From the NCBI GenBank assembly GCA_026395405.1, contig JAPLYU010000003.1:1-64000 (forward strand): a stretch of 64,000 nucleotides of DNA, in the 5' to 3' direction. Positions within the stretch are counted from its first letter, which is position 1. Every line of letters begins with the position of its first letter. Below, one piece after another: positions 1 to 64,000 of this stretch. A program made the position numbers and the translations under genes. The notes under the pieces are model-generated. The model had not been told where the DNA came from. It searched no databases and saw nothing but the letters and a program-made list of their open reading frames with translations. The stretch comes from Candidatus Saccharimonadota bacterium (GTDB lineage Bacteria > Patescibacteriota > Saccharimonadia > Saccharimonadales > Saccharimonadaceae).

Positions 1-985
<985 letters not shown>

Positions 986-1126
986 AGATAATCATCGATA
1001 AATCGATGTAATCTATAACTCAATATAAACTGACGATGATTTGCACAACCAAATTGTCAAAGGACTTTTAATCTGTTACAACTCCACGTTGACTTGCACC
1101 AAAATAGCGCGACCAGATTGTTATCA

Positions 1127-1156
1127 ATCATACCTCATTAGATATGTATCAGTCAA
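1127..1156 (-). promoter_or_regulatory. rRNA operon promoter (TTGACT-N18-TATGAT)
   Basis: On the minus strand TTGACT (1156-1151) is followed after 18 bases by TATGAT (1132-1127). Transcription would start near 1120, giving a leader of about 135 nt before the mature 16S. A second TTGACA-like -35 lies at 1060-1055 without an equally good -10. The promoter sits directly after the stop codon of the DUF212 gene, so rRNA can be transcribed independently of the gyrBA operon. Confidence 0.6.
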
Positions 1157-1174
1157 GTGTAATATGCTTATATC

Positions 1175-1615
1175 TTATAGTGTTGCTAAAAACACTACAA
1201 TGCCAATTGCCGCACCCAGCACTGCACCCAGCGCTACCTCTGTTGGTGTATGTCCCATCGCGACCCTTGGCAACCCAACTTTGCTGCCCGTCGCTTTGAT
1301 TAATTTGTGAATCGCCACGCCTTGTTCGCCGGCTGATCGGCGAACCTTAACAGCATCGTACATTACTATTACAGCGAAAAGTAGTGCTAAACCGAACAGG
1401 CCGGAATCAATACCGTCTTTAAGGCCAATTATCGTAACCATCGCAACAACCGCTGCACTATGTGCACTTGGCATTCCCCCGGAAATAAACAGATACGCCC
1501 GAAGGCTACGCTTTTCTTTATTTACATAACTGATTACGAATTTGATTATATGAGCTGAAACCCATGCTAGTAGAATCGTTATCAAATATGGAGATACTTG
1601 AATAACGTCCGGCAT
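1175..1615 (-). CDS. DUF212 / YuiD-like divergent PAP2 family membrane protein
   Basis: This 146-aa protein has hydrophobic segments near residues 7-25, 55-80 and 125-145. It carries the motifs of the DUF212 (divergent PAP2, Bacillus YuiD) family: GGMPSAHSA near residue 46, DAVKVRRSAGEQ near 87 and GHTPTEV near 121. These correspond to the K/R, S-H and R-x5-H blocks of acid phosphatase/haloperoxidases, so a membrane phosphatase acting on lipid-linked or polyprenyl phosphates is plausible but inferred. The start codon overlaps the gyrA stop in TAATG, so translation is probably coupled to gyrA in a gyrB-gyrA-yuiD order. Full length for the family. Confidence 0.85.
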   Translation of the reverse strand: MPDVIQVSPYLITILLAWVSAHIIKFVISYVNKEKRSLRAYLFISGGMPSAHSAAVVAMVTIIGLKDGIDSGLFGLALLFAVIVMYDAVKVRRSAGEQGVAIHKLIKATGSKVGLPRVAMGHTPTEVALGAVLGAAIGIVVFLATL

Positions 1616-4134
1616 TACGACTCCTCGGCCAATTCTTTAGTTTTTTCTTGCTCTGGCATAAGTCCCAACGAGGCAACCTTATCGCCTTCGCGCATTCGCA
1701 TAATTCTAACGCCCTGAGTTGTCCTGCCGAGGGTTGGAATATCTTTTAATCCAACACGGATGGCTTGCCCGCCCGTTGATATCAATAGAACTTCAAATGC
1801 TTCGGGTTCCAAGGTATGAACTGCAATAATCGGACCGGTTTTGGCGGTAACAACTGCGGCCTTAATTCCAACTCCGCCACGTTTGTGTGATGGGAAATTC
1901 GAAACCTTAGTTGCTTTGCCATATCCATTTTCACTAATTACTAGTAACTTTCTATCGTCATCAACAATATCCATACCAACGACTTGGTCGTGCGGACGGA
2001 GTCTAACCCCCCTAACACCCCTAGCAGAACGTCCCATTGGTCGAGCATCCTTTTCGTTAAACCGGATAGTTTGACCAGCAGATGTTGATATTATTACATC
2101 GTTATCACCACTAGTCTTTTGAATCCACTTTAGCTCGTCGCCTTCATCCAGTTTGATTGCAATCAACCCGTTTGTACGTATGTTTGCGTAATCCCTTAGC
2201 GGCGTCTTTTTAATTGTGCCCTTTGTAGTAGTCATAAACAAATAACCCTCATCAGTAGCACCTTTTGCATGACTGATGATCGACGTAATTTTTTCCTCTG
2301 GTTGCAACTGCAACAAGTTGACCGCCGCAACGCCCCTAGTAGCCAAACTGGCGGCCGGGACTTCATAAGCTTTCAACCTGAATATTCGTCCACGATTCGT
2401 AAAGAATAGCAGGAAGTCATGGGTACTAGCTGGAATCAACTGATCAATGATATCCTCAGTTTTAATCGTCATCCCGCGCTTGCCTTTTCCACCCCTGTTT
2501 TGACGCCTATAGTCACTAATAAGTGTTCGCTTAATGTAGTTTTCGGCTGTAAGCAGTATTACACTTTCTTCTTCTGGGATTAATTCTTCGTCGCTGAACT
2601 TACCAAGTTCGTAATTAATCATTTGACTTCGTCTTTCGTCACCGTATTTTTCTTTCATTTCCAGAAGTTCAGTCTTAATAATCTTAAGAATCTCATGTTC
2701 ATCAGACAAAATTGCTTCTAATTTTGCAATTAAATCTGAAAGTTCCTTGAGTTCATTCTCGATGGCTTCGCGTTCCAATCCTGTTAGCCTTCGAAGTTGC
2801 ATAGCCAGTATGGCTTTAGCTTGAATCTCTGACAGTTTGAATTTTGCGATTAATGCAGCCTCGGCGTCTTCGGAAGTCCTGCTGGCGCGAATCGTTTTAA
2901 TAACCTCTTCGATATGATCCAGTGCAATTTTGTAACCTTCTAAAATATGCGCACGTTCTTTGGCCTTTCGTAGTTCAAACTCTGTTCTTCGTCGAACAAC
3001 TGTCTGGCGATGCTTTACAAATTCACTTAAAATTTCTTGCAGCCCTAGGATGCGTGGCTGAATACCTTCAATTAATGCCAACATATTAAAATGGAAGCTA
3101 GTTTGTAATGAAGTAAATTTAAATAGCTGATTTAATACTTTTTTAGGGTAGGCGTCTTTTTTAAGTTCGATTACAATTCTGACGGTTCCCCTGGCGCTTT
3201 CATCGCGCAAGTCGCTAATTGCGGCAAGTTTTTTGTCTTTAACCAATTCTGCAATTCTCTCTATAAGTGTTGCTTTATTTACAGCAAAAGGAATTTCGGT
3301 AACGATGATTTGATGTCGCCCCCTCTTATTCTCTTCAATCGTTGCGACCGCTCGAATTACTACACTGCCACGTCCGGTTTGATAAGCTTGTCGCATTGGC
3401 GACCCGCCATAAACGATAGCGCCGGTTGCAAAATCAGGACCCTTAACGTGTTTTAGTAAATCATCTAAGGTTACGGTGTCTGGATTGTCAATAAGATATA
3501 TCGTTGCGTCCACTAATTCGCTTAGATTATGTGATGGAATAGATGTTGCCATACCAACGGCAATCCCGATTTGACCGTTCAGCAGCAGATTCGGCAGTTT
3601 AGCGGGCAATACCACAGGTTCCTGTTCGGACCCGTCATAATTATCGCGAAAATCAACTGTATCTTTATCCAAATCATTCAACAGTTCGTTCCCGGCTTTA
3701 TCTAGTCGAGCTTCGGTATATCGTGAAGCTGCGGCTGGATCTCCGTCCATTGAACCAAAGTTACCCTGACCATTAACAAGTGTGTAGCGCATCGTCCAGT
3801 TTTGCGCCAGACGAACCATAGAATCATAAATCGCGGAATCACCATGCGGGTGATATTTACCCATGACGTCACCAACAATACGTGCGGATTTGGTAAATTT
3901 CCCGCCAGGACGCAAACCTTGCTCGCCCATTGAATATAATATACGACGATGGACTGGCTTTAGCCCATCACGGACATCAGGCAAAGCCCTGTCAATAATC
4001 ACACTCATCGAATATCGTAGGAAGCTATCCTCCATCACATCTTCGATTGTTTCTTTTTCTACAACACGTGAATGTGTTTGCAAAACCTCTTGAATCTCTT
4101 CACCGTCAATTGATGTAATGTTTTCATCATCCAT
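1615..4134 (-). CDS. gyrA: DNA gyrase subunit A
   Basis: At 839 aa this is a full-length GyrA, the breakage-reunion subunit of the type IIA topoisomerase that introduces negative supercoils. The N-terminal domain begins with the conserved [31 protein letters not shown] block, and the catalytic tyrosine lies in SRYTEARL near residue 138. A long coiled-coil region follows around 380-500. The C-terminal beta-pinwheel starts near 520 and has a GyrA box of the form QNRGGKG, which supports gyrase rather than topoisomerase IV ParC. The tail is acidic (KTKELAEES). It starts 3 bp downstream of the gyrB stop, in the same operon. Confidence 0.98.
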
Positions 4135-4136
4135 AT

Positions 4137-6196
<2,060 letters not shown>

Positions 6197-6216
6197 GCTA
6201 TTGCGCTGAACATATT

Positions 6217-6225
6217 TGTTATGCT
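6217..6225 (+). promoter_or_regulatory. extended -10 promoter of the surface-protein gene (TGTTATGCT)
   Basis: TG-N-TATGCT precedes the 6264 gene with no clear -35. A purine-rich Shine-Dalgarno (AAGAGG) follows near 6237-6243. The spacing gives a leader of about 30 nt. Confidence 0.4.
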
Positions 6226-6263
6226 AAAGTGTAGCATAAGAGGTTAAATTAAACAAAAAAATT

Positions 6264-7814
6264 ATGTTTAAAAAAATAGTATCAAATCTACCCTTCAGCC
6301 CGGCACTCGTAGGTCAACTTGGGTTCTATGCAAAACGTCTGAAAAAGGAGGAGGCAACTAGACGACTTGGACTTATTTTCCTAGCTCTTACTCTCATAGT
6401 TCAGTCATTTGCTATATTCCAACCTTCGGAATCTGCCAATGCTTCTAGTGACACTGATATGGTTTCGGGTGGGGTTTCTTCAATAAGCGATTATTTGAAA
6501 TCTTACGACGCCAACACGAAACATTTACAAGATACCATGAATTATGTCGGTATTACACGACACGAGATTGTTTCTGCAGCTTCGAATTACACTTCATTCA
6601 AAGCTGGTGATAAGTTATCTTGGGGTTATGCCTCTAGGTTTAGTTACGCCGAAGGTGAAAGGGTACATCCGATATTTAACGATAACGGCACTAGGGTTAG
6701 TACGGTCTATTCAAGACCCCTGCGACTGTGGGGAAATTCAAGCATGCTAAGTGATGGGTGGATTGGTCATTCAGCAAAGATGGGTTGGTTTGCAATTTTG
6801 AGGTCATGCGGTAATTTAGTCACCGACAAGCTCCCAACTCCTGTTCAGCCGGATTATAGTTGTGACGAACTAACGGCCAAGCTAATCAGCGGAAATCAAT
6901 ATAAGTTCAGCGGCCGAGCAACCGCTAAAAACGGAGCTTCGGTTAAAAACTATGAATTTGATTTTGGAGACGGTGCGAATAAAACAACCGCCAGTCCGAA
7001 TAATATTCTACATACCTACTCCAGTAAGGATGCCACATACAAAGCAAGATTAAGTGTTAATTTCAAAGTAAATGGCGCGTCTAAAAATGCCTCCAGCAAT
7101 GCATGCACAGCAAAAATTACAGTCAGCAAACCACCAACCCCTCCCCCATGCACGCTAAACCCCGATCTGTTGGCTAGTGATGAAAACTGTAAACCATGCC
7201 CGGGCAACGATGCCCTTTGGATTAACGACGAATCCTGTATCCCAAACATTATTCAGTCTAAAACCGCAACGAATACATCGCAGGGGTTTGTCGACGCTTC
7301 GTCGGTCACTGCCCACTCCGGTGATCAAATCAGCTACACAATTAATATTGAAAATAAAGGACTAAGTACAAAAACCGTAAAACTAGAGGACCACTTAGGT
7401 GATGTTTTGGAATACTCAACCCTAGTAGATAAGGGTGGTGGTTCGTTTAATGAAACGACCAAGGTCCTTTCTTGGTCCGACGTAACACTCGCACCAAAAG
7501 AGAAGCAAACCAGGACGTTCGTTGTAAGGGTGATGGATGAAATCCCCGCCACTGCAACCGGAGCAAGTGATCCAACTTCATTTGACTGCATCATGACAAA
7601 CATATTTGGGAATTCTACAAACGTTAATGTTGACTGCCCTACTCCAAAAATTGTAGAGACAGTTGCAAAAGAACTCCCACATACGGGTCCTACTGAAAAC
7701 ATTATCTTTTCTGGAATAATTCTGGCAATAACAACATACTTCTACGTCAGAACGCGTCAGGTAAAGCGAGAGGTCCAGTTAATCCGAAAAGACGTTACTA
7801 CTGGAACAATATAA
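6264..7814 (+). CDS. surface protein with PKD and DUF11-like domains and LPHTG sorting-type C-terminus
   Basis: This 516-aa protein begins with a basic segment NLPFSPALVGQLGFYAKRL followed by a hydrophobic stretch (residues about 36-55) and an SANASS-type cleavage region. I recognise this N-terminus as recurrent on Saccharibacteria surface proteins. A PKD-like fold lies around 195-275 (YEFDFGDG...LHTYSS). A cysteine-rich linker follows near 285-325. A DUF11-type domain spans about 330-430 (SGDQISYTINIENKG...). Near residue 471 LPHTG is followed by a hydrophobic helix and a basic stretch (RTRQVKREVQ), the order seen in sortase substrates, although the cytoplasmic tail is longer than usual. No sortase gene is in the window. 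The 7832 gene follows after 17 bp, probably co-transcribed. Exact role unknown; cell-wall or host contact is inferred. Confidence 0.8.
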   Translation: MFKKIVSNLPFSPALVGQLGFYAKRLKKEEATRRLGLIFLALTLIVQSFAIFQPSESANASSDTDMVSGGVSSISDYLKSYDANTKHLQDTMNYVGITRHEIVSAASNYTSFKAGDKLSWGYASRFSYAEGERVHPIFNDNGTRVSTVYSRPLRLWGNSSMLSDGWIGHSAKMGWFAILRSCGNLVTDKLPTPVQPDYSCDELTAKLISGNQYKFSGRATAKNGASVKNYEFDFGDGANKTTASPNNILHTYSSKDATYKARLSVNFKVNGASKNASSNACTAKITVSKPPTPPPCTLNPDLLASDENCKPCPGNDALWINDESCIPNIIQSKTATNTSQGFVDASSVTAHSGDQISYTINIENKGLSTKTVKLEDHLGDVLEYSTLVDKGGGSFNETTKVLSWSDVTLAPKEKQTRTFVVRVMDEIPATATGASDPTSFDCIMTNIFGNSTNVNVDCPTPKIVETVAKELPHTGPTENIIFSGIILAITTYFYVRTRQVKREVQLIRKDVTTGTI

Positions 7815-7831
7815 TAAATAGAGGATAAATT

Positions 7832-8407
7832 ATGGCTAATAATCAAGAACAACTAAAAAATGAACAAGAAAACACTTCCGAGGTTATAAAGCCTATTATT
7901 GAAAAGAAAGAAGGTCTTGTTGAGACTCCCGAATCAACAGTCGAACTATCGCCACGCGATATAGAAGCCCGCGCCGAAAAAGCCAGGCTAGAGGCCCTTG
8001 AAACTGCAGTAAGCGTAGAAACAAAAAGTGTTGAAAAAGAATCTAGCAAATCCCATAGCTCAAGACGTGGACCAATAAATAAAAAACAACACGAAAAAAG
8101 CTTCAAACAAACGATGTCCCAAGTCCAAAAAGAACTTCCAACAAGCAAGAGAGTATTTAGTAAAGTAATCCATAACAATTTTGTTGAAAAGACTAGTGAT
8201 ATTATCGGTGACACAGTTGCTAGACCGAATGCATTGTTTGCGGGCGCGTTTGTTGCATTCATTTTGACTATTCTGACCTATACTGTTGCGAAAACTATCG
8301 GCTACACCCTGTCCGGGTTTGAAACAATTGCCGCTTTTATTTTGGGTTGGTTAATAGGAATTAGCTATGACTACCTTCGATTATTAGTCACGGGTAAAAA
8401 GTCTTAA
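7832..8407 (+). CDS. hypothetical protein with charged N-terminus and C-terminal membrane anchor
   Basis: I do not recognise a family. The 191-aa product has a long charged, probably disordered N-terminal half rich in Glu, Lys and Ser (residues 1-125). Two hydrophobic segments follow near 138-157 and 160-182 (FAGAFVAFILTILTYTV; ETIAAFILGWLIGISY), ending in a short basic tail. The topology suggests a membrane-anchored cytoplasmic domain. It follows the LPHTG protein by 17 bp with a GAGG Shine-Dalgarno, so the two are likely one operon. It converges with the ATPase gene at 8424. Confidence 0.7.
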   Translation: MANNQEQLKNEQENTSEVIKPIIEKKEGLVETPESTVELSPRDIEARAEKARLEALETAVSVETKSVEKESSKSHSSRRGPINKKQHEKSFKQTMSQVQKELPTSKRVFSKVIHNNFVEKTSDIIGDTVARPNALFAGAFVAFILTILTYTVAKTIGYTLSGFETIAAFILGWLIGISYDYLRLLVTGKKS

Positions 8408-8423
8408 CAAATCTTTGATGCTA

Positions 8424-11183
8424 TTATCTTAGTTTTATTGTGACGCCGTCGTCAGACCCGGAGTTTTCCCTTGTGTGGAATTTTTCGGTCGGTGGGGCTT
8501 CGTTTACTGGTTTATTATCACTTGGTGTTGGGGTATTTGCTTTTGGTGCATCAATCTTGGCAATGTTTGCGTTTTTTGACGACTTGGCAATTTGTTCACG
8601 TTTTGCTAGCCATTCGTCCATAAATGACGATCCCGTACTAGTAACATGAGCCACTGGCTTTATTGGTGCCTCTGCCGTCCTTACACCCGACTGGACACTC
8701 TGATTTTTACTAAGTGCCTCTAGTTTTGCCCTTCTGGCTACGTCTCCAGCCTCTAAGCGCGCAAAGATCTCTTTCTCGACCAAAGCCCTCGGTCGACCAT
8801 ACTTAGCCGCAGAGAGCTTTTTAATTGCGTCTTGGAGCAGAGGATTCGGCTTTACCATTGGTGGTATCAGATTCATACTAAAGGCAGATGATGGCACATC
8901 GTTAATCATTACGGAAGTGATGGTTTGAAAGTTTGGTAGTTTAGTAAGATCTTCGGCATCAAACGTCGGCATAAATTTCTTTTGTAGTATTTCTGCATCA
9001 GTAATACCCAAACGACCACTTATTATTGTACCGATATTACCCAAGATGGACTCACGGATATTATCCGTCAGTTGAGTCATAAACTGGTTTGCAAGTATCA
9101 AATTCAATCGGTATTTCCGAGCTTCAGATAAAATCGTTGCAAACGAATCGGTTGCAAAGTTTTGGAACTCGTCTACATACAGGGCAAAGTCTTGACGTTC
9201 ATCTTCGGGAATATCATCACGCCCCATAGCCGCAACTTGAAATTTCATAATGAATATCATACCCAACAACTGAGAATTCAACTCACCTGTTTTACCCTTT
9301 GATAAGTTAACGATAAGGATTTTCTTGTTATCCATGATTTCTCGCAAGTTAAAGCCGCTTTTTGTTTGACCGATAATATTACGCATCATCTCGTTCGATA
9401 AAAATGCACCGAATTTACTTACAAACCATCCCAATACCTCTGATTTATTAGCTTCACTGGTTTGAGCCATCTCTTTATTCCAAAAATCCAATACCGTTCG
9501 GTCTTTGACATATTTTAGTTTCTCATCCGTAAATGATTGGTCATTAAACACCTGCGGAACATCAATAAACGCCGATCCATTAGGGTCGCTCATAATTGTT
9601 AAAGCGGCATTTCTAAACCAATGCTCATATCTGGGTCCAATAATTCCAGTATGCCCTGGGTCGTACAGTTTATATAACATAGCAATCGCTTCTTGTATTA
9701 AAAAGTCGCGCTGGTCTTGAGTTTCAAATTCAAATAAATTCAATCCTATGGGATTCTCCATATCACCTGGAGAAAAATAAATGACGTCCTCTACCCTTTC
9801 TTTTGGTATTACGCCCAACAAACTTTCTGCAGCGTCTCCGTGAGGATCAATAAACGCAAAACCACGACCGTCCATCATATCTTGATATGCCAAATTATTT
9901 AACAAACTCGTTTTACCCGTACCAGTTTGCCCAATAAAGTAAGTATGTCTGCGCCTGTCGTTCGTGCTCAGCCTGATTTGCTTTTTAGTACCACGAAATT
10001 CGTTATAACCCAGTAAAAATCCCTCGTCCATCACCTGTGTGGGTCCGTCGACTTGTTTTGCCATTTGTCGCTTAACTTGTGAGGTAGGGATGCTATTTTG
10101 GTCAGGAAGATGAAATATTGTCGCTAGTTCAACACTATTCAGGATGTTTTGTTTTACGGTTTGTGGGAAAAACCTAAATATATATGCAGTTACTAGCTGT
10201 TCGATGTCTTTTGACACACTGAATTTAAAACCGTTATTGGTAGTTGAATCAAAAAGCGAAAATGCCGCGATAATATTTTTAAGTAAAGATTGCGATCTAG
10301 CTGCCGTATTCGACGATACTACAACTCGTATTAACACCTCATAACCAGGATGTCTCGTCTTTTCTTCAATCGACTCAATCACACCCTGTTCAAGTGACGA
10401 AAGTTGTTTTTCTTCAGGTTTAGTATCGCTGGTTTCTGGCGGTTTCCACAAAGCCTCCATCAGATTTTTTGGTTTAAAGACGTCACCAATACCAGAATTT
10501 TTTACGCCTTTATCTTTTTTAATCTTGTTGGCCATATAGACGGAGTTTTTAGTCCAACCATCTGATGCTGGCCTAATCATCATCTGCACAGCAACTCCGT
10601 CTTCGCGCGTAACAGTCGACAACGCGTTCAGTAATGCCCTAGATGCGTCCAATTTTGATTCTTGATATGTAACTATGGGATACACATAGTTTTTCTTTAA
10701 GGTAAACTCACCGCCAATCGTACCGCTTATTTTTCCTGTTTGGCTGAAAATATTTCGCTCTTCAACTTCTTCTAACCTGGCAGACGGATAAGCAGCAGCA
10801 ACGGCTTGTCGAATAATATCAGTTAATACCGCAGGGACAACTGCGTAATAATATACTAACCCCTCGTAGGCAACTACTTCGAAAGAAATGTGTCTTTGTC
10901 CATATATGCGACTTTTAAACCCCTTTGTGGCAGTGCTGGAAATAATGTTATACATCACCTGTGCCTGTGACAAGGCTTCTTCGGTGATGTCTCTTTCATC
11001 TCGACCATTAGACTCAAGGTCTTCCCCGGAAGGAGGTATGTGAATATGCATCGGAATCATTTTTAACCCACGTTCATAGTTCTTCGCATCCCTCATGGTT
11101 TTTTGGTATTGAGAAAAAACAAAAACGGCGACAACCACACCTATAACCAGAATAATAATTACAGTTATAATTACATTTATCAT
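8424..11183 (-). CDS. VirB4/TraD-like type IV secretion-family ATPase, membrane-anchored
   Basis: The 919-aa protein starts with one transmembrane helix (residues about 2-25). A long N-terminal region follows, and then a HerA/VirD4-type P-loop ATPase core. Walker A is GQTGTGKTSLLNN near residue 413. FAFIDPHGD lies shortly after, and Walker B with downstream residues is LYVDEFQNFATDSF near 668. The ANQFMTQL element and a GRLGITDAE segment fit the coupling-protein family. The C-terminal about 150 residues are low-complexity and hydrophilic. Such ATPases are common in CPR genomes, often without a complete conjugation apparatus, and no VirB6/8/9/10 homologue is seen here. DNA or protein translocation is inferred. 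The two genes upstream (11211, 11683) may belong to the same transcription unit. Confidence 0.85.
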   Translation of the reverse strand: MINVIITVIIILVIGVVVAVFVFSQYQKTMRDAKNYERGLKMIPMHIHIPPSGEDLESNGRDERDITEEALSQAQVMYNIISSTATKGFKSRIYGQRHISFEVVAYEGLVYYYAVVPAVLTDIIRQAVAAAYPSARLEEVEERNIFSQTGKISGTIGGEFTLKKNYVYPIVTYQESKLDASRALLNALSTVTREDGVAVQMMIRPASDGWTKNSVYMANKIKKDKGVKNSGIGDVFKPKNLMEALWKPPETSDTKPEEKQLSSLEQGVIESIEEKTRHPGYEVLIRVVVSSNTAARSQSLLKNIIAAFSLFDSTTNNGFKFSVSKDIEQLVTAYIFRFFPQTVKQNILNSVELATIFHLPDQNSIPTSQVKRQMAKQVDGPTQVMDEGFLLGYNEFRGTKKQIRLSTNDRRRHTYFIGQTGTGKTSLLNNLAYQDMMDGRGFAFIDPHGDAAESLLGVIPKERVEDVIYFSPGDMENPIGLNLFEFETQDQRDFLIQEAIAMLYKLYDPGHTGIIGPRYEHWFRNAALTIMSDPNGSAFIDVPQVFNDQSFTDEKLKYVKDRTVLDFWNKEMAQTSEANKSEVLGWFVSKFGAFLSNEMMRNIIGQTKSGFNLREIMDNKKILIVNLSKGKTGELNSQLLGMIFIMKFQVAAMGRDDIPEDERQDFALYVDEFQNFATDSFATILSEARKYRLNLILANQFMTQLTDNIRESILGNIGTIISGRLGITDAEILQKKFMPTFDAEDLTKLPNFQTITSVMINDVPSSAFSMNLIPPMVKPNPLLQDAIKKLSAAKYGRPRALVEKEIFARLEAGDVARRAKLEALSKNQSVQSGVRTAEAPIKPVAHVTSTGSSFMDEWLAKREQIAKSSKNANIAKIDAPKANTPTPSDNKPVNEAPPTEKFHTRENSGSDDGVTIKLR

Positions 11184-11210
11184 CTCGCTGTTTTTTGTCT
11201 AGGTGACATC

Positions 11211-11630
11211 CTACTCAGCAGCACCTAGTTCCCTCCCGAAGCGTTTTTTCAAATAATCTGCCTGAAGCTTGTTCACCTTTTCATCTTGTAGGTGTGGATC
11301 ATCCCTTGTCTCGGCAACAATTTTTTTAGCCTTGTCGACCCACTCCTTTTCGATTAAATCGTCATCATTTGCAACGGCTGGGTTATTGGATAGACTCGTA
11401 TCGTCGACGGCGTCATCTGTTGCCGTCCCTATAACCGGAGTGGGCAACACCGTAGTTAGCCCTATATCTGCCCTAATCGCGTCGGCCTCACTTTTCCTTT
11501 CATATGCCTCTGCTCCATCGGAAATAGTGTTCTCGGGTGTGTCAAGAATAGGTGCGTTCTCGGCATTTCGTTTCTCTTGAGTAGCCAACTGCTCTGGTGC
11601 AGAATTTTGTGAAGATGACTCTGGTTTCAT
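11211..11630 (-). CDS. conserved hypothetical acidic protein
   Basis: This 139-aa soluble protein has no recognised domain. The first 90 residues are low-complexity and acidic. The C-terminus (EKEWVDKAKKIVAETRDDPHLQDEKVNKLQADYLKKRFG) is a charged helix that I recall as a recurring Saccharibacteria motif. It is 27 bp upstream of the VirB4-like ATPase gene and may be an accessory of it. A TATAAT preceded by TG lies seven bases before the ATG with no Shine-Dalgarno, implying a leaderless transcript. Confidence 0.7.
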   Translation of the reverse strand: MKPESSSQNSAPEQLATQEKRNAENAPILDTPENTISDGAEAYERKSEADAIRADIGLTTVLPTPVIGTATDDAVDDTSLSNNPAVANDDDLIEKEWVDKAKKIVAETRDDPHLQDEKVNKLQADYLKKRFGRELGAAE

Positions 11631-11637
11631 ATCTGTA

Positions 11638-11646
11638 ATTATATCA
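11638..11646 (-). promoter_or_regulatory. extended -10 (TGATATAAT) seven bases before the start codon
   Basis: On the minus strand TGATATAAT is followed by seven bases and the ATG at 11630. Transcription would begin at or next to the start codon, so the mRNA is predicted to be leaderless. Confidence 0.6.
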
Positions 11647-11682
11647 TGTTACTTTGCTAACAACGAGCTTATGCTAACAAAT

Positions 11683-12069
11683 TTAATTTATTCTTTTTGA
11701 CACATATAAACAACCAATAATAATGAAAATTATTATCAACAATATCTCGTAAATACCAACACTTCCTACAGACGATAACCCGATTAGCATTATTGGTCCC
11801 GAAGCAACTACAGTCGAATAATAATAAGAGCGCCTAAACGTTAATTCCTCAATTGGCCTTCTGGGAGCAAGTGTCGCTGAAATTCGCGCAACTACCAGGC
11901 TAGACGCCCGCATTACATACGCAAAAATACCTACTAACGACACATAGGCAAATATAAATATAACTAATATTCCAAAAGGTCCAGCTGTTAAGGGTGTTGT
12001 TACGTTTAACAATATGGCTAGAAGGCAAATGCTAAAAATAGTTACGATTGTGATTAATGTCTTGATCAT
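11683..12069 (-). CDS. hypothetical small membrane protein
   Basis: No family recognised. The 128-aa product has four likely membrane segments (about residues 3-22, 28-50, 73-95 and 100-122) separated by short loops. One central basic loop contains RASSLVVARISATLAPRRPIEE. A TATAGT hexamer eight bases before the ATG suggests a leaderless or nearly leaderless mRNA. It is followed by the acidic 11630 gene and the VirB4-like ATPase, so the three may work at the membrane together. Confidence 0.6.
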   Translation of the reverse strand: MIKTLITIVTIFSICLLAILLNVTTPLTAGPFGILVIFIFAYVSLVGIFAYVMRASSLVVARISATLAPRRPIEELTFRRSYYYSTVVASGPIMLIGLSSVGSVGIYEILLIIIFIIIGCLYVSKRIN

Positions 12070-12104
12070 TCTTTTTTACTATAACACTTTAGCTTTTAGA
12101 CATG

Positions 12105-12440
12105 AAATAAGCCCGAGCGACAAGTCTTAATGCTTGGGTTGCAGCAAACGCCACATATATATAAAAAATTGAGCGTGTGAACCACAAGCAACCTGCCGCT
12201 GCAGGCTATTGACTGACCGCTCCGAGAAAACTCGGGGCATATTGTCTCTTGTACACGTTCCACGACACGTCATATTCAGTGGCAAATACCACATCCAAAA
12301 CGCACGGTACCGATGTACGCGCTACACGCCTTTGGCGGAGCATCAGCGACGCCACGTTTATTTTGATCATATCTTAACAATACAATCGACAAAACACAGT
12401 TGTCGTCACCGACTTTCCGTCAAAGCCTACGGTCAGTAAT
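12105..12440 (+). ncRNA. candidate structured RNA (unrecognised family)
   Basis: The segment is more GC-rich than the AT-rich flank to its right and contains nested complementarity. An 8-bp perfect stem closes it (ACTGACCG 12212-12219 with CGGTCAGT 12430-12437). Inside are CTCCGAG-AAAA-CTCGGGG (12220-12237), GTGG...CCAC (about 12279-12292), CGCC-TTT-GGCG (about 12327-12337) and CGACAA-N7-TTGTCG (12387-12405). A bulged hairpin AAGCCCGAGC/GCTTGGGTT lies upstream near 12105-12140. Two helices contain G-U pairs that would be A-C mismatches on the other strand, which favours the plus strand. No clear promoter or terminator is seen, and the family is unknown. The 76-codon TTG ORF at 12209-12439 covers the same span and is considered spurious. 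Confidence 0.35.
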
Positions 12441-13140
12441 TTAATTTTTAAGGTATTTTTTGGTTTTTTTATTTTTGGTAAAACCTAGTAGTACCATAGC
12501 ACAAGCGTGTTAATCGGTCAACTCTGTATTGATTATGTATTGTTGTAATTATTATATTTTTACATATAAATTTTGTATTATAAGGTGTTAAATATATATA
12601 CTAACAAATATATTACGTTGTTTTAATTACTACTGTATTTTAATCTTCTTCAATCCCTCTTTGTTGAATTTGTAGTTTATTGAAAACACTTGTCTATTTT
12701 TTTGATAATTTTTGCTTACTCATTTCAGACAATATTTAGAATCATTCCAACGTTTTTCTGATATCTAATAAATTATAATGTTGTGAGTTGTCCTTTTTTA
12801 GACGTCACGATTAGTTAGCCTGTGGCAAGCATTTTCACATTTTCGATTATTCCAATCGACTATTTTCTATTTATGATTTTAATGCTTTTTGTGTTCTTAG
12901 TTTTTATGGTTCAATTCTAACTCAATGATTATTTTAATTATTATTTTCGTTTTTCACAATGCATGTATGTTGATTGTTTTTGCCACTATGGGTCGCAGCG
13001 TTACATTATCCAGGCAATATTTACTTCCTCATTCTTGTCTATTTCATGTATATTTGTCACAATTTTAATTAAATTTAGGCGTTTTGACTAATACAGTGTT
13101 GTTATAGCGTAGTATTTTTTACTAGACAATTTTGATAAAA
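12441..13140. other. AT-rich non-coding stretch
   Basis: About 700 bp with no ORF in the track. The plus strand is strongly T-rich (runs such as gtattttttggtttttttatttttgg). I see no tandem repeats, no terminal inverted repeats and no transposase remnant. Loose DnaA-box-like words occur (ttatccagg near 13005) but no cluster of true boxes, so I do not call an origin. Confidence 0.5.
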
Positions 13141-13144
13141 GTTA

Positions 13145-13173
13145 TTGACACAAGCGCTTTGTAGTCCTATTAT
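13145..13173 (+). promoter_or_regulatory. strong promoter TTGACA-N17-TATTAT
   Basis: A perfect -35 (13145-13150) and a good -10 (13168-13173) with 17-bp spacing face the tmRNA gene on the opposite strand. The only thing downstream before the terminator at 13247-13277 is about 65 non-coding bases, so it seems to drive a small RNA. Confidence 0.7.
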
Positions 13174-13179
13174 AGGGGT

Positions 13180-13277
13180 AGCTTCTGAATAAATTAATTA
13201 TACAGGGGCCCAAAACAAACACATAGAAAAAACTCCACAATAAAAAACAACCGTTCCTCGCAGGCGGTTGTTTTTTT
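13180..13277 (+). ncRNA. candidate small RNA ending at the tmRNA-facing terminator
   Basis: Between the TTGACA/TATTAT promoter and an intrinsic terminator there is room for an RNA of about 98 nt with no ORF. It contains CUUCUG and CAGGGGCCC words, an A-rich single-stranded middle and an ACUCCAC segment able to pair with Shine-Dalgarno sequences. It then ends in the ACAACCG/CGGTTGT hairpin and a U run. Function unknown. It converges with ssrA and shares its terminator. Confidence 0.45.
13247..13277. terminator. bidirectional intrinsic terminator between the sRNA candidate and ssrA
   Basis: ACAACCG (13247-13253) and CGGTTGT (13265-13271) form a 7-bp stem. A T run follows on the plus side, and an equivalent run follows on the minus side (complement of taaaaaac), so it can stop transcription from both directions. 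Confidence 0.8.
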
Positions 13278-13286
13278 ATAGTCAAT

Positions 13287-13699
13287 TGGTGGAGCTGCGG
13301 GGAATCGCACCCCGGTCCGAACGGTAACTGATTATTACTCTACAAGTTTAGTTTGACTTACTTTTTTACGACTCTCATAACTTAAAATCAAACAAAAAAC
13401 GCTATGATTGTCGCGCAATAATATTTCCCAAAATAGCGTTGCTCCCCACTACTTCGGTAATCAGCATACTTATAACACCACACCGCCTCTATGCTGACTG
13501 GGTGATGTGATGGCACGAATTAAATCCGAGCTGTTGCTAGAACTGGCAACTGAAAAGCACTGGCAATGCCAGAAGCAGTCTCAGCTACATAGTTTTTAGC
13601 TTTTGCAATAAATGTTGCAATTATTTTTGTACTTAACGAGTACATCCGACTTGCAAATAACCTGTTAAAATCCATTCGTCGAAAGCTAATATCAGCCCC
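13287..13699 (-). ncRNA. ssrA: tmRNA (transfer-messenger RNA)
   Basis: tmRNA rescues stalled ribosomes with SmpB. The tRNA-like ends are clear on the minus strand. The 5' end is GGGGCUGAUAUUAGCUUUCGACG. The 3' end is GGACCGGGGUGCGAUUCCCC followed by GCAGCUCCACCA, with encoded CCA at 13289-13287 and a 7-bp acceptor pairing. Length is 413 nt. The tag frame is the only open one. It probably resumes at GCA 13618 after UAAUU (compare UAGUC in E. coli) and ends at UAA 13520. The predicted tag is ATFIAKAKNYVAETAS... ending in LPVLATARI, 32 residues and without the usual terminal LAA/AA. The promoter is an extended -10, TGGTATAAT. Confidence 0.95.
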
Positions 13700-13713
13700 A
13701 ACGTAACCTGTTA

Positions 13714-13722
13714 ATTATACCA
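13714..13722 (-). promoter_or_regulatory. ssrA promoter, extended -10 TGGTATAAT
   Basis: TGGTATAATTAAC lies 14 bases upstream of the mature tmRNA 5' end, with no recognisable -35. The rnpB promoter contains the identical GGTATAATTAAC string. Confidence 0.65.
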
Positions 13723-13762
13723 TATATTGCACAACAAGACTAGTCATGCTTAAATTAAGCTT

Positions 13763-15271
13763 ATGGTTTCCAGAATAATAACTGTTGCTCCTGTAGGTTT
13801 TGATGGATTTATTGTAGATGTTGAGGCTGATGCAACTAAATCATTACCGTCTTTACAGATTGTTGGACTTGGGAATAAGGCGATTGACGAGGCTAAAGAA
13901 CGCGTTCGCAGTGCCATCACCAACTCTCTTCTGGATTTTCCAAAAAAGCGAATCACGATCAATCTGGCACCCGCCGAGTTGCCCAAGGATGGTGCACACT
14001 ACGACCTACCGATATCCCTAGCAATCCTTTGTGTCAGTGGTCAAATATTTCAGTCAGAGCTAGATGGATCTGTTTTTGCCGGCGAACTTGCTCTTGACGG
14101 AACATTAAGACCAATTAAGGGTGCAATAAATATCGCACAAATGGCAAAAAAGGCTGGTTATAAGAAGATTTTTCTACCATTGCAAAACGTTGCTCAGGCC
14201 GGATTGATTAAGGATATTGATATTTTTGGAGTCGAATCAATTAAACAACTATTTTTACATCTTAAGGGTGAGGTTTTAATAACCCCAACTGCTCAATTCC
14301 ATGGGCAGATTTCTAATAGTGAGCCCCAGAAACCTCCATTCCTAGACGACGTGAAGGGTCAGGAACAAGCCAAACGCGCCCTAGTGATAGCAGCTGCAGG
14401 TCATCACAACATTCTCCTGTCGGGGACTCCAGGGTCTGGAAAAACGATGTTGGCAAAAGCTTTGTCTAACCTCCTGCCTGAACTTTCAACAGAAGAACAA
14501 ATAGCTGCAACTAAAATCCATAGTGTTGCAGGAAAAATAACCGGTGAAATAGTTACCATGCGGCCCTTTCGGTCACCTCACCACACAGCAAGCGTTATAT
14601 CGATTGTCGGCGGTGGAAGTCGACCCAAACCAGGCGAGATCAGCCTAGCGCATACTGGAGTATTGTTTCTTGATGAATTCCCAGAATATCCAAGAATCGT
14701 TCTTGAATCACTCAGACAACCAATCGAAGACAAAAAAATCGATGTAAGCCGTGCTAATGGTCACGTCACATACCCGGCTGATTTTATGCTAATTGCAACG
14801 ATGAACCCATGTCCGTGCGGCTATTTCGGCAGCAAAACGAAAGAATGTTCATGCACAAGTTCGCAAATTTTAGGATATCAAAAAAGACTTTCTGGACCCC
14901 TTCTTGATAGAATAGACATTTTTGTTGGGGTATCACAAGTGCCTAATGAGGCACTAATCAACTCAGATTCGTTGAGTATTTCGCAACACTTAACAGCTTC
15001 GGAAAGTATTAAACAAGCAAATATCATCCAAAATAAACGATACAATAGTAGTACTTTATACAACTCTTCACTATCTAACCGCGAGATAAAAAAGTATGCT
15101 GCCCTTTCTGATGATGTTAGAAAGTTGTTAGTTTCTGCGGCAAATCAATTAAAGCTAAGTTCGCGTGGCTATTTTAAAATCATAAAAATCGCACGTACAA
15201 TTGCAGATCTAGCTGGCGAAGAAAACATTAAATTCGAGCATATTAGTGAGGCACTGCAATATCGAGGTTAA
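13763..15271 (+). CDS. comM: YifB/ComM family AAA+ ATPase (Mg-chelatase-like)
   Basis: This 502-aa protein has the ComM layout. The N-terminal Lon-like fold is VDVEADATKSLPSLQIVGL with the PKKRITINLAPAELPKDG block. The AAA+ Mg-chelatase core has Walker A GTPGSGKTMLAKAL near residue 221, Walker B GVLFLDEFPEY near 298, and the cysteine cluster NPCPCGYFG...CSC near 352-370. The C-terminal Mg_chelatase_C ends in LSSRGYFKIIKIARTIADLAG. ComM is a hexameric branch-migration helicase that helps integrate DNA during natural transformation. With the type IV pilus in this window it supports competence, though that is inference. It is the first of a rightward gene run followed by infC. Confidence 0.95.
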   Translation: MVSRIITVAPVGFDGFIVDVEADATKSLPSLQIVGLGNKAIDEAKERVRSAITNSLLDFPKKRITINLAPAELPKDGAHYDLPISLAILCVSGQIFQSELDGSVFAGELALDGTLRPIKGAINIAQMAKKAGYKKIFLPLQNVAQAGLIKDIDIFGVESIKQLFLHLKGEVLITPTAQFHGQISNSEPQKPPFLDDVKGQEQAKRALVIAAAGHHNILLSGTPGSGKTMLAKALSNLLPELSTEEQIAATKIHSVAGKITGEIVTMRPFRSPHHTASVISIVGGGSRPKPGEISLAHTGVLFLDEFPEYPRIVLESLRQPIEDKKIDVSRANGHVTYPADFMLIATMNPCPCGYFGSKTKECSCTSSQILGYQKRLSGPLLDRIDIFVGVSQVPNEALINSDSLSISQHLTASESIKQANIIQNKRYNSSTLYNSSLSNREIKKYAALSDDVRKLLVSAANQLKLSSRGYFKIIKIARTIADLAGEENIKFEHISEALQYRG

Positions 15272-15276
15272 TATAC

Positions 15277-15305
15277 TTGAACTACTGTTGTATATCTGAT
15301 AGAAT
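15277..15305 (+). promoter_or_regulatory. infC operon promoter (TTGAAC-N17-TAGAAT)
   Basis: TTGAAC (15277-15282) and TAGAAT (15300-15305) with 17-bp spacing lie between comM and infC. The start would be near 15312, giving a leader of about 45 nt before the AUC codon. Confidence 0.65.
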
Positions 15306-15357
15306 AACTACCGAGTCAGTACTCAAAAAGTCATCATACCAACCAAGGAGATAAAAG

Positions 15358-15864
15358 ATCAGTAAATCAATTCGTATTAATCAAGAGATTAAGGCTGATG
15401 AATTACGTGTCATCGGTGTGGATGGTGACCAATTGGGGGTAATGAGCCTGTCCGAAGCACTGAAAATTGCTGAGGAAGCCGGAGTAGATTTGATAGAAAT
15501 ATCTCCGAACTCTAACCCGCCTGTTGCGAAAGTGGTTGATTGGGGCAAGTACCAATACCAAAAAATGAAAGAGCAACAGAAAAACCGTAAACATGCTAAG
15601 GCTGCTGAATTAAAGCAAATGCGGATGGGGCTAAAAATTGGATCGAATGATCTGGACATAAAAATTCGTAAAATACGCGAATTTTTGGGCGGTGGTCATA
15701 AGGTTAAAATCCTAATTTTTTTCAGAGGACGTGAAATGGCTCACCAAGAACTGGGTTATGAAATGATCAAAAGAATAATAGCCCAACTAGAAGAGGACGC
15801 GATTGTAGAACAGTCCCCTCAGATGGCTGGTCGGAATCTAAGTATAGTAATAAGGAGCAAATAA
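15358..15864 (+). CDS. infC: translation initiation factor IF-3, probable AUC start
   Basis: IF-3 prevents premature subunit joining and discriminates start codons. Both domains are present. The N-terminal part is INQEIKADELRVIGVDGDQLGVMSLSEAL, and the C-terminal part has FFRGREMAHQELG. The ORF track begins at a GTG (15418) inside the conserved N-terminal domain, which would delete its essential first strand. Upstream, the frame is open only back to a TAA at 15352, and no ATG, GTG or TTG occurs there. ATC at 15358 lies seven bases after an AAGGAG Shine-Dalgarno and is the best start, giving 168 aa (SKSIRINQEIKAD...). E. coli infC likewise uses a rare AUU for autoregulation. The stop overlaps the rpmI start as TAATG. 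Confidence 0.93.
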   Translation: MSKSIRINQEIKADELRVIGVDGDQLGVMSLSEALKIAEEAGVDLIEISPNSNPPVAKVVDWGKYQYQKMKEQQKNRKHAKAAELKQMRMGLKIGSNDLDIKIRKIREFLGGGHKVKILIFFRGREMAHQELGYEMIKRIIAQLEEDAIVEQSPQMAGRNLSIVIRSK

Positions 15865-16058
15865 TGCCAAAAATGAAAACCCATAAGGGTACAGCAAAAC
15901 GAATCAAGATTACAAGTACCGGGAAGTTAACTCGTCGCCGAGCTTTTGGCAATCATATGCTTGCCAAAAAAAGCAAAAGTCGAAAACGAGCAATTAATAC
16001 TACTGCTACAGTAACCGGATCAACCGCAAAAAACGTTAAAAGAGCGCTAGGCGTCTAA
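15864..16058 (+). CDS. rpmI: 50S ribosomal protein L35
   Basis: This 64-aa basic protein has the L35 pattern [22 protein letters not shown] and [13 protein letters not shown], which is normal length. It overlaps the infC stop by one base (TAATG), implying coupled translation, and precedes rplT by 13 bp with an AAAGGAG Shine-Dalgarno. The infC-rpmI-rplT order is the widespread bacterial operon. Confidence 0.97.
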
Positions 16059-16071
16059 AAGGAGAAATGAT

Positions 16072-16413
16072 ATGCGAGTAAAAAGAGGCGTTACAGCCAG
16101 TGCAAAGCATAAAAAAACCATTAAACTGGCCAAAGGTATGCAACATGACCGAACTAGGTCTTACCGACTTGCAAAGCAAGCCGTTATTAAGGCCCTATCT
16201 TATGCTTATCGTGATAGGCGCAATAAAAAACGCGACCTAAGAGCTTTGTGGATTACTAGAATTAATGCTGCTGCACGCGAGCTTGGAACTACCTATGGCA
16301 AACTAATGGCCAATTTGAAAGCCGCTAACATCGAGATTGACCGAAAAGTTCTATCCGAACTTGCAGTCAGCGAACCAAAGGCCTTTGCTGAAATAGTTAA
16401 ACAATCAAAATAG
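16072..16413 (+). CDS. rplT: 50S ribosomal protein L20
   Basis: At 113 aa this matches L20, an early 23S rRNA assembly protein. It has the [23 protein letters not shown] start, the [24 protein letters not shown] block, and a C-terminal globular part ([24 protein letters not shown]). It is the last gene of the infC operon and is followed by an intrinsic terminator. In other bacteria L20 represses its own operon by binding the leader; no such structure is evident here. Confidence 0.97.
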
Positions 16414-16426
16414 TATCATACTAAAA

Positions 16427-16459
16427 ACAACCACTTTCAAACTGAAATTGGTTGTTTTT
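16427..16459. terminator. bidirectional terminator between rplT and rnpB
   Basis: ACAACCA (16427-16433) pairs with TGGTTGT (16449-16455), extended by TTTC/GAAA across a mismatch, with T runs on both strands. It ends the infC operon on plus and RNase P RNA on minus. Confidence 0.8.
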
Positions 16460-16460
16460 A

Positions 16461-16804
16461 GTTGGCAGTTTATCGATAAGCCGGGTTCTGTCGTGGATGA
16501 TCATCTATCTAGTCTAGCAGTTGCCTACCATATCAAGCGGATATCGACCTGCAAGCGAGTCACTTTTTACGCAGATCTCCTTGCAGCAGACAGGGTTTAC
16601 CTTCACATCATGTCACCATGGTGTGCTGTGGGCTTTTACCCCACTCGTTTCACCTTTTCCCAATAAATTGGGTAGTTTTGTTTCTGTGGCACTTTCCCTA
16701 GGGTCGCCCCCGGTCGCCGTTAGCGACTGTCTTGCTCTGTGCTGCCCGGACTTTCCTCTCCATGCTTTCTAAAAAACATGGGGCGATCATCTAATAAGCT
16801 GCCG
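16461..16804 (-). ncRNA. rnpB: RNase P RNA component, class A
   Basis: RNase P RNA is the catalytic RNA that matures tRNA 5' ends. On the minus strand the conserved 5' block GAGGAAAGUCCGGGC lies near 16760-16745. The J/P11-P12 signature GUGAAACGAGUGGGGUAAAAG is near 16650-16630. The 3' block GACAGAACCCGGCUUAUCG lies near 16490-16472. P1 can be formed by GGCAGCUUAU at the 5' end (16803) and AUAAACUGCC at the 3' end (16464). About 344 nt, ordinary class A. The ORFs at 16448-16957 are shadows of this RNA. It is transcribed from an extended -10 just upstream. Confidence 0.95.
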
Positions 16805-16810
16805 AGGTTA

Positions 16811-16819
16811 ATTATACCA
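16811..16819 (-). promoter_or_regulatory. rnpB promoter, extended -10 TGGTATAAT
   Basis: TGGTATAATTAACC ends seven bases before the predicted 5' end of RNase P RNA. No -35 resembles the consensus. The core string is the same as at ssrA. Confidence 0.65.
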
Positions 16820-16824
16820 AAATA

Positions 16825-16972
16825 TCCCAGGGCTTACTATCGACGCAAGATATTCCCTACCGTAAAGGCAAGGTGGGTGCTCGCAAATCAACTCAACAGA
16901 GATGAATCATTAAAGCTCCCTATCTATATGATATTCAGGAAAATCATATACGCCTAGGCTTACCCTGGGACA
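16825..16972 (-). ncRNA. candidate 6S-like RNA upstream of rnpB
   Basis: A segment of about 148 nt is closed by a perfect 8-bp stem (UCCCAGGG at 16970-16963, CCCUGGGA at 16832-16825). Inside, AUAUGAU/AUCAUAU and CCUUGCC/GGUAGGG form hairpins. An extended -10 (TGTTATAAT, 16987-16979) lies seven bases before the predicted 5' end, directly after the stop codon of the M50 gene. The 3' half contains CACCUUG...UUGCGUCGAUAG, which resembles the CACCUUG...CUGCGGCGGCAUC part of E. coli 6S RNA. That resemblance is the reason for the 6S suggestion. It is shorter than typical 6S RNA (about 180-200 nt), so another structured RNA is possible. Confidence 0.45.
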
Positions 16973-16978
16973 CTATCT

Positions 16979-16987
16979 ATTATAACA
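16979..16987 (-). promoter_or_regulatory. extended -10 (TGTTATAAT) of the 6S-like RNA
   Basis: TG-T-TATAAT immediately follows the TAA stop of the M50 protease gene and lies seven to eight bases before the closing stem of the RNA. Confidence 0.55.
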
Positions 16988-16989
16988 TT

Positions 16990-17643
16990 TTAAACACCAA
17001 AGATTTTGGCGAAAAGCTGGACAAAAAACCCCATTGCACCTAATAAAAATGTACTGAATGCCGACCCGCCAATCAATATAAGAGCAAAAACGACGATAAT
17101 CCCAAAACGTTCCATTGACTCCATACCGCGACGTACAAAATCTGGCGCCAGTGCATATAAAACCCTCGAACCATCCAATGGCGGTATTGGGATCAGGTTG
17201 AAAATGAAAAAGCCCAGATTAACCATTACCCCAACCGTCAGAATAAGTCCAACTATGCCACTAGTAACCCCTGAGATGTTTACGGGCTGGCCTAGGTAGA
17301 CCGACAAACCATAGATGAAAAACGCTAATACTAGGTTTGTCAGAGGACCTGCTATTGCCAACAGGGCGGCTCCCCATTCATCCCAGCGGATATTATTCGG
17401 ATTATAGGGTACTGGTTTTGCAGCACCAAAAATAGGAGCACCTGAAATAGCTAGTAGTAACGGTAAAAGCACTGTCAAGAATGGATCAATGTGTTTAATT
17501 GGGTTTAATGACAATCGACCACTTAGCCTGGCGGTGTCATCACCCAACCAATATCCGGCATATGCGTGCATCGCTTCATGAAGGGTCATAGACACCAAAA
17601 CTACCCCCAAAACAACAATAATGTATGTAACATCAACATTCAT
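16990..17643 (-). CDS. site-2 protease family (M50) zinc metalloprotease
   Basis: This 217-aa integral membrane protease has a HEAMH zinc motif at residues 22-26 inside the first membrane helix, where HExxH is expected. The second family motif is PIPPLDGSRVLYAL near 150, supplying the third ligand aspartate. About six hydrophobic segments are seen. It belongs to the short, PDZ-less M50 branch seen in many bacteria and archaea, which may cut membrane-bound regulators; the substrate is unknown. It is monocistronic, divergent from rpmB, and its 3' end abuts the promoter of the 6S-like RNA. Confidence 0.9.
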   Translation of the reverse strand: MNVDVTYIIVVLGVVLVSMTLHEAMHAYAGYWLGDDTARLSGRLSLNPIKHIDPFLTVLLPLLLAISGAPIFGAAKPVPYNPNNIRWDEWGAALLAIAGPLTNLVLAFFIYGLSVYLGQPVNISGVTSGIVGLILTVGVMVNLGFFIFNLIPIPPLDGSRVLYALAPDFVRRGMESMERFGIIVVFALILIGGSAFSTFLLGAMGFFVQLFAKIFGV

Positions 17644-17682
17644 ACAACCCAGTATAACAGTAATTGGTTTCCCTTTCTTCTC

Positions 17683-17711
17683 TTGACGTATGAGGTAAAA
17701 AACACTATACT
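17683..17711 (+). promoter_or_regulatory. rpmB promoter (TTGACG-N17-TATACT)
   Basis: TTGACG at 17683-17688 and TATACT at 17706-17711 with 17-bp spacing lie about 35 bp upstream of the rpmB start. Confidence 0.7.
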
Positions 17712-17745
17712 GATAAAGATTGTTAAAAATAAGTGGAAATTAATT

Positions 17746-17940
17746 ATGGTAGCACGTTGCGAACTAACAGGAAAAGGCAAACAATTCGGACATAACGTCA
17801 GTTTTTCGATGCGTCGAACAAACCGTGTTTTTAAACCAAACCTTCAAAAGAAAACATTTGAAATTGATGGTCAAAAAATAACTATGGTGCTTTCGACTCA
17901 AGCAATACGGACTCTTAGGAAAAAGGGGATTCTTTCCTAA
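17746..17940 (+). CDS. rpmB: 50S ribosomal protein L28
   Basis: The 64-aa L28 begins at ATG 17746 (MVARCELTGKGKQFGHNVSFSMRRTNRVFKPNLQ). The longer ORF in the track (from 17566) runs into the upstream intergenic region and the M50 gene and is not real. It has the family core SxSxRRTxRxFxPNLQ and the C-terminal STQAIRTLRKKGIL. Only one cysteine is present, so it is a zinc-free form. Monocistronic, with its own promoter and terminator. Confidence 0.96.
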   Translation: MVARCELTGKGKQFGHNVSFSMRRTNRVFKPNLQKKTFEIDGQKITMVLSTQAIRTLRKKGILS

Positions 17941-17960
17941 ATACTAAAATTTAGATATTT

Positions 17961-17985
17961 AAACCCCTCAAAATGAGGGGTTTAT
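17961..17985. terminator. intrinsic terminator after rpmB
   Basis: AAACCCCTCA-AAA-TGAGGGGTTT forms a 10-bp stem (17961-17983). It can serve rpmB on plus and the MBL gene on minus. Confidence 0.85.
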
Positions 17986-18008
17986 TAATATTCAAAGCAG
18001 TAAATTAC

Positions 18009-18644
18009 TTAGCTTCGATTAATTTTAATTACCGTTAGTGGGGTTTGAGCGGCAATTTGTTGTTTGTATTTATATTTGACTGTTTCTTCAACAGGAGCCC
18101 CAAGCTCGGTGACAAATGGGTCAAGTTCAGACTGAGGAACCTCGTATTTTAAATGTTTATCAGCGTAATGAATTGGGATAACAATTTTTGGACCAATCAT
18201 TTTAATCAGACTTGATGCAGCGGTTGCATCCAATGTATATCCATTACCGCCAACTGGAAGAATTAATACGTCTAATACGCCCAGCCCCTCAAGCTGCTCA
18301 TCAGATAGTTTACCGTCAACATTGCCAATAATGCCAATCCGGGTTTCACCAATTTCCACCCTATACATTGTGGATAATAATCCTTCATTTTCGGTATCTA
18401 TATGTCGACGCGCAGGGATTCCGACAATATCAAAATCGGCAACTCCATACTCGCCCGGACCGTCGATTAATAATCTGGAGTCGGGATTATTTACGGCAAA
18501 TCTGTGTTCAGTTATTAACTCCACAGCCTCTTTTATGGGGACGTCCTTAAGACCAACGATTGATAGTTTCGGATCAACAATAATTTTAGCCCTTTTTGTA
18601 CTTATGACCACACAATTAGCACCTTTGTATTCAATCTCGAACAT
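18009..18644 (-). CDS. metallo-beta-lactamase-fold protein (UlaG-like branch)
   Basis: This 211-aa protein resembles the lactamase_B_3 group of the MBL superfamily. The N-terminal beta strands are MFEIEYKGANCVVISTKRAKIIVDPKLS, a mid-part GPGEYGVADFDIVGIPARRH follows, and the late strand is KIVIPIHYAD. The classical HxHxDH metal motif is not seen; only scattered His remain (ARRH, IPIHY). It may therefore bind fewer metals or be non-catalytic. It follows the HTH regulator gene by 15 bp in the same direction and precedes the rpmB terminator. Substrate unknown. Confidence 0.75.
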   Translation of the reverse strand: MFEIEYKGANCVVISTKRAKIIVDPKLSIVGLKDVPIKEAVELITEHRFAVNNPDSRLLIDGPGEYGVADFDIVGIPARRHIDTENEGLLSTMYRVEIGETRIGIIGNVDGKLSDEQLEGLGVLDVLILPVGGNGYTLDATAASSLIKMIGPKIVIPIHYADKHLKYEVPQSELDPFVTELGAPVEETVKYKYKQQIAAQTPLTVIKINRS

Positions 18645-18659
18645 AACTCTCCTTAAATC

Positions 18660-19265
18660 TTAATTTTCGTTTATTACGTTATCAACGTCTACTATAACTT
18701 TATGTTTTCCGGCTATTATTTCAGTGATAAACCTATCTCGGACACTCAGACGGTAATAGAATTCGTCATACGGCAAAACGCTATAGTTAATCTCGCGCCC
18801 CTCGGACTTCTCTATACCGGCAATTAACAACTTAGCTTTGGATGGAGCAATATTGCCAACCAGCAGGACGTCTACCGGTGTATTTGAGCCTTTAACTAAG
18901 ACCCCAGAGAATATTGCCAAACGCAGACCGGAAATATCTCGTATTTCTTGTCCATATTTTTCTACTGAAGCATCCGTTTGTTCGACTGCAACAACCTTCG
19001 CATCGTTATCTCCGTCGCTGAAAATAGCCCTGAGCGGCACATAATAGTCATATCTTTGGTTTACTTGATAGTAAAGTTTGTTATCGGCGCTGTCGCTGGT
19101 GATAATGCCAACCTCTAGCATATTTGATAGTTCGCGACGGACTGAGTTAATCTGTTCGTCAATTTTCCGTGTTATTTCGCGCACAAAAAAAGATTGTCCT
19201 GGATTGTTCAGGAAAAGGTGTAACAATTTTACACGCGTTTTTGAACCGAATAGTGCATCAATCAT
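18660..19265 (-). CDS. winged-helix transcriptional regulator-like protein
   Basis: The 201-aa protein opens with IDALFGSKTRVKLLHLFLNNPGQSFFVREITRKI...NSVRRELSNMLEVGII. This is a winged-helix DNA-binding domain (residues about 1-75) of a type frequent in CPR genomes. The C-terminal part (about 110-190) resembles a nucleotidyltransferase-like fold seen behind such domains (VKGSNTPVDVLLVGNI) and may have lost catalytic residues. It lies upstream of the MBL gene, 15 bp apart. Target unknown. A GGAG Shine-Dalgarno precedes the ATG. Confidence 0.75.
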   Translation of the reverse strand: MIDALFGSKTRVKLLHLFLNNPGQSFFVREITRKIDEQINSVRRELSNMLEVGIITSDSADNKLYYQVNQRYDYYVPLRAIFSDGDNDAKVVAVEQTDASVEKYGQEIRDISGLRLAIFSGVLVKGSNTPVDVLLVGNIAPSKAKLLIAGIEKSEGREINYSVLPYDEFYYRLSVRDRFITEIIAGKHKVIVDVDNVINEN

Positions 19266-19307
19266 CTGCTCACTCCGAATAACTTTGGTACCCTAATAAT
19301 ATCATGG

Positions 19308-20189
19308 TTACTTGCGAATGGCGAGCTCATGATTTAAATATTTTTCTGCATCATTTAATGTAAACCAGTGAATAAATCTATTACGACGCAGCCAGGTTAG
19401 TTGACGTTTTGCCAGTCGCCAATCCAATGTGATAGATTTAGCCACTACGTCACCCAAAGAAATTTCATTATCCAAGTATTGACGTACTAATGGGTAAATA
19501 TTTGAACGCATTGCTTCTGCCTCCCAACCATATTTATCTCCTAATATTTTAGCCTCATCGGCCACGCCATCAACTAACATTTGCTCAGCCCTTTGTTCAA
19601 TTCTAGATCTTAGTTTATGTTTTTCTGTTGTTATTCCAACAATAATGCAATTTTCAATTGGTTTTTCTAAACTTTTCGGAACTTCGCCGCACCTCTCTAT
19701 TGTTCGCATTAAATACCGTTTATTTTTATAATTCTCTGGCAGTGGAAAATTATTCATTTCGCAGTATTTTTGAAGTTCATCAATACTATGTTGTTGTAAT
19801 TCTTGCCTCAATTTGGAATTTACCTTTGGGCCAAATTTGTAATCAAACACAATTGAATCAATATACAGCCCAGTCCCACCAACTAAAATAGGCAGTTTTT
19901 TTCGAGACCTAATTTCAAAAATTTTTTTGTCGGTATATTTTTTAAAGTCAGAAACCGTAAAGTATTCACCGGGCTCTACTAAGTCCAATCCCCAATGTGA
20001 AATACCCGCTTGTTCGCGTTTAGTTGGTTTTGCAGTCCCGATATCTGCTCCTTTATATATTGACCTAGAATCCGCGCAAATAATTTCACCGCCGAACTTC
20101 TTTGCCACATCTATTGCCAGAGATGTTTTTCCGCTAGCTGTCGGGCCAACGATTACAACCAATGGTAACTTTACAGATTTGGAGTCCAT
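19308..20189 (-). CDS. miaA: tRNA dimethylallyltransferase
   Basis: MiaA transfers dimethylallyl from DMAPP to A37 of tRNAs reading UNN codons. The 293-aa protein has the P-loop GPTASGKTSLAIDVA near residue 15, ADSRSIYKGADIGTAKPT near 39, and the VGGTGLYIDSI block near 103. The C-terminal RQLTWLRRNRFIHWF is the conserved RQxTWxR. It is full length although slightly short. It overlaps the upstream alkyltransferase-like gene by 19 bp, so the two are translationally linked. The DMAPP source is not in the window, although a NUDIX protein with IPP-isomerase resemblance lies at 25924. Confidence 0.96.
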   Translation of the reverse strand: MDSKSVKLPLVVIVGPTASGKTSLAIDVAKKFGGEIICADSRSIYKGADIGTAKPTKREQAGISHWGLDLVEPGEYFTVSDFKKYTDKKIFEIRSRKKLPILVGGTGLYIDSIVFDYKFGPKVNSKLRQELQQHSIDELQKYCEMNNFPLPENYKNKRYLMRTIERCGEVPKSLEKPIENCIIVGITTEKHKLRSRIEQRAEQMLVDGVADEAKILGDKYGWEAEAMRSNIYPLVRQYLDNEISLGDVVAKSITLDWRLAKRQLTWLRRNRFIHWFTLNDAEKYLNHELAIRK

Positions 20190-20482
20190 CGTTTTTCCTT
20201 GAAATTATCGACAATAAAATTTGTACAAGTGACCCCTTCATGAGCTAGCAGCTGTGCTTGAACCTCTCTGCCTCCGTGGAACCCAGACGCTAAACCCCCA
20301 AAACGATTAACTAGCCTATGCCATGGCAAGTTAGTATCGCCAAAATGAGCAATTCCGCCAACAATTCTGGGCGCATTAGCGTGCCCAGCCAAGGCTGCCA
20401 AATCTCCATAAGTGGTTACCCTCCCCGCAGGGACCTCGACAATTAACTTATATATAGTGTCGCGGAACAAACTGTCGACCAT
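20171..20482 (-). CDS. alkyltransferase-like (ATL) protein, MGMT family without active-site cysteine
   Basis: The 103-aa protein is the DNA-binding domain of the O6-alkylguanine transferase family (RDTIYKLIVEVPAGRVTTYGDLAALAG, then GGIAHFGDTNLPWHRLVN and GREVQAQLLAHEGV). The PCHR active site is PWHR here, so the acceptor cysteine is replaced by Trp54, as in ATL proteins. ATLs bind alkylated guanine and hand it to nucleotide excision repair rather than demethylating it. It lies between thrS (2 bp upstream) and miaA (19-bp overlap). Confidence 0.9.
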   Translation of the reverse strand: MVDSLFRDTIYKLIVEVPAGRVTTYGDLAALAGHANAPRIVGGIAHFGDTNLPWHRLVNRFGGLASGFHGGREVQAQLLAHEGVTCTNFIVDNFKEKRWTPNL

Positions 20483-20484
20483 GC

Positions 20485-22299
20485 CTAAAGCTGCTTTAGA
20501 TAGTCTGATAATTTTTCAATTTTTATTTTTTCTTCTTTTTCTTGCGTCCTAACACTAACTTCTCGCGCATCTTTGTCTTTTGGCCCAATAATCAGTTGAA
20601 CTGGAATCTTCCAACTTGAAGCCTCACGTATTTTTTTACCAAGCGACTCGTTACGATCATCGACTTTATAACGAATTTCATTATATTTAACCGGTTTCAT
20701 CAGTATGGTGCTGTCTAGAATCGTTTTAATTTCATCTACGTAATCAGAAACTGTATCGTTAATCGTCAAAATACGAACTTGCTCCGGAGCTGTCCAGAAT
20801 GGGAACCATCCACCAGTATGTTCGATAAATACGCTCAAAAAGCGTTCAATTGAACCTAGGATTGCGCAGTGAATCATCAAAGGCATTTTGATATTTCCAT
20901 CTTTATCTGTATATTGCAGCCCAAAACGTTCCGGCTGAACAAAATCCAACTGAACTGTTGCAACCTGATGCTCACGCCCAATGGCATCCGTAGCCATAAA
21001 ATCAATTTTTGGACCGTAAAATGCAGCTTCACCGTCTTCTTCGAAATAATCCAATTTATTCGCAATAACGGCGGCTTTTAATTGTGCCTGGGCTGATTCC
21101 CACCATGATTTTTCACCTAAATATGCATCACTGTCATCCCGATATGATAATCGTACACGTAACTTCATTGAAATTGTTGCATATAGTTCACGTGCCGTTG
21201 CCAACAGGTTGCTGATTTCCCCCTCTACTTGTTCAGGCATACAAAATACATGACTATCATCCTGAGTCAGTGAACGAACCCTATCGAGTCCTCCTAGTTC
21301 GCCTGTCTTTTCATCGCGATAATCTGTTGTCGTCTCTAGGTAACGAACCGGCAAATCTTTGTAGCTTCGTGGTCGGCTAGCGTAAATCTGTGCATGATGC
21401 GGACAATTCATAGGTTTTAAGGCCATTTTGTCATCAGTTTCTTGGCTGGTTACTAAAAATAGCTCCTCGCCAAACTTATCCCAATGTCCAGATTTTTTAT
21501 ACAAGTCGATTTTTGTAATATGCGGAGTCCAAACCTTTTCAAATCCATACCCAATTCTTATTTGGTTAGAATATTGGGCGACGACATCGCGCAGCACAGT
21601 TCCCCTAGGTGTAAATAATGGTAACCCGGTCCCAACTAGCGGCGAAGTGGTATATATATCTAACTCTTTACCAAGACGACGATGATCGCGAAGCTTTGCT
21701 TGTTCCATACGCTCTAAATAATCATCTAACTCTTTTTGAGTAGCAAATACTACCCCGTATAACCTTTGCATTTGTGGATTCGTGTCTTTGCCGCGCCAAT
21801 AAGCACCTGCTATACGCATCAATTTAAATACACCGGTTACCTCTTTGGCTGTTGCCAGATGCGGTCCACGGCATAAATCCATAAAATTTCCGATTTTATA
21901 AAAAGTGACGCTTTCAATCGCAGCTTTGCCATCAGACGCAAGCCCTATTTCATTCATATCCAAATCTTTGGCCACGGTAGTGCCGGAACGCTTTAAATCG
22001 TTCAATAATTCTTCCTTATACGGCTGTTTATTGTCTTTTGCCCATTTAATCGCCTGCTCGATTGGCATTTCAGATTTATCGAAAGTATCGCCAAATTCAA
22101 CAATACGACGCATCTCTTTTTCAATTTTTGGAAAATTTGCCTCGGATATCTTAGTATCACCCAAATCAATATCGTAGTAAAACCCATTGTCGACCACAGG
22201 GCCAACGCCAAATTTTGCTTCTGGCCACAACTTTTGGACCGCTGCAGCTGTAATATGCGCCAAACTATGACGCATTAGGTGTAATTTGTCTTCATTCAT
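20485..22299 (-). CDS. thrS: threonyl-tRNA synthetase lacking the N-terminal TGS domain
   Basis: ThrRS charges tRNA-Thr in the cytoplasm. The 604-aa protein starts directly with the editing domain (HSLAHITAAAVQ at residue 11 and DLCRGPH near 172 give the HxxxH and CxxxH ligands). The class II catalytic core has motif 1 (TPRGTVLRDVV), MNCPHHAQIY with the zinc cysteine, and motif 3 (CAILGSIERFLSVFIEH). The C-terminal anticodon-binding domain starts near 510 (VRILTINDTVSDYV). The usual TGS domain of about 60 residues at the N-terminus is missing, and no upstream in-frame extension is offered by the ORF track. It heads the thrS-ATL-miaA group. Confidence 0.97.
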   Translation of the reverse strand: MNEDKLHLMRHSLAHITAAAVQKLWPEAKFGVGPVVDNGFYYDIDLGDTKISEANFPKIEKEMRRIVEFGDTFDKSEMPIEQAIKWAKDNKQPYKEELLNDLKRSGTTVAKDLDMNEIGLASDGKAAIESVTFYKIGNFMDLCRGPHLATAKEVTGVFKLMRIAGAYWRGKDTNPQMQRLYGVVFATQKELDDYLERMEQAKLRDHRRLGKELDIYTTSPLVGTGLPLFTPRGTVLRDVVAQYSNQIRIGYGFEKVWTPHITKIDLYKKSGHWDKFGEELFLVTSQETDDKMALKPMNCPHHAQIYASRPRSYKDLPVRYLETTTDYRDEKTGELGGLDRVRSLTQDDSHVFCMPEQVEGEISNLLATARELYATISMKLRVRLSYRDDSDAYLGEKSWWESAQAQLKAAVIANKLDYFEEDGEAAFYGPKIDFMATDAIGREHQVATVQLDFVQPERFGLQYTDKDGNIKMPLMIHCAILGSIERFLSVFIEHTGGWFPFWTAPEQVRILTINDTVSDYVDEIKTILDSTILMKPVKYNEIRYKVDDRNESLGKKIREASSWKIPVQLIIGPKDKDAREVSVRTQEKEEKIKIEKLSDYLKQL

Positions 22300-22320
22300 T
22301 CAATAATAATAACATAATTG

Positions 22321-22349
22321 TTGCGTCACCACCTCTATTTTGCTATCCT
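22321..22349 (+). promoter_or_regulatory. tRNA-Val promoter (TTGCGT-N17-TATCCT)
   Basis: TTGCGT and TATCCT with 17-bp spacing end 12 bases before the mature tRNA. Confidence 0.55.
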
Positions 22350-22361
22350 TATATTAAATAC

Positions 22362-22438
22362 GGGTCCTTAGCTCATTTGGCTAGAGCGCCACATTGACGT
22401 TGTGGAGGTGGGAGGTTCGAATCCTCCAGGACCCACCA
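22362..22438 (+). tRNA. tRNA-Val (anticodon GAC)
   Basis: A 77-nt cloverleaf with encoded CCA. The acceptor is GGGTCCT/AGGACCC and the discriminator is A. The anticodon stem CCACA/TGTGG holds the loop TTGACGT (GAC, reading GUC/GUU). The T arm is GGAGG-TTCGAAT-CCTCC. A terminator follows 12 bp later. Confidence 0.97.
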
Positions 22439-22450
22439 GAATATTGAAAT

Positions 22451-22474
22451 CATCACCTTTGGTGGTGGTTTTTT
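22451..22474 (+). terminator. terminator after tRNA-Val
   Basis: CATCACC-TTT-GGTGGTG stem followed by a T-rich tail. Confidence 0.7.
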
Positions 22475-22573
22475 GTAGTTTCCCACGTTTTACCCAAGTT
22501 TTCCACCCATAATATACATAATAACTACATCAATATATATCATAAGCAGCATATTGCTTTATGTTCTGTTCCA

Positions 22574-22602
22574 TTGACTTTTTATTGTGTTTATGCTAGT
22601 AT
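22574..22602 (+). promoter_or_regulatory. promoter TTGACT-N17-TAGTAT of the 42-codon ORF
   Basis: The -35 at 22574-22579 and -10 at 22597-22602 have optimal spacing. The -10 is six bases from the ATG at 22609, so the first transcribed base is predicted to be at or beside the A of the start codon. Confidence 0.7.
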
Positions 22603-22608
22603 AGTTGT

Positions 22609-22737
22609 ATGGAACAAAAACAACAGATACACAACAACCACATTGCTTCAAAACTTGAGCGGTTCGTCATTGGATTTGAATATGACAAAACCCTACAGCA
22701 AGTTAAACGTGAGGTTCGTATTCGTACGCTCGAATAA
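22609..22737 (+). CDS. small 42-aa ORF, predicted leaderless (protein or sRNA)
   Basis: The ORF is too short for the supplied track. It reads MEQKQQIHNNHIASKLERF... and ends QQVKREVRIRTLE, a hydrophilic, helix-prone basic peptide with no recognised family. It is bracketed exactly by a good promoter (22574-22602) and an intrinsic terminator (22762-22790), so a discrete transcript of about 180 nt is likely. No Shine-Dalgarno exists because the mRNA should begin at the ATG. Alternatively the transcript is a non-coding RNA and the ORF is chance. Confidence 0.5.
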   Translation: MEQKQQIHNNHIASKLERFVIGFEYDKTLQQVKREVRIRTLE

Positions 22738-22761
22738 ACCCTATATTTGATAATTTTGTTT

Positions 22762-22790
22762 AGACCGTCAGCACCTGGCGGTCTTTTTTT
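22762..22790. terminator. terminator after the 42-codon ORF
   Basis: AGACCGtCAG-CAC-CTGgCGGTCT forms an interrupted 9-bp stem followed by seven T on plus. It lies 16 bp from the stop of the convergent glycosyltransferase gene. Confidence 0.85.
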
Positions 22791-22805
22791 GTAATAAACA
22801 ACTAT

Positions 22806-24479
22806 TTATGTTTTACGCTTGAGTAGATGCCTTTTCGAGTGCTTTTTTGCCAGAGCAACCGATTTGTATGTTGCTTTGTCTGTAACATCAAACACCTCTA
22901 GGTAACGCCCCAAGAATATTCGACCCTGTGAATTTAGCGCCGCCATCGAGCTGTAAATAATAGCGGTAAATGGCATTAATACCCACTGTGCAAGCATCCA
23001 GAAAGATCGTGTACGCTTGTAGCGCTCGGGTCGAGGAGGAAGCATTTTGAATGTCAAAAAGATAGTTATAAAGAGCCCGACCAATGCTATTTGCTGTATC
23101 GTACTTACCATGTCTGGCAGTTGGTGGGCCGCAACGCTACGCTGTGCATCTCCATTGATAAATAATGGCACCCAACCACCCACTGCTACCAAAATAGATA
23201 CACATGCCAACGTAACATGCCCGTCTAACAGCCTCAGAAGCCTTGCAACGCCCCCAACAAGTGGAACACTACGCTTACTGGTAAATATCCGCACAGCAAC
23301 GTATGGGACATCAGAAGCACCGTATGCCCATCTTCGTAATTGATAGAATTGTGCTTTTAGGGTTTTAGGTAGTGTGTCGCTGAGTACAGCATCTTGATAA
23401 ATAGGCACGTATATCGGCAGTACGCTGTAATCACCCTTAAAGTAGAAATAGCTCCTCCAATACTGATGTCCGTCTTCTACGATTGACCGTGTACTCCAGA
23501 AGTCCATTTCTACCAAGGCATCCATCGGTTGTGAGTGCGAAGCAAAGTTTCGAAGAGTGTGTGGCCTCATAGAACTAATAATATTCCAAAATGAGTTACC
23601 GGTTGCAATTACCCTCATCGGAGCTGGAACATCCCAAATATTATTGAAAAATAGACACGACGGTTGATACGACAAGTGCTTTCGTTCTTCGTGAACAACA
23701 TATTCATAAGTCACGTAATCAAAATATGATGAAAAAGGACGATTATCAGAATCTAGAGTCGTAACTATAACGTTTTTGTATTCAATACCCTCGTCTTTTA
23801 GCCATTTTTTCAAAAAGAATCCGGCATATGTTATATTCGGACCCTTACCTACAACCTCATTTGGTAAATTATCAGGATGCTCGACAATGTTAAATGCATA
23901 GAACTTATCACTGAATTCCTTTTGTAGCCTGATTGCATTTTCCTTAGTAGAAACGCCTCCCCTTGCCTCATATGCCAATGTAAGGATAATGTGTTTGTTG
24001 TTGTATGTTCCATCCAATATGGCGCGTAACGTTGGTGCAAGTATTTCATACGATTCGTTATAGGTTGCAACAATGACTGCGTTGTAAATTTGTGAGGGTT
24101 TTGGGAATAGTTTCGAACTGGTTGCAATATTTTGTAAGTTTTCTATGTGCTCTGATATTCCAAACATCTTCGACCTGCTGCCACGCATTATCTCGTATGA
24201 TTCCGTAGGATTCTCGAGGTCAGACAGTCGGCTGTGCCAATCAACATTTTGAGCCGCCTCTAGCCGGCTTCGTCCTTGTATTGTGCGAAAAGCAATTCCA
24301 ACAGCTTTGACTAACATCGTCGAAATTATTAAAAGCAAATATATCGAAGCAAGCGTGGGGCTAACTAAAGATAGAACTACAATTAGTATAAGTGCGCCGT
24401 AGCTTAAAAAAGCCGGCAACATCTCGAATAAACGGTACTTTAATGTCCTTTTACCAATGGGAATTTCTAAGCCAATCAT
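22806..24479 (-). CDS. membrane family 2 glycosyltransferase, processive type
   Basis: The 557-aa protein has two N-terminal membrane helices (residues about 17-60). A GT2 catalytic domain follows (VIVATYNESYEILAPTL near 130, a TTLDSDNRPFS D-x-D-like motif near 240, and EDGHQYWRSYF near 335). Then comes QLRRWAYG near 378, matching the Q-x-x-R-W signature of processive synthases such as cellulose, hyaluronan and poly-GlcNAc synthases. C-terminal helices lie around 415-510. It probably makes or exports a surface polysaccharide; donor and product are unknown. The 24484 membrane protein gene is immediately upstream (4 bp), so both are one operon. No PilZ domain is seen. Confidence 0.88.
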   Translation of the reverse strand: MIGLEIPIGKRTLKYRLFEMLPAFLSYGALILIVVLSLVSPTLASIYLLLIISTMLVKAVGIAFRTIQGRSRLEAAQNVDWHSRLSDLENPTESYEIMRGSRSKMFGISEHIENLQNIATSSKLFPKPSQIYNAVIVATYNESYEILAPTLRAILDGTYNNKHIILTLAYEARGGVSTKENAIRLQKEFSDKFYAFNIVEHPDNLPNEVVGKGPNITYAGFFLKKWLKDEGIEYKNVIVTTLDSDNRPFSSYFDYVTYEYVVHEERKHLSYQPSCLFFNNIWDVPAPMRVIATGNSFWNIISSMRPHTLRNFASHSQPMDALVEMDFWSTRSIVEDGHQYWRSYFYFKGDYSVLPIYVPIYQDAVLSDTLPKTLKAQFYQLRRWAYGASDVPYVAVRIFTSKRSVPLVGGVARLLRLLDGHVTLACVSILVAVGGWVPLFINGDAQRSVAAHQLPDMVSTIQQIALVGLFITIFLTFKMLPPRPERYKRTRSFWMLAQWVLMPFTAIIYSSMAALNSQGRIFLGRYLEVFDVTDKATYKSVALAKKHSKRHLLKRKT

Positions 24480-24483
24480 ACTT

Positions 24484-24861
24484 TTATAATAACGTTTGTA
24501 AACCTAAAATTGTCGACGCTGTTGCAAAACCTACTATGATCAAGCCGACACCAAACCAGGCAAACATTATTGCCATTGGGCGGCCTTTTGTTAACAAAAG
24601 TTTAATGGATACAATCGAATGCAGTACAGCGACAATCAGTAGGAATGCGATGAAAACAAATGAATAATACCACTTATCAAAATAAAAGTGAGTTATGCCA
24701 AACGCCGAATAGTGTGAAACTAGTTGCCTTTCGCCGGAATGAATCGACATACCAAGTAAAATTGATGCCAACAGGGCAAGTAGAATCATCAAAACCACCA
24801 AAGACAATAAATACCTATCGGAAATAAGTTGTTTAATTGAGTTTTTGATAATTTTCTTCAT
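24484..24861 (-). CDS. hypothetical membrane protein upstream of the glycosyltransferase
   Basis: The 125-aa product has three likely transmembrane helices (about 17-37, 66-86 and 98-120) and a basic N-terminus. I recognise no family. It is 4 bp upstream of the GT2 gene, so a partner role in polysaccharide synthesis or export is plausible. A tRNA-Thr gene lies 27 bp upstream on the same strand and may share the transcript. Confidence 0.65.
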   Translation of the reverse strand: MKKIIKNSIKQLISDRYLLSLVVLMILLALLASILLGMSIHSGERQLVSHYSAFGITHFYFDKWYYSFVFIAFLLIVAVLHSIVSIKLLLTKGRPMAIMFAWFGVGLIIVGFATASTILGLQTLL

Positions 24862-24887
24862 AGTTATTTCTACCAGATATTGATATA

Positions 24888-24963
24888 TGGAGCCGCTGTC
24901 CGGATTTGAACCGGAGACCTACGCTTTACGAAAGCGCCGCTCTACCAGCTGAGCTACAGCGGC
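24888..24963 (-). tRNA. tRNA-Thr (anticodon CGT)
   Basis: The 76-nt tRNA has acceptor GCCGCTG/CAGCGGC, discriminator U and encoded CCA. The anticodon loop TTCGTAA gives CGT, reading ACG. The T arm is CCGG-TTCAAAT-CCGG. Confidence 0.97.
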
Positions 24964-25024
24964 ACTCAGTTGATCGTAGATTATTATAGCATCCCGTTGC
25001 GACAAAATAAACGATACTAATCTG

Positions 25025-25053
25025 TTGCGCTACAGTGTAAAAACTGATATCAT
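25025..25053 (+). promoter_or_regulatory. tRNA-Asp promoter (TTGCGC-N17-TATCAT)
   Basis: TTGCGC at 25025-25030 and TATCAT at 25048-25053, 17-bp spacing, about 22 bp before the tRNA. Confidence 0.55.
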
Positions 25054-25075
25054 ACTAGAGTTAATTCCACGGTAC

Positions 25076-25151
25076 GGGCTCGTAGTGAAGGGGTTATCAC
25101 GCCTCCCTGTCACGGAGGAGATCGCCGGTTCAAATCCGGTCGAGCCCGCCA
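25076..25151 (+). tRNA. tRNA-Asp (anticodon GTC)
   Basis: The 76-nt tRNA has acceptor GGGCTCG/CGAGCCC, discriminator G and encoded CCA. The anticodon stem CCTCC/GGAGG holds the loop CTGTCAC (GTC). A terminator follows directly. Confidence 0.97.
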
Positions 25152-25156
25152 AATTA

Positions 25157-25185
25157 AATAGTTCACCACACGGTGGACTATTTTT
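25157..25185 (+). terminator. terminator after tRNA-Asp
   Basis: AATAGTTCACC-ACAC-GGTGGACTATT (one T-G pair) forms an 11-bp stem followed by T residues. Confidence 0.85.
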
Positions 25186-25191
25186 CTAAGC

Positions 25192-25197
25192 TATAAT
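25192..25197 (+). promoter_or_regulatory. -10 hexamer TATAAT six bases before the SemiSWEET start
   Basis: TATAAT is followed by six bases and ATG, with no Shine-Dalgarno, implying a leaderless mRNA. No good -35 is seen. Confidence 0.55.
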
Positions 25198-25203
25198 AAA
25201 CTC

Positions 25204-25482
25204 ATGAATCCAGAGATTATCGGAATTGCAGCAGGAGTCTTCACCACCTTCGCAACATTACCGCAAATTATAAAAATGCATAAAATTAAAGAGGCCAGAG
25301 ATATATCCTTACTTATGTTTTTATCAATTATTGTCGGGGGAATATTGTGGTTGATTTATGGGTTGCTCATACACTCTACCGCACTTATTGGATGGAATGT
25401 TATTGCTTTAATTTTGAACGGTACTATAGTCGGCCAAACGATATATTATGACTCTAAATCTAAAAATATAGATTATCTTTAA
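25204..25482 (+). CDS. SemiSWEET-type sugar transporter
   Basis: The 92-aa protein has three transmembrane helices, one triple-helix bundle of the SWEET/PQ-loop family (MtN3/saliva). The signature TFATLPQIIKMHK lies at residues about 15-27 (PQ motif), with SLLMFLSIIVGGILWLIYGLL near 41-60. SemiSWEETs dimerise to move mono- or disaccharides down gradients. This fits a scavenging lifestyle; the substrate is not predictable. A -10 lies six bases before the ATG. It converges with the PadR gene. Confidence 0.9.
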   Translation: MNPEIIGIAAGVFTTFATLPQIIKMHKIKEARDISLLMFLSIIVGGILWLIYGLLIHSTALIGWNVIALILNGTIVGQTIYYDSKSKNIDYL

Positions 25483-25493
25483 TCGGCTTTATT

Positions 25494-25856
25494 TTATTCC
25501 TTTGGCAACAACCTCTGCACCGGATATATAACCTGTTTCAACAACTCGTCATATAATTCCCGCCCCTTAGGCGTAAGTCCGAAATAAACTCTTGCTGGGC
25601 CTTTCTCTTTCTTGACATCAATAGGTTCAATTAACCCAGCTTCATGTTCTAGACGCGCCATCAGTCGATAATATGCTGTATAGCTATATTCAACCTTTTG
25701 ACCCGCTAGTTTATTGATCTGATCCTTTATCTCTAAGCTAGATGCTTTTTCGTTCTCTTTTATAATGCGCAGGATCAAAAATGGATACAACAAAGACTTC
25801 CACTCTTGTCCATGCTTGGTAACAAGTTCTTGAATGCTTTGATTCGATTGTGACAT
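25494..25856 (-). CDS. PadR family transcriptional regulator
   Basis: The 120-aa protein has the PadR winged-helix (LLYPFLILRIIKENEKASSLEIKDQINKL, SYTAYYRLMARLEHEAGLIEPI, RVYFGLTPKGRELYDELLKQV). The usual C-terminal dimerisation helix is short. PadR proteins repress nearby genes and respond to small molecules; the target here is unknown. A GGAG Shine-Dalgarno precedes the start, and TAGTATACT near 25880 may be its -10. It lies between a sugar transporter (convergent) and a NUDIX gene (upstream, 68 bp). Confidence 0.88.
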   Translation of the reverse strand: MSQSNQSIQELVTKHGQEWKSLLYPFLILRIIKENEKASSLEIKDQINKLAGQKVEYSYTAYYRLMARLEHEAGLIEPIDVKKEKGPARVYFGLTPKGRELYDELLKQVIYPVQRLLPKE

Positions 25857-25923
25857 ATTAGTACTCCTGATTACATCAGTAGTATACTAAAGGTAGACTA
25901 CTTTGTCAAGAAACTAGTGGATT

Positions 25924-26493
25924 CTATTTTTTGCAGAGTACAGCTATTCGACTAATAACCCATGAATAGTATTCGCTTAGTGGTTGATAGGGCACATACT
26001 TTTTTCGCAACTCCACATCGTTCACCTCTTTTTCAAACCTATCAATCGGTACAAACTCTAGTTTTTCAACTTCCCCATCCGGCATCGATAAATCATCTAC
26101 ACTACCGTTAAATTTATAAAAAAATACGTTGCCAATTTCATTATCCTGCCAAAGCGTACCCTCAATGGGTTGAGAAATAATATAAATTCCTTCTGGCTCT
26201 AGTTTTCCATACTCCGGGTTCAGCCCAATCTCCTCCTTCATCTCTCTGACGGCCGACTGGATTGGGGTTTCGCCGGATTCGGTGTGACCAGCAACGGAAA
26301 TATCCCAAAGACCCGGATAACTATCCTTGTCCTTTGAACGGAGTTGCATTAATATTTCGCAGTGCGAATTATAAATCCACACATGAGCAGCATTATGCCA
26401 AAAACCTTGTTCATGAATTTCGCGCTTTGTTTTCGCATAACCTGTTGGGTTACCGTTTTCGTCCACAATATCAATCAAAGCTTGTTGATTACC
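25924..26493 (-). CDS. NUDIX hydrolase of the IPP-isomerase-like type
   Basis: The protein has a full Nudix box, GHTESGETPIQSAVREMKEEIG (Gx5Ex7REUxEExGU), near residue 70. The N-terminus is ALIDIVDENGNPTGYAKTKREIHEQGFWHNAAHVWIYN, a pattern of Nudix proteins related to isopentenyl-diphosphate isomerase and YfcD. It probably hydrolyses a nucleoside diphosphate derivative, while isomerase activity is possible but unproven. The track start at 26541 overlaps tgt; I prefer the ATG at 26493 (MGNQQALIDIVDENG), which sits 4 bp after the tgt stop, giving 189 aa. Co-transcribed with tgt. Confidence 0.88.
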   Translation of the reverse strand, partial: GNQQALIDIVDENGNPTGYAKTKREIHEQGFWHNAAHVWIYNSHCEILMQLRSKDKDSYPGLWDISVAGHTESGETPIQSAVREMKEEIGLNPEYGKLEPEGIYIISQPIEGTLWQDNEIGNVFFYKFNGSVDDLSMPDGEVEKLEFVPIDRFEKEVNDVELRKKYVPYQPLSEYYSWVISRIAVLCKK

Positions 26494-26497
26494 CATG

Positions 26498-27809
<1,312 letters not shown>

Positions 27810-27812
27810 GTT

Positions 27813-28511
27813 ATGGTGATTGATAATAAAATAAAAACGAAGAAACCCGAAAACCCATCTGAAAGGCTACTCAAAGATAATAATAATGCCCATCATTTAG
27901 ACAGCAGCCGTGGACAAGACCCCCTTTCAAATATCGAAAAAGACGAACGTGCATACGATGAAAGCCCAAAGAAATTCTTTACGGAAATCCAAACCCTAAT
28001 TGATTCCGGAGAATACCAAAAAGCCATAGACAAATTAAAAAATGCAGAGTGGTTTATCGGAGATGATGAGCTTGGAAAAATGCAGTACGTTACATTTAAG
28101 TTAGCAGAATCTCTTCAATTGTTTGCTGCCAGTGGGGCCAAAGATGTAGATACCAGTAATGAAATGCTAGAAGAAGCATCAAGATACTTAGACAGGTCTG
28201 ATGGATATAAAGAAATTAAGAATACCCACGAGGAAGAAGCAAAAAAATGGTACGGTGATGCTAAAAACAAGTACCAACTAGCTATAGAAGACGAGAATGA
28301 TGATATAAAAAAAGTAAAAATGCCCCTACTTGATATAGCCATGGATAGCTTAAATAAATCGGATGAAAAATACGCAACAGCAAACTTCAATAATGGTGGC
28401 GAGTATATGCCTACACCTACGAAAAAGCGCCGCAGTCTTCGCTTGGGGGCTAAAGCTGTTATGCGTACTTTTAAATCTTCTATAAAATCAACATTGAATC
28501 ACCGTAGCTAA
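27813..28511 (+). CDS. hypothetical TPR-like, charged protein
   Basis: No family recognised. About 232 aa, soluble and highly charged, with a basic, disordered N-terminus. A helical middle (FFTEIQTLIDSGEYQKAIDKLKNAEWFIGDDELGKMQYVTFKLAESLQ, then EEAKKWYGDAKNKYQLAIE) looks like degenerate tetratricopeptide or coiled helices. The C-terminus is basic (KKRRSLRLGAKAVMRTFKSS). The start at 27771 in the track precedes the promoter; ATG 27813 or GTG 27816 (leaderless) is more likely. Its last 32 bp overlap convergently with queA. Confidence 0.7.
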   Translation: MVIDNKIKTKKPENPSERLLKDNNNAHHLDSSRGQDPLSNIEKDERAYDESPKKFFTEIQTLIDSGEYQKAIDKLKNAEWFIGDDELGKMQYVTFKLAESLQLFAASGAKDVDTSNEMLEEASRYLDRSDGYKEIKNTHEEEAKKWYGDAKNKYQLAIEDENDDIKKVKMPLLDIAMDSLNKSDEKYATANFNNGGEYMPTPTKKRRSLRLGAKAVMRTFKSSIKSTLNHRS

Positions 28512-29505
28512 AAAACAAGTAGTTTTCATTAATCGCATGTTCATAGGCTGGCAATAACCTGCCCCAACCCGCGAACGCTGCCGTCAACATCAGTACGGTG
28601 CTTTTCGGCGCATGAAAATTTGTCAGTAAACCATCTATTACTTGAAATTGATACCCTGGATAAATAAAAATATCCGCCTCACCAGAAATATCTGCAGGAG
28701 GTTTTAAAAATGATTTGTGGGCGTATTCAAGTGTTCGGGCAACCGTAGTCCCAAGGGCAATCACCTTTTTACCATCTAACTTAGCTTTTTGAATTACGTC
28801 TGTTGTATTTTTTGCTATTTGGAAATATTCTTGGTGCATATTATGGTCTTCGATGTCGTCAGTTCTGATTGGCAAAAAAGTACCAAGTCCAACATGAAGA
28901 GTTAAATACACAACCAGCACCCCTTTATTTCGTAGTGTTGTTAATATATCATCAGTCATATTTAGGCTTGCTGTTGGGGCTGCTACGGAGCCTTTTTCTT
29001 TTGCCCAAACGGTTTGATAACGTTCTACATCATTTTGATTTGCATCACGATTCATATATGGAGGCAACGGAACAATCCCGTAATTTTCAGCAATTTCCAA
29101 CAAATCTTGATCACTTTTGACAATTGCTACCCCATCCCCTAAAACCTGATCAACAATTATTCTACTGTCGCCAACTAGTAATTCGTCCCCCTTGCGTAAT
29201 TTTCGGCTATACAACACCGAGTGACGATGCCAATCATTATCAAAACCATGTTTTTCAAGTAGTAATATTTCTCGCTTTCTACCCCTTTCGTCGGTAGCAA
29301 ATAGCCTAGCTTTAATAACTTTCGTGTCATTTAAGACTAGAACATCGCCCTTACTCAAATATTCGGATATATTGGCATATTTACTATCAACAATATTTCC
29401 CCTGTTTTTGTCTAGCACAAGCAAACGCGAAGTGCCGCGTATTTTTGGTGGGTTATCGGCGATTAATGACTGTGGCAGCTTGTAGGTATAGTCAGAGATT
29501 TTCAT
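28480..29505 (-). CDS. queA: S-adenosylmethionine:tRNA ribosyltransferase-isomerase
   Basis: QueA makes epoxyqueuosine from preQ1-tRNA and SAM. The 341-aa protein has MKISDYTYKLPQSLIADNPPKIRGTSRLLVLDK, then VLVLNDTKVIKARLFA, EKGSVAAPTASLNMTDDIL, HVGLGTFLPIRTDDIEDHNMHQEYF, and a C-terminal TNFHAPKSTVLMLTAAFAG, all family hallmarks. The 3' end overlaps the convergent 28511 gene by 32 bp. The foldase gene 29515 is 9 bp upstream on the same strand. Queuosine reductase QueG/QueH is not in the window. Confidence 0.96.
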   Translation of the reverse strand: MKISDYTYKLPQSLIADNPPKIRGTSRLLVLDKNRGNIVDSKYANISEYLSKGDVLVLNDTKVIKARLFATDERGRKREILLLEKHGFDNDWHRHSVLYSRKLRKGDELLVGDSRIIVDQVLGDGVAIVKSDQDLLEIAENYGIVPLPPYMNRDANQNDVERYQTVWAKEKGSVAAPTASLNMTDDILTTLRNKGVLVVYLTLHVGLGTFLPIRTDDIEDHNMHQEYFQIAKNTTDVIQKAKLDGKKVIALGTTVARTLEYAHKSFLKPPADISGEADIFIYPGYQFQVIDGLLTNFHAPKSTVLMLTAAFAGWGRLLPAYEHAINENYLFFSYGDSMLIL

Positions 29506-29514
29506 TAGAGTTTA

Positions 29515-30561
29515 TTAGGTGTTGCTGGTTGGAATTGAGATAAATTTTGTAACTTTGCCATTCTTTATGGTTGACTTGAGAGAGTTTGTAAACGCAGTTA
29601 GCGGAATGTTTATATATTCGTAGTTAACCTGGCTACTGTTACTATCTATTAACCTGATTATGTAAAAGCCTTCACCGGTTGTTGATTTTATTACCGGAGA
29701 TATTTCTGACTTTTTAAGCTTTGAAGCCTGTAGCGCCAGCCCGCCATCTTGGTTTGTTTTAGGAACCCAACCGGATGAGCCAAATGTCGTTTTCGTTCCC
29801 GTTGATTTTCCGATTGCGGCGGACAAATCCTTGAAAACAGAATCAGGAGTTTTAACTAGTGCGGTCTCGACGGTGCCTGCTGTCTTTAGGGCGTCTTTGT
29901 CTATGGCGTATGCCACTTTTTGACGAAGTAATACTTTACTGGCCATATAGCGGAACTCGTCAGGCGACCAGCCGTAATAATCCAAAATTACCGCATTATT
30001 TGTTTGTTCGGAAATTTCGCCAGCCGCTGTTTGACGCGACTGTTTCAGGTAATTGTCGAGTTCTGGACTGCTGACTGAAATATTGTTATTACCAGCCAAT
30101 TTGGCGGCATATGCATTTTCGATGACATACTCCATGGATTTTTGTTTAATATAATCGACTTGCCTTTTGCCGCTATCGGTTTTTGTATTCAACTGCTCTT
30201 TACGTTCCAGATAATGAACCGAGCTAAGGTATTCCATCAAATAATCACTGTAAAGTACCGGTTGTCCATCGACATAAGCAACAGGAACCGGAATCACTTT
30301 GGTCACATGGTACATAAACTGACTGGTGTTTTGAGCAAAATACAACTGCCACAGACCCAACGCCAAGGCGATAATTACCGCAGCAACACTGATAAGAATG
30401 GCGTTGATAACCAATTTATGACGTGCATACTGGATTGGATATTTAAATTTTCTACCGCCAGCCAAGATGTGTTCCCGATGCTGCTCGATTGTTTCACTCG
30501 TAATGCGAGTCGGTAAGGGCTCTTTGTCTTTCCTTCGAATTTTTTTAATTAACTTCTTCAT
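29515..30561 (-). CDS. SurA/PrsA-like foldase (peptidyl-prolyl isomerase family), membrane anchored
   Basis: The protein has a basic cytoplasmic tail and one membrane helix (LVINAILISVAAVIIALALGLW). A SurA-N-like helical region follows (VAYVDGQPVLYSDYLMEYLSSVHYLE...), and then a parvulin-like domain (FGSSGWVPKTNQDGGLALQASKLKKSEISPVIKSTTGEGFYIIRLID). Parvulin catalytic residues are only partly recognisable, so it may act as a chaperone for exported proteins. The start at 30588 in the track gives an odd extension; ATG 30561 follows an AAGGAG closely and is preferred. It overlaps the upstream PH-domain gene by 17 bp. Confidence 0.82.
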   Translation of the reverse strand: MKKLIKKIRRKDKEPLPTRITSETIEQHREHILAGGRKFKYPIQYARHKLVINAILISVAAVIIALALGLWQLYFAQNTSQFMYHVTKVIPVPVAYVDGQPVLYSDYLMEYLSSVHYLERKEQLNTKTDSGKRQVDYIKQKSMEYVIENAYAAKLAGNNNISVSSPELDNYLKQSRQTAAGEISEQTNNAVILDYYGWSPDEFRYMASKVLLRQKVAYAIDKDALKTAGTVETALVKTPDSVFKDLSAAIGKSTGTKTTFGSSGWVPKTNQDGGLALQASKLKKSEISPVIKSTTGEGFYIIRLIDSNSSQVNYEYINIPLTAFTNSLKSTIKNGKVTKFISIPTSNT

Positions 30562-31081
30562 AATCTCCTTGCTTATCAACCACATCATTCACTGCACTTT
30601 GCAACTTATTGTAAATCTTGACCGGATGTTCGACGTGATGAATTACTAAATCACCCACAAAAGTATGGATGACCAGGGTCCCAAAATGAAATACATCACC
30701 GCTGAACCCTGGTATATTATAGCTTATGCTCTGAATCTTGGATAGCCTTAGGTCGATTACGTCTTTTTTGAAAAAGCCGTTTTGTGTAACTTGTCTAATC
30801 CGTTGGTCGGTCACGATATAGATTGAGTAATACCACAAAATAAAATGATACATAAATAGTAGTAGACCAACTGCGAACCCTACTAGCGGTAAAAGGAATA
30901 GATATAGATTATCCTGCCAAATCAACGGAGGAATTGCCAGTACGGCAAGAGGAACGACTAATAGATAAAAACCCTTGCGCATAGCAATCATGTGCCGACG
31001 AAAAATGAACAGCAGGTTTTCGTTTTCCCGTTGACCATCAAAGCTAGGTTGTGGTTTTTGATCGTCATCCTTTTTAGGCAT
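30545..31081 (-). CDS. PH domain-containing membrane protein (bPH_2/YdbS-like)
   Basis: The 178-aa protein has two membrane helices (about residues 38-56 and 60-83). A bacterial PH domain follows (WYYSIYIVTDQRIRQVTQNGFFKKDVIDLRLSKIQSISYNIPGFSGDVFHFGTLVIHT), matching the YdbS/bPH_2 pattern. Function unknown. It is upstream of and overlaps the foldase gene, so both are in one transcript. A TATAAT lies exactly six bases before the ATG, with no Shine-Dalgarno. Confidence 0.85.
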   Translation of the reverse strand: MPKKDDDQKPQPSFDGQRENENLLFIFRRHMIAMRKGFYLLVVPLAVLAIPPLIWQDNLYLFLLPLVGFAVGLLLFMYHFILWYYSIYIVTDQRIRQVTQNGFFKKDVIDLRLSKIQSISYNIPGFSGDVFHFGTLVIHTFVGDLVIHHVEHPVKIYNKLQSAVNDVVDKQGDYEEVN

Positions 31082-31087
31082 ACTGAT

Positions 31088-31093
31088 ATTATA
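31088..31093 (-). promoter_or_regulatory. -10 TATAAT six bases before the PH-domain gene
   Basis: Minus-strand TATAAT, six bases, then the ATG at 31081. The predicted transcript is leaderless. The -10 lies just beside the duplicated tRNA-Arg fragment. Confidence 0.6.
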
Positions 31094-31100
31094 CTACGTA

Positions 31101-31114
31101 CCGGGCAGGAGTTG
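31101..31114 (-). repeat. duplicate of the tRNA-Arg 3' (T-arm/acceptor) sequence
   Basis: The 14-mer ccgggcaggagttg occurs here and inside the tRNA-Arg gene at 31294-31307. A flanking GTA is also shared (GTA-CCGGG versus GTACCCCGGG). The similarity stops after the T-loop, so it is a fragment, not a second tRNA. Confidence 0.7.
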
Positions 31115-31200
31115 GTCACGTTCCGCGACCCCGAAACTTCACGAATGGCAAGCCAGTTGCCATCGGAAGATTTCCTTGCGAACTGCCGACATGGCAGTTC
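31114..31200. other. cluster of three hairpins between tRNA-Arg and its 3'-end duplicate
   Basis: GGTCACG-TTC-CGCGACC (31114-31130), TGGCAA-N5-TTGCCA (31146-31162) and GAACTGCC-N5-GGCAGTTC (31180-31200) follow each other. None has a T run typical of a terminator. Possibly a remnant of an integrated element or a small structured RNA; I cannot decide. Confidence 0.4.
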
Positions 31201-31286
31201 TCACCTACAACCCCTGAAGATTGACAGCGTTCAAACTACGAAAAAGACCATGAAAAATGACCCATCAAAAAATGAGTCATATTCCA

Positions 31287-31363
31287 TGGTACCCCGGGCA
31301 GGAGTTGAACCTACAACCTTATCCTTAGGACGGATCTGCTCTATCCAGTTGAGCTACCGAGGC
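31287..31363 (-). tRNA. tRNA-Arg (anticodon CCT)
   Basis: The 77-nt tRNA has acceptor GCCTCGG/CCGGGGT (first pair G-U), discriminator A and encoded CCA. The anticodon loop GTCCTAA gives CCT, reading AGG. The T arm is GTAGG-TTCAACT-CCTGC. The plus-strand ORF at 30992-31375 is a shadow of this gene. Confidence 0.95.
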
Positions 31364-31403
31364 ATGTTACATTAATATTGTAACAGAAAAGAGGCAGGCT
31401 GCT

Positions 31404-31913
31404 TTATCTTGTAAACTTCTCGTGCAAAAGCTGATAATCATAAAGTTCATTATCGGCAAACCAATAATCTACTTCCTTTTGCGCATCGGATGCGTCTGCA
31501 CTTGCGTGGATAAGATTAGGTATGCCTTTATTCTCTGCGTTAGCGCGACCGTAGCTAATATGAGAATAATCTCCTCTGATGGTTCCGACTTCTGCCGACT
31601 TTGGCTCGGTTGAACCAACGAGTTTGCGCACAAGTGCGATTGCCTCAACGCCCTCAAGCACAGCGATAATCACTGGTCCTTGTGACATAAAATCAACAGT
31701 AGTGTTAAAAATATGCTCTCCGTGTCGAGTTATCATAGTCCCAATACCTTCGTAGTGCTCGTGGTATTGTTCGCGGCTGGGGTTGACCATTTTCATACCG
31801 ATAATCTTTAGGCCAATTCTTTCGAATCTTGCTAATATCTCGCCAACAATACCTCGCTGAACTGAGTCCGGTTTAAATATTATGAAAGTTCTTTCAATGT
31901 GTTTTTGTGACAT
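31404..31913 (-). CDS. ndk: nucleoside diphosphate kinase
   Basis: NDK equilibrates nucleoside di- and triphosphates through a phosphohistidine. The 169-aa protein has ERTFIIFKPDSVQRGIVGEILARFERIGLKIIGMKM, RGDYSHISYGRANAENKGIPNLIHASADASDAQKEVDYWF with the catalytic His in NLIHASA, and an insertion near residue 55-70. It is longer than the usual 130-150 aa, a variant seen in several CPR and archaeal NDKs. An AGAGG Shine-Dalgarno precedes the ATG. It is transcribed toward tRNA-Arg. Confidence 0.95.
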   Translation of the reverse strand: MSQKHIERTFIIFKPDSVQRGIVGEILARFERIGLKIIGMKMVNPSREQYHEHYEGIGTMITRHGEHIFNTTVDFMSQGPVIIAVLEGVEAIALVRKLVGSTEPKSAEVGTIRGDYSHISYGRANAENKGIPNLIHASADASDAQKEVDYWFADNELYDYQLLHEKFTR

Positions 31914-32015
31914 TGTAATATTCCTCTTCTTGTTTACTTTATTATTTCTATTGTATCAAAATTAAATTTTAATGGCTTCCTATATTTATAAGTATGTTTG
32001 AGCTATGCTTGTAAT

Positions 32016-32933
32016 ATGTATATGTCAGAACTAATCCTGGATTATATCGAACACCTAGAGGTTGAGGGTGGTCGTTCGGCTCATACTGCCGAAAACTACA
32101 CCCTATACCTAGAGCGTTTTATTGAGTTTACTAATGATATCATCGTAGACAAAATAACATCTGAAACCGTTAGGAAATACAGGCTGTGGTTAAACCGTTA
32201 TAAAAACAGCAACGGTGATGAATTATCAACAATTACACAAAGCTACCATCTGATAGCGCTACGGGGGTTTTTAAATTATTTATCAAAACGCGATATCCAA
32301 AGTCTATCACCTGAAAAAATCGAACTTCCAAAAGTATCGCGTCGCCAAGTTACATTTCTAAGTTTCGACGAAGTTGAACAAATATTAGCACAGATTAAAA
32401 CTGATACGACTACCGGCCTTCGTGATCGCGCGATAGTTGAACTACTTTTTTCCAGTGGACTACGTATTTCTGAACTCGTTAATTTGAACAGAGACCATAT
32501 TAACACTAAAAGGCAGGAGTTTACTGTCAGGGGTAAAGGCCAAAAAGACCGCCCTGTATTTATCAGTGAAAACGCAAGTCTTCATATCAATAACTACCTG
32601 AAGACACGAGCCGATTCTTTACCGCCGCTGTTTATTAGCTATAGCCGAAACAACGAAGCGACAAACAGTGGCGATTACAGGCGCTTGGGCGCTAGGAGTA
32701 TACAGCGAATTATTAATAAATACACCCGAATGGCAGGTATTACGAAACACGTCAGCCCACATACTATGAGACACAGCTTTGCGACTGACCTACTAATGAA
32801 TGGGGCCGACATTCGAAGCGTACAGGCGATGCTGGGACACAGTAGTATCAGTACGACCCAAGTTTACACACACGTAACCGACCAACATCTACATGAAGTT
32901 TATGAAAAATTCCATAGTGATAAAACTGAATAA
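32016..32933 (+). CDS. XerC/XerD-like tyrosine recombinase
   Basis: About 305 aa with a SAM-like N-terminal core-binding domain (HLEVEGGRSAHTAENYTLYLERF) and a catalytic domain. The active-site set is visible: Arg in SSGLRISELVNL near residue 150, Lys in RGKGQKDRP, HTMRH near 248, GHSS near 274, and the nucleophile Tyr in TTQVYTHV near 283. This is the size of Xer chromosome-dimer recombinases rather than phage integrases, so dif resolution is likely; integration of mobile DNA is possible. The track start (TTG 31998) is less likely than ATG 32016, which lies six bases after a TATGCT hexamer. It converges with the pilX-like gene. Confidence 0.9.
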   Translation: MYMSELILDYIEHLEVEGGRSAHTAENYTLYLERFIEFTNDIIVDKITSETVRKYRLWLNRYKNSNGDELSTITQSYHLIALRGFLNYLSKRDIQSLSPEKIELPKVSRRQVTFLSFDEVEQILAQIKTDTTTGLRDRAIVELLFSSGLRISELVNLNRDHINTKRQEFTVRGKGQKDRPVFISENASLHINNYLKTRADSLPPLFISYSRNNEATNSGDYRRLGARSIQRIINKYTRMAGITKHVSPHTMRHSFATDLLMNGADIRSVQAMLGHSSISTTQVYTHVTDQHLHEVYEKFHSDKTE

Positions 32934-32942
32934 AAATATATT

Positions 32943-34151
32943 TTACCTGGACGGATCGCAACTACCAGGTTTAAAGTCGCCTGGGTCGTTCGTGACGAAG
33001 AATGTTTTACAAAGATTACCGGTGATATCGATTTCGCCTTGTGGGAAAGGAAAATTATCATTTTTCAGCGAAATCTTTGACTGTACACGCCTAAATAAAT
33101 CGTTTGCCCTGCCTGTTGAATCTACGTTTGGCTGTACTCCGTCAAATTGCACTAGAGTCCCCGGTTCACCTGCGACAGGCCTGTTGCTGTCGTATAATGT
33201 AATCCTATAGTGTGAGCCTCTGTAAAATGACTTAAGATTAAGGTAAGCGGCGTAATCACTTCCAACTGTTTTTTGTAGTTTGAGTGTTGCCGAGCATGCA
33301 TATATATTAGTATTCAAATTGGAAACACATTTTTTCGGGCTAGGAGCCACGAAAGATTTAGCCGATAAACGAGAATCATCGCTAAAAGTACTACCGCCAG
33401 CGGTTGTTGATGGATAAAGAAATAAAGTATTATTAAATGCATTGGTATTGTTTGGGTCGTCGAAGTCCGTTAGTGAAAAACCCGTAGCGGCGGATTTATT
33501 AAATTGAATCACTTGTGCGCGCATAACCGAGGGCCTGCTATTATGCGTAGTGTTAGTCCAATTATCTTGACTTAACAACGGGGTTGATCCGGGACCAGGC
33601 ACGTCAATGTCGGATATATCCGATCCGGTGGAGCCACTACTGCTAGAATCAGAGCTGTCGAACCACTCAACTTTTATAGTATCAAAGTCAGACGTCCCGA
33701 CTAATGGGACTATTTCGCTGGCATCCTGTTTTAAATAATTGACATAAGTATTTGTTAACATGCTGACTTTTACGCATGTGTAGGCTTGGTCAAGGTTGTT
33801 TTTGTCACCATTTACTTCTACTTTGACTTCATTATTCGTTATATTAACGTCGGTCAATTCCGATATTGCCTCATTGCAAGTTGGAGAATTGATTTTCGCT
33901 TCCATCGCTGCACAATCACCCGCAGTCCCGGTAGCACATGTGCTTTGTAATAAAAGAATTGCACGTTTTGCGTCTTCAACGCCTGCCTGGGCTGAATCAT
34001 AGGCGCTTTGTGATAAATCATTTGCAGTTGCTTGTTGTTGATTTTGGATCATAATACGGATAAAGCTAACTGTTACGACAGTAATCAAGAGGGCTGCAAA
34101 TATAACTACAAATAATGATACGGCCCCTCGTTGTTTGTGTAGTTTATTCAT
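32943..34151 (-). CDS. PilX-like minor pilin / pilus assembly protein
   Basis: The 402-aa protein has a short basic leader and RGAVSLFVVIFAALLITVVTVSFIRIM, a pilin-like hydrophobic helix without the conserved Glu5. QNQQQATANDLSQSAYDSAQAGVEDAKRAIL follows, which is typical of PilX N-terminal regions. The remainder is a low-similarity extracellular domain rich in Ser, Asn and Asp, with several Cys. PilX-like minor pilins prime pilus assembly or display adhesins. It is the last gene of the minor-pilin cluster led by pilD, 31 bp after the preceding pilin, with an AGGAG Shine-Dalgarno. Confidence 0.8.
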   Translation of the reverse strand: MNKLHKQRGAVSLFVVIFAALLITVVTVSFIRIMIQNQQQATANDLSQSAYDSAQAGVEDAKRAILLLQSTCATGTAGDCAAMEAKINSPTCNEAISELTDVNITNNEVKVEVNGDKNNLDQAYTCVKVSMLTNTYVNYLKQDASEIVPLVGTSDFDTIKVEWFDSSDSSSSGSTGSDISDIDVPGPGSTPLLSQDNWTNTTHNSRPSVMRAQVIQFNKSAATGFSLTDFDDPNNTNAFNNTLFLYPSTTAGGSTFSDDSRLSAKSFVAPSPKKCVSNLNTNIYACSATLKLQKTVGSDYAAYLNLKSFYRGSHYRITLYDSNRPVAGEPGTLVQFDGVQPNVDSTGRANDLFRRVQSKISLKNDNFPFPQGEIDITGNLCKTFFVTNDPGDFKPGSCDPSR

Positions 34152-34182
34152 TTACTTTGCTCTCCTTTCGCAAAAAAGCGAA

Positions 34183-34893
34183 TTATTCTGCGGCCTTGTT
34201 ACCCGCCCTGGCTACTATATCAAATTGATTAATCGCGCAATAGTTAGAATCTGCTTTAACGTTATTTGCCGTTAGACAAGTGGTCGCATCCGAACTGCCA
34301 GACAGGGTTGTTTGATCGTTAGTTCCAATCAGATAACTGATATTATACAGCCTTTGGCCAGTTGATCCGTCAGGAGGAGCAGAGGCTATTGTAAAACTAT
34401 GAATTGCAAGTTCAGTTTGCCCGGCGTCGAGTAACTCTACTGCGTCAGCAAAGTTAACATCCTTTTTTGTAGTTGTAGCATCAATGCAATAACTTTTACT
34501 TGAATCTTGCACTTTTACGAAGTTTATCTGAGTATTTGGGTCTGGTGCGTTTGAATAAACATTCAGTTTTGTTGTGTCGTTAGCTTGAATCGCATTTCCA
34601 AAGTTCCAAATATAACTATATTGACCAATGCATAAACGCCCACCCCAATCTTCTGGCACATAGTACTTCGTGCTATCTGGATCGAATGGAGAGCTTGAGT
34701 TAATACCGCGTTGGAGCTCACTCGCAAGCATAGTTCCGGCTTGATTGACGCTTTTATATGTGATTCCCCTATTATAAATATTACCAATCTGGATAACGGT
34801 CATTGCAATAGCAAGGAGCAAAGCCGATACAAAACCCATTGCCAACATTAATTCAACCAAAGTAAAACCTTGTTTATTATTACCGCGGTTCAT
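34183..34893 (-). CDS. type IV prepilin-like protein (minor pilin)
   Basis: The 236-aa protein has a class III signal NNKQG^FTLVELMLAMGFVSALLLAIAMTVIQI with Glu at +5, cleaved by the prepilin peptidase. The first 60 residues resemble PilW/PilJ-type minor pilins. The C-terminal head has four cysteines that could form disulfides (GRLCIG, SYCID, TTCLT, NYCAIN). It overlaps the upstream pilin gene by 14 bp, so it is translated in a coupled cluster. Confidence 0.85.
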   Translation of the reverse strand: MNRGNNKQGFTLVELMLAMGFVSALLLAIAMTVIQIGNIYNRGITYKSVNQAGTMLASELQRGINSSSPFDPDSTKYYVPEDWGGRLCIGQYSYIWNFGNAIQANDTTKLNVYSNAPDPNTQINFVKVQDSSKSYCIDATTTKKDVNFADAVELLDAGQTELAIHSFTIASAPPDGSTGQRLYNISYLIGTNDQTTLSGSSDATTCLTANNVKADSNYCAINQFDIVARAGNKAAE

Positions 34894-35467
34894 ACAACCT
34901 CACAATCGTGCCTATTTTTACCGGAAGGGGCTGCCCTGGACTATCCCAGCATGCTCTAATATGAAAATCTATATATCCATTATTTTTTTGATTGGGGTCA
35001 GCACTGGATTTGGCGGCGACTGGTTGTATCCAGATACCATCAACAGATGTAATGTTGTCTCCGCTGTATCTTACTTGTGAATATGTTGTTGCAAGTACTT
35101 GTTTATCACCGACAAACTTAGCTGTATGAGTATTGAGGACAAAAGTAGTGTTTGCAGGTGGAACCGTGCAGGGAGCGTCAGTAAAATCTGAGGCTTTTGC
35201 GTTGGCTACGGCCATGGTATGAATCTGTGGCCACTCGGTTGTATCAGATCCTAGAATATATGACGCATTCAGATACCGTAAAGCTTCAGCCTGGGCGTCT
35301 ATTTGCTGACGGACTAATGTTATTTCAAGTGCCCTCTCGGCTGTTGCAGTACCCTGATTCATTATAGATAAAGATCCGACTGCAACTAAACTAAAGACTG
35401 ATACTGCGAATAACACCTCAATCAATGTATCTCCACGGTTTCTAGATTTTTTATCAAACCCTAACAT
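34880..35467 (-). CDS. type IV prepilin-like protein (PilV-like minor pilin)
   Basis: The 195-aa protein has a class III leader KKSRNRG^DTLIEVLFAVSVFSLVAVGSLSIM, with Asp at +1 and Glu at +5, the pattern of PilV/GspI minor pilins. Two cysteines (DAPCTVPP, RACWDSP) may pair in the head domain. It overlaps the neighbours by 7 bp (upstream) and 14 bp (downstream). Confidence 0.85.
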   Translation of the reverse strand: MLGFDKKSRNRGDTLIEVLFAVSVFSLVAVGSLSIMNQGTATAERALEITLVRQQIDAQAEALRYLNASYILGSDTTEWPQIHTMAVANAKASDFTDAPCTVPPANTTFVLNTHTAKFVGDKQVLATTYSQVRYSGDNITSVDGIWIQPVAAKSSADPNQKNNGYIDFHIRACWDSPGQPLPVKIGTIVRLYEPR

Positions 35468-36171
35468 CCGCTATTATCCCCTAATATCTCGACGCCACTG
35501 GCACCAGTTGAATTACCGTCAATTTGTACAGCCATTCTTTTGCCGGTGAATAGGCCGTTAGAATCCAGGCAAATTTTCGCCGGTTGAGATAAAGATGAAG
35601 CATCAAGAATCGTACTTATGGGTTCTATTGTTGAATTATTACTGCTAATAAACGTGCGTATTATCCCGCTGGAAGGAGAGCGCAAAATAATCATCGATAA
35701 GGCGGTTGGGCTTCCGTCGGTTTTTACTGCTGACGATTCCCAATCAATAACGAATGATTCGGCCCCTACATCAGAAACAGTTGGTCCATACGCTTTTATT
35801 GCGTCTAAATCGTTATCGGGAACCGATTGATTTGCTGGCGGTATTATGCCAATAATATTTTTTACATTGACGGTTTTATTAGAGTTATTGTCGACCGTTA
35901 TATACTTACCCAAAATTACACACTCAGACTGCCCTGTATGATTATTCGCTACGCCGTTACATGTGTTTAAATCGCTGTCATTACTTACATTTGCAACATT
36001 TGAGTACTGTTTTTGCAGATATGATTGAAAAGAAGTAACACTATCTCGATATCGCTGGACATTAATTGATGACCCCGTACCAACAAGAATTCCCATAATC
36101 AGCAAAGCGGAGATTGCTAGAAAAAGCATTGTTTCAACAATAGTAAAACCGTTTATTTTTACAGGCTTCAT
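35461..36171 (-). CDS. type IV prepilin-like protein (minor pilin)
   Basis: The 236-aa protein has KING^FTIVETMLFLAISALLIMGILVGTG with Glu +5. The head contains a cysteine-rich segment (LNTCNGVANNHTGQSECVILG, PAKICLDS, GDNSGC). It resembles the GspH/FimT-like minor-pilin arrangement only in its N-terminus. A TATAAT nine bases before the ATG implies a very short leader. It starts a group of four pilin genes downstream of pilD. Confidence 0.8.
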   Translation of the reverse strand: MKPVKINGFTIVETMLFLAISALLIMGILVGTGSSINVQRYRDSVTSFQSYLQKQYSNVANVSNDSDLNTCNGVANNHTGQSECVILGKYITVDNNSNKTVNVKNIIGIIPPANQSVPDNDLDAIKAYGPTVSDVGAESFVIDWESSAVKTDGSPTALSMIILRSPSSGIIRTFISSNNSTIEPISTILDASSLSQPAKICLDSNGLFTGKRMAVQIDGNSTGASGVEILGDNSGC

Positions 36172-36212
36172 TTGCTGATAATTATAACATAAGCGCGAAG
36201 GAGTAAATATCC

Positions 36213-37088
36213 CTAAAATATCAGATGTTGATACCAGTCAAGGATGTAGCTGCCGAATAGCCCAGCAATTACAAATCCAGCGATTAAAAACGGTCCAAAC
36301 GGCACGTGCGAATCACCTTTTAGTTTCTTCATAACCAACCCGGGCATAACTGCTAGGCTGCCAATTAAATTAGCTGCAAATAACGCAATAAATGCTAGTT
36401 TCCAATCCGCAAGTAGCAGGGCCAAGCCCAAACACAGTTTTACATCCCCAAACCCAATCCACAAACCCTTTGAGACTATGTAGATGACCCAATATAGGCC
36501 GCTCAAGACGGCCACAGCGCCTATTACACTGACCAAAGCGGTTATTCGGTCTTGTGCCCCAATTACCACTAATATTGCGCTAACAAAGCCCAAGACAATA
36601 ACCGAGTAGTTTATGGTGTCGGGTAAAATTGACCATTTTTTATCATAACCAAACAGAATCGCTAGACCGACGCCGGATATAAGCCAAATTAATAATCTGG
36701 CAATTTCTAGACTAGAGCTTAACGGATACGGCCAAAAAGCGTATGACAGAATAAAAAACGCAGCAACACCAATTTCCATCATTGGCTCGAAATAGCCGAT
36801 TGGTTTACGACAGCTACGACATTTACCACTTAATGTCGCCCAGCTTATTAAAGGCACTAAATCGTACCACTTAAGCTTATAACCACAATTTAAACATACT
36901 GAATGATCATTTAGTATCGATTTATTTAATTTTTTTAATCGTTCATATTCTTTCTGATTAAACCTTTCGCCATCACTCTTTTCATTTGCAAGTTGGCGAG
37001 CACGCAATCGCCAAACCGTTGCTCCGGCAAAACTACCGAAACATAGGCCGATTAGTACCAATGCAAAATAAATAAAATATTGATTCAT
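36213..37088 (-). CDS. pilD: prepilin peptidase (A24) and N-methyltransferase
   Basis: PilD cleaves and N-methylates type IV prepilins. The protein has the GSFAGATVWRLRAR N-terminal methylase motif, two CxxC pairs (CLNCGYKLKWYDLVPLISW...CRSCRKPIGY), and the protease aspartates in LPDTINY and GFGDVKLCLG. Around seven membrane helices. The track uses GTG 37094, but ATG 37088 lies seven bases behind a TATTAT and is the likelier (leaderless) start. It is separated from the upstream pilin by a terminator, so pilD begins its own unit with the minor pilins following. Confidence 0.95.
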   Translation of the reverse strand: MNQYFIYFALVLIGLCFGSFAGATVWRLRARQLANEKSDGERFNQKEYERLKKLNKSILNDHSVCLNCGYKLKWYDLVPLISWATLSGKCRSCRKPIGYFEPMMEIGVAAFFILSYAFWPYPLSSSLEIARLLIWLISGVGLAILFGYDKKWSILPDTINYSVIVLGFVSAILVVIGAQDRITALVSVIGAVAVLSGLYWVIYIVSKGLWIGFGDVKLCLGLALLLADWKLAFIALFAANLIGSLAVMPGLVMKKLKGDSHVPFGPFLIAGFVIAGLFGSYILDWYQHLIF

Positions 37089-37095
37089 TAGCACT

Positions 37096-37101
37096 ATAAT
37101 A
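37096..37101 (-). promoter_or_regulatory. -10 (TATTAT) seven bases before pilD
   Basis: Minus-strand TATTAT then seven bases and the ATG at 37088; no Shine-Dalgarno. It lies just after the terminator of the upstream pilin gene. Confidence 0.5.
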
Positions 37102-37121
37102 ACTTAGATGTAAGTAAAAAG

Positions 37122-37149
37122 AAAAACCTCGATGAAAATCGAGGTTTTT
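37122..37149 (-). terminator. terminator between the main pilin gene and pilD
   Basis: AAAAACCTCGA and TCGAGGTTTTT form an 11-bp stem with a six-base loop, A/T runs on both sides. Confidence 0.85.
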
Positions 37150-37166
37150 AATGATATTTAATATAT

Positions 37167-37643
37167 CTAGTTGTTGTCTTGGCAGACGGTACCGCTTCCC
37201 TCTAATTTCATTTGAATAGCGACTTTTCGAGCTCCTACAGTATTTCCATTGGAGTCTGTTTTTATTGGAGATTCACCTTGACATATTGCACCGGTCGTTA
37301 CCAATATTATTGGGTTGCTGTCATCAAATTGAGTTGGCAATGCCTTAACCGTAGTGACATCATATGGTTTTCCAGATGGGTCAACAAATTTATCCCCGCC
37401 AGTTGTTACGTAATTATCAACAAAAGTTGACCAATTACCCGGCAAATCGCCCCTGTTATTTGATTGATAGCTGGTTATTGCAGACGTCATACGGCTAAGA
37501 TCGTTCTTTCGCTGAGTATCACGCTGACTTCGCTGTAGCGCTGGCAAAGCAATAAACACCATCAAGAATATCAATGCTGCAATCGCTAGCACCAATACGA
37601 CTTCGATAATCGTAAAACCTTTTTCTTTTTGTTGCTTCTTCAT
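37167..37643 (-). CDS. type IV pilin, candidate major subunit
   Basis: The 158-aa prepilin has leader MKKQQKEKG^FTIIEVVLVLAIAALIFLMVFIALPALQRSQRD. Glu +5 and a long hydrophobic helix are followed by a compact head with two cysteines (GAICQG, GTVCQD) like the C-terminal disulfide loop of major pilins. Its position right after pilC, with a strong AGGTGG Shine-Dalgarno and its own terminator, fits the main pilin. Which pilin is most abundant cannot be read from sequence. Confidence 0.88.
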   Translation of the reverse strand: MKKQQKEKGFTIIEVVLVLAIAALIFLMVFIALPALQRSQRDTQRKNDLSRMTSAITSYQSNNRGDLPGNWSTFVDNYVTTGGDKFVDPSGKPYDVTTVKALPTQFDDSNPIILVTTGAICQGESPIKTDSNGNTVGARKVAIQMKLEGSGTVCQDNN

Positions 37644-37735
37644 AACAATTTTTCCACCTTTCTTATGAATGGATTACTGCCAAGCGTATACACGCTCATG
37701 CTTAAATTTATATTACATTACAACCCATATATTGT

Positions 37736-38947
37736 CTATACATGAATATTATTAACCAAACTATATATAGGTAATAAGATTGCGGCAACCATACTGCCCG
37801 CTACTACCGCCAGTACAACCATTAAGATTGGTTCTATGGAAGTAGATATCGTTTTAATCTGTTCGTCTAGCTCATCTTCGTAAACTTTGGCCACCTTGCC
37901 CATCATTTCATCAATTCGCCCCGATTGCTCACCAATTTTTATCATTTGTGGGACAAGCGGTAATATGTAATCTTCGGGCAATAGCGCGTCTGAAAGAGCT
38001 TTACCGCCCTTAACTTTATCTGCTGCCCTAAGTATACTGGCGCTAATGATTGAATTGTTGACGGCTTTAGCGGTAAGATTCAACATATCCAGCATGCTTA
38101 CACCGGTGTTAAGTAGTGTTTGTCCAGTTCGCGCAAAGCGAGCCATATATAATTTTCTGAACATTTGCCCAAAGATAGGCATGTTTAATTTCAAAGTGTC
38201 TTTTGTTTTAATCCCTGAGTCCGTCTTTAAATATTGAACAAGGAAGTATGCTCCTATGCCTACAATAATAATAATTAGCCACCAAAAGTGTATGGCTATA
38301 TCTGCGGCACCGACCATAACTTGTGTGATAAATGGGAGAGTTTGCTTTAAATCTTTATAAAGTTTTTCAACCTGTGGGACAACTGTAAACATCATAAAGC
38401 CCATTACTCCGAAAATGACAACCAAAACAATAATCGGATAAGTTAATGCGCCTTTAATTTTACTCATTATCGCCGCGTCTTTTTCTTGCTGGTCAGCTAT
38501 TCGTACCAGTGATTCATCAAGAGTCCCGGATAACTCACCCGCACCTACCAGAGCCAAAAATACAGCATCAAACACTTCAGGGTGTTTTGCAAACGATTCG
38601 GAAAGAGATTTACCACCTTCGACAGATGCTGTTATTTCACCAACGATATTTTGGAGCTTTTTATTTTCGGTTTGTTCTTGGGTAGTATGTAAACTTTGCG
38701 CCAACGGTAGTCCAGCCCCAATCAGGGTGGCCAGCTGACGAGTAAAGACAACCTTGTCTTTGGTTGTAATACGCCCAGTCAATCTGGCAATCGGATTATC
38801 GTATTCATTTTGTTCTTTTATATTAAGGGGTGTGAATCCCTGGTCAATCAACAAACGAGCCGCGGCACCCTCTGAGTCAGCCTGTACGGTTGCCTTAGAG
38901 ATTTTATTAGTAGCTTGATCGCGAGCTTCGTATGTAAATTTCTTCAT
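37736..38947 (-). CDS. pilC: type IV pilus inner-membrane platform protein
   Basis: PilC is the polytopic membrane platform on which PilB and PilT act. The 403-aa protein has two T2SF repeats (TRQLATLIGAGLPLAQSL...GEITASVEGGKSLSESFAKHPEVFDAVFLALVGAGELSG and RFARTGQTLLNTGVSMLDML...PLVPQMIKIGEQSGRIDEMM) and three membrane helices, the last at the C-terminus. Its start is 2 bp from the pilT stop, in the order pilB-pilT-pilC. Confidence 0.96.
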   Translation of the reverse strand: MKKFTYEARDQATNKISKATVQADSEGAAARLLIDQGFTPLNIKEQNEYDNPIARLTGRITTKDKVVFTRQLATLIGAGLPLAQSLHTTQEQTENKKLQNIVGEITASVEGGKSLSESFAKHPEVFDAVFLALVGAGELSGTLDESLVRIADQQEKDAAIMSKIKGALTYPIIVLVVIFGVMGFMMFTVVPQVEKLYKDLKQTLPFITQVMVGAADIAIHFWWLIIIIVGIGAYFLVQYLKTDSGIKTKDTLKLNMPIFGQMFRKLYMARFARTGQTLLNTGVSMLDMLNLTAKAVNNSIISASILRAADKVKGGKALSDALLPEDYILPLVPQMIKIGEQSGRIDEMMGKVAKVYEDELDEQIKTISTSIEPILMVVLAVVAGSMVAAILLPIYSLVNNIHV

Positions 38948-38948
38948 T

Positions 38949-40019
38949 CTAGCCTCGCATCAGCCTTTCGAATTCAACCAAATCAACTGCTACTGCATAG
39001 GCGTTGTCGTAGGTTACTGTCCCGTTTTGGACCAAGCTGACCAGTGTGCGGTCCATTGTTTGCATGCCTTGGTCAGCACCGGTTTGAATAACTGCGTCCA
39101 ATTGGTGAGCTTTACCCTCACGAATAATATTACGGACAGCTGGGTTTGTTACTAAAATTTCTGCTGCTGCCACTCGCCCACCGCCAATTGCAGGAATCAG
39201 GCGTTGTGAACAGATAGCCATTAATATATTTGAGAGTTGCGCGCGAATTTGTGGCTGTTGATGAGGTGGAAATACGTCTATCATACGGTCAATTGACTGT
39301 GAAGCGCTGTTCGTGTGAAGTGTTGCAAACACTAAGTGTCCGGTTTCAGCAATTGTTATGGCCGCGCTAATGGTTTCTAGGTCGCGCATCTCACCAATCA
39401 GCACCACGTCTGGATCTTGGCGTAGGCTTGAGCGAAGCGCAGCGCTAAAGCTGTAGGTATCATAGTGAACTTCGCGTTGAACAACTGCAGATTTTTTAGA
39501 TTTATGTGTAAACTCGATTGGGTCTTCGATTGTAATAATATGATGTGATCGTTCGCTGTTAATTTTGTCGACAAGCGCCGCTAGGGTCGTCGACTTACCA
39601 CTACCAGTTGGACCAGTAATCAAAACTAGACCACGTGGATAATTTGCAAAGCCCATAACCACGTTTGGCAAACCAAGCTCTGTAACCGTTTTAATCTCAT
39701 TAGGGATTAAACGAAGAGCAGCTGCCAGATTACCACGTTCGTGAAAGGCATTCACACGGAAGCGACCTAACGTTCCGAAAGCAAAACTAAAGTCGAATTC
39801 TTTATCTTTAAGTAAAATCTGACGTTGGTCTTGGTCTAAAATCGCAAAAATAAGCGTTTCGATTGTTTGCTCATCAAGTGGGTCAAAACCCATAATCGGA
39901 ATAAGCACACCGTCGACTCGTAGCATCGGTGGTAAACCTACTTGTAAATGAAGATCTGAAGCCTTCTTTTTAACTACTTCTTCAAGTAAGATTTCGATTT
40001 TTAGTTCTTGATTTTTCAT
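38949..40019 (-). CDS. pilT: type IV pilus retraction ATPase
   Basis: PilT is a hexameric ATPase that depolymerises pili and drives twitching or DNA uptake. The 356-aa protein has Walker A GPTGSGKSTTLAALVDK near residue 134, the Asp box IITIEDPIEFTH, Walker B QDPDVVLIGEMRDLETISAAITIAETGHLVFATLHTNSA, and the C-terminal AIRNLIRE-type region as VRNIIREGKAHQLDAVIQTG. Full length. It lies between pilB and pilC. Confidence 0.97.
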   Translation of the reverse strand: MKNQELKIEILLEEVVKKKASDLHLQVGLPPMLRVDGVLIPIMGFDPLDEQTIETLIFAILDQDQRQILLKDKEFDFSFAFGTLGRFRVNAFHERGNLAAALRLIPNEIKTVTELGLPNVVMGFANYPRGLVLITGPTGSGKSTTLAALVDKINSERSHHIITIEDPIEFTHKSKKSAVVQREVHYDTYSFSAALRSSLRQDPDVVLIGEMRDLETISAAITIAETGHLVFATLHTNSASQSIDRMIDVFPPHQQPQIRAQLSNILMAICSQRLIPAIGGGRVAAAEILVTNPAVRNIIREGKAHQLDAVIQTGADQGMQTMDRTLVSLVQNGTVTYDNAYAVAVDLVEFERLMRG

Positions 40020-40036
40020 TTTATACCCATCCTTTT

Positions 40037-41806
40037 TTATGCTGTGTCCGATGTTACGCGATTTACTTCCTCTAAAGTTGTTATCCCCTGTAAAACTTTT
40101 AAATAGCCGTCTTGTCGCATAGTCACCATCCCTTGTTCCTGAGCTTTTCGCTGTATTTCGGCGCTGGTTGCGTGACCGACAATTAGTTTTTGAATTTCTT
40201 CGGTGACATCCATGACTTCGTAAAGTCCCGCCCTACCACTATATCCGTGTGAGCCGGATTCCCGGGTTGACTCGATTCCTCTCACTAAAGTATAAGCGCT
40301 TTGCCCACTTAGGGGCAAGTCTTTATAGCCCAAATCTTTTGAAATTCTTTCAACATCTGCTGGCGTCTTCGGTAGAAGGTGTCCAATTGTAGCCATAATA
40401 TTTTGGGTTTCAATCGGGTTTGATTGATAAACTTCGCGATTTTTACCAACACGACGCACTAAACGCTGTCCAATTATTGTATTGACTGTGCTGGCAATCA
40501 AAAACGGCTCAATCCCCATATCAAGAAGCCTAGGTAAAACACCTGCTGCGCTATTGGTGTGAAGGGTGCTAAATACCAAGTGACCCGTCAGTGCTGCTTG
40601 AACAGCTAAGTTCGCAGTTTCACTATCGCGAATCTCTCCAACCATCACAACATTTGGATCTTGGCGAAGAATCGAGCGCAAACCACTCGCAAATGTTAAG
40701 CCGACATCGGCATTTACTTGAATTTGGTTAACTCCGTCCATTTTATATTCAACTGGGTCTTCAAGGGTAACAATATTTAAAGTATCGTCTTTGATTTCTT
40801 TGATTAATGCATATAAACTGGTTGTTTTTCCACTTCCTGTCGGTCCCGATGTAAGTACCATACCGTTTGGCTTTTTAATGCCTTTTCTTATTGCACGGAG
40901 AGCCCTGCCAGCATAACCCATTTCTTCAATATTAAATGAGTCGCCTGATTTATCCAGCAAGCGGATAACGACTTGTTCGCCCCATATAACCGGACTAATG
41001 GCGATACGTAAATCGACTTCTTTTGCACCAATTTTCACCGTAAATTGACCGTCTTGAGGCATTCGATGCTCATCGATCTTCAGATTGGATAAAATTTTTA
41101 TTCGGCTGACTAGCGCGGGTTCAATACTTTTTGGAAGCTGCATTATTTCACGAAGCATTCCATCAACACGACAACGTATTTTGAGCGCATTTTCAAGTGG
41201 TTCAATATGGACATCACTGGCACGAGACTTCAGTGCGTATTCCAATATTGTACTAAGGGCTTTGCTAATTGGAGAATCTTGAACGATGGTTTTTACACCA
41301 CGATTTGCTTCTTGATTTGCCTCGACTTGACTAGCCTCGGCCGCCTCACCTACGCTGGAAAGGTTGGTTTTATACTGATCAAGTACATGCCGGACACCAA
41401 CTTCGGAAGCCATGAATACTTTTAGGGGCCTTTGAATGCGATTTGCAAGATAGTCAACGGCTTGGACATTGTTGGCATCAATCATAGCAACCGCTAGGCG
41501 GTTTTGAACTTCAGCTAGTGGAACTGCCATAAAACGTTCAGCTATATCCTCTGGCAACAAACTCAGAATACTTTGCTCAATGACGCTATTAGTTAAATTA
41601 ACATATGGGACACCAGATACTTGTGCGGTCGCATGAGTCAACAACTCATCGTCAACAATCCCCCTCTCGGTCAGTAAAGCTATTAGGGGCTTGTTTGTTG
41701 ATGCGGCTGCTTGTTTAACATCATTAAGTACGTTTTCACTAACAAGGCCTTCACTAATAAGTAGGCTGACGAGTTTTGTTTGCATATCAGCAGTCATTAA
41801 AGCCAT
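40037..41806 (-). CDS. pilB: type IV pilus assembly ATPase
   Basis: PilB polymerises pilins. The 589-aa protein has an MshEN-like N-terminal region (LVSLLISEGLVSENVLNDVKQAA). The T2SE core has Walker A LTSGPTGSGKTTSLYALIK near residue 320, TLEDPVEYKMDGVNQIQVN, and Walker B DPNVVMVGEIRDSETA. The GspE zinc tetracysteine present in many PilBs (CxxC...CxxC) is absent, with RRVGKNREVYQSNPIETQN in that place. It is downstream of an 84-aa gene and pilO, with a start overlapping no neighbour. Confidence 0.96.
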   Translation of the reverse strand: MALMTADMQTKLVSLLISEGLVSENVLNDVKQAAASTNKPLIALLTERGIVDDELLTHATAQVSGVPYVNLTNSVIEQSILSLLPEDIAERFMAVPLAEVQNRLAVAMIDANNVQAVDYLANRIQRPLKVFMASEVGVRHVLDQYKTNLSSVGEAAEASQVEANQEANRGVKTIVQDSPISKALSTILEYALKSRASDVHIEPLENALKIRCRVDGMLREIMQLPKSIEPALVSRIKILSNLKIDEHRMPQDGQFTVKIGAKEVDLRIAISPVIWGEQVVIRLLDKSGDSFNIEEMGYAGRALRAIRKGIKKPNGMVLTSGPTGSGKTTSLYALIKEIKDDTLNIVTLEDPVEYKMDGVNQIQVNADVGLTFASGLRSILRQDPNVVMVGEIRDSETANLAVQAALTGHLVFSTLHTNSAAGVLPRLLDMGIEPFLIASTVNTIIGQRLVRRVGKNREVYQSNPIETQNIMATIGHLLPKTPADVERISKDLGYKDLPLSGQSAYTLVRGIESTRESGSHGYSGRAGLYEVMDVTEEIQKLIVGHATSAEIQRKAQEQGMVTMRQDGYLKVLQGITTLEEVNRVTSDTA

Positions 41807-41816
41807 AAATCAGTTC

Positions 41817-42071
41817 CTATGGAGTACCGGGGGCTGTCGTGCTTGACCCTGATCCGGTCCCGTTAATTTGGACTTGAACGGCTGGATTAATTGCGTCTTT
41901 GTTAAAAATATCCGGGCTTGGATCAACAATACTAGAATCTATTTTATCAATTGTTTTTACTTTTGCAGTACCTGAATACACGTCACCAAAAAAACTCCTG
42001 GCGACAAAATAAGATACAAGAACACTGACTGAGGCTATAAGAATTATCATTGCTATATCGGTTTTTTTCAT
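41817..42071 (-). CDS. small membrane-anchored protein of the pilus locus
   Basis: The 84-aa protein has one N-terminal membrane helix (DIAMIILIASVSVLVSYFVARSF) and a short Pro/Ser/Thr-rich extracytoplasmic tail ending in GTGSGSSTTAPGTP. No family is recognised. Its place between pilO and pilB, one base overlap with pilO, is where a lipoprotein PilP would stand in diderms, but there is no lipobox, and homology is not evident. Confidence 0.6.
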   Translation of the reverse strand: MKKTDIAMIILIASVSVLVSYFVARSFFGDVYSGTAKVKTIDKIDSSIVDPSPDIFNKDAINPAVQVQINGTGSGSSTTAPGTP

Positions 42072-42763
42072 TATTTGATTACCTTATCCTTTAGGTTCAC
42101 GGTACGCTCAGGTTCATAAAATCCGCGTCCGGTAACTGTCATCACAAGCTTCTTGTTTTGATTTTCAATCTTTAACTTGGTGATATCAACGGTCCGAATT
42201 GATTTTTCTAAATTAACTAATGCCTGCTTTAGTGCTGTTATGTCTCCACTGACTGAAAAGTGGAATGTGATTTGGTTTTGCGAATTAGGTAGAGTAGATG
42301 AAGCGTCTATAACCGAACCGTTATCATTCAACGATTCAACTCCGACTACGGGGTCAACCTGAAGTGATTCAAGTGACAAACCAGCTATACCAGCCAATAG
42401 TTTGTTTTGCAACGACGCTCCGAACGCTAATGAGTTTGCGTCTGAAGGTAAGGCGTCAAGAATAACTTGAAGAGGTTTATCTTCAGGCCTTGCCTTTGAG
42501 TCAATCAAAGCTTGGTTAGTGTTAAGGACTCCGACTTGTTCTTGGAGAGGTTTTACGTTATTAAGGTTTGTTTCCAGGGTAGATACTGTTTGGTTTTTTG
42601 CAAATAATACTCTTTCATTAAAGAACAGCATTTGTACAAGGAAAATTGCTGCGACTAGCGATATCCCAAAGACTACAGACACTCCAGCAACCCATAAAAA
42701 CATCAGTTTGTTCGCCGAGGCGATTTGTGTACGTTTTCGTATTGCGGTACCTTTAGATTGCAT
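42071..42763 (-). CDS. pilO: type IV pilus alignment protein PilO
   Basis: PilO dimerises with PilN to couple PilM to the pilus platform. The protein has a basic cytoplasmic N-terminus, one membrane helix (LMFLWVAGVSVVFGISLVAAIFLVQML), a coiled coil (LFAKNQTVSTLETNLNNVKPLQEQ) and an alpha-beta periplasmic-type domain (FHFSVSGDITALKQALVNLEKSIRTVDITKLKI). ATG 42763 follows a GGGGGG Shine-Dalgarno and starts just after the pilN stop; the track start at 42808 overlaps pilN by 44 bp. Confidence 0.88.
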   Translation of the reverse strand: MQSKGTAIRKRTQIASANKLMFLWVAGVSVVFGISLVAAIFLVQMLFFNERVLFAKNQTVSTLETNLNNVKPLQEQVGVLNTNQALIDSKARPEDKPLQVILDALPSDANSLAFGASLQNKLLAGIAGLSLESLQVDPVVGVESLNDNGSVIDASSTLPNSQNQITFHFSVSGDITALKQALVNLEKSIRTVDITKLKIENQNKKLVMTVTGRGFYEPERTVNLKDKVIK

Positions 42764-42764
42764 T

Positions 42765-43484
42765 TTATTTACCCCCCGTTGCATCTGTTGCTCGATCAGT
42801 GAAAACATCTGCTGGGATACCTAGATACGAATCTGTTGCGTTGCCTTGGTTAGGCACAACAATAGTGACGTTTTTCGACTTAGGAGAGAATAGCTCGGGG
42901 GCGTATTCAAAGCTCAGAGTAAATCTGAGCACTTTTCCACCAGATGAATCTTCGCCATAGCTGGTGTTACTGGTGCTAATGTTAGATGCTAGTTTTACTC
43001 CCTCGGAATTGCCCGTAAATTCTACTTTTGCTCCATCGATTGTTTTCTTGAAAACTTCTACCGCGGCATAGCTATTTGAGGCTTGTCCATTAATCGTAAT
43101 CGTGTTCGTAGCAGAATCGACTGTCATGTCGGATATCTTGATATCATTCGGTGCCGGAGGAATAATTGCTGCTAACAAGTCGAATACTCTTGAATCAATC
43201 TTTTTAGCGTCATTCAGCTTTGGAATTATTGTAAGCTGGTTTTGGATTGTTAACGTTTTCGAAAGATCCTCAACCTCAGAAAGGGTTTTACTTTTCGAAT
43301 CAATTTGACTATTAGCAAATATATCTCGTGCCGTTTGAACACCGTAAACATAAACAACCAGCAGGACAACGGCAGCAACAGAAACTAAACCAACAAAAAT
43401 CGCACCTGTAATTACTTTGGTTCTAACGCGTTGAGCTCTAATCAACTCTTGTTTAACGTCAGGAACTAGGTTAATCTCTATCAT
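42765..43484 (-). CDS. pilN: type IV pilus alignment protein PilN
   Basis: The 239-aa protein begins MIEINLVPDVKQELIRAQRV, the INLLP motif by which PilN docks into PilM. One membrane helix (VITGAIFVGLVSVAAVVLLVVYVYG) and a coiled coil follow, then a ferredoxin-like domain (ITINGQASNSYAAVEVFKKTIDGAKVEFTG). The start overlaps the pilM stop by 4 bp (ATGA type), so PilM and PilN are coupled. Confidence 0.92.
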   Translation of the reverse strand: MIEINLVPDVKQELIRAQRVRTKVITGAIFVGLVSVAAVVLLVVYVYGVQTARDIFANSQIDSKSKTLSEVEDLSKTLTIQNQLTIIPKLNDAKKIDSRVFDLLAAIIPPAPNDIKISDMTVDSATNTITINGQASNSYAAVEVFKKTIDGAKVEFTGNSEGVKLASNISTSNTSYGEDSSGGKVLRFTLSFEYAPELFSPKSKNVTIVVPNQGNATDSYLGIPADVFTDRATDATGGK

Positions 43485-44530
43485 TTCAAGTTCCTTCGTT
43501 GTGCAAGGCCAATAACAGTTGCAAATTCAGAAGCGATTGCACTTAGTTGTTGCTGGTCCGACTGGCCGACGCGTACTTTTTGCCAAGGATTAGCGATTGC
43601 AGTTGTGATGCTTGTTTTAGCTGTTATATATTCACCAAACTGTGGGACGATTGAAGCAAAACCAGACAAAAGAATTCCGCCAACTGGAGTGTTTGGATAG
43701 CGGGTTTGGAAAAATTTGATAGATTTGACAAGTTCTGAAGCAAAATTATCAAGCGTCGCTTCAATAGCGCGATACACTTGACCCTCTAGCCTGTCCGGAG
43801 CCAGACCAAATTTTAGAATAAACTGACGGGCTTGATCATCTTGGACGTTGAGGTTTTGGACAGCGGCTTTAACAAGAGATTTTAGACCTGTTGGGATATT
43901 GCGTACCAATCGCGGAGTATCGCCGAACGTAATTGCTAGGTCGGTTGAAAGTTCGCCAACATCAATAATCAAACGAGCATCCTGGATACCGCTTGGCAAT
44001 AGTGATCGAACCATGGCAATCGGATCAGGTTCGGATGCAATAACATTAAACCCTAAGCCCTCAATAAACTCTAACCTCTCTTCGGAATAGCTATTTGCAG
44101 TACTAGCCAATAACACTTCTTGTTGCTGAGGATTGTGTAAGGATTGGCCCAACAGTGCCCAATCAACCTTTGCGTCATCAATCGACATTGGAATATATTG
44201 ATCAATCTGATATTTGATGGTGCTTTTCAATTCAGCCTCACCCATCATAGGAACATCAATTACTGTCGTAAAGGTTTTGCTGGACGGTAGACCAATAGCA
44301 ACGTTTTTCTCTTTGATTCCACTTTGCCCGACAGCGGTCATAATAATCTCGCCCAATCGACGCATGCTTTCAGCAGAATTACTGCTGGTTATTTTTTCAT
44401 CGACTGGAGCATATCCGTAATGCGCCAAGCTCCAGCTATCCTGTCCGTTTTGAGTCAATTGCACGACCCTAACAGCATTGGTACCGATATCTAATGCAAA
44501 GAAGCTGCCCAATCCTTTTATTATTGCCAT
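43481..44530 (-). CDS. pilM: type IV pilus actin-like protein PilM
   Basis: PilM is a cytoplasmic actin-fold ATPase that binds the PilN tail. The protein has FFALDIGTNAVRVVQL (phosphate 1), ARLIIDVGELSTDLAITFGDTPRLVRNIPTG (phosphate 2) and GGILLSGFASIVPQFGEYI (adenosine). ATG 44530 (MAIIKGLGSFF) is more likely than the track start at 44542, which lies inside the TATAAT hexamer. It begins the pilM-N-O-84aa-B-T-C run. Confidence 0.94.
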   Translation of the reverse strand: MAIIKGLGSFFALDIGTNAVRVVQLTQNGQDSWSLAHYGYAPVDEKITSSNSAESMRRLGEIIMTAVGQSGIKEKNVAIGLPSSKTFTTVIDVPMMGEAELKSTIKYQIDQYIPMSIDDAKVDWALLGQSLHNPQQQEVLLASTANSYSEERLEFIEGLGFNVIASEPDPIAMVRSLLPSGIQDARLIIDVGELSTDLAITFGDTPRLVRNIPTGLKSLVKAAVQNLNVQDDQARQFILKFGLAPDRLEGQVYRAIEATLDNFASELVKSIKFFQTRYPNTPVGGILLSGFASIVPQFGEYITAKTSITTAIANPWQKVRVGQSDQQQLSAIASEFATVIGLAQRRNLK

Positions 44531-44585
44531 ATTGCCTATCATTATACAGAAGCATTAGCATTAAAAGCAAGCGTAAAACAAAATC

Positions 44586-46676
44586 TTAGAATCTAGGTGG
44601 TAGCTCGGTGTTGTAAACTGTTTGGATGTAGGTTTTATTTGAAGCTTGGTTAATTGCCCACAGATAGGCGTCAGCCCGTAGGTTAAAGATTTCGGCTGGT
44701 GCGCCAAGGTTAGAGTCATCCGAACCGGCAGTTCTGCGAAGATACAGTTTATCGGTCATGACCGGGCCATTAACCTTGAGTGGTGTCGAACACTCGTTGG
44801 TTGTTTTACCTTCGTCGTTACAGGTATAAATAGTGCCATTGCCGGCATTGTTCGTAGCAACCAGCCAAGCATCAACCCTGTCGACATTGGCATTAATCAT
44901 TATACTTTTGGCAATAATTACCAGTTGTGGCAGTTGACTAATATTCGTGTACTTGCCGTCCGCATAGGTCTGATTACCCGCAATTGTGACTGTGCCGGTC
45001 GATTTTATTACGACAGTTTTGCCAGCCGGAAGATTGCTTGCGTTAAGAGTAACGTCACCGGCGTTATACGTATTATCTCCAACTATATCGTTTAAAGCGC
45101 TGGGCGTAACCGTACCCGGGATAGGATTACCAGTACCGAGGAAGTTATCAGCAACTGGCGGGATATTGGCATCGCTTTGGTAATGTCCAATGGCGTCGGC
45201 ATTTTCGGTGCAAGCCGAACCAACGGTATTAGAAAAGCTCAGCACATTTTCCCCACAAATAGTAGCATTAGCCAGTCCAGCCCCAGCAAAAGCTGCACCC
45301 GAAGCTGCCCCGGTTATACCACCGCTGGCAACAATGCCGTATTCACTCCAACTACCATAGGTAGTGCTATTTTTCGTAGAAGGCTTTGCGACAACATCGC
45401 CACCAACATTTAAATCACCAGCCCATATTTGGGTTTTAGGTCTTTTGCCGATGGTAGCACAAACTGGTGGTGTTGATGTGTATTCGGTCAAATCAGTAGC
45501 GCCGTGTGGTTGTACCGATAGAACATAACACAGTTGAGTGCCTACATCAAAATTGGTATCGTTATCCGGGTATGGTGATAGATTTGTCAAGCCACCGGGG
45601 AAAGTTATGTTTGAAGCGCTTGATAGTGTTGCGCTAGGTGCCGGCGTTGTTCTTGTTAATTTCCATACGGTTGGGTTGCTGTTATCAGAACTAGAGTTTT
45701 TTACCGATGGGTTGACTGTTAACAATTCCCCTGCTTCGATGGCGTCTGAGCCTAGGGTGACTGTTGGGGTAAGAGTGTAGTCGGTTGTGACGACCTGTAC
45801 AACATCTACACAAGCTTCAGCGGGGTTTACGGGGTAAACAACATAATCCGGAGCGCCCGATGCTTTTATTTTTCTACAATAGTGGCCAACCGCCGGCGGC
45901 GTAAATGTGTAAAGTCTGCCATTGCTGGTTGTTCTGGCATCAAATATACTGACATTCGTATATGACTTGATCCCTGGCGCAGGTAGAGCATCAGGACCGC
46001 TACTTGTAATCTTATAATCAAAGGTATCGTCACGCGTGTTATTGACATTACTAATTTTTAGGTCGTTCGTAAAAGTAACTGAATCACCCAAAACTATCTT
46101 ACTATCACTTACTGATGCCTCAGCAGTAATTTTAGCACTCGGAAGTGACGAATCATAACAAAACCAAGCGACACTACTGGCGTTACCCTTACCCCAATTG
46201 AAAGGAGCTTTAGTAGCTGAGTCGAGTTTATTAAATAATTCATGAGCAGCCGGAGCAGTCAGCCAATTTCCACCGTTATTGCCCATATAGCCACTATATC
46301 CAAGCCAACCGCTATCATAACGATAAACAACGCTAGTAGCGACCGTTTTTGTGTCCTGGAATACGATAAAGGCAATTATTCGATTTGCACTCTCTTTAGA
46401 GCACTTCTTCATTACATCGGCCCAATCCCCGCCATCTCTCATGTATTGAGGCCGGGTACTGCCATTAGTCGGAAAATTATACCACCCAAATCCATATTTA
46501 GTTTGAGCACCACCAGTACCGCCACCGCTGCTGCCACCACCGCCAGCAGCGCCACCAGCATGGACTAACGACTGGGGAATCATAGCAAAAATTAGTGCCA
46601 GTGCAACAGTTGACACAACTAAAACCGAAACGTGCTTTACTTGTCGAATCGTTAAAGATAGTTGCAAACTAGGCAT
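44586..46676 (-). CDS. large secreted protein of the pilus locus
   Basis: I do not recognise a named family. The protein of about 696 aa has a signal or anchor helix (VSVLVVSTVALALIFAMIPQSLVHA), a Gly-rich stretch (GGAAGGGGSSGGGTGG), and an aromatic-rich N-domain (YGFGWYNFPTNG). Beta-rich Ig-like domains follow (around 200-400), then a Gly/Ala segment and a C-terminal domain. The end, NLRADAYLWAINQASNKTYIQTVYNTELPPRF, is a motif I associate with secreted Saccharibacteria proteins. It lies directly upstream of pilM, so a role as a pilus-associated adhesin is plausible. ATG 46676 follows the upstream stop and is preferred over 46697. Confidence 0.7.
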   Translation of the reverse strand: MPSLQLSLTIRQVKHVSVLVVSTVALALIFAMIPQSLVHAGGAAGGGGSSGGGTGGAQTKYGFGWYNFPTNGSTRPQYMRDGGDWADVMKKCSKESANRIIAFIVFQDTKTVATSVVYRYDSGWLGYSGYMGNNGGNWLTAPAAHELFNKLDSATKAPFNWGKGNASSVAWFCYDSSLPSAKITAEASVSDSKIVLGDSVTFTNDLKISNVNNTRDDTFDYKITSSGPDALPAPGIKSYTNVSIFDARTTSNGRLYTFTPPAVGHYCRKIKASGAPDYVVYPVNPAEACVDVVQVVTTDYTLTPTVTLGSDAIEAGELLTVNPSVKNSSSDNSNPTVWKLTRTTPAPSATLSSASNITFPGGLTNLSPYPDNDTNFDVGTQLCYVLSVQPHGATDLTEYTSTPPVCATIGKRPKTQIWAGDLNVGGDVVAKPSTKNSTTYGSWSEYGIVASGGITGAASGAAFAGAGLANATICGENVLSFSNTVGSACTENADAIGHYQSDANIPPVADNFLGTGNPIPGTVTPSALNDIVGDNTYNAGDVTLNASNLPAGKTVVIKSTGTVTIAGNQTYADGKYTNISQLPQLVIIAKSIMINANVDRVDAWLVATNNAGNGTIYTCNDEGKTTNECSTPLKVNGPVMTDKLYLRRTAGSDDSNLGAPAEIFNLRADAYLWAINQASNKTYIQTVYNTELPPRF

Positions 46677-46677
46677 C

Positions 46678-47181
46678 TTATCCGCCGATAGAACCATTTA
46701 TAGTAAACCCTGATCCGGTCAAACTCTTCATAGTGTCTTTATATGCAGAGAGTGGCTGGGAGCCTTGCAAATTTGAATCAGCGAAAATACGCTTATTATG
46801 CAGGTCAATTAGTTTATTATAGGCGCCATTAGCACTCTTATAGTTATCGTCCTGGACAGCAGCCCAGAAAATAATCGCTTGGCAAGTTGGGTCAGTTTCG
46901 AAATTAGCCTTAGTCTTAATATCAGCAACCAAATCTTTTATGGGTTGTTTGTTAATAACTAGTCCTGCTGAACCACTGCTCAACTGATAATATTTGTCGG
47001 CTTCTTTATTAAATTTGTCGACAACATCCGTGCCACACGCCACCGTTGACAACGAACCTGAACTGGAATACGTCAAATGTCCGCTACTGAATAGCCACCA
47101 GATTCCAACGCTGAGGAACACTAATATTATTACAACTATAACTATTAATACTTCCCTATTACGAGTACGTTTTTTATCCAT
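46678..47181 (-). CDS. membrane-anchored hypothetical protein upstream of the pilus genes
   Basis: About 167 aa with a basic N-terminus and one helix (VLIVIVVIILVFLSVGIWWLF). An extracytoplasmic alpha-helical domain has two cysteines (STVACGTD, PTCQAI). No family recognised. The start MDKKRTRN at 47181 lies seven bases after TATTAT, suggesting a leaderless mRNA; the track start at 47190 overlaps that hexamer. It is divergent from ychF and probably the first gene of the pilus operon. Confidence 0.7.
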   Translation of the reverse strand: MDKKRTRNREVLIVIVVIILVFLSVGIWWLFSSGHLTYSSSGSLSTVACGTDVVDKFNKEADKYYQLSSGSAGLVINKQPIKDLVADIKTKANFETDPTCQAIIFWAAVQDDNYKSANGAYNKLIDLHNKRIFADSNLQGSQPLSAYKDTMKSLTGSGFTINGSIGG

Positions 47182-47188
47182 ATAATTC

Positions 47189-47194
47189 ATAATA
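47189..47194 (-). promoter_or_regulatory. -10 (TATTAT) seven bases before the first pilus-locus gene
   Basis: Minus-strand TATTAT, seven bases, ATG 47181. It is back to back with the ychF promoter. Confidence 0.5.
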
Positions 47195-47257
47195 CCATAA
47201 CCGTAATTACATACAATTCGAAGATTAGTAAATTCGGTTTTATTAAACCTCTGGAGC

Positions 47258-47286
47258 TTTTCATATTAACCCCGTTTCGGTATGAT
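47258..47286 (+). promoter_or_regulatory. ychF promoter (TTTTCA-N17-TATGAT), leaderless
   Basis: The -10 TATGAT at 47281-47286 ends six bases before the ATG 47293. A moderate -35 (TTTTCA) has 17-bp spacing. Confidence 0.6.
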
Positions 47287-47292
47287 GTTGGT

Positions 47293-48369
47293 ATGACTTT
47301 ATCTATCGGAATCGTCGGTTTGCCAAATGTTGGCAAATCAACTTTATTTAACGCGTTAACGAATAACAATATTTTGGCGGCTAATTACCCGTTCGCTACA
47401 ATCGAGCCGAATACCGGGATTGTCCCAGTACCAGATGAACGGCTGGAAAAATTAGCAAAATTATATGAAACTAATAAAATAATCCCGGCCACAGTCACCT
47501 TCGTCGACATCGCCGGTTTAGTCGCCGGGGCCAGCAATGGTGAAGGTTTGGGCAACAAATTCCTAGCTAATATTCGCGGTTGCGATGCGATTGTCCACAT
47601 CGTTCGCGCTTTTCATGATGACAGCGTCATTCATGTTTCTGAAAAATTAAATCCACGCGACGACATTGATATTATCAACACTGAACTTATTTTGGCGGAC
47701 ATTCAAACGATTGAAACTCGCCTGGTCAAATCGCGCAAAGACGCCAAGGCAAATCCTAAATTAAAAGCTGTCGCTGATTATTTAACAGACTTAATGGATA
47801 AATTAAAAACCGGCACTCCACTGTCTGCTATTGCTAATTTGAATATAGAAATGATATCAGATTTAAACTTGTTAACAGCAAAACCAGTCATATATGTGTT
47901 TAATGTCGACGAAGAAACCTTGGCAAGTCCTGACAAAAAAGCCGATCTGTCAAAACTGGTTGCACCCGCCCGAACAATTTTTGTATGCGCAAAACTAGAA
48001 GATGAATTAAAAGCCCTTACTGTGTCAGAATCTACCGAATTATTAGAAACTTACGGTGTTAAAGAAACTGGATTGATGCAACTAATTCACGCCGCTTATG
48101 ACATTTTAGGGTTACAAAGTTACCTAACTGCCGGACCAAAAGAGGTTCGTGCTTGGACTATAAAACAAGGCGCGACCGCCCCACAAGCAGCCGGCGTAAT
48201 CCATGGCGATTTCGAACGTGGGTTTATCGCGGCCGAAATAGTTGATTACGACGATTTAATTTCAGCCGGATCGAAAGCTATCGCCAGGTCGTCGGGTAAA
48301 ATGCGCACTGAAGGCAAAACCTACGTCATGCAACCAAACGACGTCGTCGAATTTCGATTTAATGTTTAG
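47293..48369 (+). CDS. ychF: Obg-family ATPase YchF (OLA1)
   Basis: YchF/OLA1 is a ribosome-associated P-loop NTPase with ATP preference. The 358-aa protein has G1 GIVGLPNVGKSTLFNALTN at residue 6, FATIEPNTGIVPVPD, G3 VDIAGLVAGASNGEGLGNKFL, a coiled-coil insert (residues about 130-200) and a C-terminal TGS domain (LQSYLTAGPKEVRAWTIKQGATAPQAAGVIHGDFERGFIAAEIV...MQPNDVVEFRFNV). The start is predicted to be leaderless. The last 11 bp overlap the convergent tlyA gene. Confidence 0.97.
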   Translation: MTLSIGIVGLPNVGKSTLFNALTNNNILAANYPFATIEPNTGIVPVPDERLEKLAKLYETNKIIPATVTFVDIAGLVAGASNGEGLGNKFLANIRGCDAIVHIVRAFHDDSVIHVSEKLNPRDDIDIINTELILADIQTIETRLVKSRKDAKANPKLKAVADYLTDLMDKLKTGTPLSAIANLNIEMISDLNLLTAKPVIYVFNVDEETLASPDKKADLSKLVAPARTIFVCAKLEDELKALTVSESTELLETYGVKETGLMQLIHAAYDILGLQSYLTAGPKEVRAWTIKQGATAPQAAGVIHGDFERGFIAAEIVDYDDLISAGSKAIARSSGKMRTEGKTYVMQPNDVVEFRFNV

Positions 48370-49084
48370 TCGTTTTTAGTAAATAAAAACGCTCTTGATT
48401 GCCTTTCGCCCCCGCAACGTCGCTGTCACGTTTATCTAAAATCACAAAATATTTTTTTGACCAATCTTCGAAATCGCGCAAAATCTGACGACGCATTGAG
48501 TCGTTTTTAATAATCCCCTTATTCGTTTGGTCCTTGCCGGCCTCGAATTGCGGTTTCACCATTGCAACAATTTGCGTATTTGCATCCGATAAATTGTCAT
48601 GAATATGCGGCAAAATATCGCGCAAGCTGATAAACGACACGTCAATAACCACGATATCGGGCTTTTCATCGGTAGTAAAATCACGTATATCGGTTTTTTC
48701 ATGCAGCTCTATTCTTTTATTGCCACGTAGACTTGGATGTAATTGATCCGTACCAACATCGACTGCATAGACTTTTTTTGCGCCGTTTCGTAATGCCAAA
48801 TCCGTAAAACCACCAGTACTGCTGCCAACGTCTAAAATAATCTTATCTCTAAAATCAAGTTTCAGTGTTTTCGCAACAGACTCCAACTTTAACCCTGCCC
48901 GACTGACATATTGATTTTCGGATATAAGTTTTATTTTGGCATTTGAACTGACATAAACACCGGGTTTTGAGACTGTTCGGTCATCAACCATAACTTTTCC
49001 GAGCTTTATGTAACTCTCCGCCTGACTTCTTGAAGCAACTAATCTTCGATTGGCTAATTCGACATCTAACCTGACCCTAGACAC
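48359..49084 (-). CDS. tlyA: TlyA family rRNA 2'-O-methyltransferase
   Basis: TlyA methylates ribose of 16S/23S rRNA. The protein has an N-terminal S4 RNA-binding domain (RLDVELANRRLVASRSQAESYIKLGKVMVDDRTVSKPG) and a SAM-dependent FtsJ-like domain (KIILDVGSSTGGFTDLALRNGAKKVYAVDVGTDQL, then KPDIVVIDVSFISLRDILPH and MVKPQFEAGKD). The start is uncertain: GTG at 49084 fits the family better than the track start 49117. It overlaps the upstream 2H gene by about 8 bp and closes the rpsF-led run. Confidence 0.93.
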   Translation of the reverse strand: MSRVRLDVELANRRLVASRSQAESYIKLGKVMVDDRTVSKPGVYVSSNAKIKLISENQYVSRAGLKLESVAKTLKLDFRDKIILDVGSSTGGFTDLALRNGAKKVYAVDVGTDQLHPSLRGNKRIELHEKTDIRDFTTDEKPDIVVIDVSFISLRDILPHIHDNLSDANTQIVAMVKPQFEAGKDQTNKGIIKNDSMRRQILRDFEDWSKKYFVILDKRDSDVAGAKGNQERFYLLKTTKH

Positions 49085-49679
49085 TCTCGAAACCGTCTTT
49101 CGTATACACTGACACAACTTTTTTAAACGCCTGGTAACAAAATAATTGGATGTCTTGAAGATGTCTGGTTTCCCATGGTTCGATAACTCCTTCGTAATCA
49201 GTCACATGCGGGTTATTATGACCGATACAGATTAGACCGCCACACGAATCAATTTCCTCACCCACTCCAAACGTTAATTTAGTACTTTTATCAATCTGCT
49301 CTAACGATCTATACGCATAAGTATCGTCAAACGGAAGGCCCATTCTTTTCGCTAATACCGAAGCTCCTGCGAAGACTGACCAAAACCTGCCGGATACTGG
49401 CATTACTTTTATATCATTATTCTCACCCAGAAATTCGGGCTCTTCCGTGTATATAGTAAACGGCAAAGAATCCTCGGCAACTTCCGCGAACTCTCTATCA
49501 AAAACCTCTTTTTGCGAAGGACGCATATAAAAGGGTGGCAAAACAGTTATGTGGGGTGGCGTTTTTGAAAACTCTTCGCCCAAACTTACTTCAGTTAAAG
49601 ATGTTGCCAATAAGTATTTGTTTGGATTATCGTGCCCAAGAACACCCTCGGAACCTAGTGTCTCACTTCTTGCGCTCAC
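49077..49679 (-). CDS. 2H phosphoesterase-like protein (LigT / 2'-5' RNA ligase family)
   Basis: About 200 aa with two HxT/S-type motifs expected of 2H phosphoesterases: PPHITVLPPF near residue 45 and NNPHVTDYEG near 155. NKYLLATSL precedes the first, matching the beta strand that usually starts the fold. The enzyme may act on 2',3'-cyclic or 2'-5' phosphodiesters; the substrate is unknown. The start at 49706 in the track lies inside efp; GTG 49679 still overlaps efp by 17 bp but has a GAGG upstream. It sits in the operon between efp and tlyA. Confidence 0.75.
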   Translation of the reverse strand: MSARSETLGSEGVLGHDNPNKYLLATSLTEVSLGEEFSKTPPHITVLPPFYMRPSQKEVFDREFAEVAEDSLPFTIYTEEPEFLGENNDIKVMPVSGRFWSVFAGASVLAKRMGLPFDDTYAYRSLEQIDKSTKLTFGVGEEIDSCGGLICIGHNNPHVTDYEGVIEPWETRHLQDIQLFCYQAFKKVVSVYTKDGFESV

Positions 49680-50226
49680 GGTAGCTACCGTCCTCTGTGC
49701 TAACACTGATTTCGTCGCCGGTTTTAATAAATGCTGGGACCTTTACTGTCAGCCCGGTTTCAAGTTTCGCGTCTTTTAGTACGCTACCACTAGTGTCGCC
49801 CTTGACTACACTTTCTGTATAGGTAACTTTCAAGTAAATATTTTTTGGAAGTTCGACGTTAATGATATTCCCGTTGAAAGATTGCAAAATTACATTTTCG
49901 CCCTCTTTTAAATATCCAGTGACACCTTCGACGATATCGGCTGCCAGTTCAAATTGTTCGAAGGTTTCTGGATCCATAAAATGGAACTTTGAACCGTCAT
50001 TATATAAATATTGAACGGATTGATTAGTTACTTCAGCTGGTTCGATTCGCTCTTGACCCTTAAATGTTTTCGGTAAATAACTGCCGTCAATCAAATTTTT
50101 GATTTTGACATTAACGATACTGCCACCGCGGCCCATAACTTTTTGATTATATTCCATAACCCTAAAAGGCTTGCCGTCAATTTGAACGACAACGCCCTTT
50201 TTTAAATCAGTTGGCTGATATGCCAC
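49663..50226 (-). CDS. efp: elongation factor P
   Basis: EF-P relieves ribosome stalling at polyproline. The 187-aa protein has the three beta-barrel domains (LKKGVVVQIDGKPFRVMEYNQKVMGRGGSIVNVKIKNL, then a central OB fold and the C-terminal TGLTVKVPAFIKTGDEISVSTEDGSYRER). The modified tip residue is Arg33 (GRGG) rather than the usual lysine, as in the EarP-rhamnosylated group. It starts with GTG behind an AGGTAG and lies 4 bp after rpsR. The window itself encodes many polyproline stretches (PPPPPT and EPEPEP in the DHH gene) that could need EF-P. Confidence 0.96.
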   Translation of the reverse strand: MAYQPTDLKKGVVVQIDGKPFRVMEYNQKVMGRGGSIVNVKIKNLIDGSYLPKTFKGQERIEPAEVTNQSVQYLYNDGSKFHFMDPETFEQFELAADIVEGVTGYLKEGENVILQSFNGNIINVELPKNIYLKVTYTESVVKGDTSGSVLKDAKLETGLTVKVPAFIKTGDEISVSTEDGSYRERKK

Positions 50227-50230
50227 TGGA

Positions 50231-50434
50231 CTACCTTGAAATTACAAATGGTAATAGTGCCAAGTGCCTAGCGCGTTTAATCGCAACCGCCAGTTGACGC
50301 TGTTGTTTAGCACTTAGACCAGTTTTACCGATTTGCTTGATTTGGCCGTAAATATCGACAAATCGTTGCAAAGTTCGGACGTCTTTGTAGTCAAAATAAA
50401 CTGGTGTATCTTTTTTAAATCTTTTAATTGCCAT
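50231..50434 (-). CDS. rpsR: 30S ribosomal protein S18
   Basis: The 67-aa protein has the S18 core ([48 protein letters not shown]). An AGGAG Shine-Dalgarno precedes the start. It is third in rpsF-ssb-rpsR-efp. Confidence 0.97.
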
Positions 50435-50452
50435 ATTTTTCTCCTAATAATC

Positions 50453-50896
50453 CTAGAAAGGAATTTCACTTAAATCAATTGGTTTGTCGTCGATATCTTC
50501 GATAATGACGTCTTCGGACTTTTTGCTCTTGCTGGAGCTTGATGCTGCTGGGCCCTCTGATTGCCTGGCGCCATCACTTGGGCCATCCAAGAAAGTAACG
50601 TCGGATGCAGTGACTTCGATTCGGCTTTGCTTTTTGCCGGTTTCTTTGTCGTCCCAACGGTCTTGGCGCAAACGTCCTTGAACTAGTACGCGTCGGCCTT
50701 TTGATAGGTATTGCATGACTAATTCGCCCAGTTTTTCCCACGCATTAACGTTAAAGAAGTCAGCAGTGTCATCTTGACCACCGCGATCGACAGCAATGCT
50801 GAAGCTAACAATGGTTTTACCGGTATTGGTTGTGCGTTGTTCGGGATCTCGGGTCAATCGACCCATCAGAATAACTTGATTAACACTTTTTGCCAT
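50453..50896 (-). CDS. ssb: single-stranded DNA-binding protein
   Basis: The 147-aa SSB has an N-terminal OB fold (NQVILMGRLTRDPEQRTTNTGKTIVSFSIAVDRG, then FFNVNAWEKLGELVMQYLSKGRRVLVQGRLR). A flexible Ser/Gln-rich linker follows, ending in DDKPIDLSEIPF, the acidic tip used to recruit repair proteins. It is 4 bp downstream of rpsF. Confidence 0.97.
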   Translation of the reverse strand: MAKSVNQVILMGRLTRDPEQRTTNTGKTIVSFSIAVDRGGQDDTADFFNVNAWEKLGELVMQYLSKGRRVLVQGRLRQDRWDDKETGKKQSRIEVTASDVTFLDGPSDGARQSEGPAASSSSKSKKSEDVIIEDIDDKPIDLSEIPF

Positions 50897-50900
50897 CTGT

Positions 50901-51260
50901 TTACTCCTCTTCCTGCGCGTCAGATTTATCAGGCGACGCAGCTTTTAATTTTGCTTCTTCTAGAATCTTGCGGTTTTTTTCATCAACTTTAACCAACAGA
51001 TAACGCAAAAGTTCATCAGTTATATTGAAAGTTTTGCTAATCTTTAGTGGTGCATCAGCAGGTAGTTTAATGTCAAAATACACATAAACGGCAAAATCCT
51101 CTTTTTTGATGCGATATGCCAATTTCTTTTTGCCCCAATTATCTTCACTGACGACTTCGCCGCCAGCAGATGTAATAATCCCACGAATTTTATTAAGTGG
51201 TGTTTCGATGTCGACCTCTAAGTCGGGGTGGATTAGAACTGTTAGTTCATATTCCTTCAT
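50901..51260 (-). CDS. rpsF: 30S ribosomal protein S6
   Basis: The S6 gene starts at ATG 51260 (MKEYELTVLIHPDLEV), preceded by AAAGGAGGAAATC. The longer track ORF from 51290 includes the Shine-Dalgarno and is not translated. It has 119 aa with the alpha-beta fold (WGKKKLAYRIKKEDFAVYVYFDIKLPADAP) and an extended acidic tail. It leads the rpsF-ssb-rpsR-efp run. Its leader contains GCTTGTA/TACAAGC (51317-51336), a possible control hairpin. Confidence 0.96.
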   Translation of the reverse strand: MKEYELTVLIHPDLEVDIETPLNKIRGIITSAGGEVVSEDNWGKKKLAYRIKKEDFAVYVYFDIKLPADAPLKISKTFNITDELLRYLLVKVDEKNRKILEEAKLKAASPDKSDAQEEE

Positions 51261-51316
51261 ATTAGATTTCCTCCTTTGGAATCCTTGCACGTCGTCCTCA
51301 CACGAACATGCTTGAT

Positions 51317-51336
51317 GCTTGTACCAATATACAAGC
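51317..51336 (-). promoter_or_regulatory. hairpin in the rpsF leader
   Basis: GCTTGTA-TATTGG-TACAAGC forms a 7-bp stem in a leader of about 90 nt. S6-S18 leaders autoregulate this operon in other bacteria, but the CCG-type S6 leader consensus is not clear here. Confidence 0.35.
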
Positions 51337-51355
51337 TGAGTTTTATAACACCTTG

Positions 51356-51364
51356 ATTATACCA
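51356..51364 (-). promoter_or_regulatory. rpsF promoter, extended -10 TGGTATAAT
   Basis: TGGTATAATCAAGGT is nearly identical to the pnp promoter. No consensus -35. Confidence 0.6.
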
Positions 51365-51381
51365 TAACTACAGATGAAAAT

Positions 51382-53616
51382 CTATATCTCGTCTTCGGCT
51401 GAACCAAATTCGTCGTAATTGCTAATCAGCACTTCCCTAGGCCTGGCGCCATCTGCCGGCCCGATAATGCCCTGGTCTTCCATATTTTCAATCAATCTGG
51501 CTGCTCTGGCATACCCGACGCGCAAACGACGTTGCAATAAACTAGCGCTGGCTTTGTTGCTGTCGATAACAACTCTGACCGCTTCTTTATAGAGGTCGTC
51601 GTCATTATTATTGTCAAAATCCATAACCACGCCACCTTTGCCATTCAGGTGAACCGGCTGACTAACAACCTCGTCATTATACTGTGGCGGAGATTGCATA
51701 CGCAGAAAATCGGTAATCTTGTGAATCTCGGTATCATTAACCAGGGCGCCCTGGACACGTTTTGGCTTGCTCATTTCAGCCGTTTGCATCAACATGTCGC
51801 CATATCCAAGTAGTTTTTCCGCACCGGCTTGGTCAAGGATAATTCGGCTGTTTACCTGTGAGGCAACAGTAAATGCAATTTTGGCGGGAACGTTAGCTTT
51901 AATCAGCCCGGTAATAACATTGGCATCCGGTCGTTGGGTCGCCAGTACCAGATGAATTCCGACCGCCCTGGCTTTTTGAGCCAGGCGTACAATTAGGGTT
52001 TCTACGTCCCGTGGAGCAACCATCATAAGTTCTGCCAACTCGTCGATAACAATCACAATATAAGGCATCGCACCGCCCTCGTGGTCTTGCGGAACCCCTT
52101 CTTCGTCCTGCACGGTAACTTTCGCGCTTGTTGAATGGATTTTGTTATTATAAGATTTAATGTCTTTGACCCTGTGTTCAGCCAATAAACTATAGCGTCG
52201 TTGCATCTCGTTAACAGCCCATTTCAGCGCACTAATCATCTTGTCGGGCTCGCTGATAATTGGAGTTAACAAATGAGGAATATCGGCATAAGCTGCCATT
52301 TCAACCTGCTTTGGGTCGACTAAAATCAGCTTCATATCACTTGGGCTGTTGTGGTACAGCAGACTTGTCAGCAACGTATTAATCATGACAGATTTTCCTG
52401 AGCCGGTTTGACCTGCAATCAACAGATGCGGCATTTTGTTGAGCTCGCCTATCATCACACCGCCGGCAATATCTTTGCCGATTGCAAATGATAGCGGTTC
52501 CGATTTTTTATCCCATTCCGGGCTACTTAGCACCGAATACAAACGAACGTCGGCAGATTTGCGGTTCGGCACCTCGATACCAACGGCTTTTTTACCAGGA
52601 ATAGGGGCTTCCATACGCAAGCTTTGCGCCGCCAGGTTAAGTGCGATATTAGTTTCCAGCGCAGTAATTCGGGTCAGCTTAACACCACTAGGTGGTTTTA
52701 AGGTGAACTGAGTAACGCGCGGGCCAATGTTTGCTCCCTCCATTTTGACATCAATATCAAATTCGCTAAGTGTATTTTGGATTATCAAAGCATTTTGCTG
52801 AACATCACCGGCGTCGGCAGGAGACTGCTTTTTCTCTAATAAGTCCAGGCTCGGCGCTTTCCAGTTAGGATCGCTGATTGTGACCAACGCGGTCTCGGAC
52901 TTGTCATGCCCCGCGCCGGATAGGCCGGATTTGCCCTGATTCTTTTCAGAGTTGGCCGCATCTTTTGGATTAACAGTTGGAACACTGGCACTTAGTTTAA
53001 ACTCACCGATATCCTTTAGATTTGCGCCATCAACAGCCGCCGCGTTGCGCATGACTTTGACATTGGCTTCTTGATCGGACAAATCCCCTCGTCCAAGTTG
53101 CCAAATTTTTTTGATGACCGTTCCTGGTGAAACACGTAGTATAAACAGTAATGTAATAGCAACTAGCAGTACGTAGATAAATGCAGCTACCGAACTGTTT
53201 ACTACGACAAGCATTCCTTTATTTATAAAATCTCCGACAATTCCACCGGTCGTTTCACCGTTGCTGTTTTTTAACAGCCCGAATAATGCTGAAAACCACA
53301 AAATCGCCGAAGCAGTCGCCAGTTTCATCGGCATCGATATTCGGTTATTTTCCGCCCTGAATATTTCGACTGCGATATAGATAAACAGTAGCGGTACGAC
53401 ATAAACCGAATAGCCTATCCCCTTAAGGGTTGTGGTGTATACCCAGTCTAAGACCGGGCCACCGGCATGGAACCAAGCAACAATAAAAAGAAGCGAGACT
53501 GCAATCAAGACTACCGCACCGACTTGAGCCCAAAAACCGCTTGGCAAGTCATGCTGCGGCGTTGGAGTTGGTTTTATTGCCTTCTTTTTTCTTGATGTTT
53601 TTTTCTTTTTTGCCAT
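51382..53616 (-). CDS. ftsK: FtsK/SpoIIIE DNA translocase
   Basis: FtsK pumps chromosomal DNA at the septum. The 744-aa protein has four N-terminal membrane helices (about 27-45, 57-74, 93-113 and 133-165) and a linker. The translocase motor has Walker A AGQTGSGKSVMINTLLTSLLYHN near 400 and Walker B YIVIVIDELAELMMVAP near 520. The C-terminal gamma winged helix is SLLQRRLRVGYARAARLIENMEDQGIIGPADG. The linker is short compared with E. coli. Partner of the Xer recombinase at 32 kb. Promoter TTGCAA-N17-TATAAT. Confidence 0.97.
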   Translation of the reverse strand: MAKKKKTSRKKKAIKPTPTPQHDLPSGFWAQVGAVVLIAVSLLFIVAWFHAGGPVLDWVYTTTLKGIGYSVYVVPLLFIYIAVEIFRAENNRISMPMKLATASAILWFSALFGLLKNSNGETTGGIVGDFINKGMLVVVNSSVAAFIYVLLVAITLLFILRVSPGTVIKKIWQLGRGDLSDQEANVKVMRNAAAVDGANLKDIGEFKLSASVPTVNPKDAANSEKNQGKSGLSGAGHDKSETALVTISDPNWKAPSLDLLEKKQSPADAGDVQQNALIIQNTLSEFDIDVKMEGANIGPRVTQFTLKPPSGVKLTRITALETNIALNLAAQSLRMEAPIPGKKAVGIEVPNRKSADVRLYSVLSSPEWDKKSEPLSFAIGKDIAGGVMIGELNKMPHLLIAGQTGSGKSVMINTLLTSLLYHNSPSDMKLILVDPKQVEMAAYADIPHLLTPIISEPDKMISALKWAVNEMQRRYSLLAEHRVKDIKSYNNKIHSTSAKVTVQDEEGVPQDHEGGAMPYIVIVIDELAELMMVAPRDVETLIVRLAQKARAVGIHLVLATQRPDANVITGLIKANVPAKIAFTVASQVNSRIILDQAGAEKLLGYGDMLMQTAEMSKPKRVQGALVNDTEIHKITDFLRMQSPPQYNDEVVSQPVHLNGKGGVVMDFDNNNDDDLYKEAVRVVIDSNKASASLLQRRLRVGYARAARLIENMEDQGIIGPADGARPREVLISNYDEFGSAEDEI

Positions 53617-53660
53617 CGTTCATCCTATTATAGGCGCTTTTAGCATTTATTTATACACAT

Positions 53661-53689
53661 ATTATAGCAAAATTTACTACGTTTTGCAA
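53661..53689 (-). promoter_or_regulatory. ftsK promoter (TTGCAA-N17-TATAAT)
   Basis: TTGCAA at 53689-53684 and TATAAT at 53666-53661 on the minus strand. A second TATAAT lies only ten bases before the ftsK ATG. Confidence 0.65.
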
Positions 53690-53700
53690 GTCCCCATTAT

Positions 53701-55830
53701 CTAGTAGGTTCGCGGGTGTACATGAACGCGTGGAGCATTAGCTTCGCTGTCTGGCACTTGACGCGGTGGGTACTTGATTGGAGCAGTTTGCTTTAGGGTT
53801 TGCAATGGATCGAGGACAACCTGTTGATTGCTGTTTTGGGCAGGGATTTTTATGCTGACACCGCCGGCAATTTCGTTAATAACCGGAATAACGATTGGAG
53901 TACGCCTAGTCTGGTCATAAAGAATATGGGTAATTTCCTCTTTGAGTTCTTTTTTGACAGCATCTAGATCAATATGTTTACCGGCAAATGTCCTGGCAAC
54001 TTTTTGTTTAAGATACTGACGGATTAGCCCCATTAGTTCTTCACTATCGCGCAGGTAGATAAACCCGCGGCTGATAATGTCAGGGCTGGTTAACAACCTG
54101 CCGCTGCCCTTTTGAACAGTCAGGACTACAATAAACATACCCTCGGATGCCATGTGCATTCGGTCTTTTAAGACAACCTCTGAAACAACTGCCCCGTTGT
54201 CGTCATACATAATGCCGCCGACTGGAAAACGTCCGTTCTTTTTAACACCTTCGGTAGTTAATTCCAAAATATCCCCACTGTCGCACACAAATATGTTTTC
54301 TCGTTTGATACCGGCTTCTTTTTCGGCAATCTCAGCGTTATGAACTAGCATGTGGAATTCACCGTGAATCGGCATATAATATTTTGGATTCAATGCGTTA
54401 ACTAATTTTACGTGATCATCAAAGTAAGCATGCCCCGAGATATGCAGTGGACCAATACCGGTCAGATGCGTTTTACCGTTTTGGACAACCTCGCTACCTT
54501 CACGCATCAGACCATCAACAGTCCTGGTGACATATTTTTCATTGCCGGGTATTGAATTCGAACTGAATACGATTACGTCCGAGTTTTTAATTTTGACGAA
54601 TTTATGACTACCACTGGCCATTCGATTCAAAACAGCGTTAAATTCACCCTGTGAACCAGTGCAAACTATCAGAACTTTACTGTCGGGTAGTTTGACCAGA
54701 TCTTCCATCTTGACGACCACATCTTTGGGAACTTTTATTGTCCCGGTACGAAGTGCGACTTCTAGTGTTTGAATCATGCTATAGCCGGCAAAAGCGACTT
54801 TTCGATCGTGTTTTTTAGCTTCGTCTAATATCGTTTGCATACGATAGATATGGCTGCTAAAACAACTCAGAATCAGTCGGCTGTTAGGATATTTTTCCAT
54901 GGCCTGGCCGAAGCTTTTTTGGATGTCGAGTTCACCGTGCAGATGAGAGCCTGCAATTTCGGCATTGGTTGACTCGTTCATTAATAGTAAAATGCCCTCT
55001 TTGGTTGCAATTTCAGTCAATCGCTCGATATCAAATTTTTTGCCGTCGACCGGTTCTTCCTCGAATCTCCAGTCACCGCTGTGCATCAAAACTCCAAGCG
55101 GTGTGCGGATAATAATCGCAGCACAGTCTGGTGTAGAGTGCGGTACACGAACAAATTCGACGTTAAAACTATCGCCAATCTGGACTTGTTCATGTTCGTC
55201 GGGGTGAATTTCGTTATATTGCGGGACATAGTCAAATGGAGATTCCTCCATCGTGCGCTGAATCATCCCAATCGTAAATTTCGTTGCATAAACCGGCGCT
55301 GGAATCTTGTGTGCGATATGGCGAAAAGCGCCGATATGGTCCAAGTGAGCGTGAGTAAATAAAATTGCTCGGATTTTGTGTTTATTCTCTTCCAGATAAG
55401 TAGTATCAGGAGTAATATAGTTAATCCCAGGATAATCTGCACCGGGGAATAAAAATCCGCAGTCAATAACAATAATGTCGTTATCGTATTCGATAGCCAT
55501 CATATTTTTGCCAATACCCATTTCACCTAGGCCGCCAATTGGCATAATCCTAATCTTGGGACCACTAATTCGCGGCTGTTTTTTCTGGTCTTGCGGGCTG
55601 TATTGTTTGCCGTCGTACCCGTTATAAATTGATTTGTTTACAGGTATATTAATAACGTGCTGGCTGGCGCGCTGGTTGACGTTTTCACTTGTACGTCGCT
55701 GCGCCCTAAAAGCCTCACCTTTTCGGATGGTTGTATTATTAAGTACCGTATTGTTTGATTTTTGCCTTACCTGATTCGGACGCTTTGTTTGATCGTCCGG
55801 TTGAGCTGTGGCGAGTCTTCGTTGACCCAT
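53701..55830 (-). CDS. rnj: ribonuclease J (MBL beta-CASP)
   Basis: RNase J is a 5'-3' exo/endonuclease for mRNA decay and rRNA maturation. The 709-aa protein has a basic N-terminal extension of about 95 residues. The MBL core follows (GGLGEMGIGKNMMAIEY, FTHAHLDHIGAFRHI near 162, HSTPDCAAIIIRTPLG, HSGDWRFEE), then the beta-CASP domain (SRLILSCFSSHIYRMQ, CTGSQGEFNAVLNRMA) and GHAYFDDHVKLVNALNPKYYMPIHGEFHML. The N-terminal extension (KSNNTVLNNTTIRKGEAFRAQRR) is longer than usual. UDG follows upstream by 2 bp. PNPase is also encoded nearby, so a Gram-positive-like degradation set exists. Confidence 0.96.
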   Translation of the reverse strand: MGQRRLATAQPDDQTKRPNQVRQKSNNTVLNNTTIRKGEAFRAQRRTSENVNQRASQHVINIPVNKSIYNGYDGKQYSPQDQKKQPRISGPKIRIMPIGGLGEMGIGKNMMAIEYDNDIIVIDCGFLFPGADYPGINYITPDTTYLEENKHKIRAILFTHAHLDHIGAFRHIAHKIPAPVYATKFTIGMIQRTMEESPFDYVPQYNEIHPDEHEQVQIGDSFNVEFVRVPHSTPDCAAIIIRTPLGVLMHSGDWRFEEEPVDGKKFDIERLTEIATKEGILLLMNESTNAEIAGSHLHGELDIQKSFGQAMEKYPNSRLILSCFSSHIYRMQTILDEAKKHDRKVAFAGYSMIQTLEVALRTGTIKVPKDVVVKMEDLVKLPDSKVLIVCTGSQGEFNAVLNRMASGSHKFVKIKNSDVIVFSSNSIPGNEKYVTRTVDGLMREGSEVVQNGKTHLTGIGPLHISGHAYFDDHVKLVNALNPKYYMPIHGEFHMLVHNAEIAEKEAGIKRENIFVCDSGDILELTTEGVKKNGRFPVGGIMYDDNGAVVSEVVLKDRMHMASEGMFIVVLTVQKGSGRLLTSPDIISRGFIYLRDSEELMGLIRQYLKQKVARTFAGKHIDLDAVKKELKEEITHILYDQTRRTPIVIPVINEIAGGVSIKIPAQNSNQQVVLDPLQTLKQTAPIKYPPRQVPDSEANAPRVHVHPRTY

Positions 55831-55832
55831 AT

Positions 55833-56432
55833 TTATGTATTCTCCTTTTCGTTTTTAAGAATTTCTATTATTTTTAATAACTTATTAAAATCTTCGACTA
55901 GTGTTGCCCTCATTCCGCCGTTATAAAGTGCTGCGGCTGGATGATATAGAGGTACAACCACTATCTTTGACTCCCCAAATGGGATTCGTTTCGGCTGACC
56001 GTGGATTTCACTTATCTTACGACCAGGCAAAAAATATTCCATGCTGTGCCTGCCTAATGTCACGACAATTTTTGGTCGAATGGCATCCAGCTGACGCACC
56101 AGGTACGGCCAAAAGGCTTCTTTCTCGTCCGGCTGCGGGTCGCGGTTATTCGGCGGCCTGTATTTAACTATGTTAGTTATATATACATCACTGCGGGAAA
56201 TACCAGCGCCCTCCAGCATTGTATCGAGAAACTTTCCGGCCGCGCCGACAAATGGCAACCCCTGTTCATCCTCGTTTTTGCCTGGAGCCTCACCGATAAG
56301 GACAATGTCCGCATCGATGTTACCGTCGCCCATTACTAGGTTCGTGGCCTCTCGAGCCAAATCCGGGCAGATATTATTTTCTACAATATCTGCCTTAATC
56401 TGTTCAAGAAGTACTTGTTTTTTATTTGTCAT
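55833..56432 (-). CDS. family 4-type uracil-DNA glycosylase, Fe-S ligands mostly missing
   Basis: UDGs remove uracil from DNA. The 199-aa protein has motif A GEAPGKNEDEQGLPFVGAAGKFLDTML, TNIVKYRPPNNRDPQPDEKEAFWPYL, and motif B PLYHPAAALYN of the family 4/UDGa group. That group normally holds a 4Fe-4S cluster with four cysteines; here only Cys22 remains (NNICPDLAREATN). The C in VK-C-RPP is Tyr and the C in the A-C-xPYL position is Phe. An intact fold without the cluster is therefore likely. It lies 2 bp from the RNase J gene, with its own TTGTAA-N17-TAGTAT promoter. Confidence 0.9.
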   Translation of the reverse strand: MTNKKQVLLEQIKADIVENNICPDLAREATNLVMGDGNIDADIVLIGEAPGKNEDEQGLPFVGAAGKFLDTMLEGAGISRSDVYITNIVKYRPPNNRDPQPDEKEAFWPYLVRQLDAIRPKIVVTLGRHSMEYFLPGRKISEIHGQPKRIPFGESKIVVVPLYHPAAALYNGGMRATLVEDFNKLLKIIEILKNEKENT

Positions 56433-56464
56433 AATTATTTACAAGAAAACGATCAGTTACCATA

Positions 56465-56493
56465 ATACTAGCACGAATCCGGGTAATTTACAA
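56465..56493 (-). promoter_or_regulatory. promoter TTGTAA-N17-TAGTAT for the UDG-rnj pair
   Basis: Minus-strand -35 (56493-56488) and -10 (56470-56465), 17-bp spacing, about 33 bp before the UDG ATG. Confidence 0.5.
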
Positions 56494-56543
56494 GTCCCAC
56501 GCTATAATCACCATACGTAGAATCTACATGCCCCTAGGTTTTA

Positions 56544-57767
56544 TCACTTAGAAACTCGAAATCCAAGGTCCCCACTCGAACCACTTGGTACACCGGCCAA
56601 CTGCAATTCTAAGACGCCGTCATAACCAGCGCCCGACCAAGAGCCACTACGCTGGAAGCCTCGCAATGTAACCTGTTCAGTATTACTATATGCCTGGCCT
56701 GTCCCATTAGCACTTGTCCAGCTGCCAGCACCGGCTATACCAGTGCTTGCAGGTGATGGGTTTGGCAATATCGTTCCAGCATTCGTAACAGCTGTCCATT
56801 CACGCCAGTTCAAGCCGTTTCCGGTTATACCTGGTTGGACAATCGGAGATTGAGTTGTGCCTGATGTCCACTCCATAATATTCCCAGACAGATCCCATAT
56901 AACCTCACCGTCAGATAAGGTAAGGGTGCGTTTTTGATTGGAATTAGCAACATTACCTGTCCCATAATAGCCGTTTGAGTCATTGCTGTCCGCATCCAAA
57001 GCACTGAATGGAGTGCCGTCATTATGCCCAGAGTAGATAAAACCAGAACCAACCGTGCCAGTACTCCAGTTGACTGGGTTGTTTAGAACGTTTTGAGCGA
57101 TAGTTAGCCATTCAGCTTCGGTTATTAAATGACAGTCGGTACAAGCGGCCGCCGCTGTGGTAATAGCAGTGGTTTGAGAGATGTTAACCCAAGGCGTAAG
57201 AGCAGCCTGGCTAGTGGCAACACCTCCCACGTTTTTAGCTTCGTATTTCATAACACAAAAATCGGCCGTCCCATAAGTGACACTGCCCGGTACTCGGATA
57301 AAACCAGTAGGGCAACTCAAGCTCGGATTGGATGATATTTGAGCCGGCGCGCTGTTGCTTAAAATAATGTAACTGGTGTTGTTTTTAGTGGCGCTTAGAC
57401 TGTAGGTCATGGGGTTGGCGGTGTTATCTAGTATATAAATAAAAGTTGTTCCTGACGAAGGGCTAAGGCAATATTTAGTATCGGCAGGTCCAGTAGGACA
57501 ATTGCTACCATCAAGCGTCGCCGGATAATTACCATGGTCAATAAAGTACATGGTCATACGCTTGGCCCCATTAGCCAAATCGGATTTAAGCGAGACAGCT
57601 ATTGCTTTGTTGTTAACACCCGTATAACTAACTATGGTTATTGCGGCAAGAATGCCGATGACTACGATAACTACGAGGAGTTCAACAATAGTGAACCCAC
57701 CGGACACAAGACGTTTTTGATTTCGAGGATTCAGGTGTTTTTGATGATAAATGGTTGCATCGCCCAT
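56544..57767 (-). CDS. type IV pilin fused to an FGE/SUMF1-like (lectin-type) head
   Basis: The 407-aa protein has a long leader and a prepilin site VSGG^FTIVELLVVIVVIGILAAITIVSYTGV with Glu +5. A pilin-like alpha-beta region follows to about residue 150. From about 160 the sequence reads DFCVMKYEAKN, HLITEAEWLTIAQN, LTLSDGEVIWDLSGNIMEWTSG, RGFQRSGSWSGAGYDG and GDLGFRVSK, which is the pattern of the FGE-sulfatase/C-type-lectin fold. It would display a sugar- or peptide-binding head on a pilus. It is far from the main pilus cluster, between pnp and UDG, and monocistronic. Confidence 0.88.
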   Translation of the reverse strand: MGDATIYHQKHLNPRNQKRLVSGGFTIVELLVVIVVIGILAAITIVSYTGVNNKAIAVSLKSDLANGAKRMTMYFIDHGNYPATLDGSNCPTGPADTKYCLSPSSGTTFIYILDNTANPMTYSLSATKNNTSYIILSNSAPAQISSNPSLSCPTGFIRVPGSVTYGTADFCVMKYEAKNVGGVATSQAALTPWVNISQTTAITTAAAACTDCHLITEAEWLTIAQNVLNNPVNWSTGTVGSGFIYSGHNDGTPFSALDADSNDSNGYYGTGNVANSNQKRTLTLSDGEVIWDLSGNIMEWTSGTTQSPIVQPGITGNGLNWREWTAVTNAGTILPNPSPASTGIAGAGSWTSANGTGQAYSNTEQVTLRGFQRSGSWSGAGYDGVLELQLAGVPSGSSGDLGFRVSK

Positions 57768-57819
57768 AACGCAAACTTTCCTATATTTAATAGTACAAGT
57801 ATACCACCAAGTTGATTAA

Positions 57820-59931
57820 CTAAGCGTTTTTGATTGTCAGGCTGATGCGGCCGCGTTCGTCGATGCCCATCACCTTAACTTTGACGATTTGACCTTCTTT
57901 TAGAACATCGGTAACTCTTTCAACTCGTTCCTGTGATAATTCGCTAATATGGACCATGCCGTCGATTCCAGGCATGATGTTAACAAATGCGCCGAAATCC
58001 TTGATACTGACGACTTTACCTTCGTAAACTACGCCGACTTCCGGTTCTTCGGTTAGGCCTTTAATCCAGTTCATAGCTTGTTCAATTGCCTTGGTATCGA
58101 CTGCCGCAACGGTAATCAAACCGTCTTCGGCAATATCAATCTGGGCACCGGTTTCGGCAGTGATTTTCTTTATCACATCACCGCCCTTACCAATAACTGC
58201 TCCGATTTTATCAGGGTTAATCTGAATTTTTTCGATTCGTGGCGCGTATGGGCTAAGTTTTTCGCGTGGTCCTGAAATGGTCTCAATCATATGTTTCAAG
58301 ATGTGGGCTCGGCCTGGTTCGGATTTTTCAAGCGCTTCAGCTAGAACCTTAACAGGCAAACCATGGACTTTCATATCCATCTGAATTGCCGTGATTCCGG
58401 CTGCAGTCCCCGTGACTTTGAAGTCCATATCACCTGCAAAATCTTCGGCGTCGGCAATGTCACTTAGGACATAAGATTTATCTCCGTCCATCATCAACCC
58501 CATAGCAATTCCTGATACCGGTGATTTTAGCGGAACGCCGGCGTCCATTAATGCCAAACAACTGCTGCAGGTTGCGGCCATTGATGTCGAACCGTTTTGA
58601 CTCATGATTTCCGTAACACTACGGATAGCGTATGGGAAATCTTCTCGGGCTGGCAAAACAGGCGCTAAGGCGCGTTCGGCCAAATATCCGTGTCCGATTT
58701 CGCGTCGTCCAGCACCGCCCAGTCGGCGAACTTCACCGACCGTATATCCTGGTGCATTGTAATGATGCATATAAGTACGTTCGCCTTCGGTTACTTCCAT
58801 AGTATCAACGATTTGCGCAAAGCTAAGTGGCGCCAACGTAACAATGTTCATAGCCTGAGTAAGTCCGCGGGTGAAAATGCTGGAACCGTGGGTTCGCGGC
58901 AAAATACCAACTTCTGACGAAAGTGGCCTAATTTCATCTAGTTTTCGACCATCAGGGCGGGTATTGTCTTTGATAATCCCGGCACGAACGTCTTTATGAA
59001 GTGCCATCGTAAAGGCTTCATCGTATTCATCATGAAGTGCTGGATATTCCGATTCGCCGATTTTTTCAGTCATTTGTGCGTGGAAGTCCCAACGAAGTGT
59101 CGAAACTAGTTCGTTTCGTTCAGCATATGGTTTATGTAGCGCATCGCCCAATTTACCATCAACCCACTTATCAACTGCCGATTGAACTTCTGCGTTTGGT
59201 AGTATAAGTTCGTATTCCTGCGCAACTGGAGCAACTTTTTTTGCCAGTTCTTTTTGCAGTTTAATTGCCGGCTGATAAGCCTCAAATGCCCATTTCAAGG
59301 CGTCGGCAACAACTTGCTCGCTGATTTCTTTGGCTGCGGCTTCAACCATAGTAATTCCAGATTCAATTCCGGCAACAACTAAGTCTAAATCGCTGGCTGC
59401 ACGCTCGGCAGGGGTCAAAAAAGCTTTAAATTCACCGTTAACGCGTCCTACTCGGAGTCCGGCAACTGGACCGTCAAACGGCGTACCTGTCAACATTAAT
59501 GCTGCACTGGCAGCTATCATGGCGATTGAATCGGGTCGGAAGTTTGGATCCATCGACAGCACACTTGCAACGACTTGGACTTCTTGGCGGTAGCCTTTTG
59601 GAAATAGCGGACGTATTGGACGATCGATTAAGCGACCGATTAAAATAGCCTCGTCACTAGGGCGACCTTCGCGTTTAATGAAACGGCTGCCTGAAATTTT
59701 ACCGGCTGCATAAAACTTTTCTTCATAATCAATGCTGAGTGGAAAATAATCCAGAACGACTGGACGGCTGCCAACCATGGCAGTTCCCAAAATTACAGTG
59801 TCTCCGTAAGTGGCTAAAACACTGGCAGTGGTTCGAAAACCGACGCGATTTACTTCTAGTTTAAGTGGTTTGCCACAAAAATCGGTGGTAACAGAAAAAA
59901 TTTCCTTACCGTTAGGGTTGATAGTAGACAT
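57820..59931 (-). CDS. pnp: polyribonucleotide nucleotidyltransferase
   Basis: PNPase is a phosphorolytic 3'-5' exoribonuclease. The 703-aa protein has two RNase PH domains (GDTVILGTAMVGSRP...DYFPLSIDYEEKFYAAGKISGSRFIKREGRPSDEAIL and the second core with SDIADAEDFAGDMDFKVTGT), a KH domain (IEKIQINPDKIGAVIGKGGDVIKKITAETGAQI) and an S1 domain (VGVVYEGKVVSIKDFGAFVNIMPGIDGMVHISEL). Full length. It has a GGAGG Shine-Dalgarno and a leader with a stable hairpin, where PNPase autocontrol operates in other species. Confidence 0.98.
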   Translation of the reverse strand: MSTINPNGKEIFSVTTDFCGKPLKLEVNRVGFRTTASVLATYGDTVILGTAMVGSRPVVLDYFPLSIDYEEKFYAAGKISGSRFIKREGRPSDEAILIGRLIDRPIRPLFPKGYRQEVQVVASVLSMDPNFRPDSIAMIAASAALMLTGTPFDGPVAGLRVGRVNGEFKAFLTPAERAASDLDLVVAGIESGITMVEAAAKEISEQVVADALKWAFEAYQPAIKLQKELAKKVAPVAQEYELILPNAEVQSAVDKWVDGKLGDALHKPYAERNELVSTLRWDFHAQMTEKIGESEYPALHDEYDEAFTMALHKDVRAGIIKDNTRPDGRKLDEIRPLSSEVGILPRTHGSSIFTRGLTQAMNIVTLAPLSFAQIVDTMEVTEGERTYMHHYNAPGYTVGEVRRLGGAGRREIGHGYLAERALAPVLPAREDFPYAIRSVTEIMSQNGSTSMAATCSSCLALMDAGVPLKSPVSGIAMGLMMDGDKSYVLSDIADAEDFAGDMDFKVTGTAAGITAIQMDMKVHGLPVKVLAEALEKSEPGRAHILKHMIETISGPREKLSPYAPRIEKIQINPDKIGAVIGKGGDVIKKITAETGAQIDIAEDGLITVAAVDTKAIEQAMNWIKGLTEEPEVGVVYEGKVVSIKDFGAFVNIMPGIDGMVHISELSQERVERVTDVLKEGQIVKVKVMGIDERGRISLTIKNA

Positions 59932-59949
59932 AAATGTCCTCCTTTAATG

Positions 59950-59982
59950 TTATTCGCACGCTTTATTTTTTTCGGCGAATAA
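59950..59982 (-). promoter_or_regulatory. hairpin in the pnp leader
   Basis: TTATTCGC and GCGAATAA form an 8-bp perfect stem with a 17-base A-rich loop, placed right before the Shine-Dalgarno in a leader of about 120 nt. Confidence 0.45.
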
Positions 59983-60054
59983 GTAACGGGTACAGAAATT
60001 CGTGCTACAAACAACTGTATCCACCACTTCTCCACCATGGCGTGTGATACCTTG

Positions 60055-60063
60055 ATTATACCA
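60055..60063 (-). promoter_or_regulatory. pnp promoter, extended -10 TGGTATAAT
   Basis: TGGTATAATCAAGGT, shared with rpsF over 14 or more bases; no clear -35. Confidence 0.6.
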
Positions 60064-60087
60064 CAACACTAGAGTTATTTGGTGATT

Positions 60088-61851
60088 TTAGCGACCGCCG
60101 CCGCCTCCACCGCCTCCACCTCCACCAGAAAATCCACCGCCACCTGCGCCACTGCTGGAACTGAAAGAACTCGATCCGGCGTAAGATGAAAAACTACCGA
60201 CGGCTGACGCGAAAGCAATTGCGTTAAATGTCCCCATTCCACTATACCAATCCGGCCTAGTTTGATTGGTCTCATAATACATTCCCAACTGTTTTAACCA
60301 TGACTTTTCTTGTCCGAACAAAACAGCGTACGGCAAAACCCGTTCGTACAAAACTATCATCTCCGCCCCACTACTCGTATCAATCTGTTTTCTCTCGGCT
60401 CCTTCAGCACTTTGAAGAACCTTCAGTCTATCAGCCTCAGCAAGTTTAATATACGTCTTTAACCCCTTTAGATAATCGAATAGTTCGCGCCCCGAGGGCG
60501 TCAGCGGGTTCATGCTGGCAACCTTAAAAACGCTAAGTAAAATCGCGAGAATAACAAACAAAGCAGTACCCGCGGCTATCGGAATAGAATTCTCACTGGA
60601 AATTGCCATGTAAATTGCAACCCCGGCAAGTATCGAAATCACCAACAAAATCACACCCTGCAAAACACTTTTAGAGGTTTGCTTCAATCTATAACCGTAA
60701 CTAATTGACACGTCTTTGACCGAACTTACTAGAGATTTCATTTTCATTGCCATGGCAACATCGTTTTTACTAAAAATGTATTTACTTCCTATTTGATGAC
60801 CGCTGAATAATAAGTCGACAAAACCAAGCTCGTCTTGATTTAACCCGTCGACACTAAGAAGTTCTACCGAATATTCCTTGGTTTTGCCAATAAAAGCGTC
60901 TTTTTCGGTTTCCTCGATTCTAATTTTATGACGAACTGCCAAATCAATAATCTGAGCAGTGGAAGAATTATTCGGTTTGTCGAAAATTTCTGCTGAAAGT
61001 AAAACCGACGTGTCTTTTGGTGGTAAATATTCGGGTACAATAGTGCCTCTACCTGGATTGTTTCTGCCGTACATCACCTTGATAACAATCATTAAAATAG
61101 ACAATACCGCTGCAATGGCAATAAATATATATGGAATCATATCAGCAATTGTCATCCTGTAGCCCGCAAAGGTTCCGGCTTTGAAACTTAAATCAAAAGT
61201 CAGATTCTCGTGTCCACTTAATGCCCTTGTCGAATTAAAAGTCACTTCACTACCGACAATTTCGCTTTCGCATTTTTCCTTTGAAAGCTGTGCACCCTGA
61301 TAGCACGAAACATCACCCGTAAAGGCATTTTTAACGGAATCGTCCAGATGAACGCGAGCAGTTACGGTCCCGAATGATTGATCCCAGCCAGTTCCATTTG
61401 TATCCCAATATAATTCCTGATGATCTCCAAAATTTTTTGTTACATCGTGGAGTATATATGTAAATACATATTTTTGAGTTCCGTTCACGTATTCGTTTGT
61501 TCCGGTGGAGACTACTTCGAATTCCCCACTCTGTTTTTGTTCAAATACAGGTTCCGGTTGTCCGTTACGAGTTAGTGATAACAGGCTGAATGATACGGAA
61601 TGACCATCATAATGACTTGGGATAGCCCTTTCGATACCTTTGTTTTGATTCTGGTTTTGAAATTCAGCCGTTAACCTTTCGACAACTTTCATCGTCGAAT
61701 GGCCACTGGTGTCTTTTGATAAATAATAATCCGCATCGAATGAACTAAAACTAAAATCATTAACACTAGCCCCAGCATTATGTGGAATAAATCCGACGAA
61801 AAATAAAGAGATAATTAAACCCAAAGCCAGACGAACATATATTCGTTTCAT
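60088..61851 (-). CDS. DUF2207 family membrane protein with glycine-rich tail
   Basis: The 587-aa protein has a signal peptide (LALGLIISLFFVGFIPHNAGA). An extracellular beta domain follows (residues about 30-235; FSSFDADYYLSKDTSGHSTMKVVERLTAEF...GIERAIPSHYDGHS), then a helix near 240-262. The cytoplasmic DUF2207 part has EYLPPKDTSVLLSAEIFDKPNNSSTAQIIDLAVRHKIRIEE, and two further helices lie near 405-445. The C-terminus ends SSSSGAGGGGFSGGGGGGGGGGGR, typical of DUF2207. Function unknown. A TG-N-TAAAAT lies six bases before the ATG, implying leaderless translation. Confidence 0.9.
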   Translation of the reverse strand: MKRIYVRLALGLIISLFFVGFIPHNAGASVNDFSFSSFDADYYLSKDTSGHSTMKVVERLTAEFQNQNQNKGIERAIPSHYDGHSVSFSLLSLTRNGQPEPVFEQKQSGEFEVVSTGTNEYVNGTQKYVFTYILHDVTKNFGDHQELYWDTNGTGWDQSFGTVTARVHLDDSVKNAFTGDVSCYQGAQLSKEKCESEIVGSEVTFNSTRALSGHENLTFDLSFKAGTFAGYRMTIADMIPYIFIAIAAVLSILMIVIKVMYGRNNPGRGTIVPEYLPPKDTSVLLSAEIFDKPNNSSTAQIIDLAVRHKIRIEETEKDAFIGKTKEYSVELLSVDGLNQDELGFVDLLFSGHQIGSKYIFSKNDVAMAMKMKSLVSSVKDVSISYGYRLKQTSKSVLQGVILLVISILAGVAIYMAISSENSIPIAAGTALFVILAILLSVFKVASMNPLTPSGRELFDYLKGLKTYIKLAEADRLKVLQSAEGAERKQIDTSSGAEMIVLYERVLPYAVLFGQEKSWLKQLGMYYETNQTRPDWYSGMGTFNAIAFASAVGSFSSYAGSSSFSSSSGAGGGGFSGGGGGGGGGGGR

Positions 61852-61857
61852 GACTTT

Positions 61858-61866
61858 ATTTTAACA
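61858..61866 (-). promoter_or_regulatory. extended -10 (TGTTAAAAT) six bases before the DUF2207 gene
   Basis: Minus strand TGTTAAAAT, six bases, then ATG 61851. Confidence 0.5.
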
Positions 61867-61874
61867 GTATTTAT

Positions 61875-61902
61875 TAAAAAACTCCGCTACTTGCGGAGTT
61901 TT
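61875..61902 (-). terminator. terminator overlapping the rpsO stop codon
   Basis: AAAACTCCGC-AAGTA-GCGGAGTTTT is a 10-bp stem whose left arm and loop contain the last codons and stop of rpsO (CTC CGC AAG TAG), followed by T residues. Confidence 0.8.
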
Positions 61903-62153
61903 AGCGTTGCCACGGTTTTTTTATAAGCGTCGAAATCTTTGGCTTCCAGATATTTGAAAAGTTTCTTGCGTCGACCGACCATCTGAATCAATCCGCGACG
62001 AGCCATGTGGTCGCCCTTGTTAGTCTTAAGATGTTCGGTAATTTCTTTGATACGTGTCGTCAATACTGACGCTTGGGCCTGAGGGCTACCAACGTCGGTT
62101 TTATGGGTCTGCGTCAAAGCAAAAGCTTTGGCTTTTTCGTCTGCTGTAATCAT
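61887..62153 (-). CDS. rpsO: 30S ribosomal protein S15
   Basis: The 88-aa protein has the S15 pattern (TDVGSPQAQASVLTTRIKEITEHLKTNKGDHMARRGLIQMVGRRKKLFKYLEAKD). Its promoter TTGAAA-N17-TACAAT ends nine bases before the ATG, so the leader would be only about two to three bases. The stop codon sits inside the terminator hairpin. Confidence 0.97.
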   Translation of the reverse strand: MITADEKAKAFALTQTHKTDVGSPQAQASVLTTRIKEITEHLKTNKGDHMARRGLIQMVGRRKKLFKYLEAKDFDAYKKTVATLKLRK

Positions 62154-62162
62154 TAGTAACGT

Positions 62163-62191
62163 ATTGTACCAAAGTTTTGCACAGTTTTCAA
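62163..62191 (-). promoter_or_regulatory. rpsO promoter (TTGAAA-N17-TACAAT)
   Basis: On the minus strand TTGAAA (62191-62186) and TACAAT (62168-62163) with optimal spacing. Confidence 0.7.
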
Positions 62192-62207
62192 CACCTTGAT
62201 AAAAGTG

Positions 62208-62858
62208 TTACAAAAAATCGGATAATTGCTGTGCTTCGTCAACGTTCCACTTATCAATTTCAGTGCGCCGAAGTTGGGTGCAATAGGCACCAACCTCTAA
62301 TGACCTGCCGATATCTTCGGCTAGACTGCGAATATAAGTTCCACTACTGACACGAGTCTTTATTTTAATAACAGGGTATGAATAGTTGACTATTTCAAGG
62401 GAGTAAACGGTAACTTGGCGCTTTGGCATTTCAATTTCTTCGCCAGCTCTGGCTAGTTTATATGCTCGTCGCCCACCGATTTTGATTGCACTGTAAATCG
62501 GAGGCTTTTGTGTAATTTCACCTGTAAATTTTTTAAGTGTCGATTCTATCTTTGCCTGGCTTGGTTTGACGCCAGAAACCTCGGTAATTTCGCCCTCTGG
62601 ATCGCCCGTCGTACTGGTTTGGCCCAGCCGAATTGTGGCTTCATATGTCTTATCCAATTTGCTGTATTTTCCTGCATTTTTGCACTCTTTACCAACAACC
62701 AATATCAGCAGACCAGTTGCAAAAGGGTCTAGTGTGCCGGTGTGCCCGACTTTTACTTTTTTGCCTTGTTTCTCTGTTAAGACTCTACGAATTCGCGCCA
62801 CAACCCCAAAACTGGTCATTCCTGCAGGTTTATCAATTAAAATAGTTCCATCTGTCAT
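62208..62858 (-). CDS. truB: tRNA pseudouridine(55) synthase
   Basis: TruB makes pseudouridine 55 in the T loop. The 216-aa protein has GTILIDKPAGMTSFGVVARIRR, KVGHTGTLDPFATGLLILVVGKECK with the catalytic Asp in GTLDPFATG, KTYEATIRLGQTSTTGDPEG, and KIKTRVSSGTYIRSLAEDIG. The C-terminal PUA domain of many TruBs is missing, giving a minimal form. A TATAAT ten bases before the ATG suggests a very short leader. It lies between rpsO and the DHH gene. Confidence 0.96.
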   Translation of the reverse strand: MTDGTILIDKPAGMTSFGVVARIRRVLTEKQGKKVKVGHTGTLDPFATGLLILVVGKECKNAGKYSKLDKTYEATIRLGQTSTTGDPEGEITEVSGVKPSQAKIESTLKKFTGEITQKPPIYSAIKIGGRRAYKLARAGEEIEMPKRQVTVYSLEIVNYSYPVIKIKTRVSSGTYIRSLAEDIGRSLEVGAYCTQLRRTEIDKWNVDEAQQLSDFL

Positions 62859-62894
62859 AGATAGTTAAATTATATCATCCAGTTTTTACTGAAG

Positions 62895-64000
62895 CTATTT
62901 TGTTGGAATCTGAAACTGGCTGGGATCATTTGGATTTGCAGGTGGTAATGTACTAGTAGGCGGTGGCGTTGTGCTAGTAGGTTCGGAGGTTCCCGGTCCC
63001 GTTGCTATATACTCAGTTGGCAAAGTCGAAAAATCAGGTAGTGGTGGCGGCAAAGGCAATCCTGCAGTAGGAGTTGGAACCTCAGGCGTTGGTGGCGGTG
63101 GTGGTACATCGACAGGTGCCGCAACAGTCGAAACGGTTGATGTTGGAGCCTCGTCGAAAATATCGACTATTTTCGTATCTTCTACGGCGGTTGCGCTGTT
63201 TATCGGATTAGGTTCAACCCCATCACCATCTGACCCTTCAAGATATGAATGGGATAATATTGTCTTGTTTTGTTGTCTTTCCAGTTCGCGCCTGGCATCT
63301 TCGGCCGCTTGATCTGACGTCGAGTTTAATATACCACCCAGCAATGGTTCTTCGGTTGGGCTGACTGGAGGGCTAGACATACCGCTAATAGTATCAGCCG
63401 GCTTTTCCGGTGTTGGTGGCAAAGTCGATGCCGGAGGCTCAGGTACTGGTTCGGCAACGGGTGGCTCTGGCTGATCTGGCGTGTCTTGCATTGGCTTGAA
63501 GCCTTCAATTGTTGGAGTAGTCATTACTTCTTCAATTTTAGGTTCAGGTTCAGGTTCGGGTTCAGGAGCAGAAACAGGCTCTGGCTCGGGTTCAGGTTCG
63601 GGTTCGGGTTCAGGTTCTGGCTCGTCATGAGAAATCTCTAAAGTGTCCTTAGGAGGCTCGGGCTCTTCCACAATAGGTTCTATCGGCTGATCTTTGTCGG
63701 ATTTAGCTGTCGCGATTTTTTCAACCGAAACTCTTGGTAGGGTGTTAATTTCGTGTGACTCTTGCAATTTTGCGGCAATCAATTGCTGGTCAGCACCGGC
63801 TGCCATTAATTGCGCCGCCAAAGTCATAACGTGTGATGATGTAAGATTATTGCTAAACCTATCGGTCGACGATACTATTCCAGTCAACAGCGCTGTTGCA
63901 ATTTGCTTGTCGACTGGCACTTTTTCGGTCTTTAAAGCATCAATTATGCCTGACACCATTTCGCTTTGACCACTTGATTTTTGATCTCGCCAGTCTAATC
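62895..64000 (-). CDS. DHH-family phosphoesterase C-terminal part with Pro/Glu-rich tail (5' end off window)
   Basis: The track starts at an internal ATG (63959), but the frame is open to the window edge (LDWRDQKSSGQSE before the Met), so the gene is cut at its 5' end. The first visible 60 residues (VDKQIATALLTGIVSSTDRFSNNLTSSHVMTLAAQLMAAGADQQLIAAKLQ) match the region following the DHH core in NrnA-like/bifunctional oligoribonuclease proteins. The remaining about 290 residues are low complexity: EPEPEPEPEP runs, then Pro/Thr/Ala-rich segments such as VPPPPPTPEVPTPT. The catalytic DHH motif itself is outside the window, so the activity cannot be checked. Confidence 0.8.
   Translation of the reverse strand, partial: LDWRDQKSSGQSEMVSGIIDALKTEKVPVDKQIATALLTGIVSSTDRFSNNLTSSHVMTLAAQLMAAGADQQLIAAKLQESHEINTLPRVSVEKIATAKSDKDQPIEPIVEEPEPPKDTLEISHDEPEPEPEPEPEPEPEPVSAPEPEPEPEPKIEEVMTTPTIEGFKPMQDTPDQPEPPVAEPVPEPPASTLPPTPEKPADTISGMSSPPVSPTEEPLLGGILNSTSDQAAEDARRELERQQNKTILSHSYLEGSDGDGVEPNPINSATAVEDTKIVDIFDEAPTSTVSTVAAPVDVPPPPPTPEVPTPTAGLPLPPPLPDFSTLPTEYIATGPGTSEPTSTTPPPTSTLPPANPNDPSQFQIPTK
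63540..63632 (-). repeat. in-frame Glu-Pro codon repeat in the DHH gene
   Basis: Tandem six-base units of the type ggttca/ggttcg (plus strand) encode two runs of alternating Glu and Pro separated by VSAP. Slippage at this site would change repeat number in multiples of two residues. Confidence 0.8.

Follow-up and report, generated by a model that had tools for sequence, protein, structure and literature searches.

Organization of the infC locus

The window, the whole 64,000-nucleotide stretch of Candidatus Saccharimonadota bacterium DNA analysed here, carries infC, the gene for IF-3, at 15358..15864 on the + strand, where it runs for 168 codons from an AUC start to a TAA stop. The assignment follows from a TIGR00168 match and from the presence of AUC, AUU or AUA (collectively AUH) at the same place in all 106 infC loci compared within the class. 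Upstream lies a comM/yifB-type AAA ATPase gene (13763..15271, +; TIGR00368, 556 bits). Downstream are rpmI (L35; 15864..16058, +), whose ATG overlaps the infC stop by one base, and rplT (L20; 16072..16413, +), which begins with ATG and was named from its translation and position, giving the infC–rpmI–rplT order of other bacteria.

The 5′ end of infC (window positions 15340–15381) reads CAACC-AAGGAG-A-TAA-AAG-ATC, followed by AGT, AAA, TCA, ATT, CGT, ATT and AAT. The Shine–Dalgarno (SD) sequence AAGGAG (15345..15350, +) precedes the ATC start codon (15358..15360, +) with a 7-nt gap. AAGGAG matches the 16S tail ATTACCTCCTTT of the window genome, consistent with an SD role, and is predicted to pair with the 16S 3′ tail ...ATTACCTCCTTTCTAG; its AGGAG block is invariant in the leader alignment. 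An in-frame TAA (15352..15354, +) rules out a start further upstream, and between it and a GTG at 15418..15420 (+), the first in-frame NTG, the frame holds no ATG, GTG or TTG, so that ATC is the first sense codon at SD distance. A second AUH codon, ATT at 15370, follows four codons after ATC. A sequence-only reading had described this arrangement, with the in-frame TAA, the spacing behind AAGGAG, the later ATT and the lack of an NTG before the IF-3 N terminus, and it agrees with the sequence in every particular.

The infC product belongs to the IF-3 family, matching TIGR00168 over residues 3–165 of 168, from profile position 3 and well above the curated cut-off (192.6 bits against 60), and the N-terminal family PF05198 with 99.6 bits. 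Its residue 2 aligns with residue 1 of the 171-residue IF-3 chain 5me0_Y (SKSIRINQEI against SKDFIINEQI), which we take to be of Geobacillus origin, and alignment with the 180-residue IF-3 chain 8jsg_A begins at residue 4 of the product. These alignments bear out the earlier proposal that the IF-3 N terminus is encoded 5′ of the GTG at 15418.

A probable infC promoter, proposed on the basis of conservation, occupies 15276..15305 (+) and comprises TTGAAC ... and an extended −10 element, TGATAGAAT; a CTTGAA-N-TATCTGGTAGAAT block recurs 5′ of infC in most Saccharibacteria. Within window positions 15276–15324, the promoter-like CTTGAA ... TATCTGGTAGAAT is followed by a GAGT-N4-RCTC motif common to most Saccharibacteria infC leaders, which could form a hairpin at the 5′ end of the mRNA (GAGU–ACUC). 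The leader was predicted to fold no better than shuffled sequences (z between −0.6 and 0), and no Rfam leader family, the L20 leader included, was found near infC at E ≤ 1 within 14900–17000. An L20-leader-regulated infC operon of the Bacillus type was rejected, as Rfam detected no L20 leader RNA upstream of infC. Elsewhere in this region, a weak 6S RNA match (16821–16973, −; 21.9 bits, E 0.086, below the gathering threshold) directly adjoins a class A RNase P RNA gene (16461–16802, −), and another weak 6S match occurs at the corresponding place in a relative (L053).

Start codons of infC across Saccharibacteria

The class-wide comparison comprised 106 distinct infC loci, made up of same-genus loci, 80 named loci (mostly titled Saccharibacteria) and further class members. 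Of these, 56 have ATC after the SD, 29 have ATA and 21 have ATT; none has ATG, GTG or TTG there. Within the genus, 23 infC loci were found among 28 genomes, with 22 ATC, one ATA and no ATG behind AGGAG. Two loci counted as ATC are unusual: L111 has a 12-nt gap after the SD, and L042 carries a TTG immediately 5′ of ATC, nearer to the SD than usual, which makes its start ambiguous. Most loci have AAGGAG, a near-perfect SD. The sequence-only reading had named an alignment of infC N termini and upstream sequences as the check on its proposal, and an AUG at the same place in relatives as the result that would overturn it; the alignment gives a shared N terminus with AUH in every locus, and the AUC reading survives.

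On the IF-3 tree of the 106 loci, the third base of the start codon has switched between C, A and T on at least 22 occasions, and on none of them to G. Any of these start codons is expected to yield fMet, so an AUG would be protein-neutral; its absence points to selection on initiation itself. The neighbouring gene serves as a control: rpmI starts with ATG in 97 relatives, with GTG in 5 and with AUH in none.

Genome background and initiation machinery

The window genome (855,423 bases, a draft of four contigs) was assembled from stretches for a scan of open reading frames. Among those of at least 100 codons genome-wide, only infC combines a strong SD and AUH with a first NTG as far as 20 codons on. 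The runner-up has an NTG 9 codons away and a weaker SD, and in the remaining cases AUH lies one or two positions 5′ of a normal ATG or GTG.

The 16S 3′ end of the window genome includes ATTACCTCCTTTCTAG, and the genome has an initiator tRNA with C1×A72; ordinary SD-led initiation is thus available. A contig break splits the 16S rRNA gene: the first part lies at window positions 142–976 (−), and the 3′ tail is close to where contig C4 ends. The initiator tRNA (L274, contig C4:136873–136948; compared with L275–L323) has U29–A41/G30–C40/G31–C39 rather than three consecutive G–C pairs, an arrangement reported to be strongly conserved across all domains (PMC7949028). U29–A41 is common to all 30 of the closest class homologues; G–C or A–U occupies 29–41 in the more distant class members that fall outside the order, as well as in G227, a member of the same family.

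Proposed IF-3 autocontrol

IF-3 discriminates against start triplets without a 3′ G (PMC4611024). An AUU start in E. coli infC and an AUC start in Streptomyces infC are associated with self-repression by IF-3 (PMC5472188), the E. coli start and its translational autocontrol being attributed there to Butler et al. 1986/1987. We consider it highly probable that infC of the window follows the same plan, with SD-led initiation by fMet-tRNA at AUC and with AUH kept for homeostatic autorepression by IF-3. The SD would direct fMet-tRNA initiation to the AUC codon, and AUC, AUU or AUA would be retained because IF-3 rejects start codons lacking a 3′ G. Plentiful free IF-3 would destabilize 30S complexes on infC mRNA; when it is scarce, more initiation would occur at the AUH codon, and the net effect would be homeostatic autorepression of the E. 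coli style.

Several observations fit such a loop: infC of the window has an AUH start with no NTG alternative, its AAGGAG matches the 16S tail, and AUG has been avoided over evolution where it would be protein-neutral, through all the third-base changes among the 106 loci. E. coli genetics and this avoidance of AUG together suggest that IF-3 lowers its own synthesis here. The earlier suggestion that E. coli-type autocontrol logic may be preserved in a CPR lineage is in keeping with all of the comparative evidence.

Alternative explanations

The most serious alternative, which we consider unlikely, is that AUH merely keeps infC translation constitutively low, with no feedback from IF-3. AUH codons initiate weakly in E. 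coli generally, and two fidelity residues of E. coli IF-3 are replaced in the window protein: in the chain alignment, Y75, K110 and R131 (E. coli numbering) are kept, but R99 is G and R129 is F, all five being residues that we take to be needed for codon discrimination. The replacements are a weak objection to autocontrol, because the Thermus chain differs at R99 and R129 too. Low output could be achieved by a weak SD or by UUG or GUG, yet most loci have a near-perfect SD and the start codon never ends in G. A strong SD joined to an IF-3-sensitive codon is better explained by regulation than by constitutively low output.

Translation beginning at GTG 15418, with the upstream homology a relic or untranslated, would accord with this being the first codon acceptable to a standard gene caller, but is very improbable. 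No SD precedes 15418, just 2 of the 106 class loci have GTG in its column, and the first downstream NTG in relatives is scattered from 4 to 102 codons past AUH, so that this rival start, raised by the sequence-only reading, is not conserved. The residues encoded upstream of 15418 are conserved in every relative as well as in the solved IF-3 structures; a start at GTG would remove the N-terminal strand that they share.

Equally hard to credit is that AUH is a conserved internal isoleucine of a longer protein starting further upstream. AUU, AUC and AUA are exactly the isoleucine codons, and conservation of AUH is therefore compatible with that reading and by itself no proof of a start. In the window, however, a TAA lies two codons 5′ of ATC, and only stop readthrough would save the longer protein; 84 of the 106 class loci lack any NTG from the upstream stop as far as AUH. 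The SD–AUH gap occupies all three reading registers (32, 23 and 19 class loci), which marks the letters upstream of AUH as non-coding, the supposed upstream codons being the SD read in three registers. The distance from AUH to the domain also varies, from −6 to −11 codons relative to a conserved Asn, and the registers and this shifting position together tie AUH to the SD rather than to an internal isoleucine. A sequencing or assembly error in a local AUG, conceivable in a draft of four contigs, has a negligible probability, because AUH stands in all 106 distinct loci and many independent assemblies agree. The comparisons accordingly support AUC 15358 as the infC start in the window Saccharibacterium.

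infC in other Patescibacteria

Outside the class, 105 distinct Patescibacteria loci were scanned from the upstream stop (or 30 codons) to just before the conserved Asn. In 46 of them this stretch contains no ATG, GTG or TTG, and the start must lie either further upstream or at some other codon, frequently ATA, ATT or ATC and, in family f95, CTG. Some NTG is present in 58, including 28 with a single TTG and 14 with a single ATG, and one locus was left unjudged; the AUH trait is therefore not universal in the phylum. Start assignment outside the class is uncertain because many of these loci lack an SD.

Three loci of family f95 (L135, L146 and L187) have an apparent CTG start with a good SD and a stop codon directly upstream; this codon ends in G, unlike AUH. 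Six others (L163, L168, L180, L200, L153 and L207) have an apparent ATA or ATT start without an SD and a TTAA-rich stretch approximately 10 nt upstream, and such SD-less loci perhaps use short-leader or SD-independent initiation.

Comparison with known systems and significance

Among the closest known systems is E. coli infC, which shares the gene product, an AUH start after an SD and the infC–rpmI–rplT order; the start is AUU there and AUC in the window, where infC follows comM/yifB and has a probable promoter of its own, whereas E. coli infC is preceded by thrS. Streptomyces infC has the same ATC codon in the same gene and is likewise prone to misannotation (PMC5472188), but belongs to an unrelated high-GC lineage, whereas within the single class Saccharibacteria the codon has shifted among AUC, AUU and AUA. 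In Bacillus and Geobacillus, the collinearity of the mature N terminus of 5me0_Y with the window product indicates the same start place; the codon is AUU in B. subtilis (PMC1805508) as opposed to AUC, and Rfam detects no known leader RNA near infC of the window. Streptomyces sigR offers a further example of a non-canonical start as an IF-3-sensitive switch, in which a GTC start is repressed by IF-3 (PMC5472188), but its target is other than infC and there is no autoregulation.

Genes preferring non-AUG starts have been described (Gvozdjak & Samanta 2020, as cited in PMC9845219), and a non-AUG infC start is already of a known kind, from AUU in E. coli and B. subtilis and AUC in Streptomyces. 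What is new, judging from the sequences compared, is the uniform use of AUH for infC across Saccharibacteria, with AUA frequent, together with infC starts that must be other than NTG in 46 of the 105 remaining Patescibacteria loci. A search of the literature for work on Saccharibacteria or CPR start codons or initiator tRNA located nothing relevant.

U29–A41 replaces the first of the three conserved G–C pairs, in whose selection IF-3 takes part. A wider scenario, possible but doubtful at present, is that Saccharibacteria combine an IF-3 loop in which AUH codons, AUA included, are interchangeable with the U29–A41 initiator tRNA, both perhaps being coupled adjustments of fidelity, and that an AUH infC start is perhaps ancestral in Patescibacteria and was repeatedly lost.

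For annotation, gene callers restricted to ATG, GTG and TTG would truncate IF-3 class-wide in Saccharibacteria. The variation among AUC, AUU and AUA within one class provides a natural series on how IF-3 weighs the third base. Autocontrol of infC in Saccharibacteria would place a textbook form of autoregulation in an epibiotic, reduced lineage distant from the model species, a hint that this mechanism arose early and is not easily given up.
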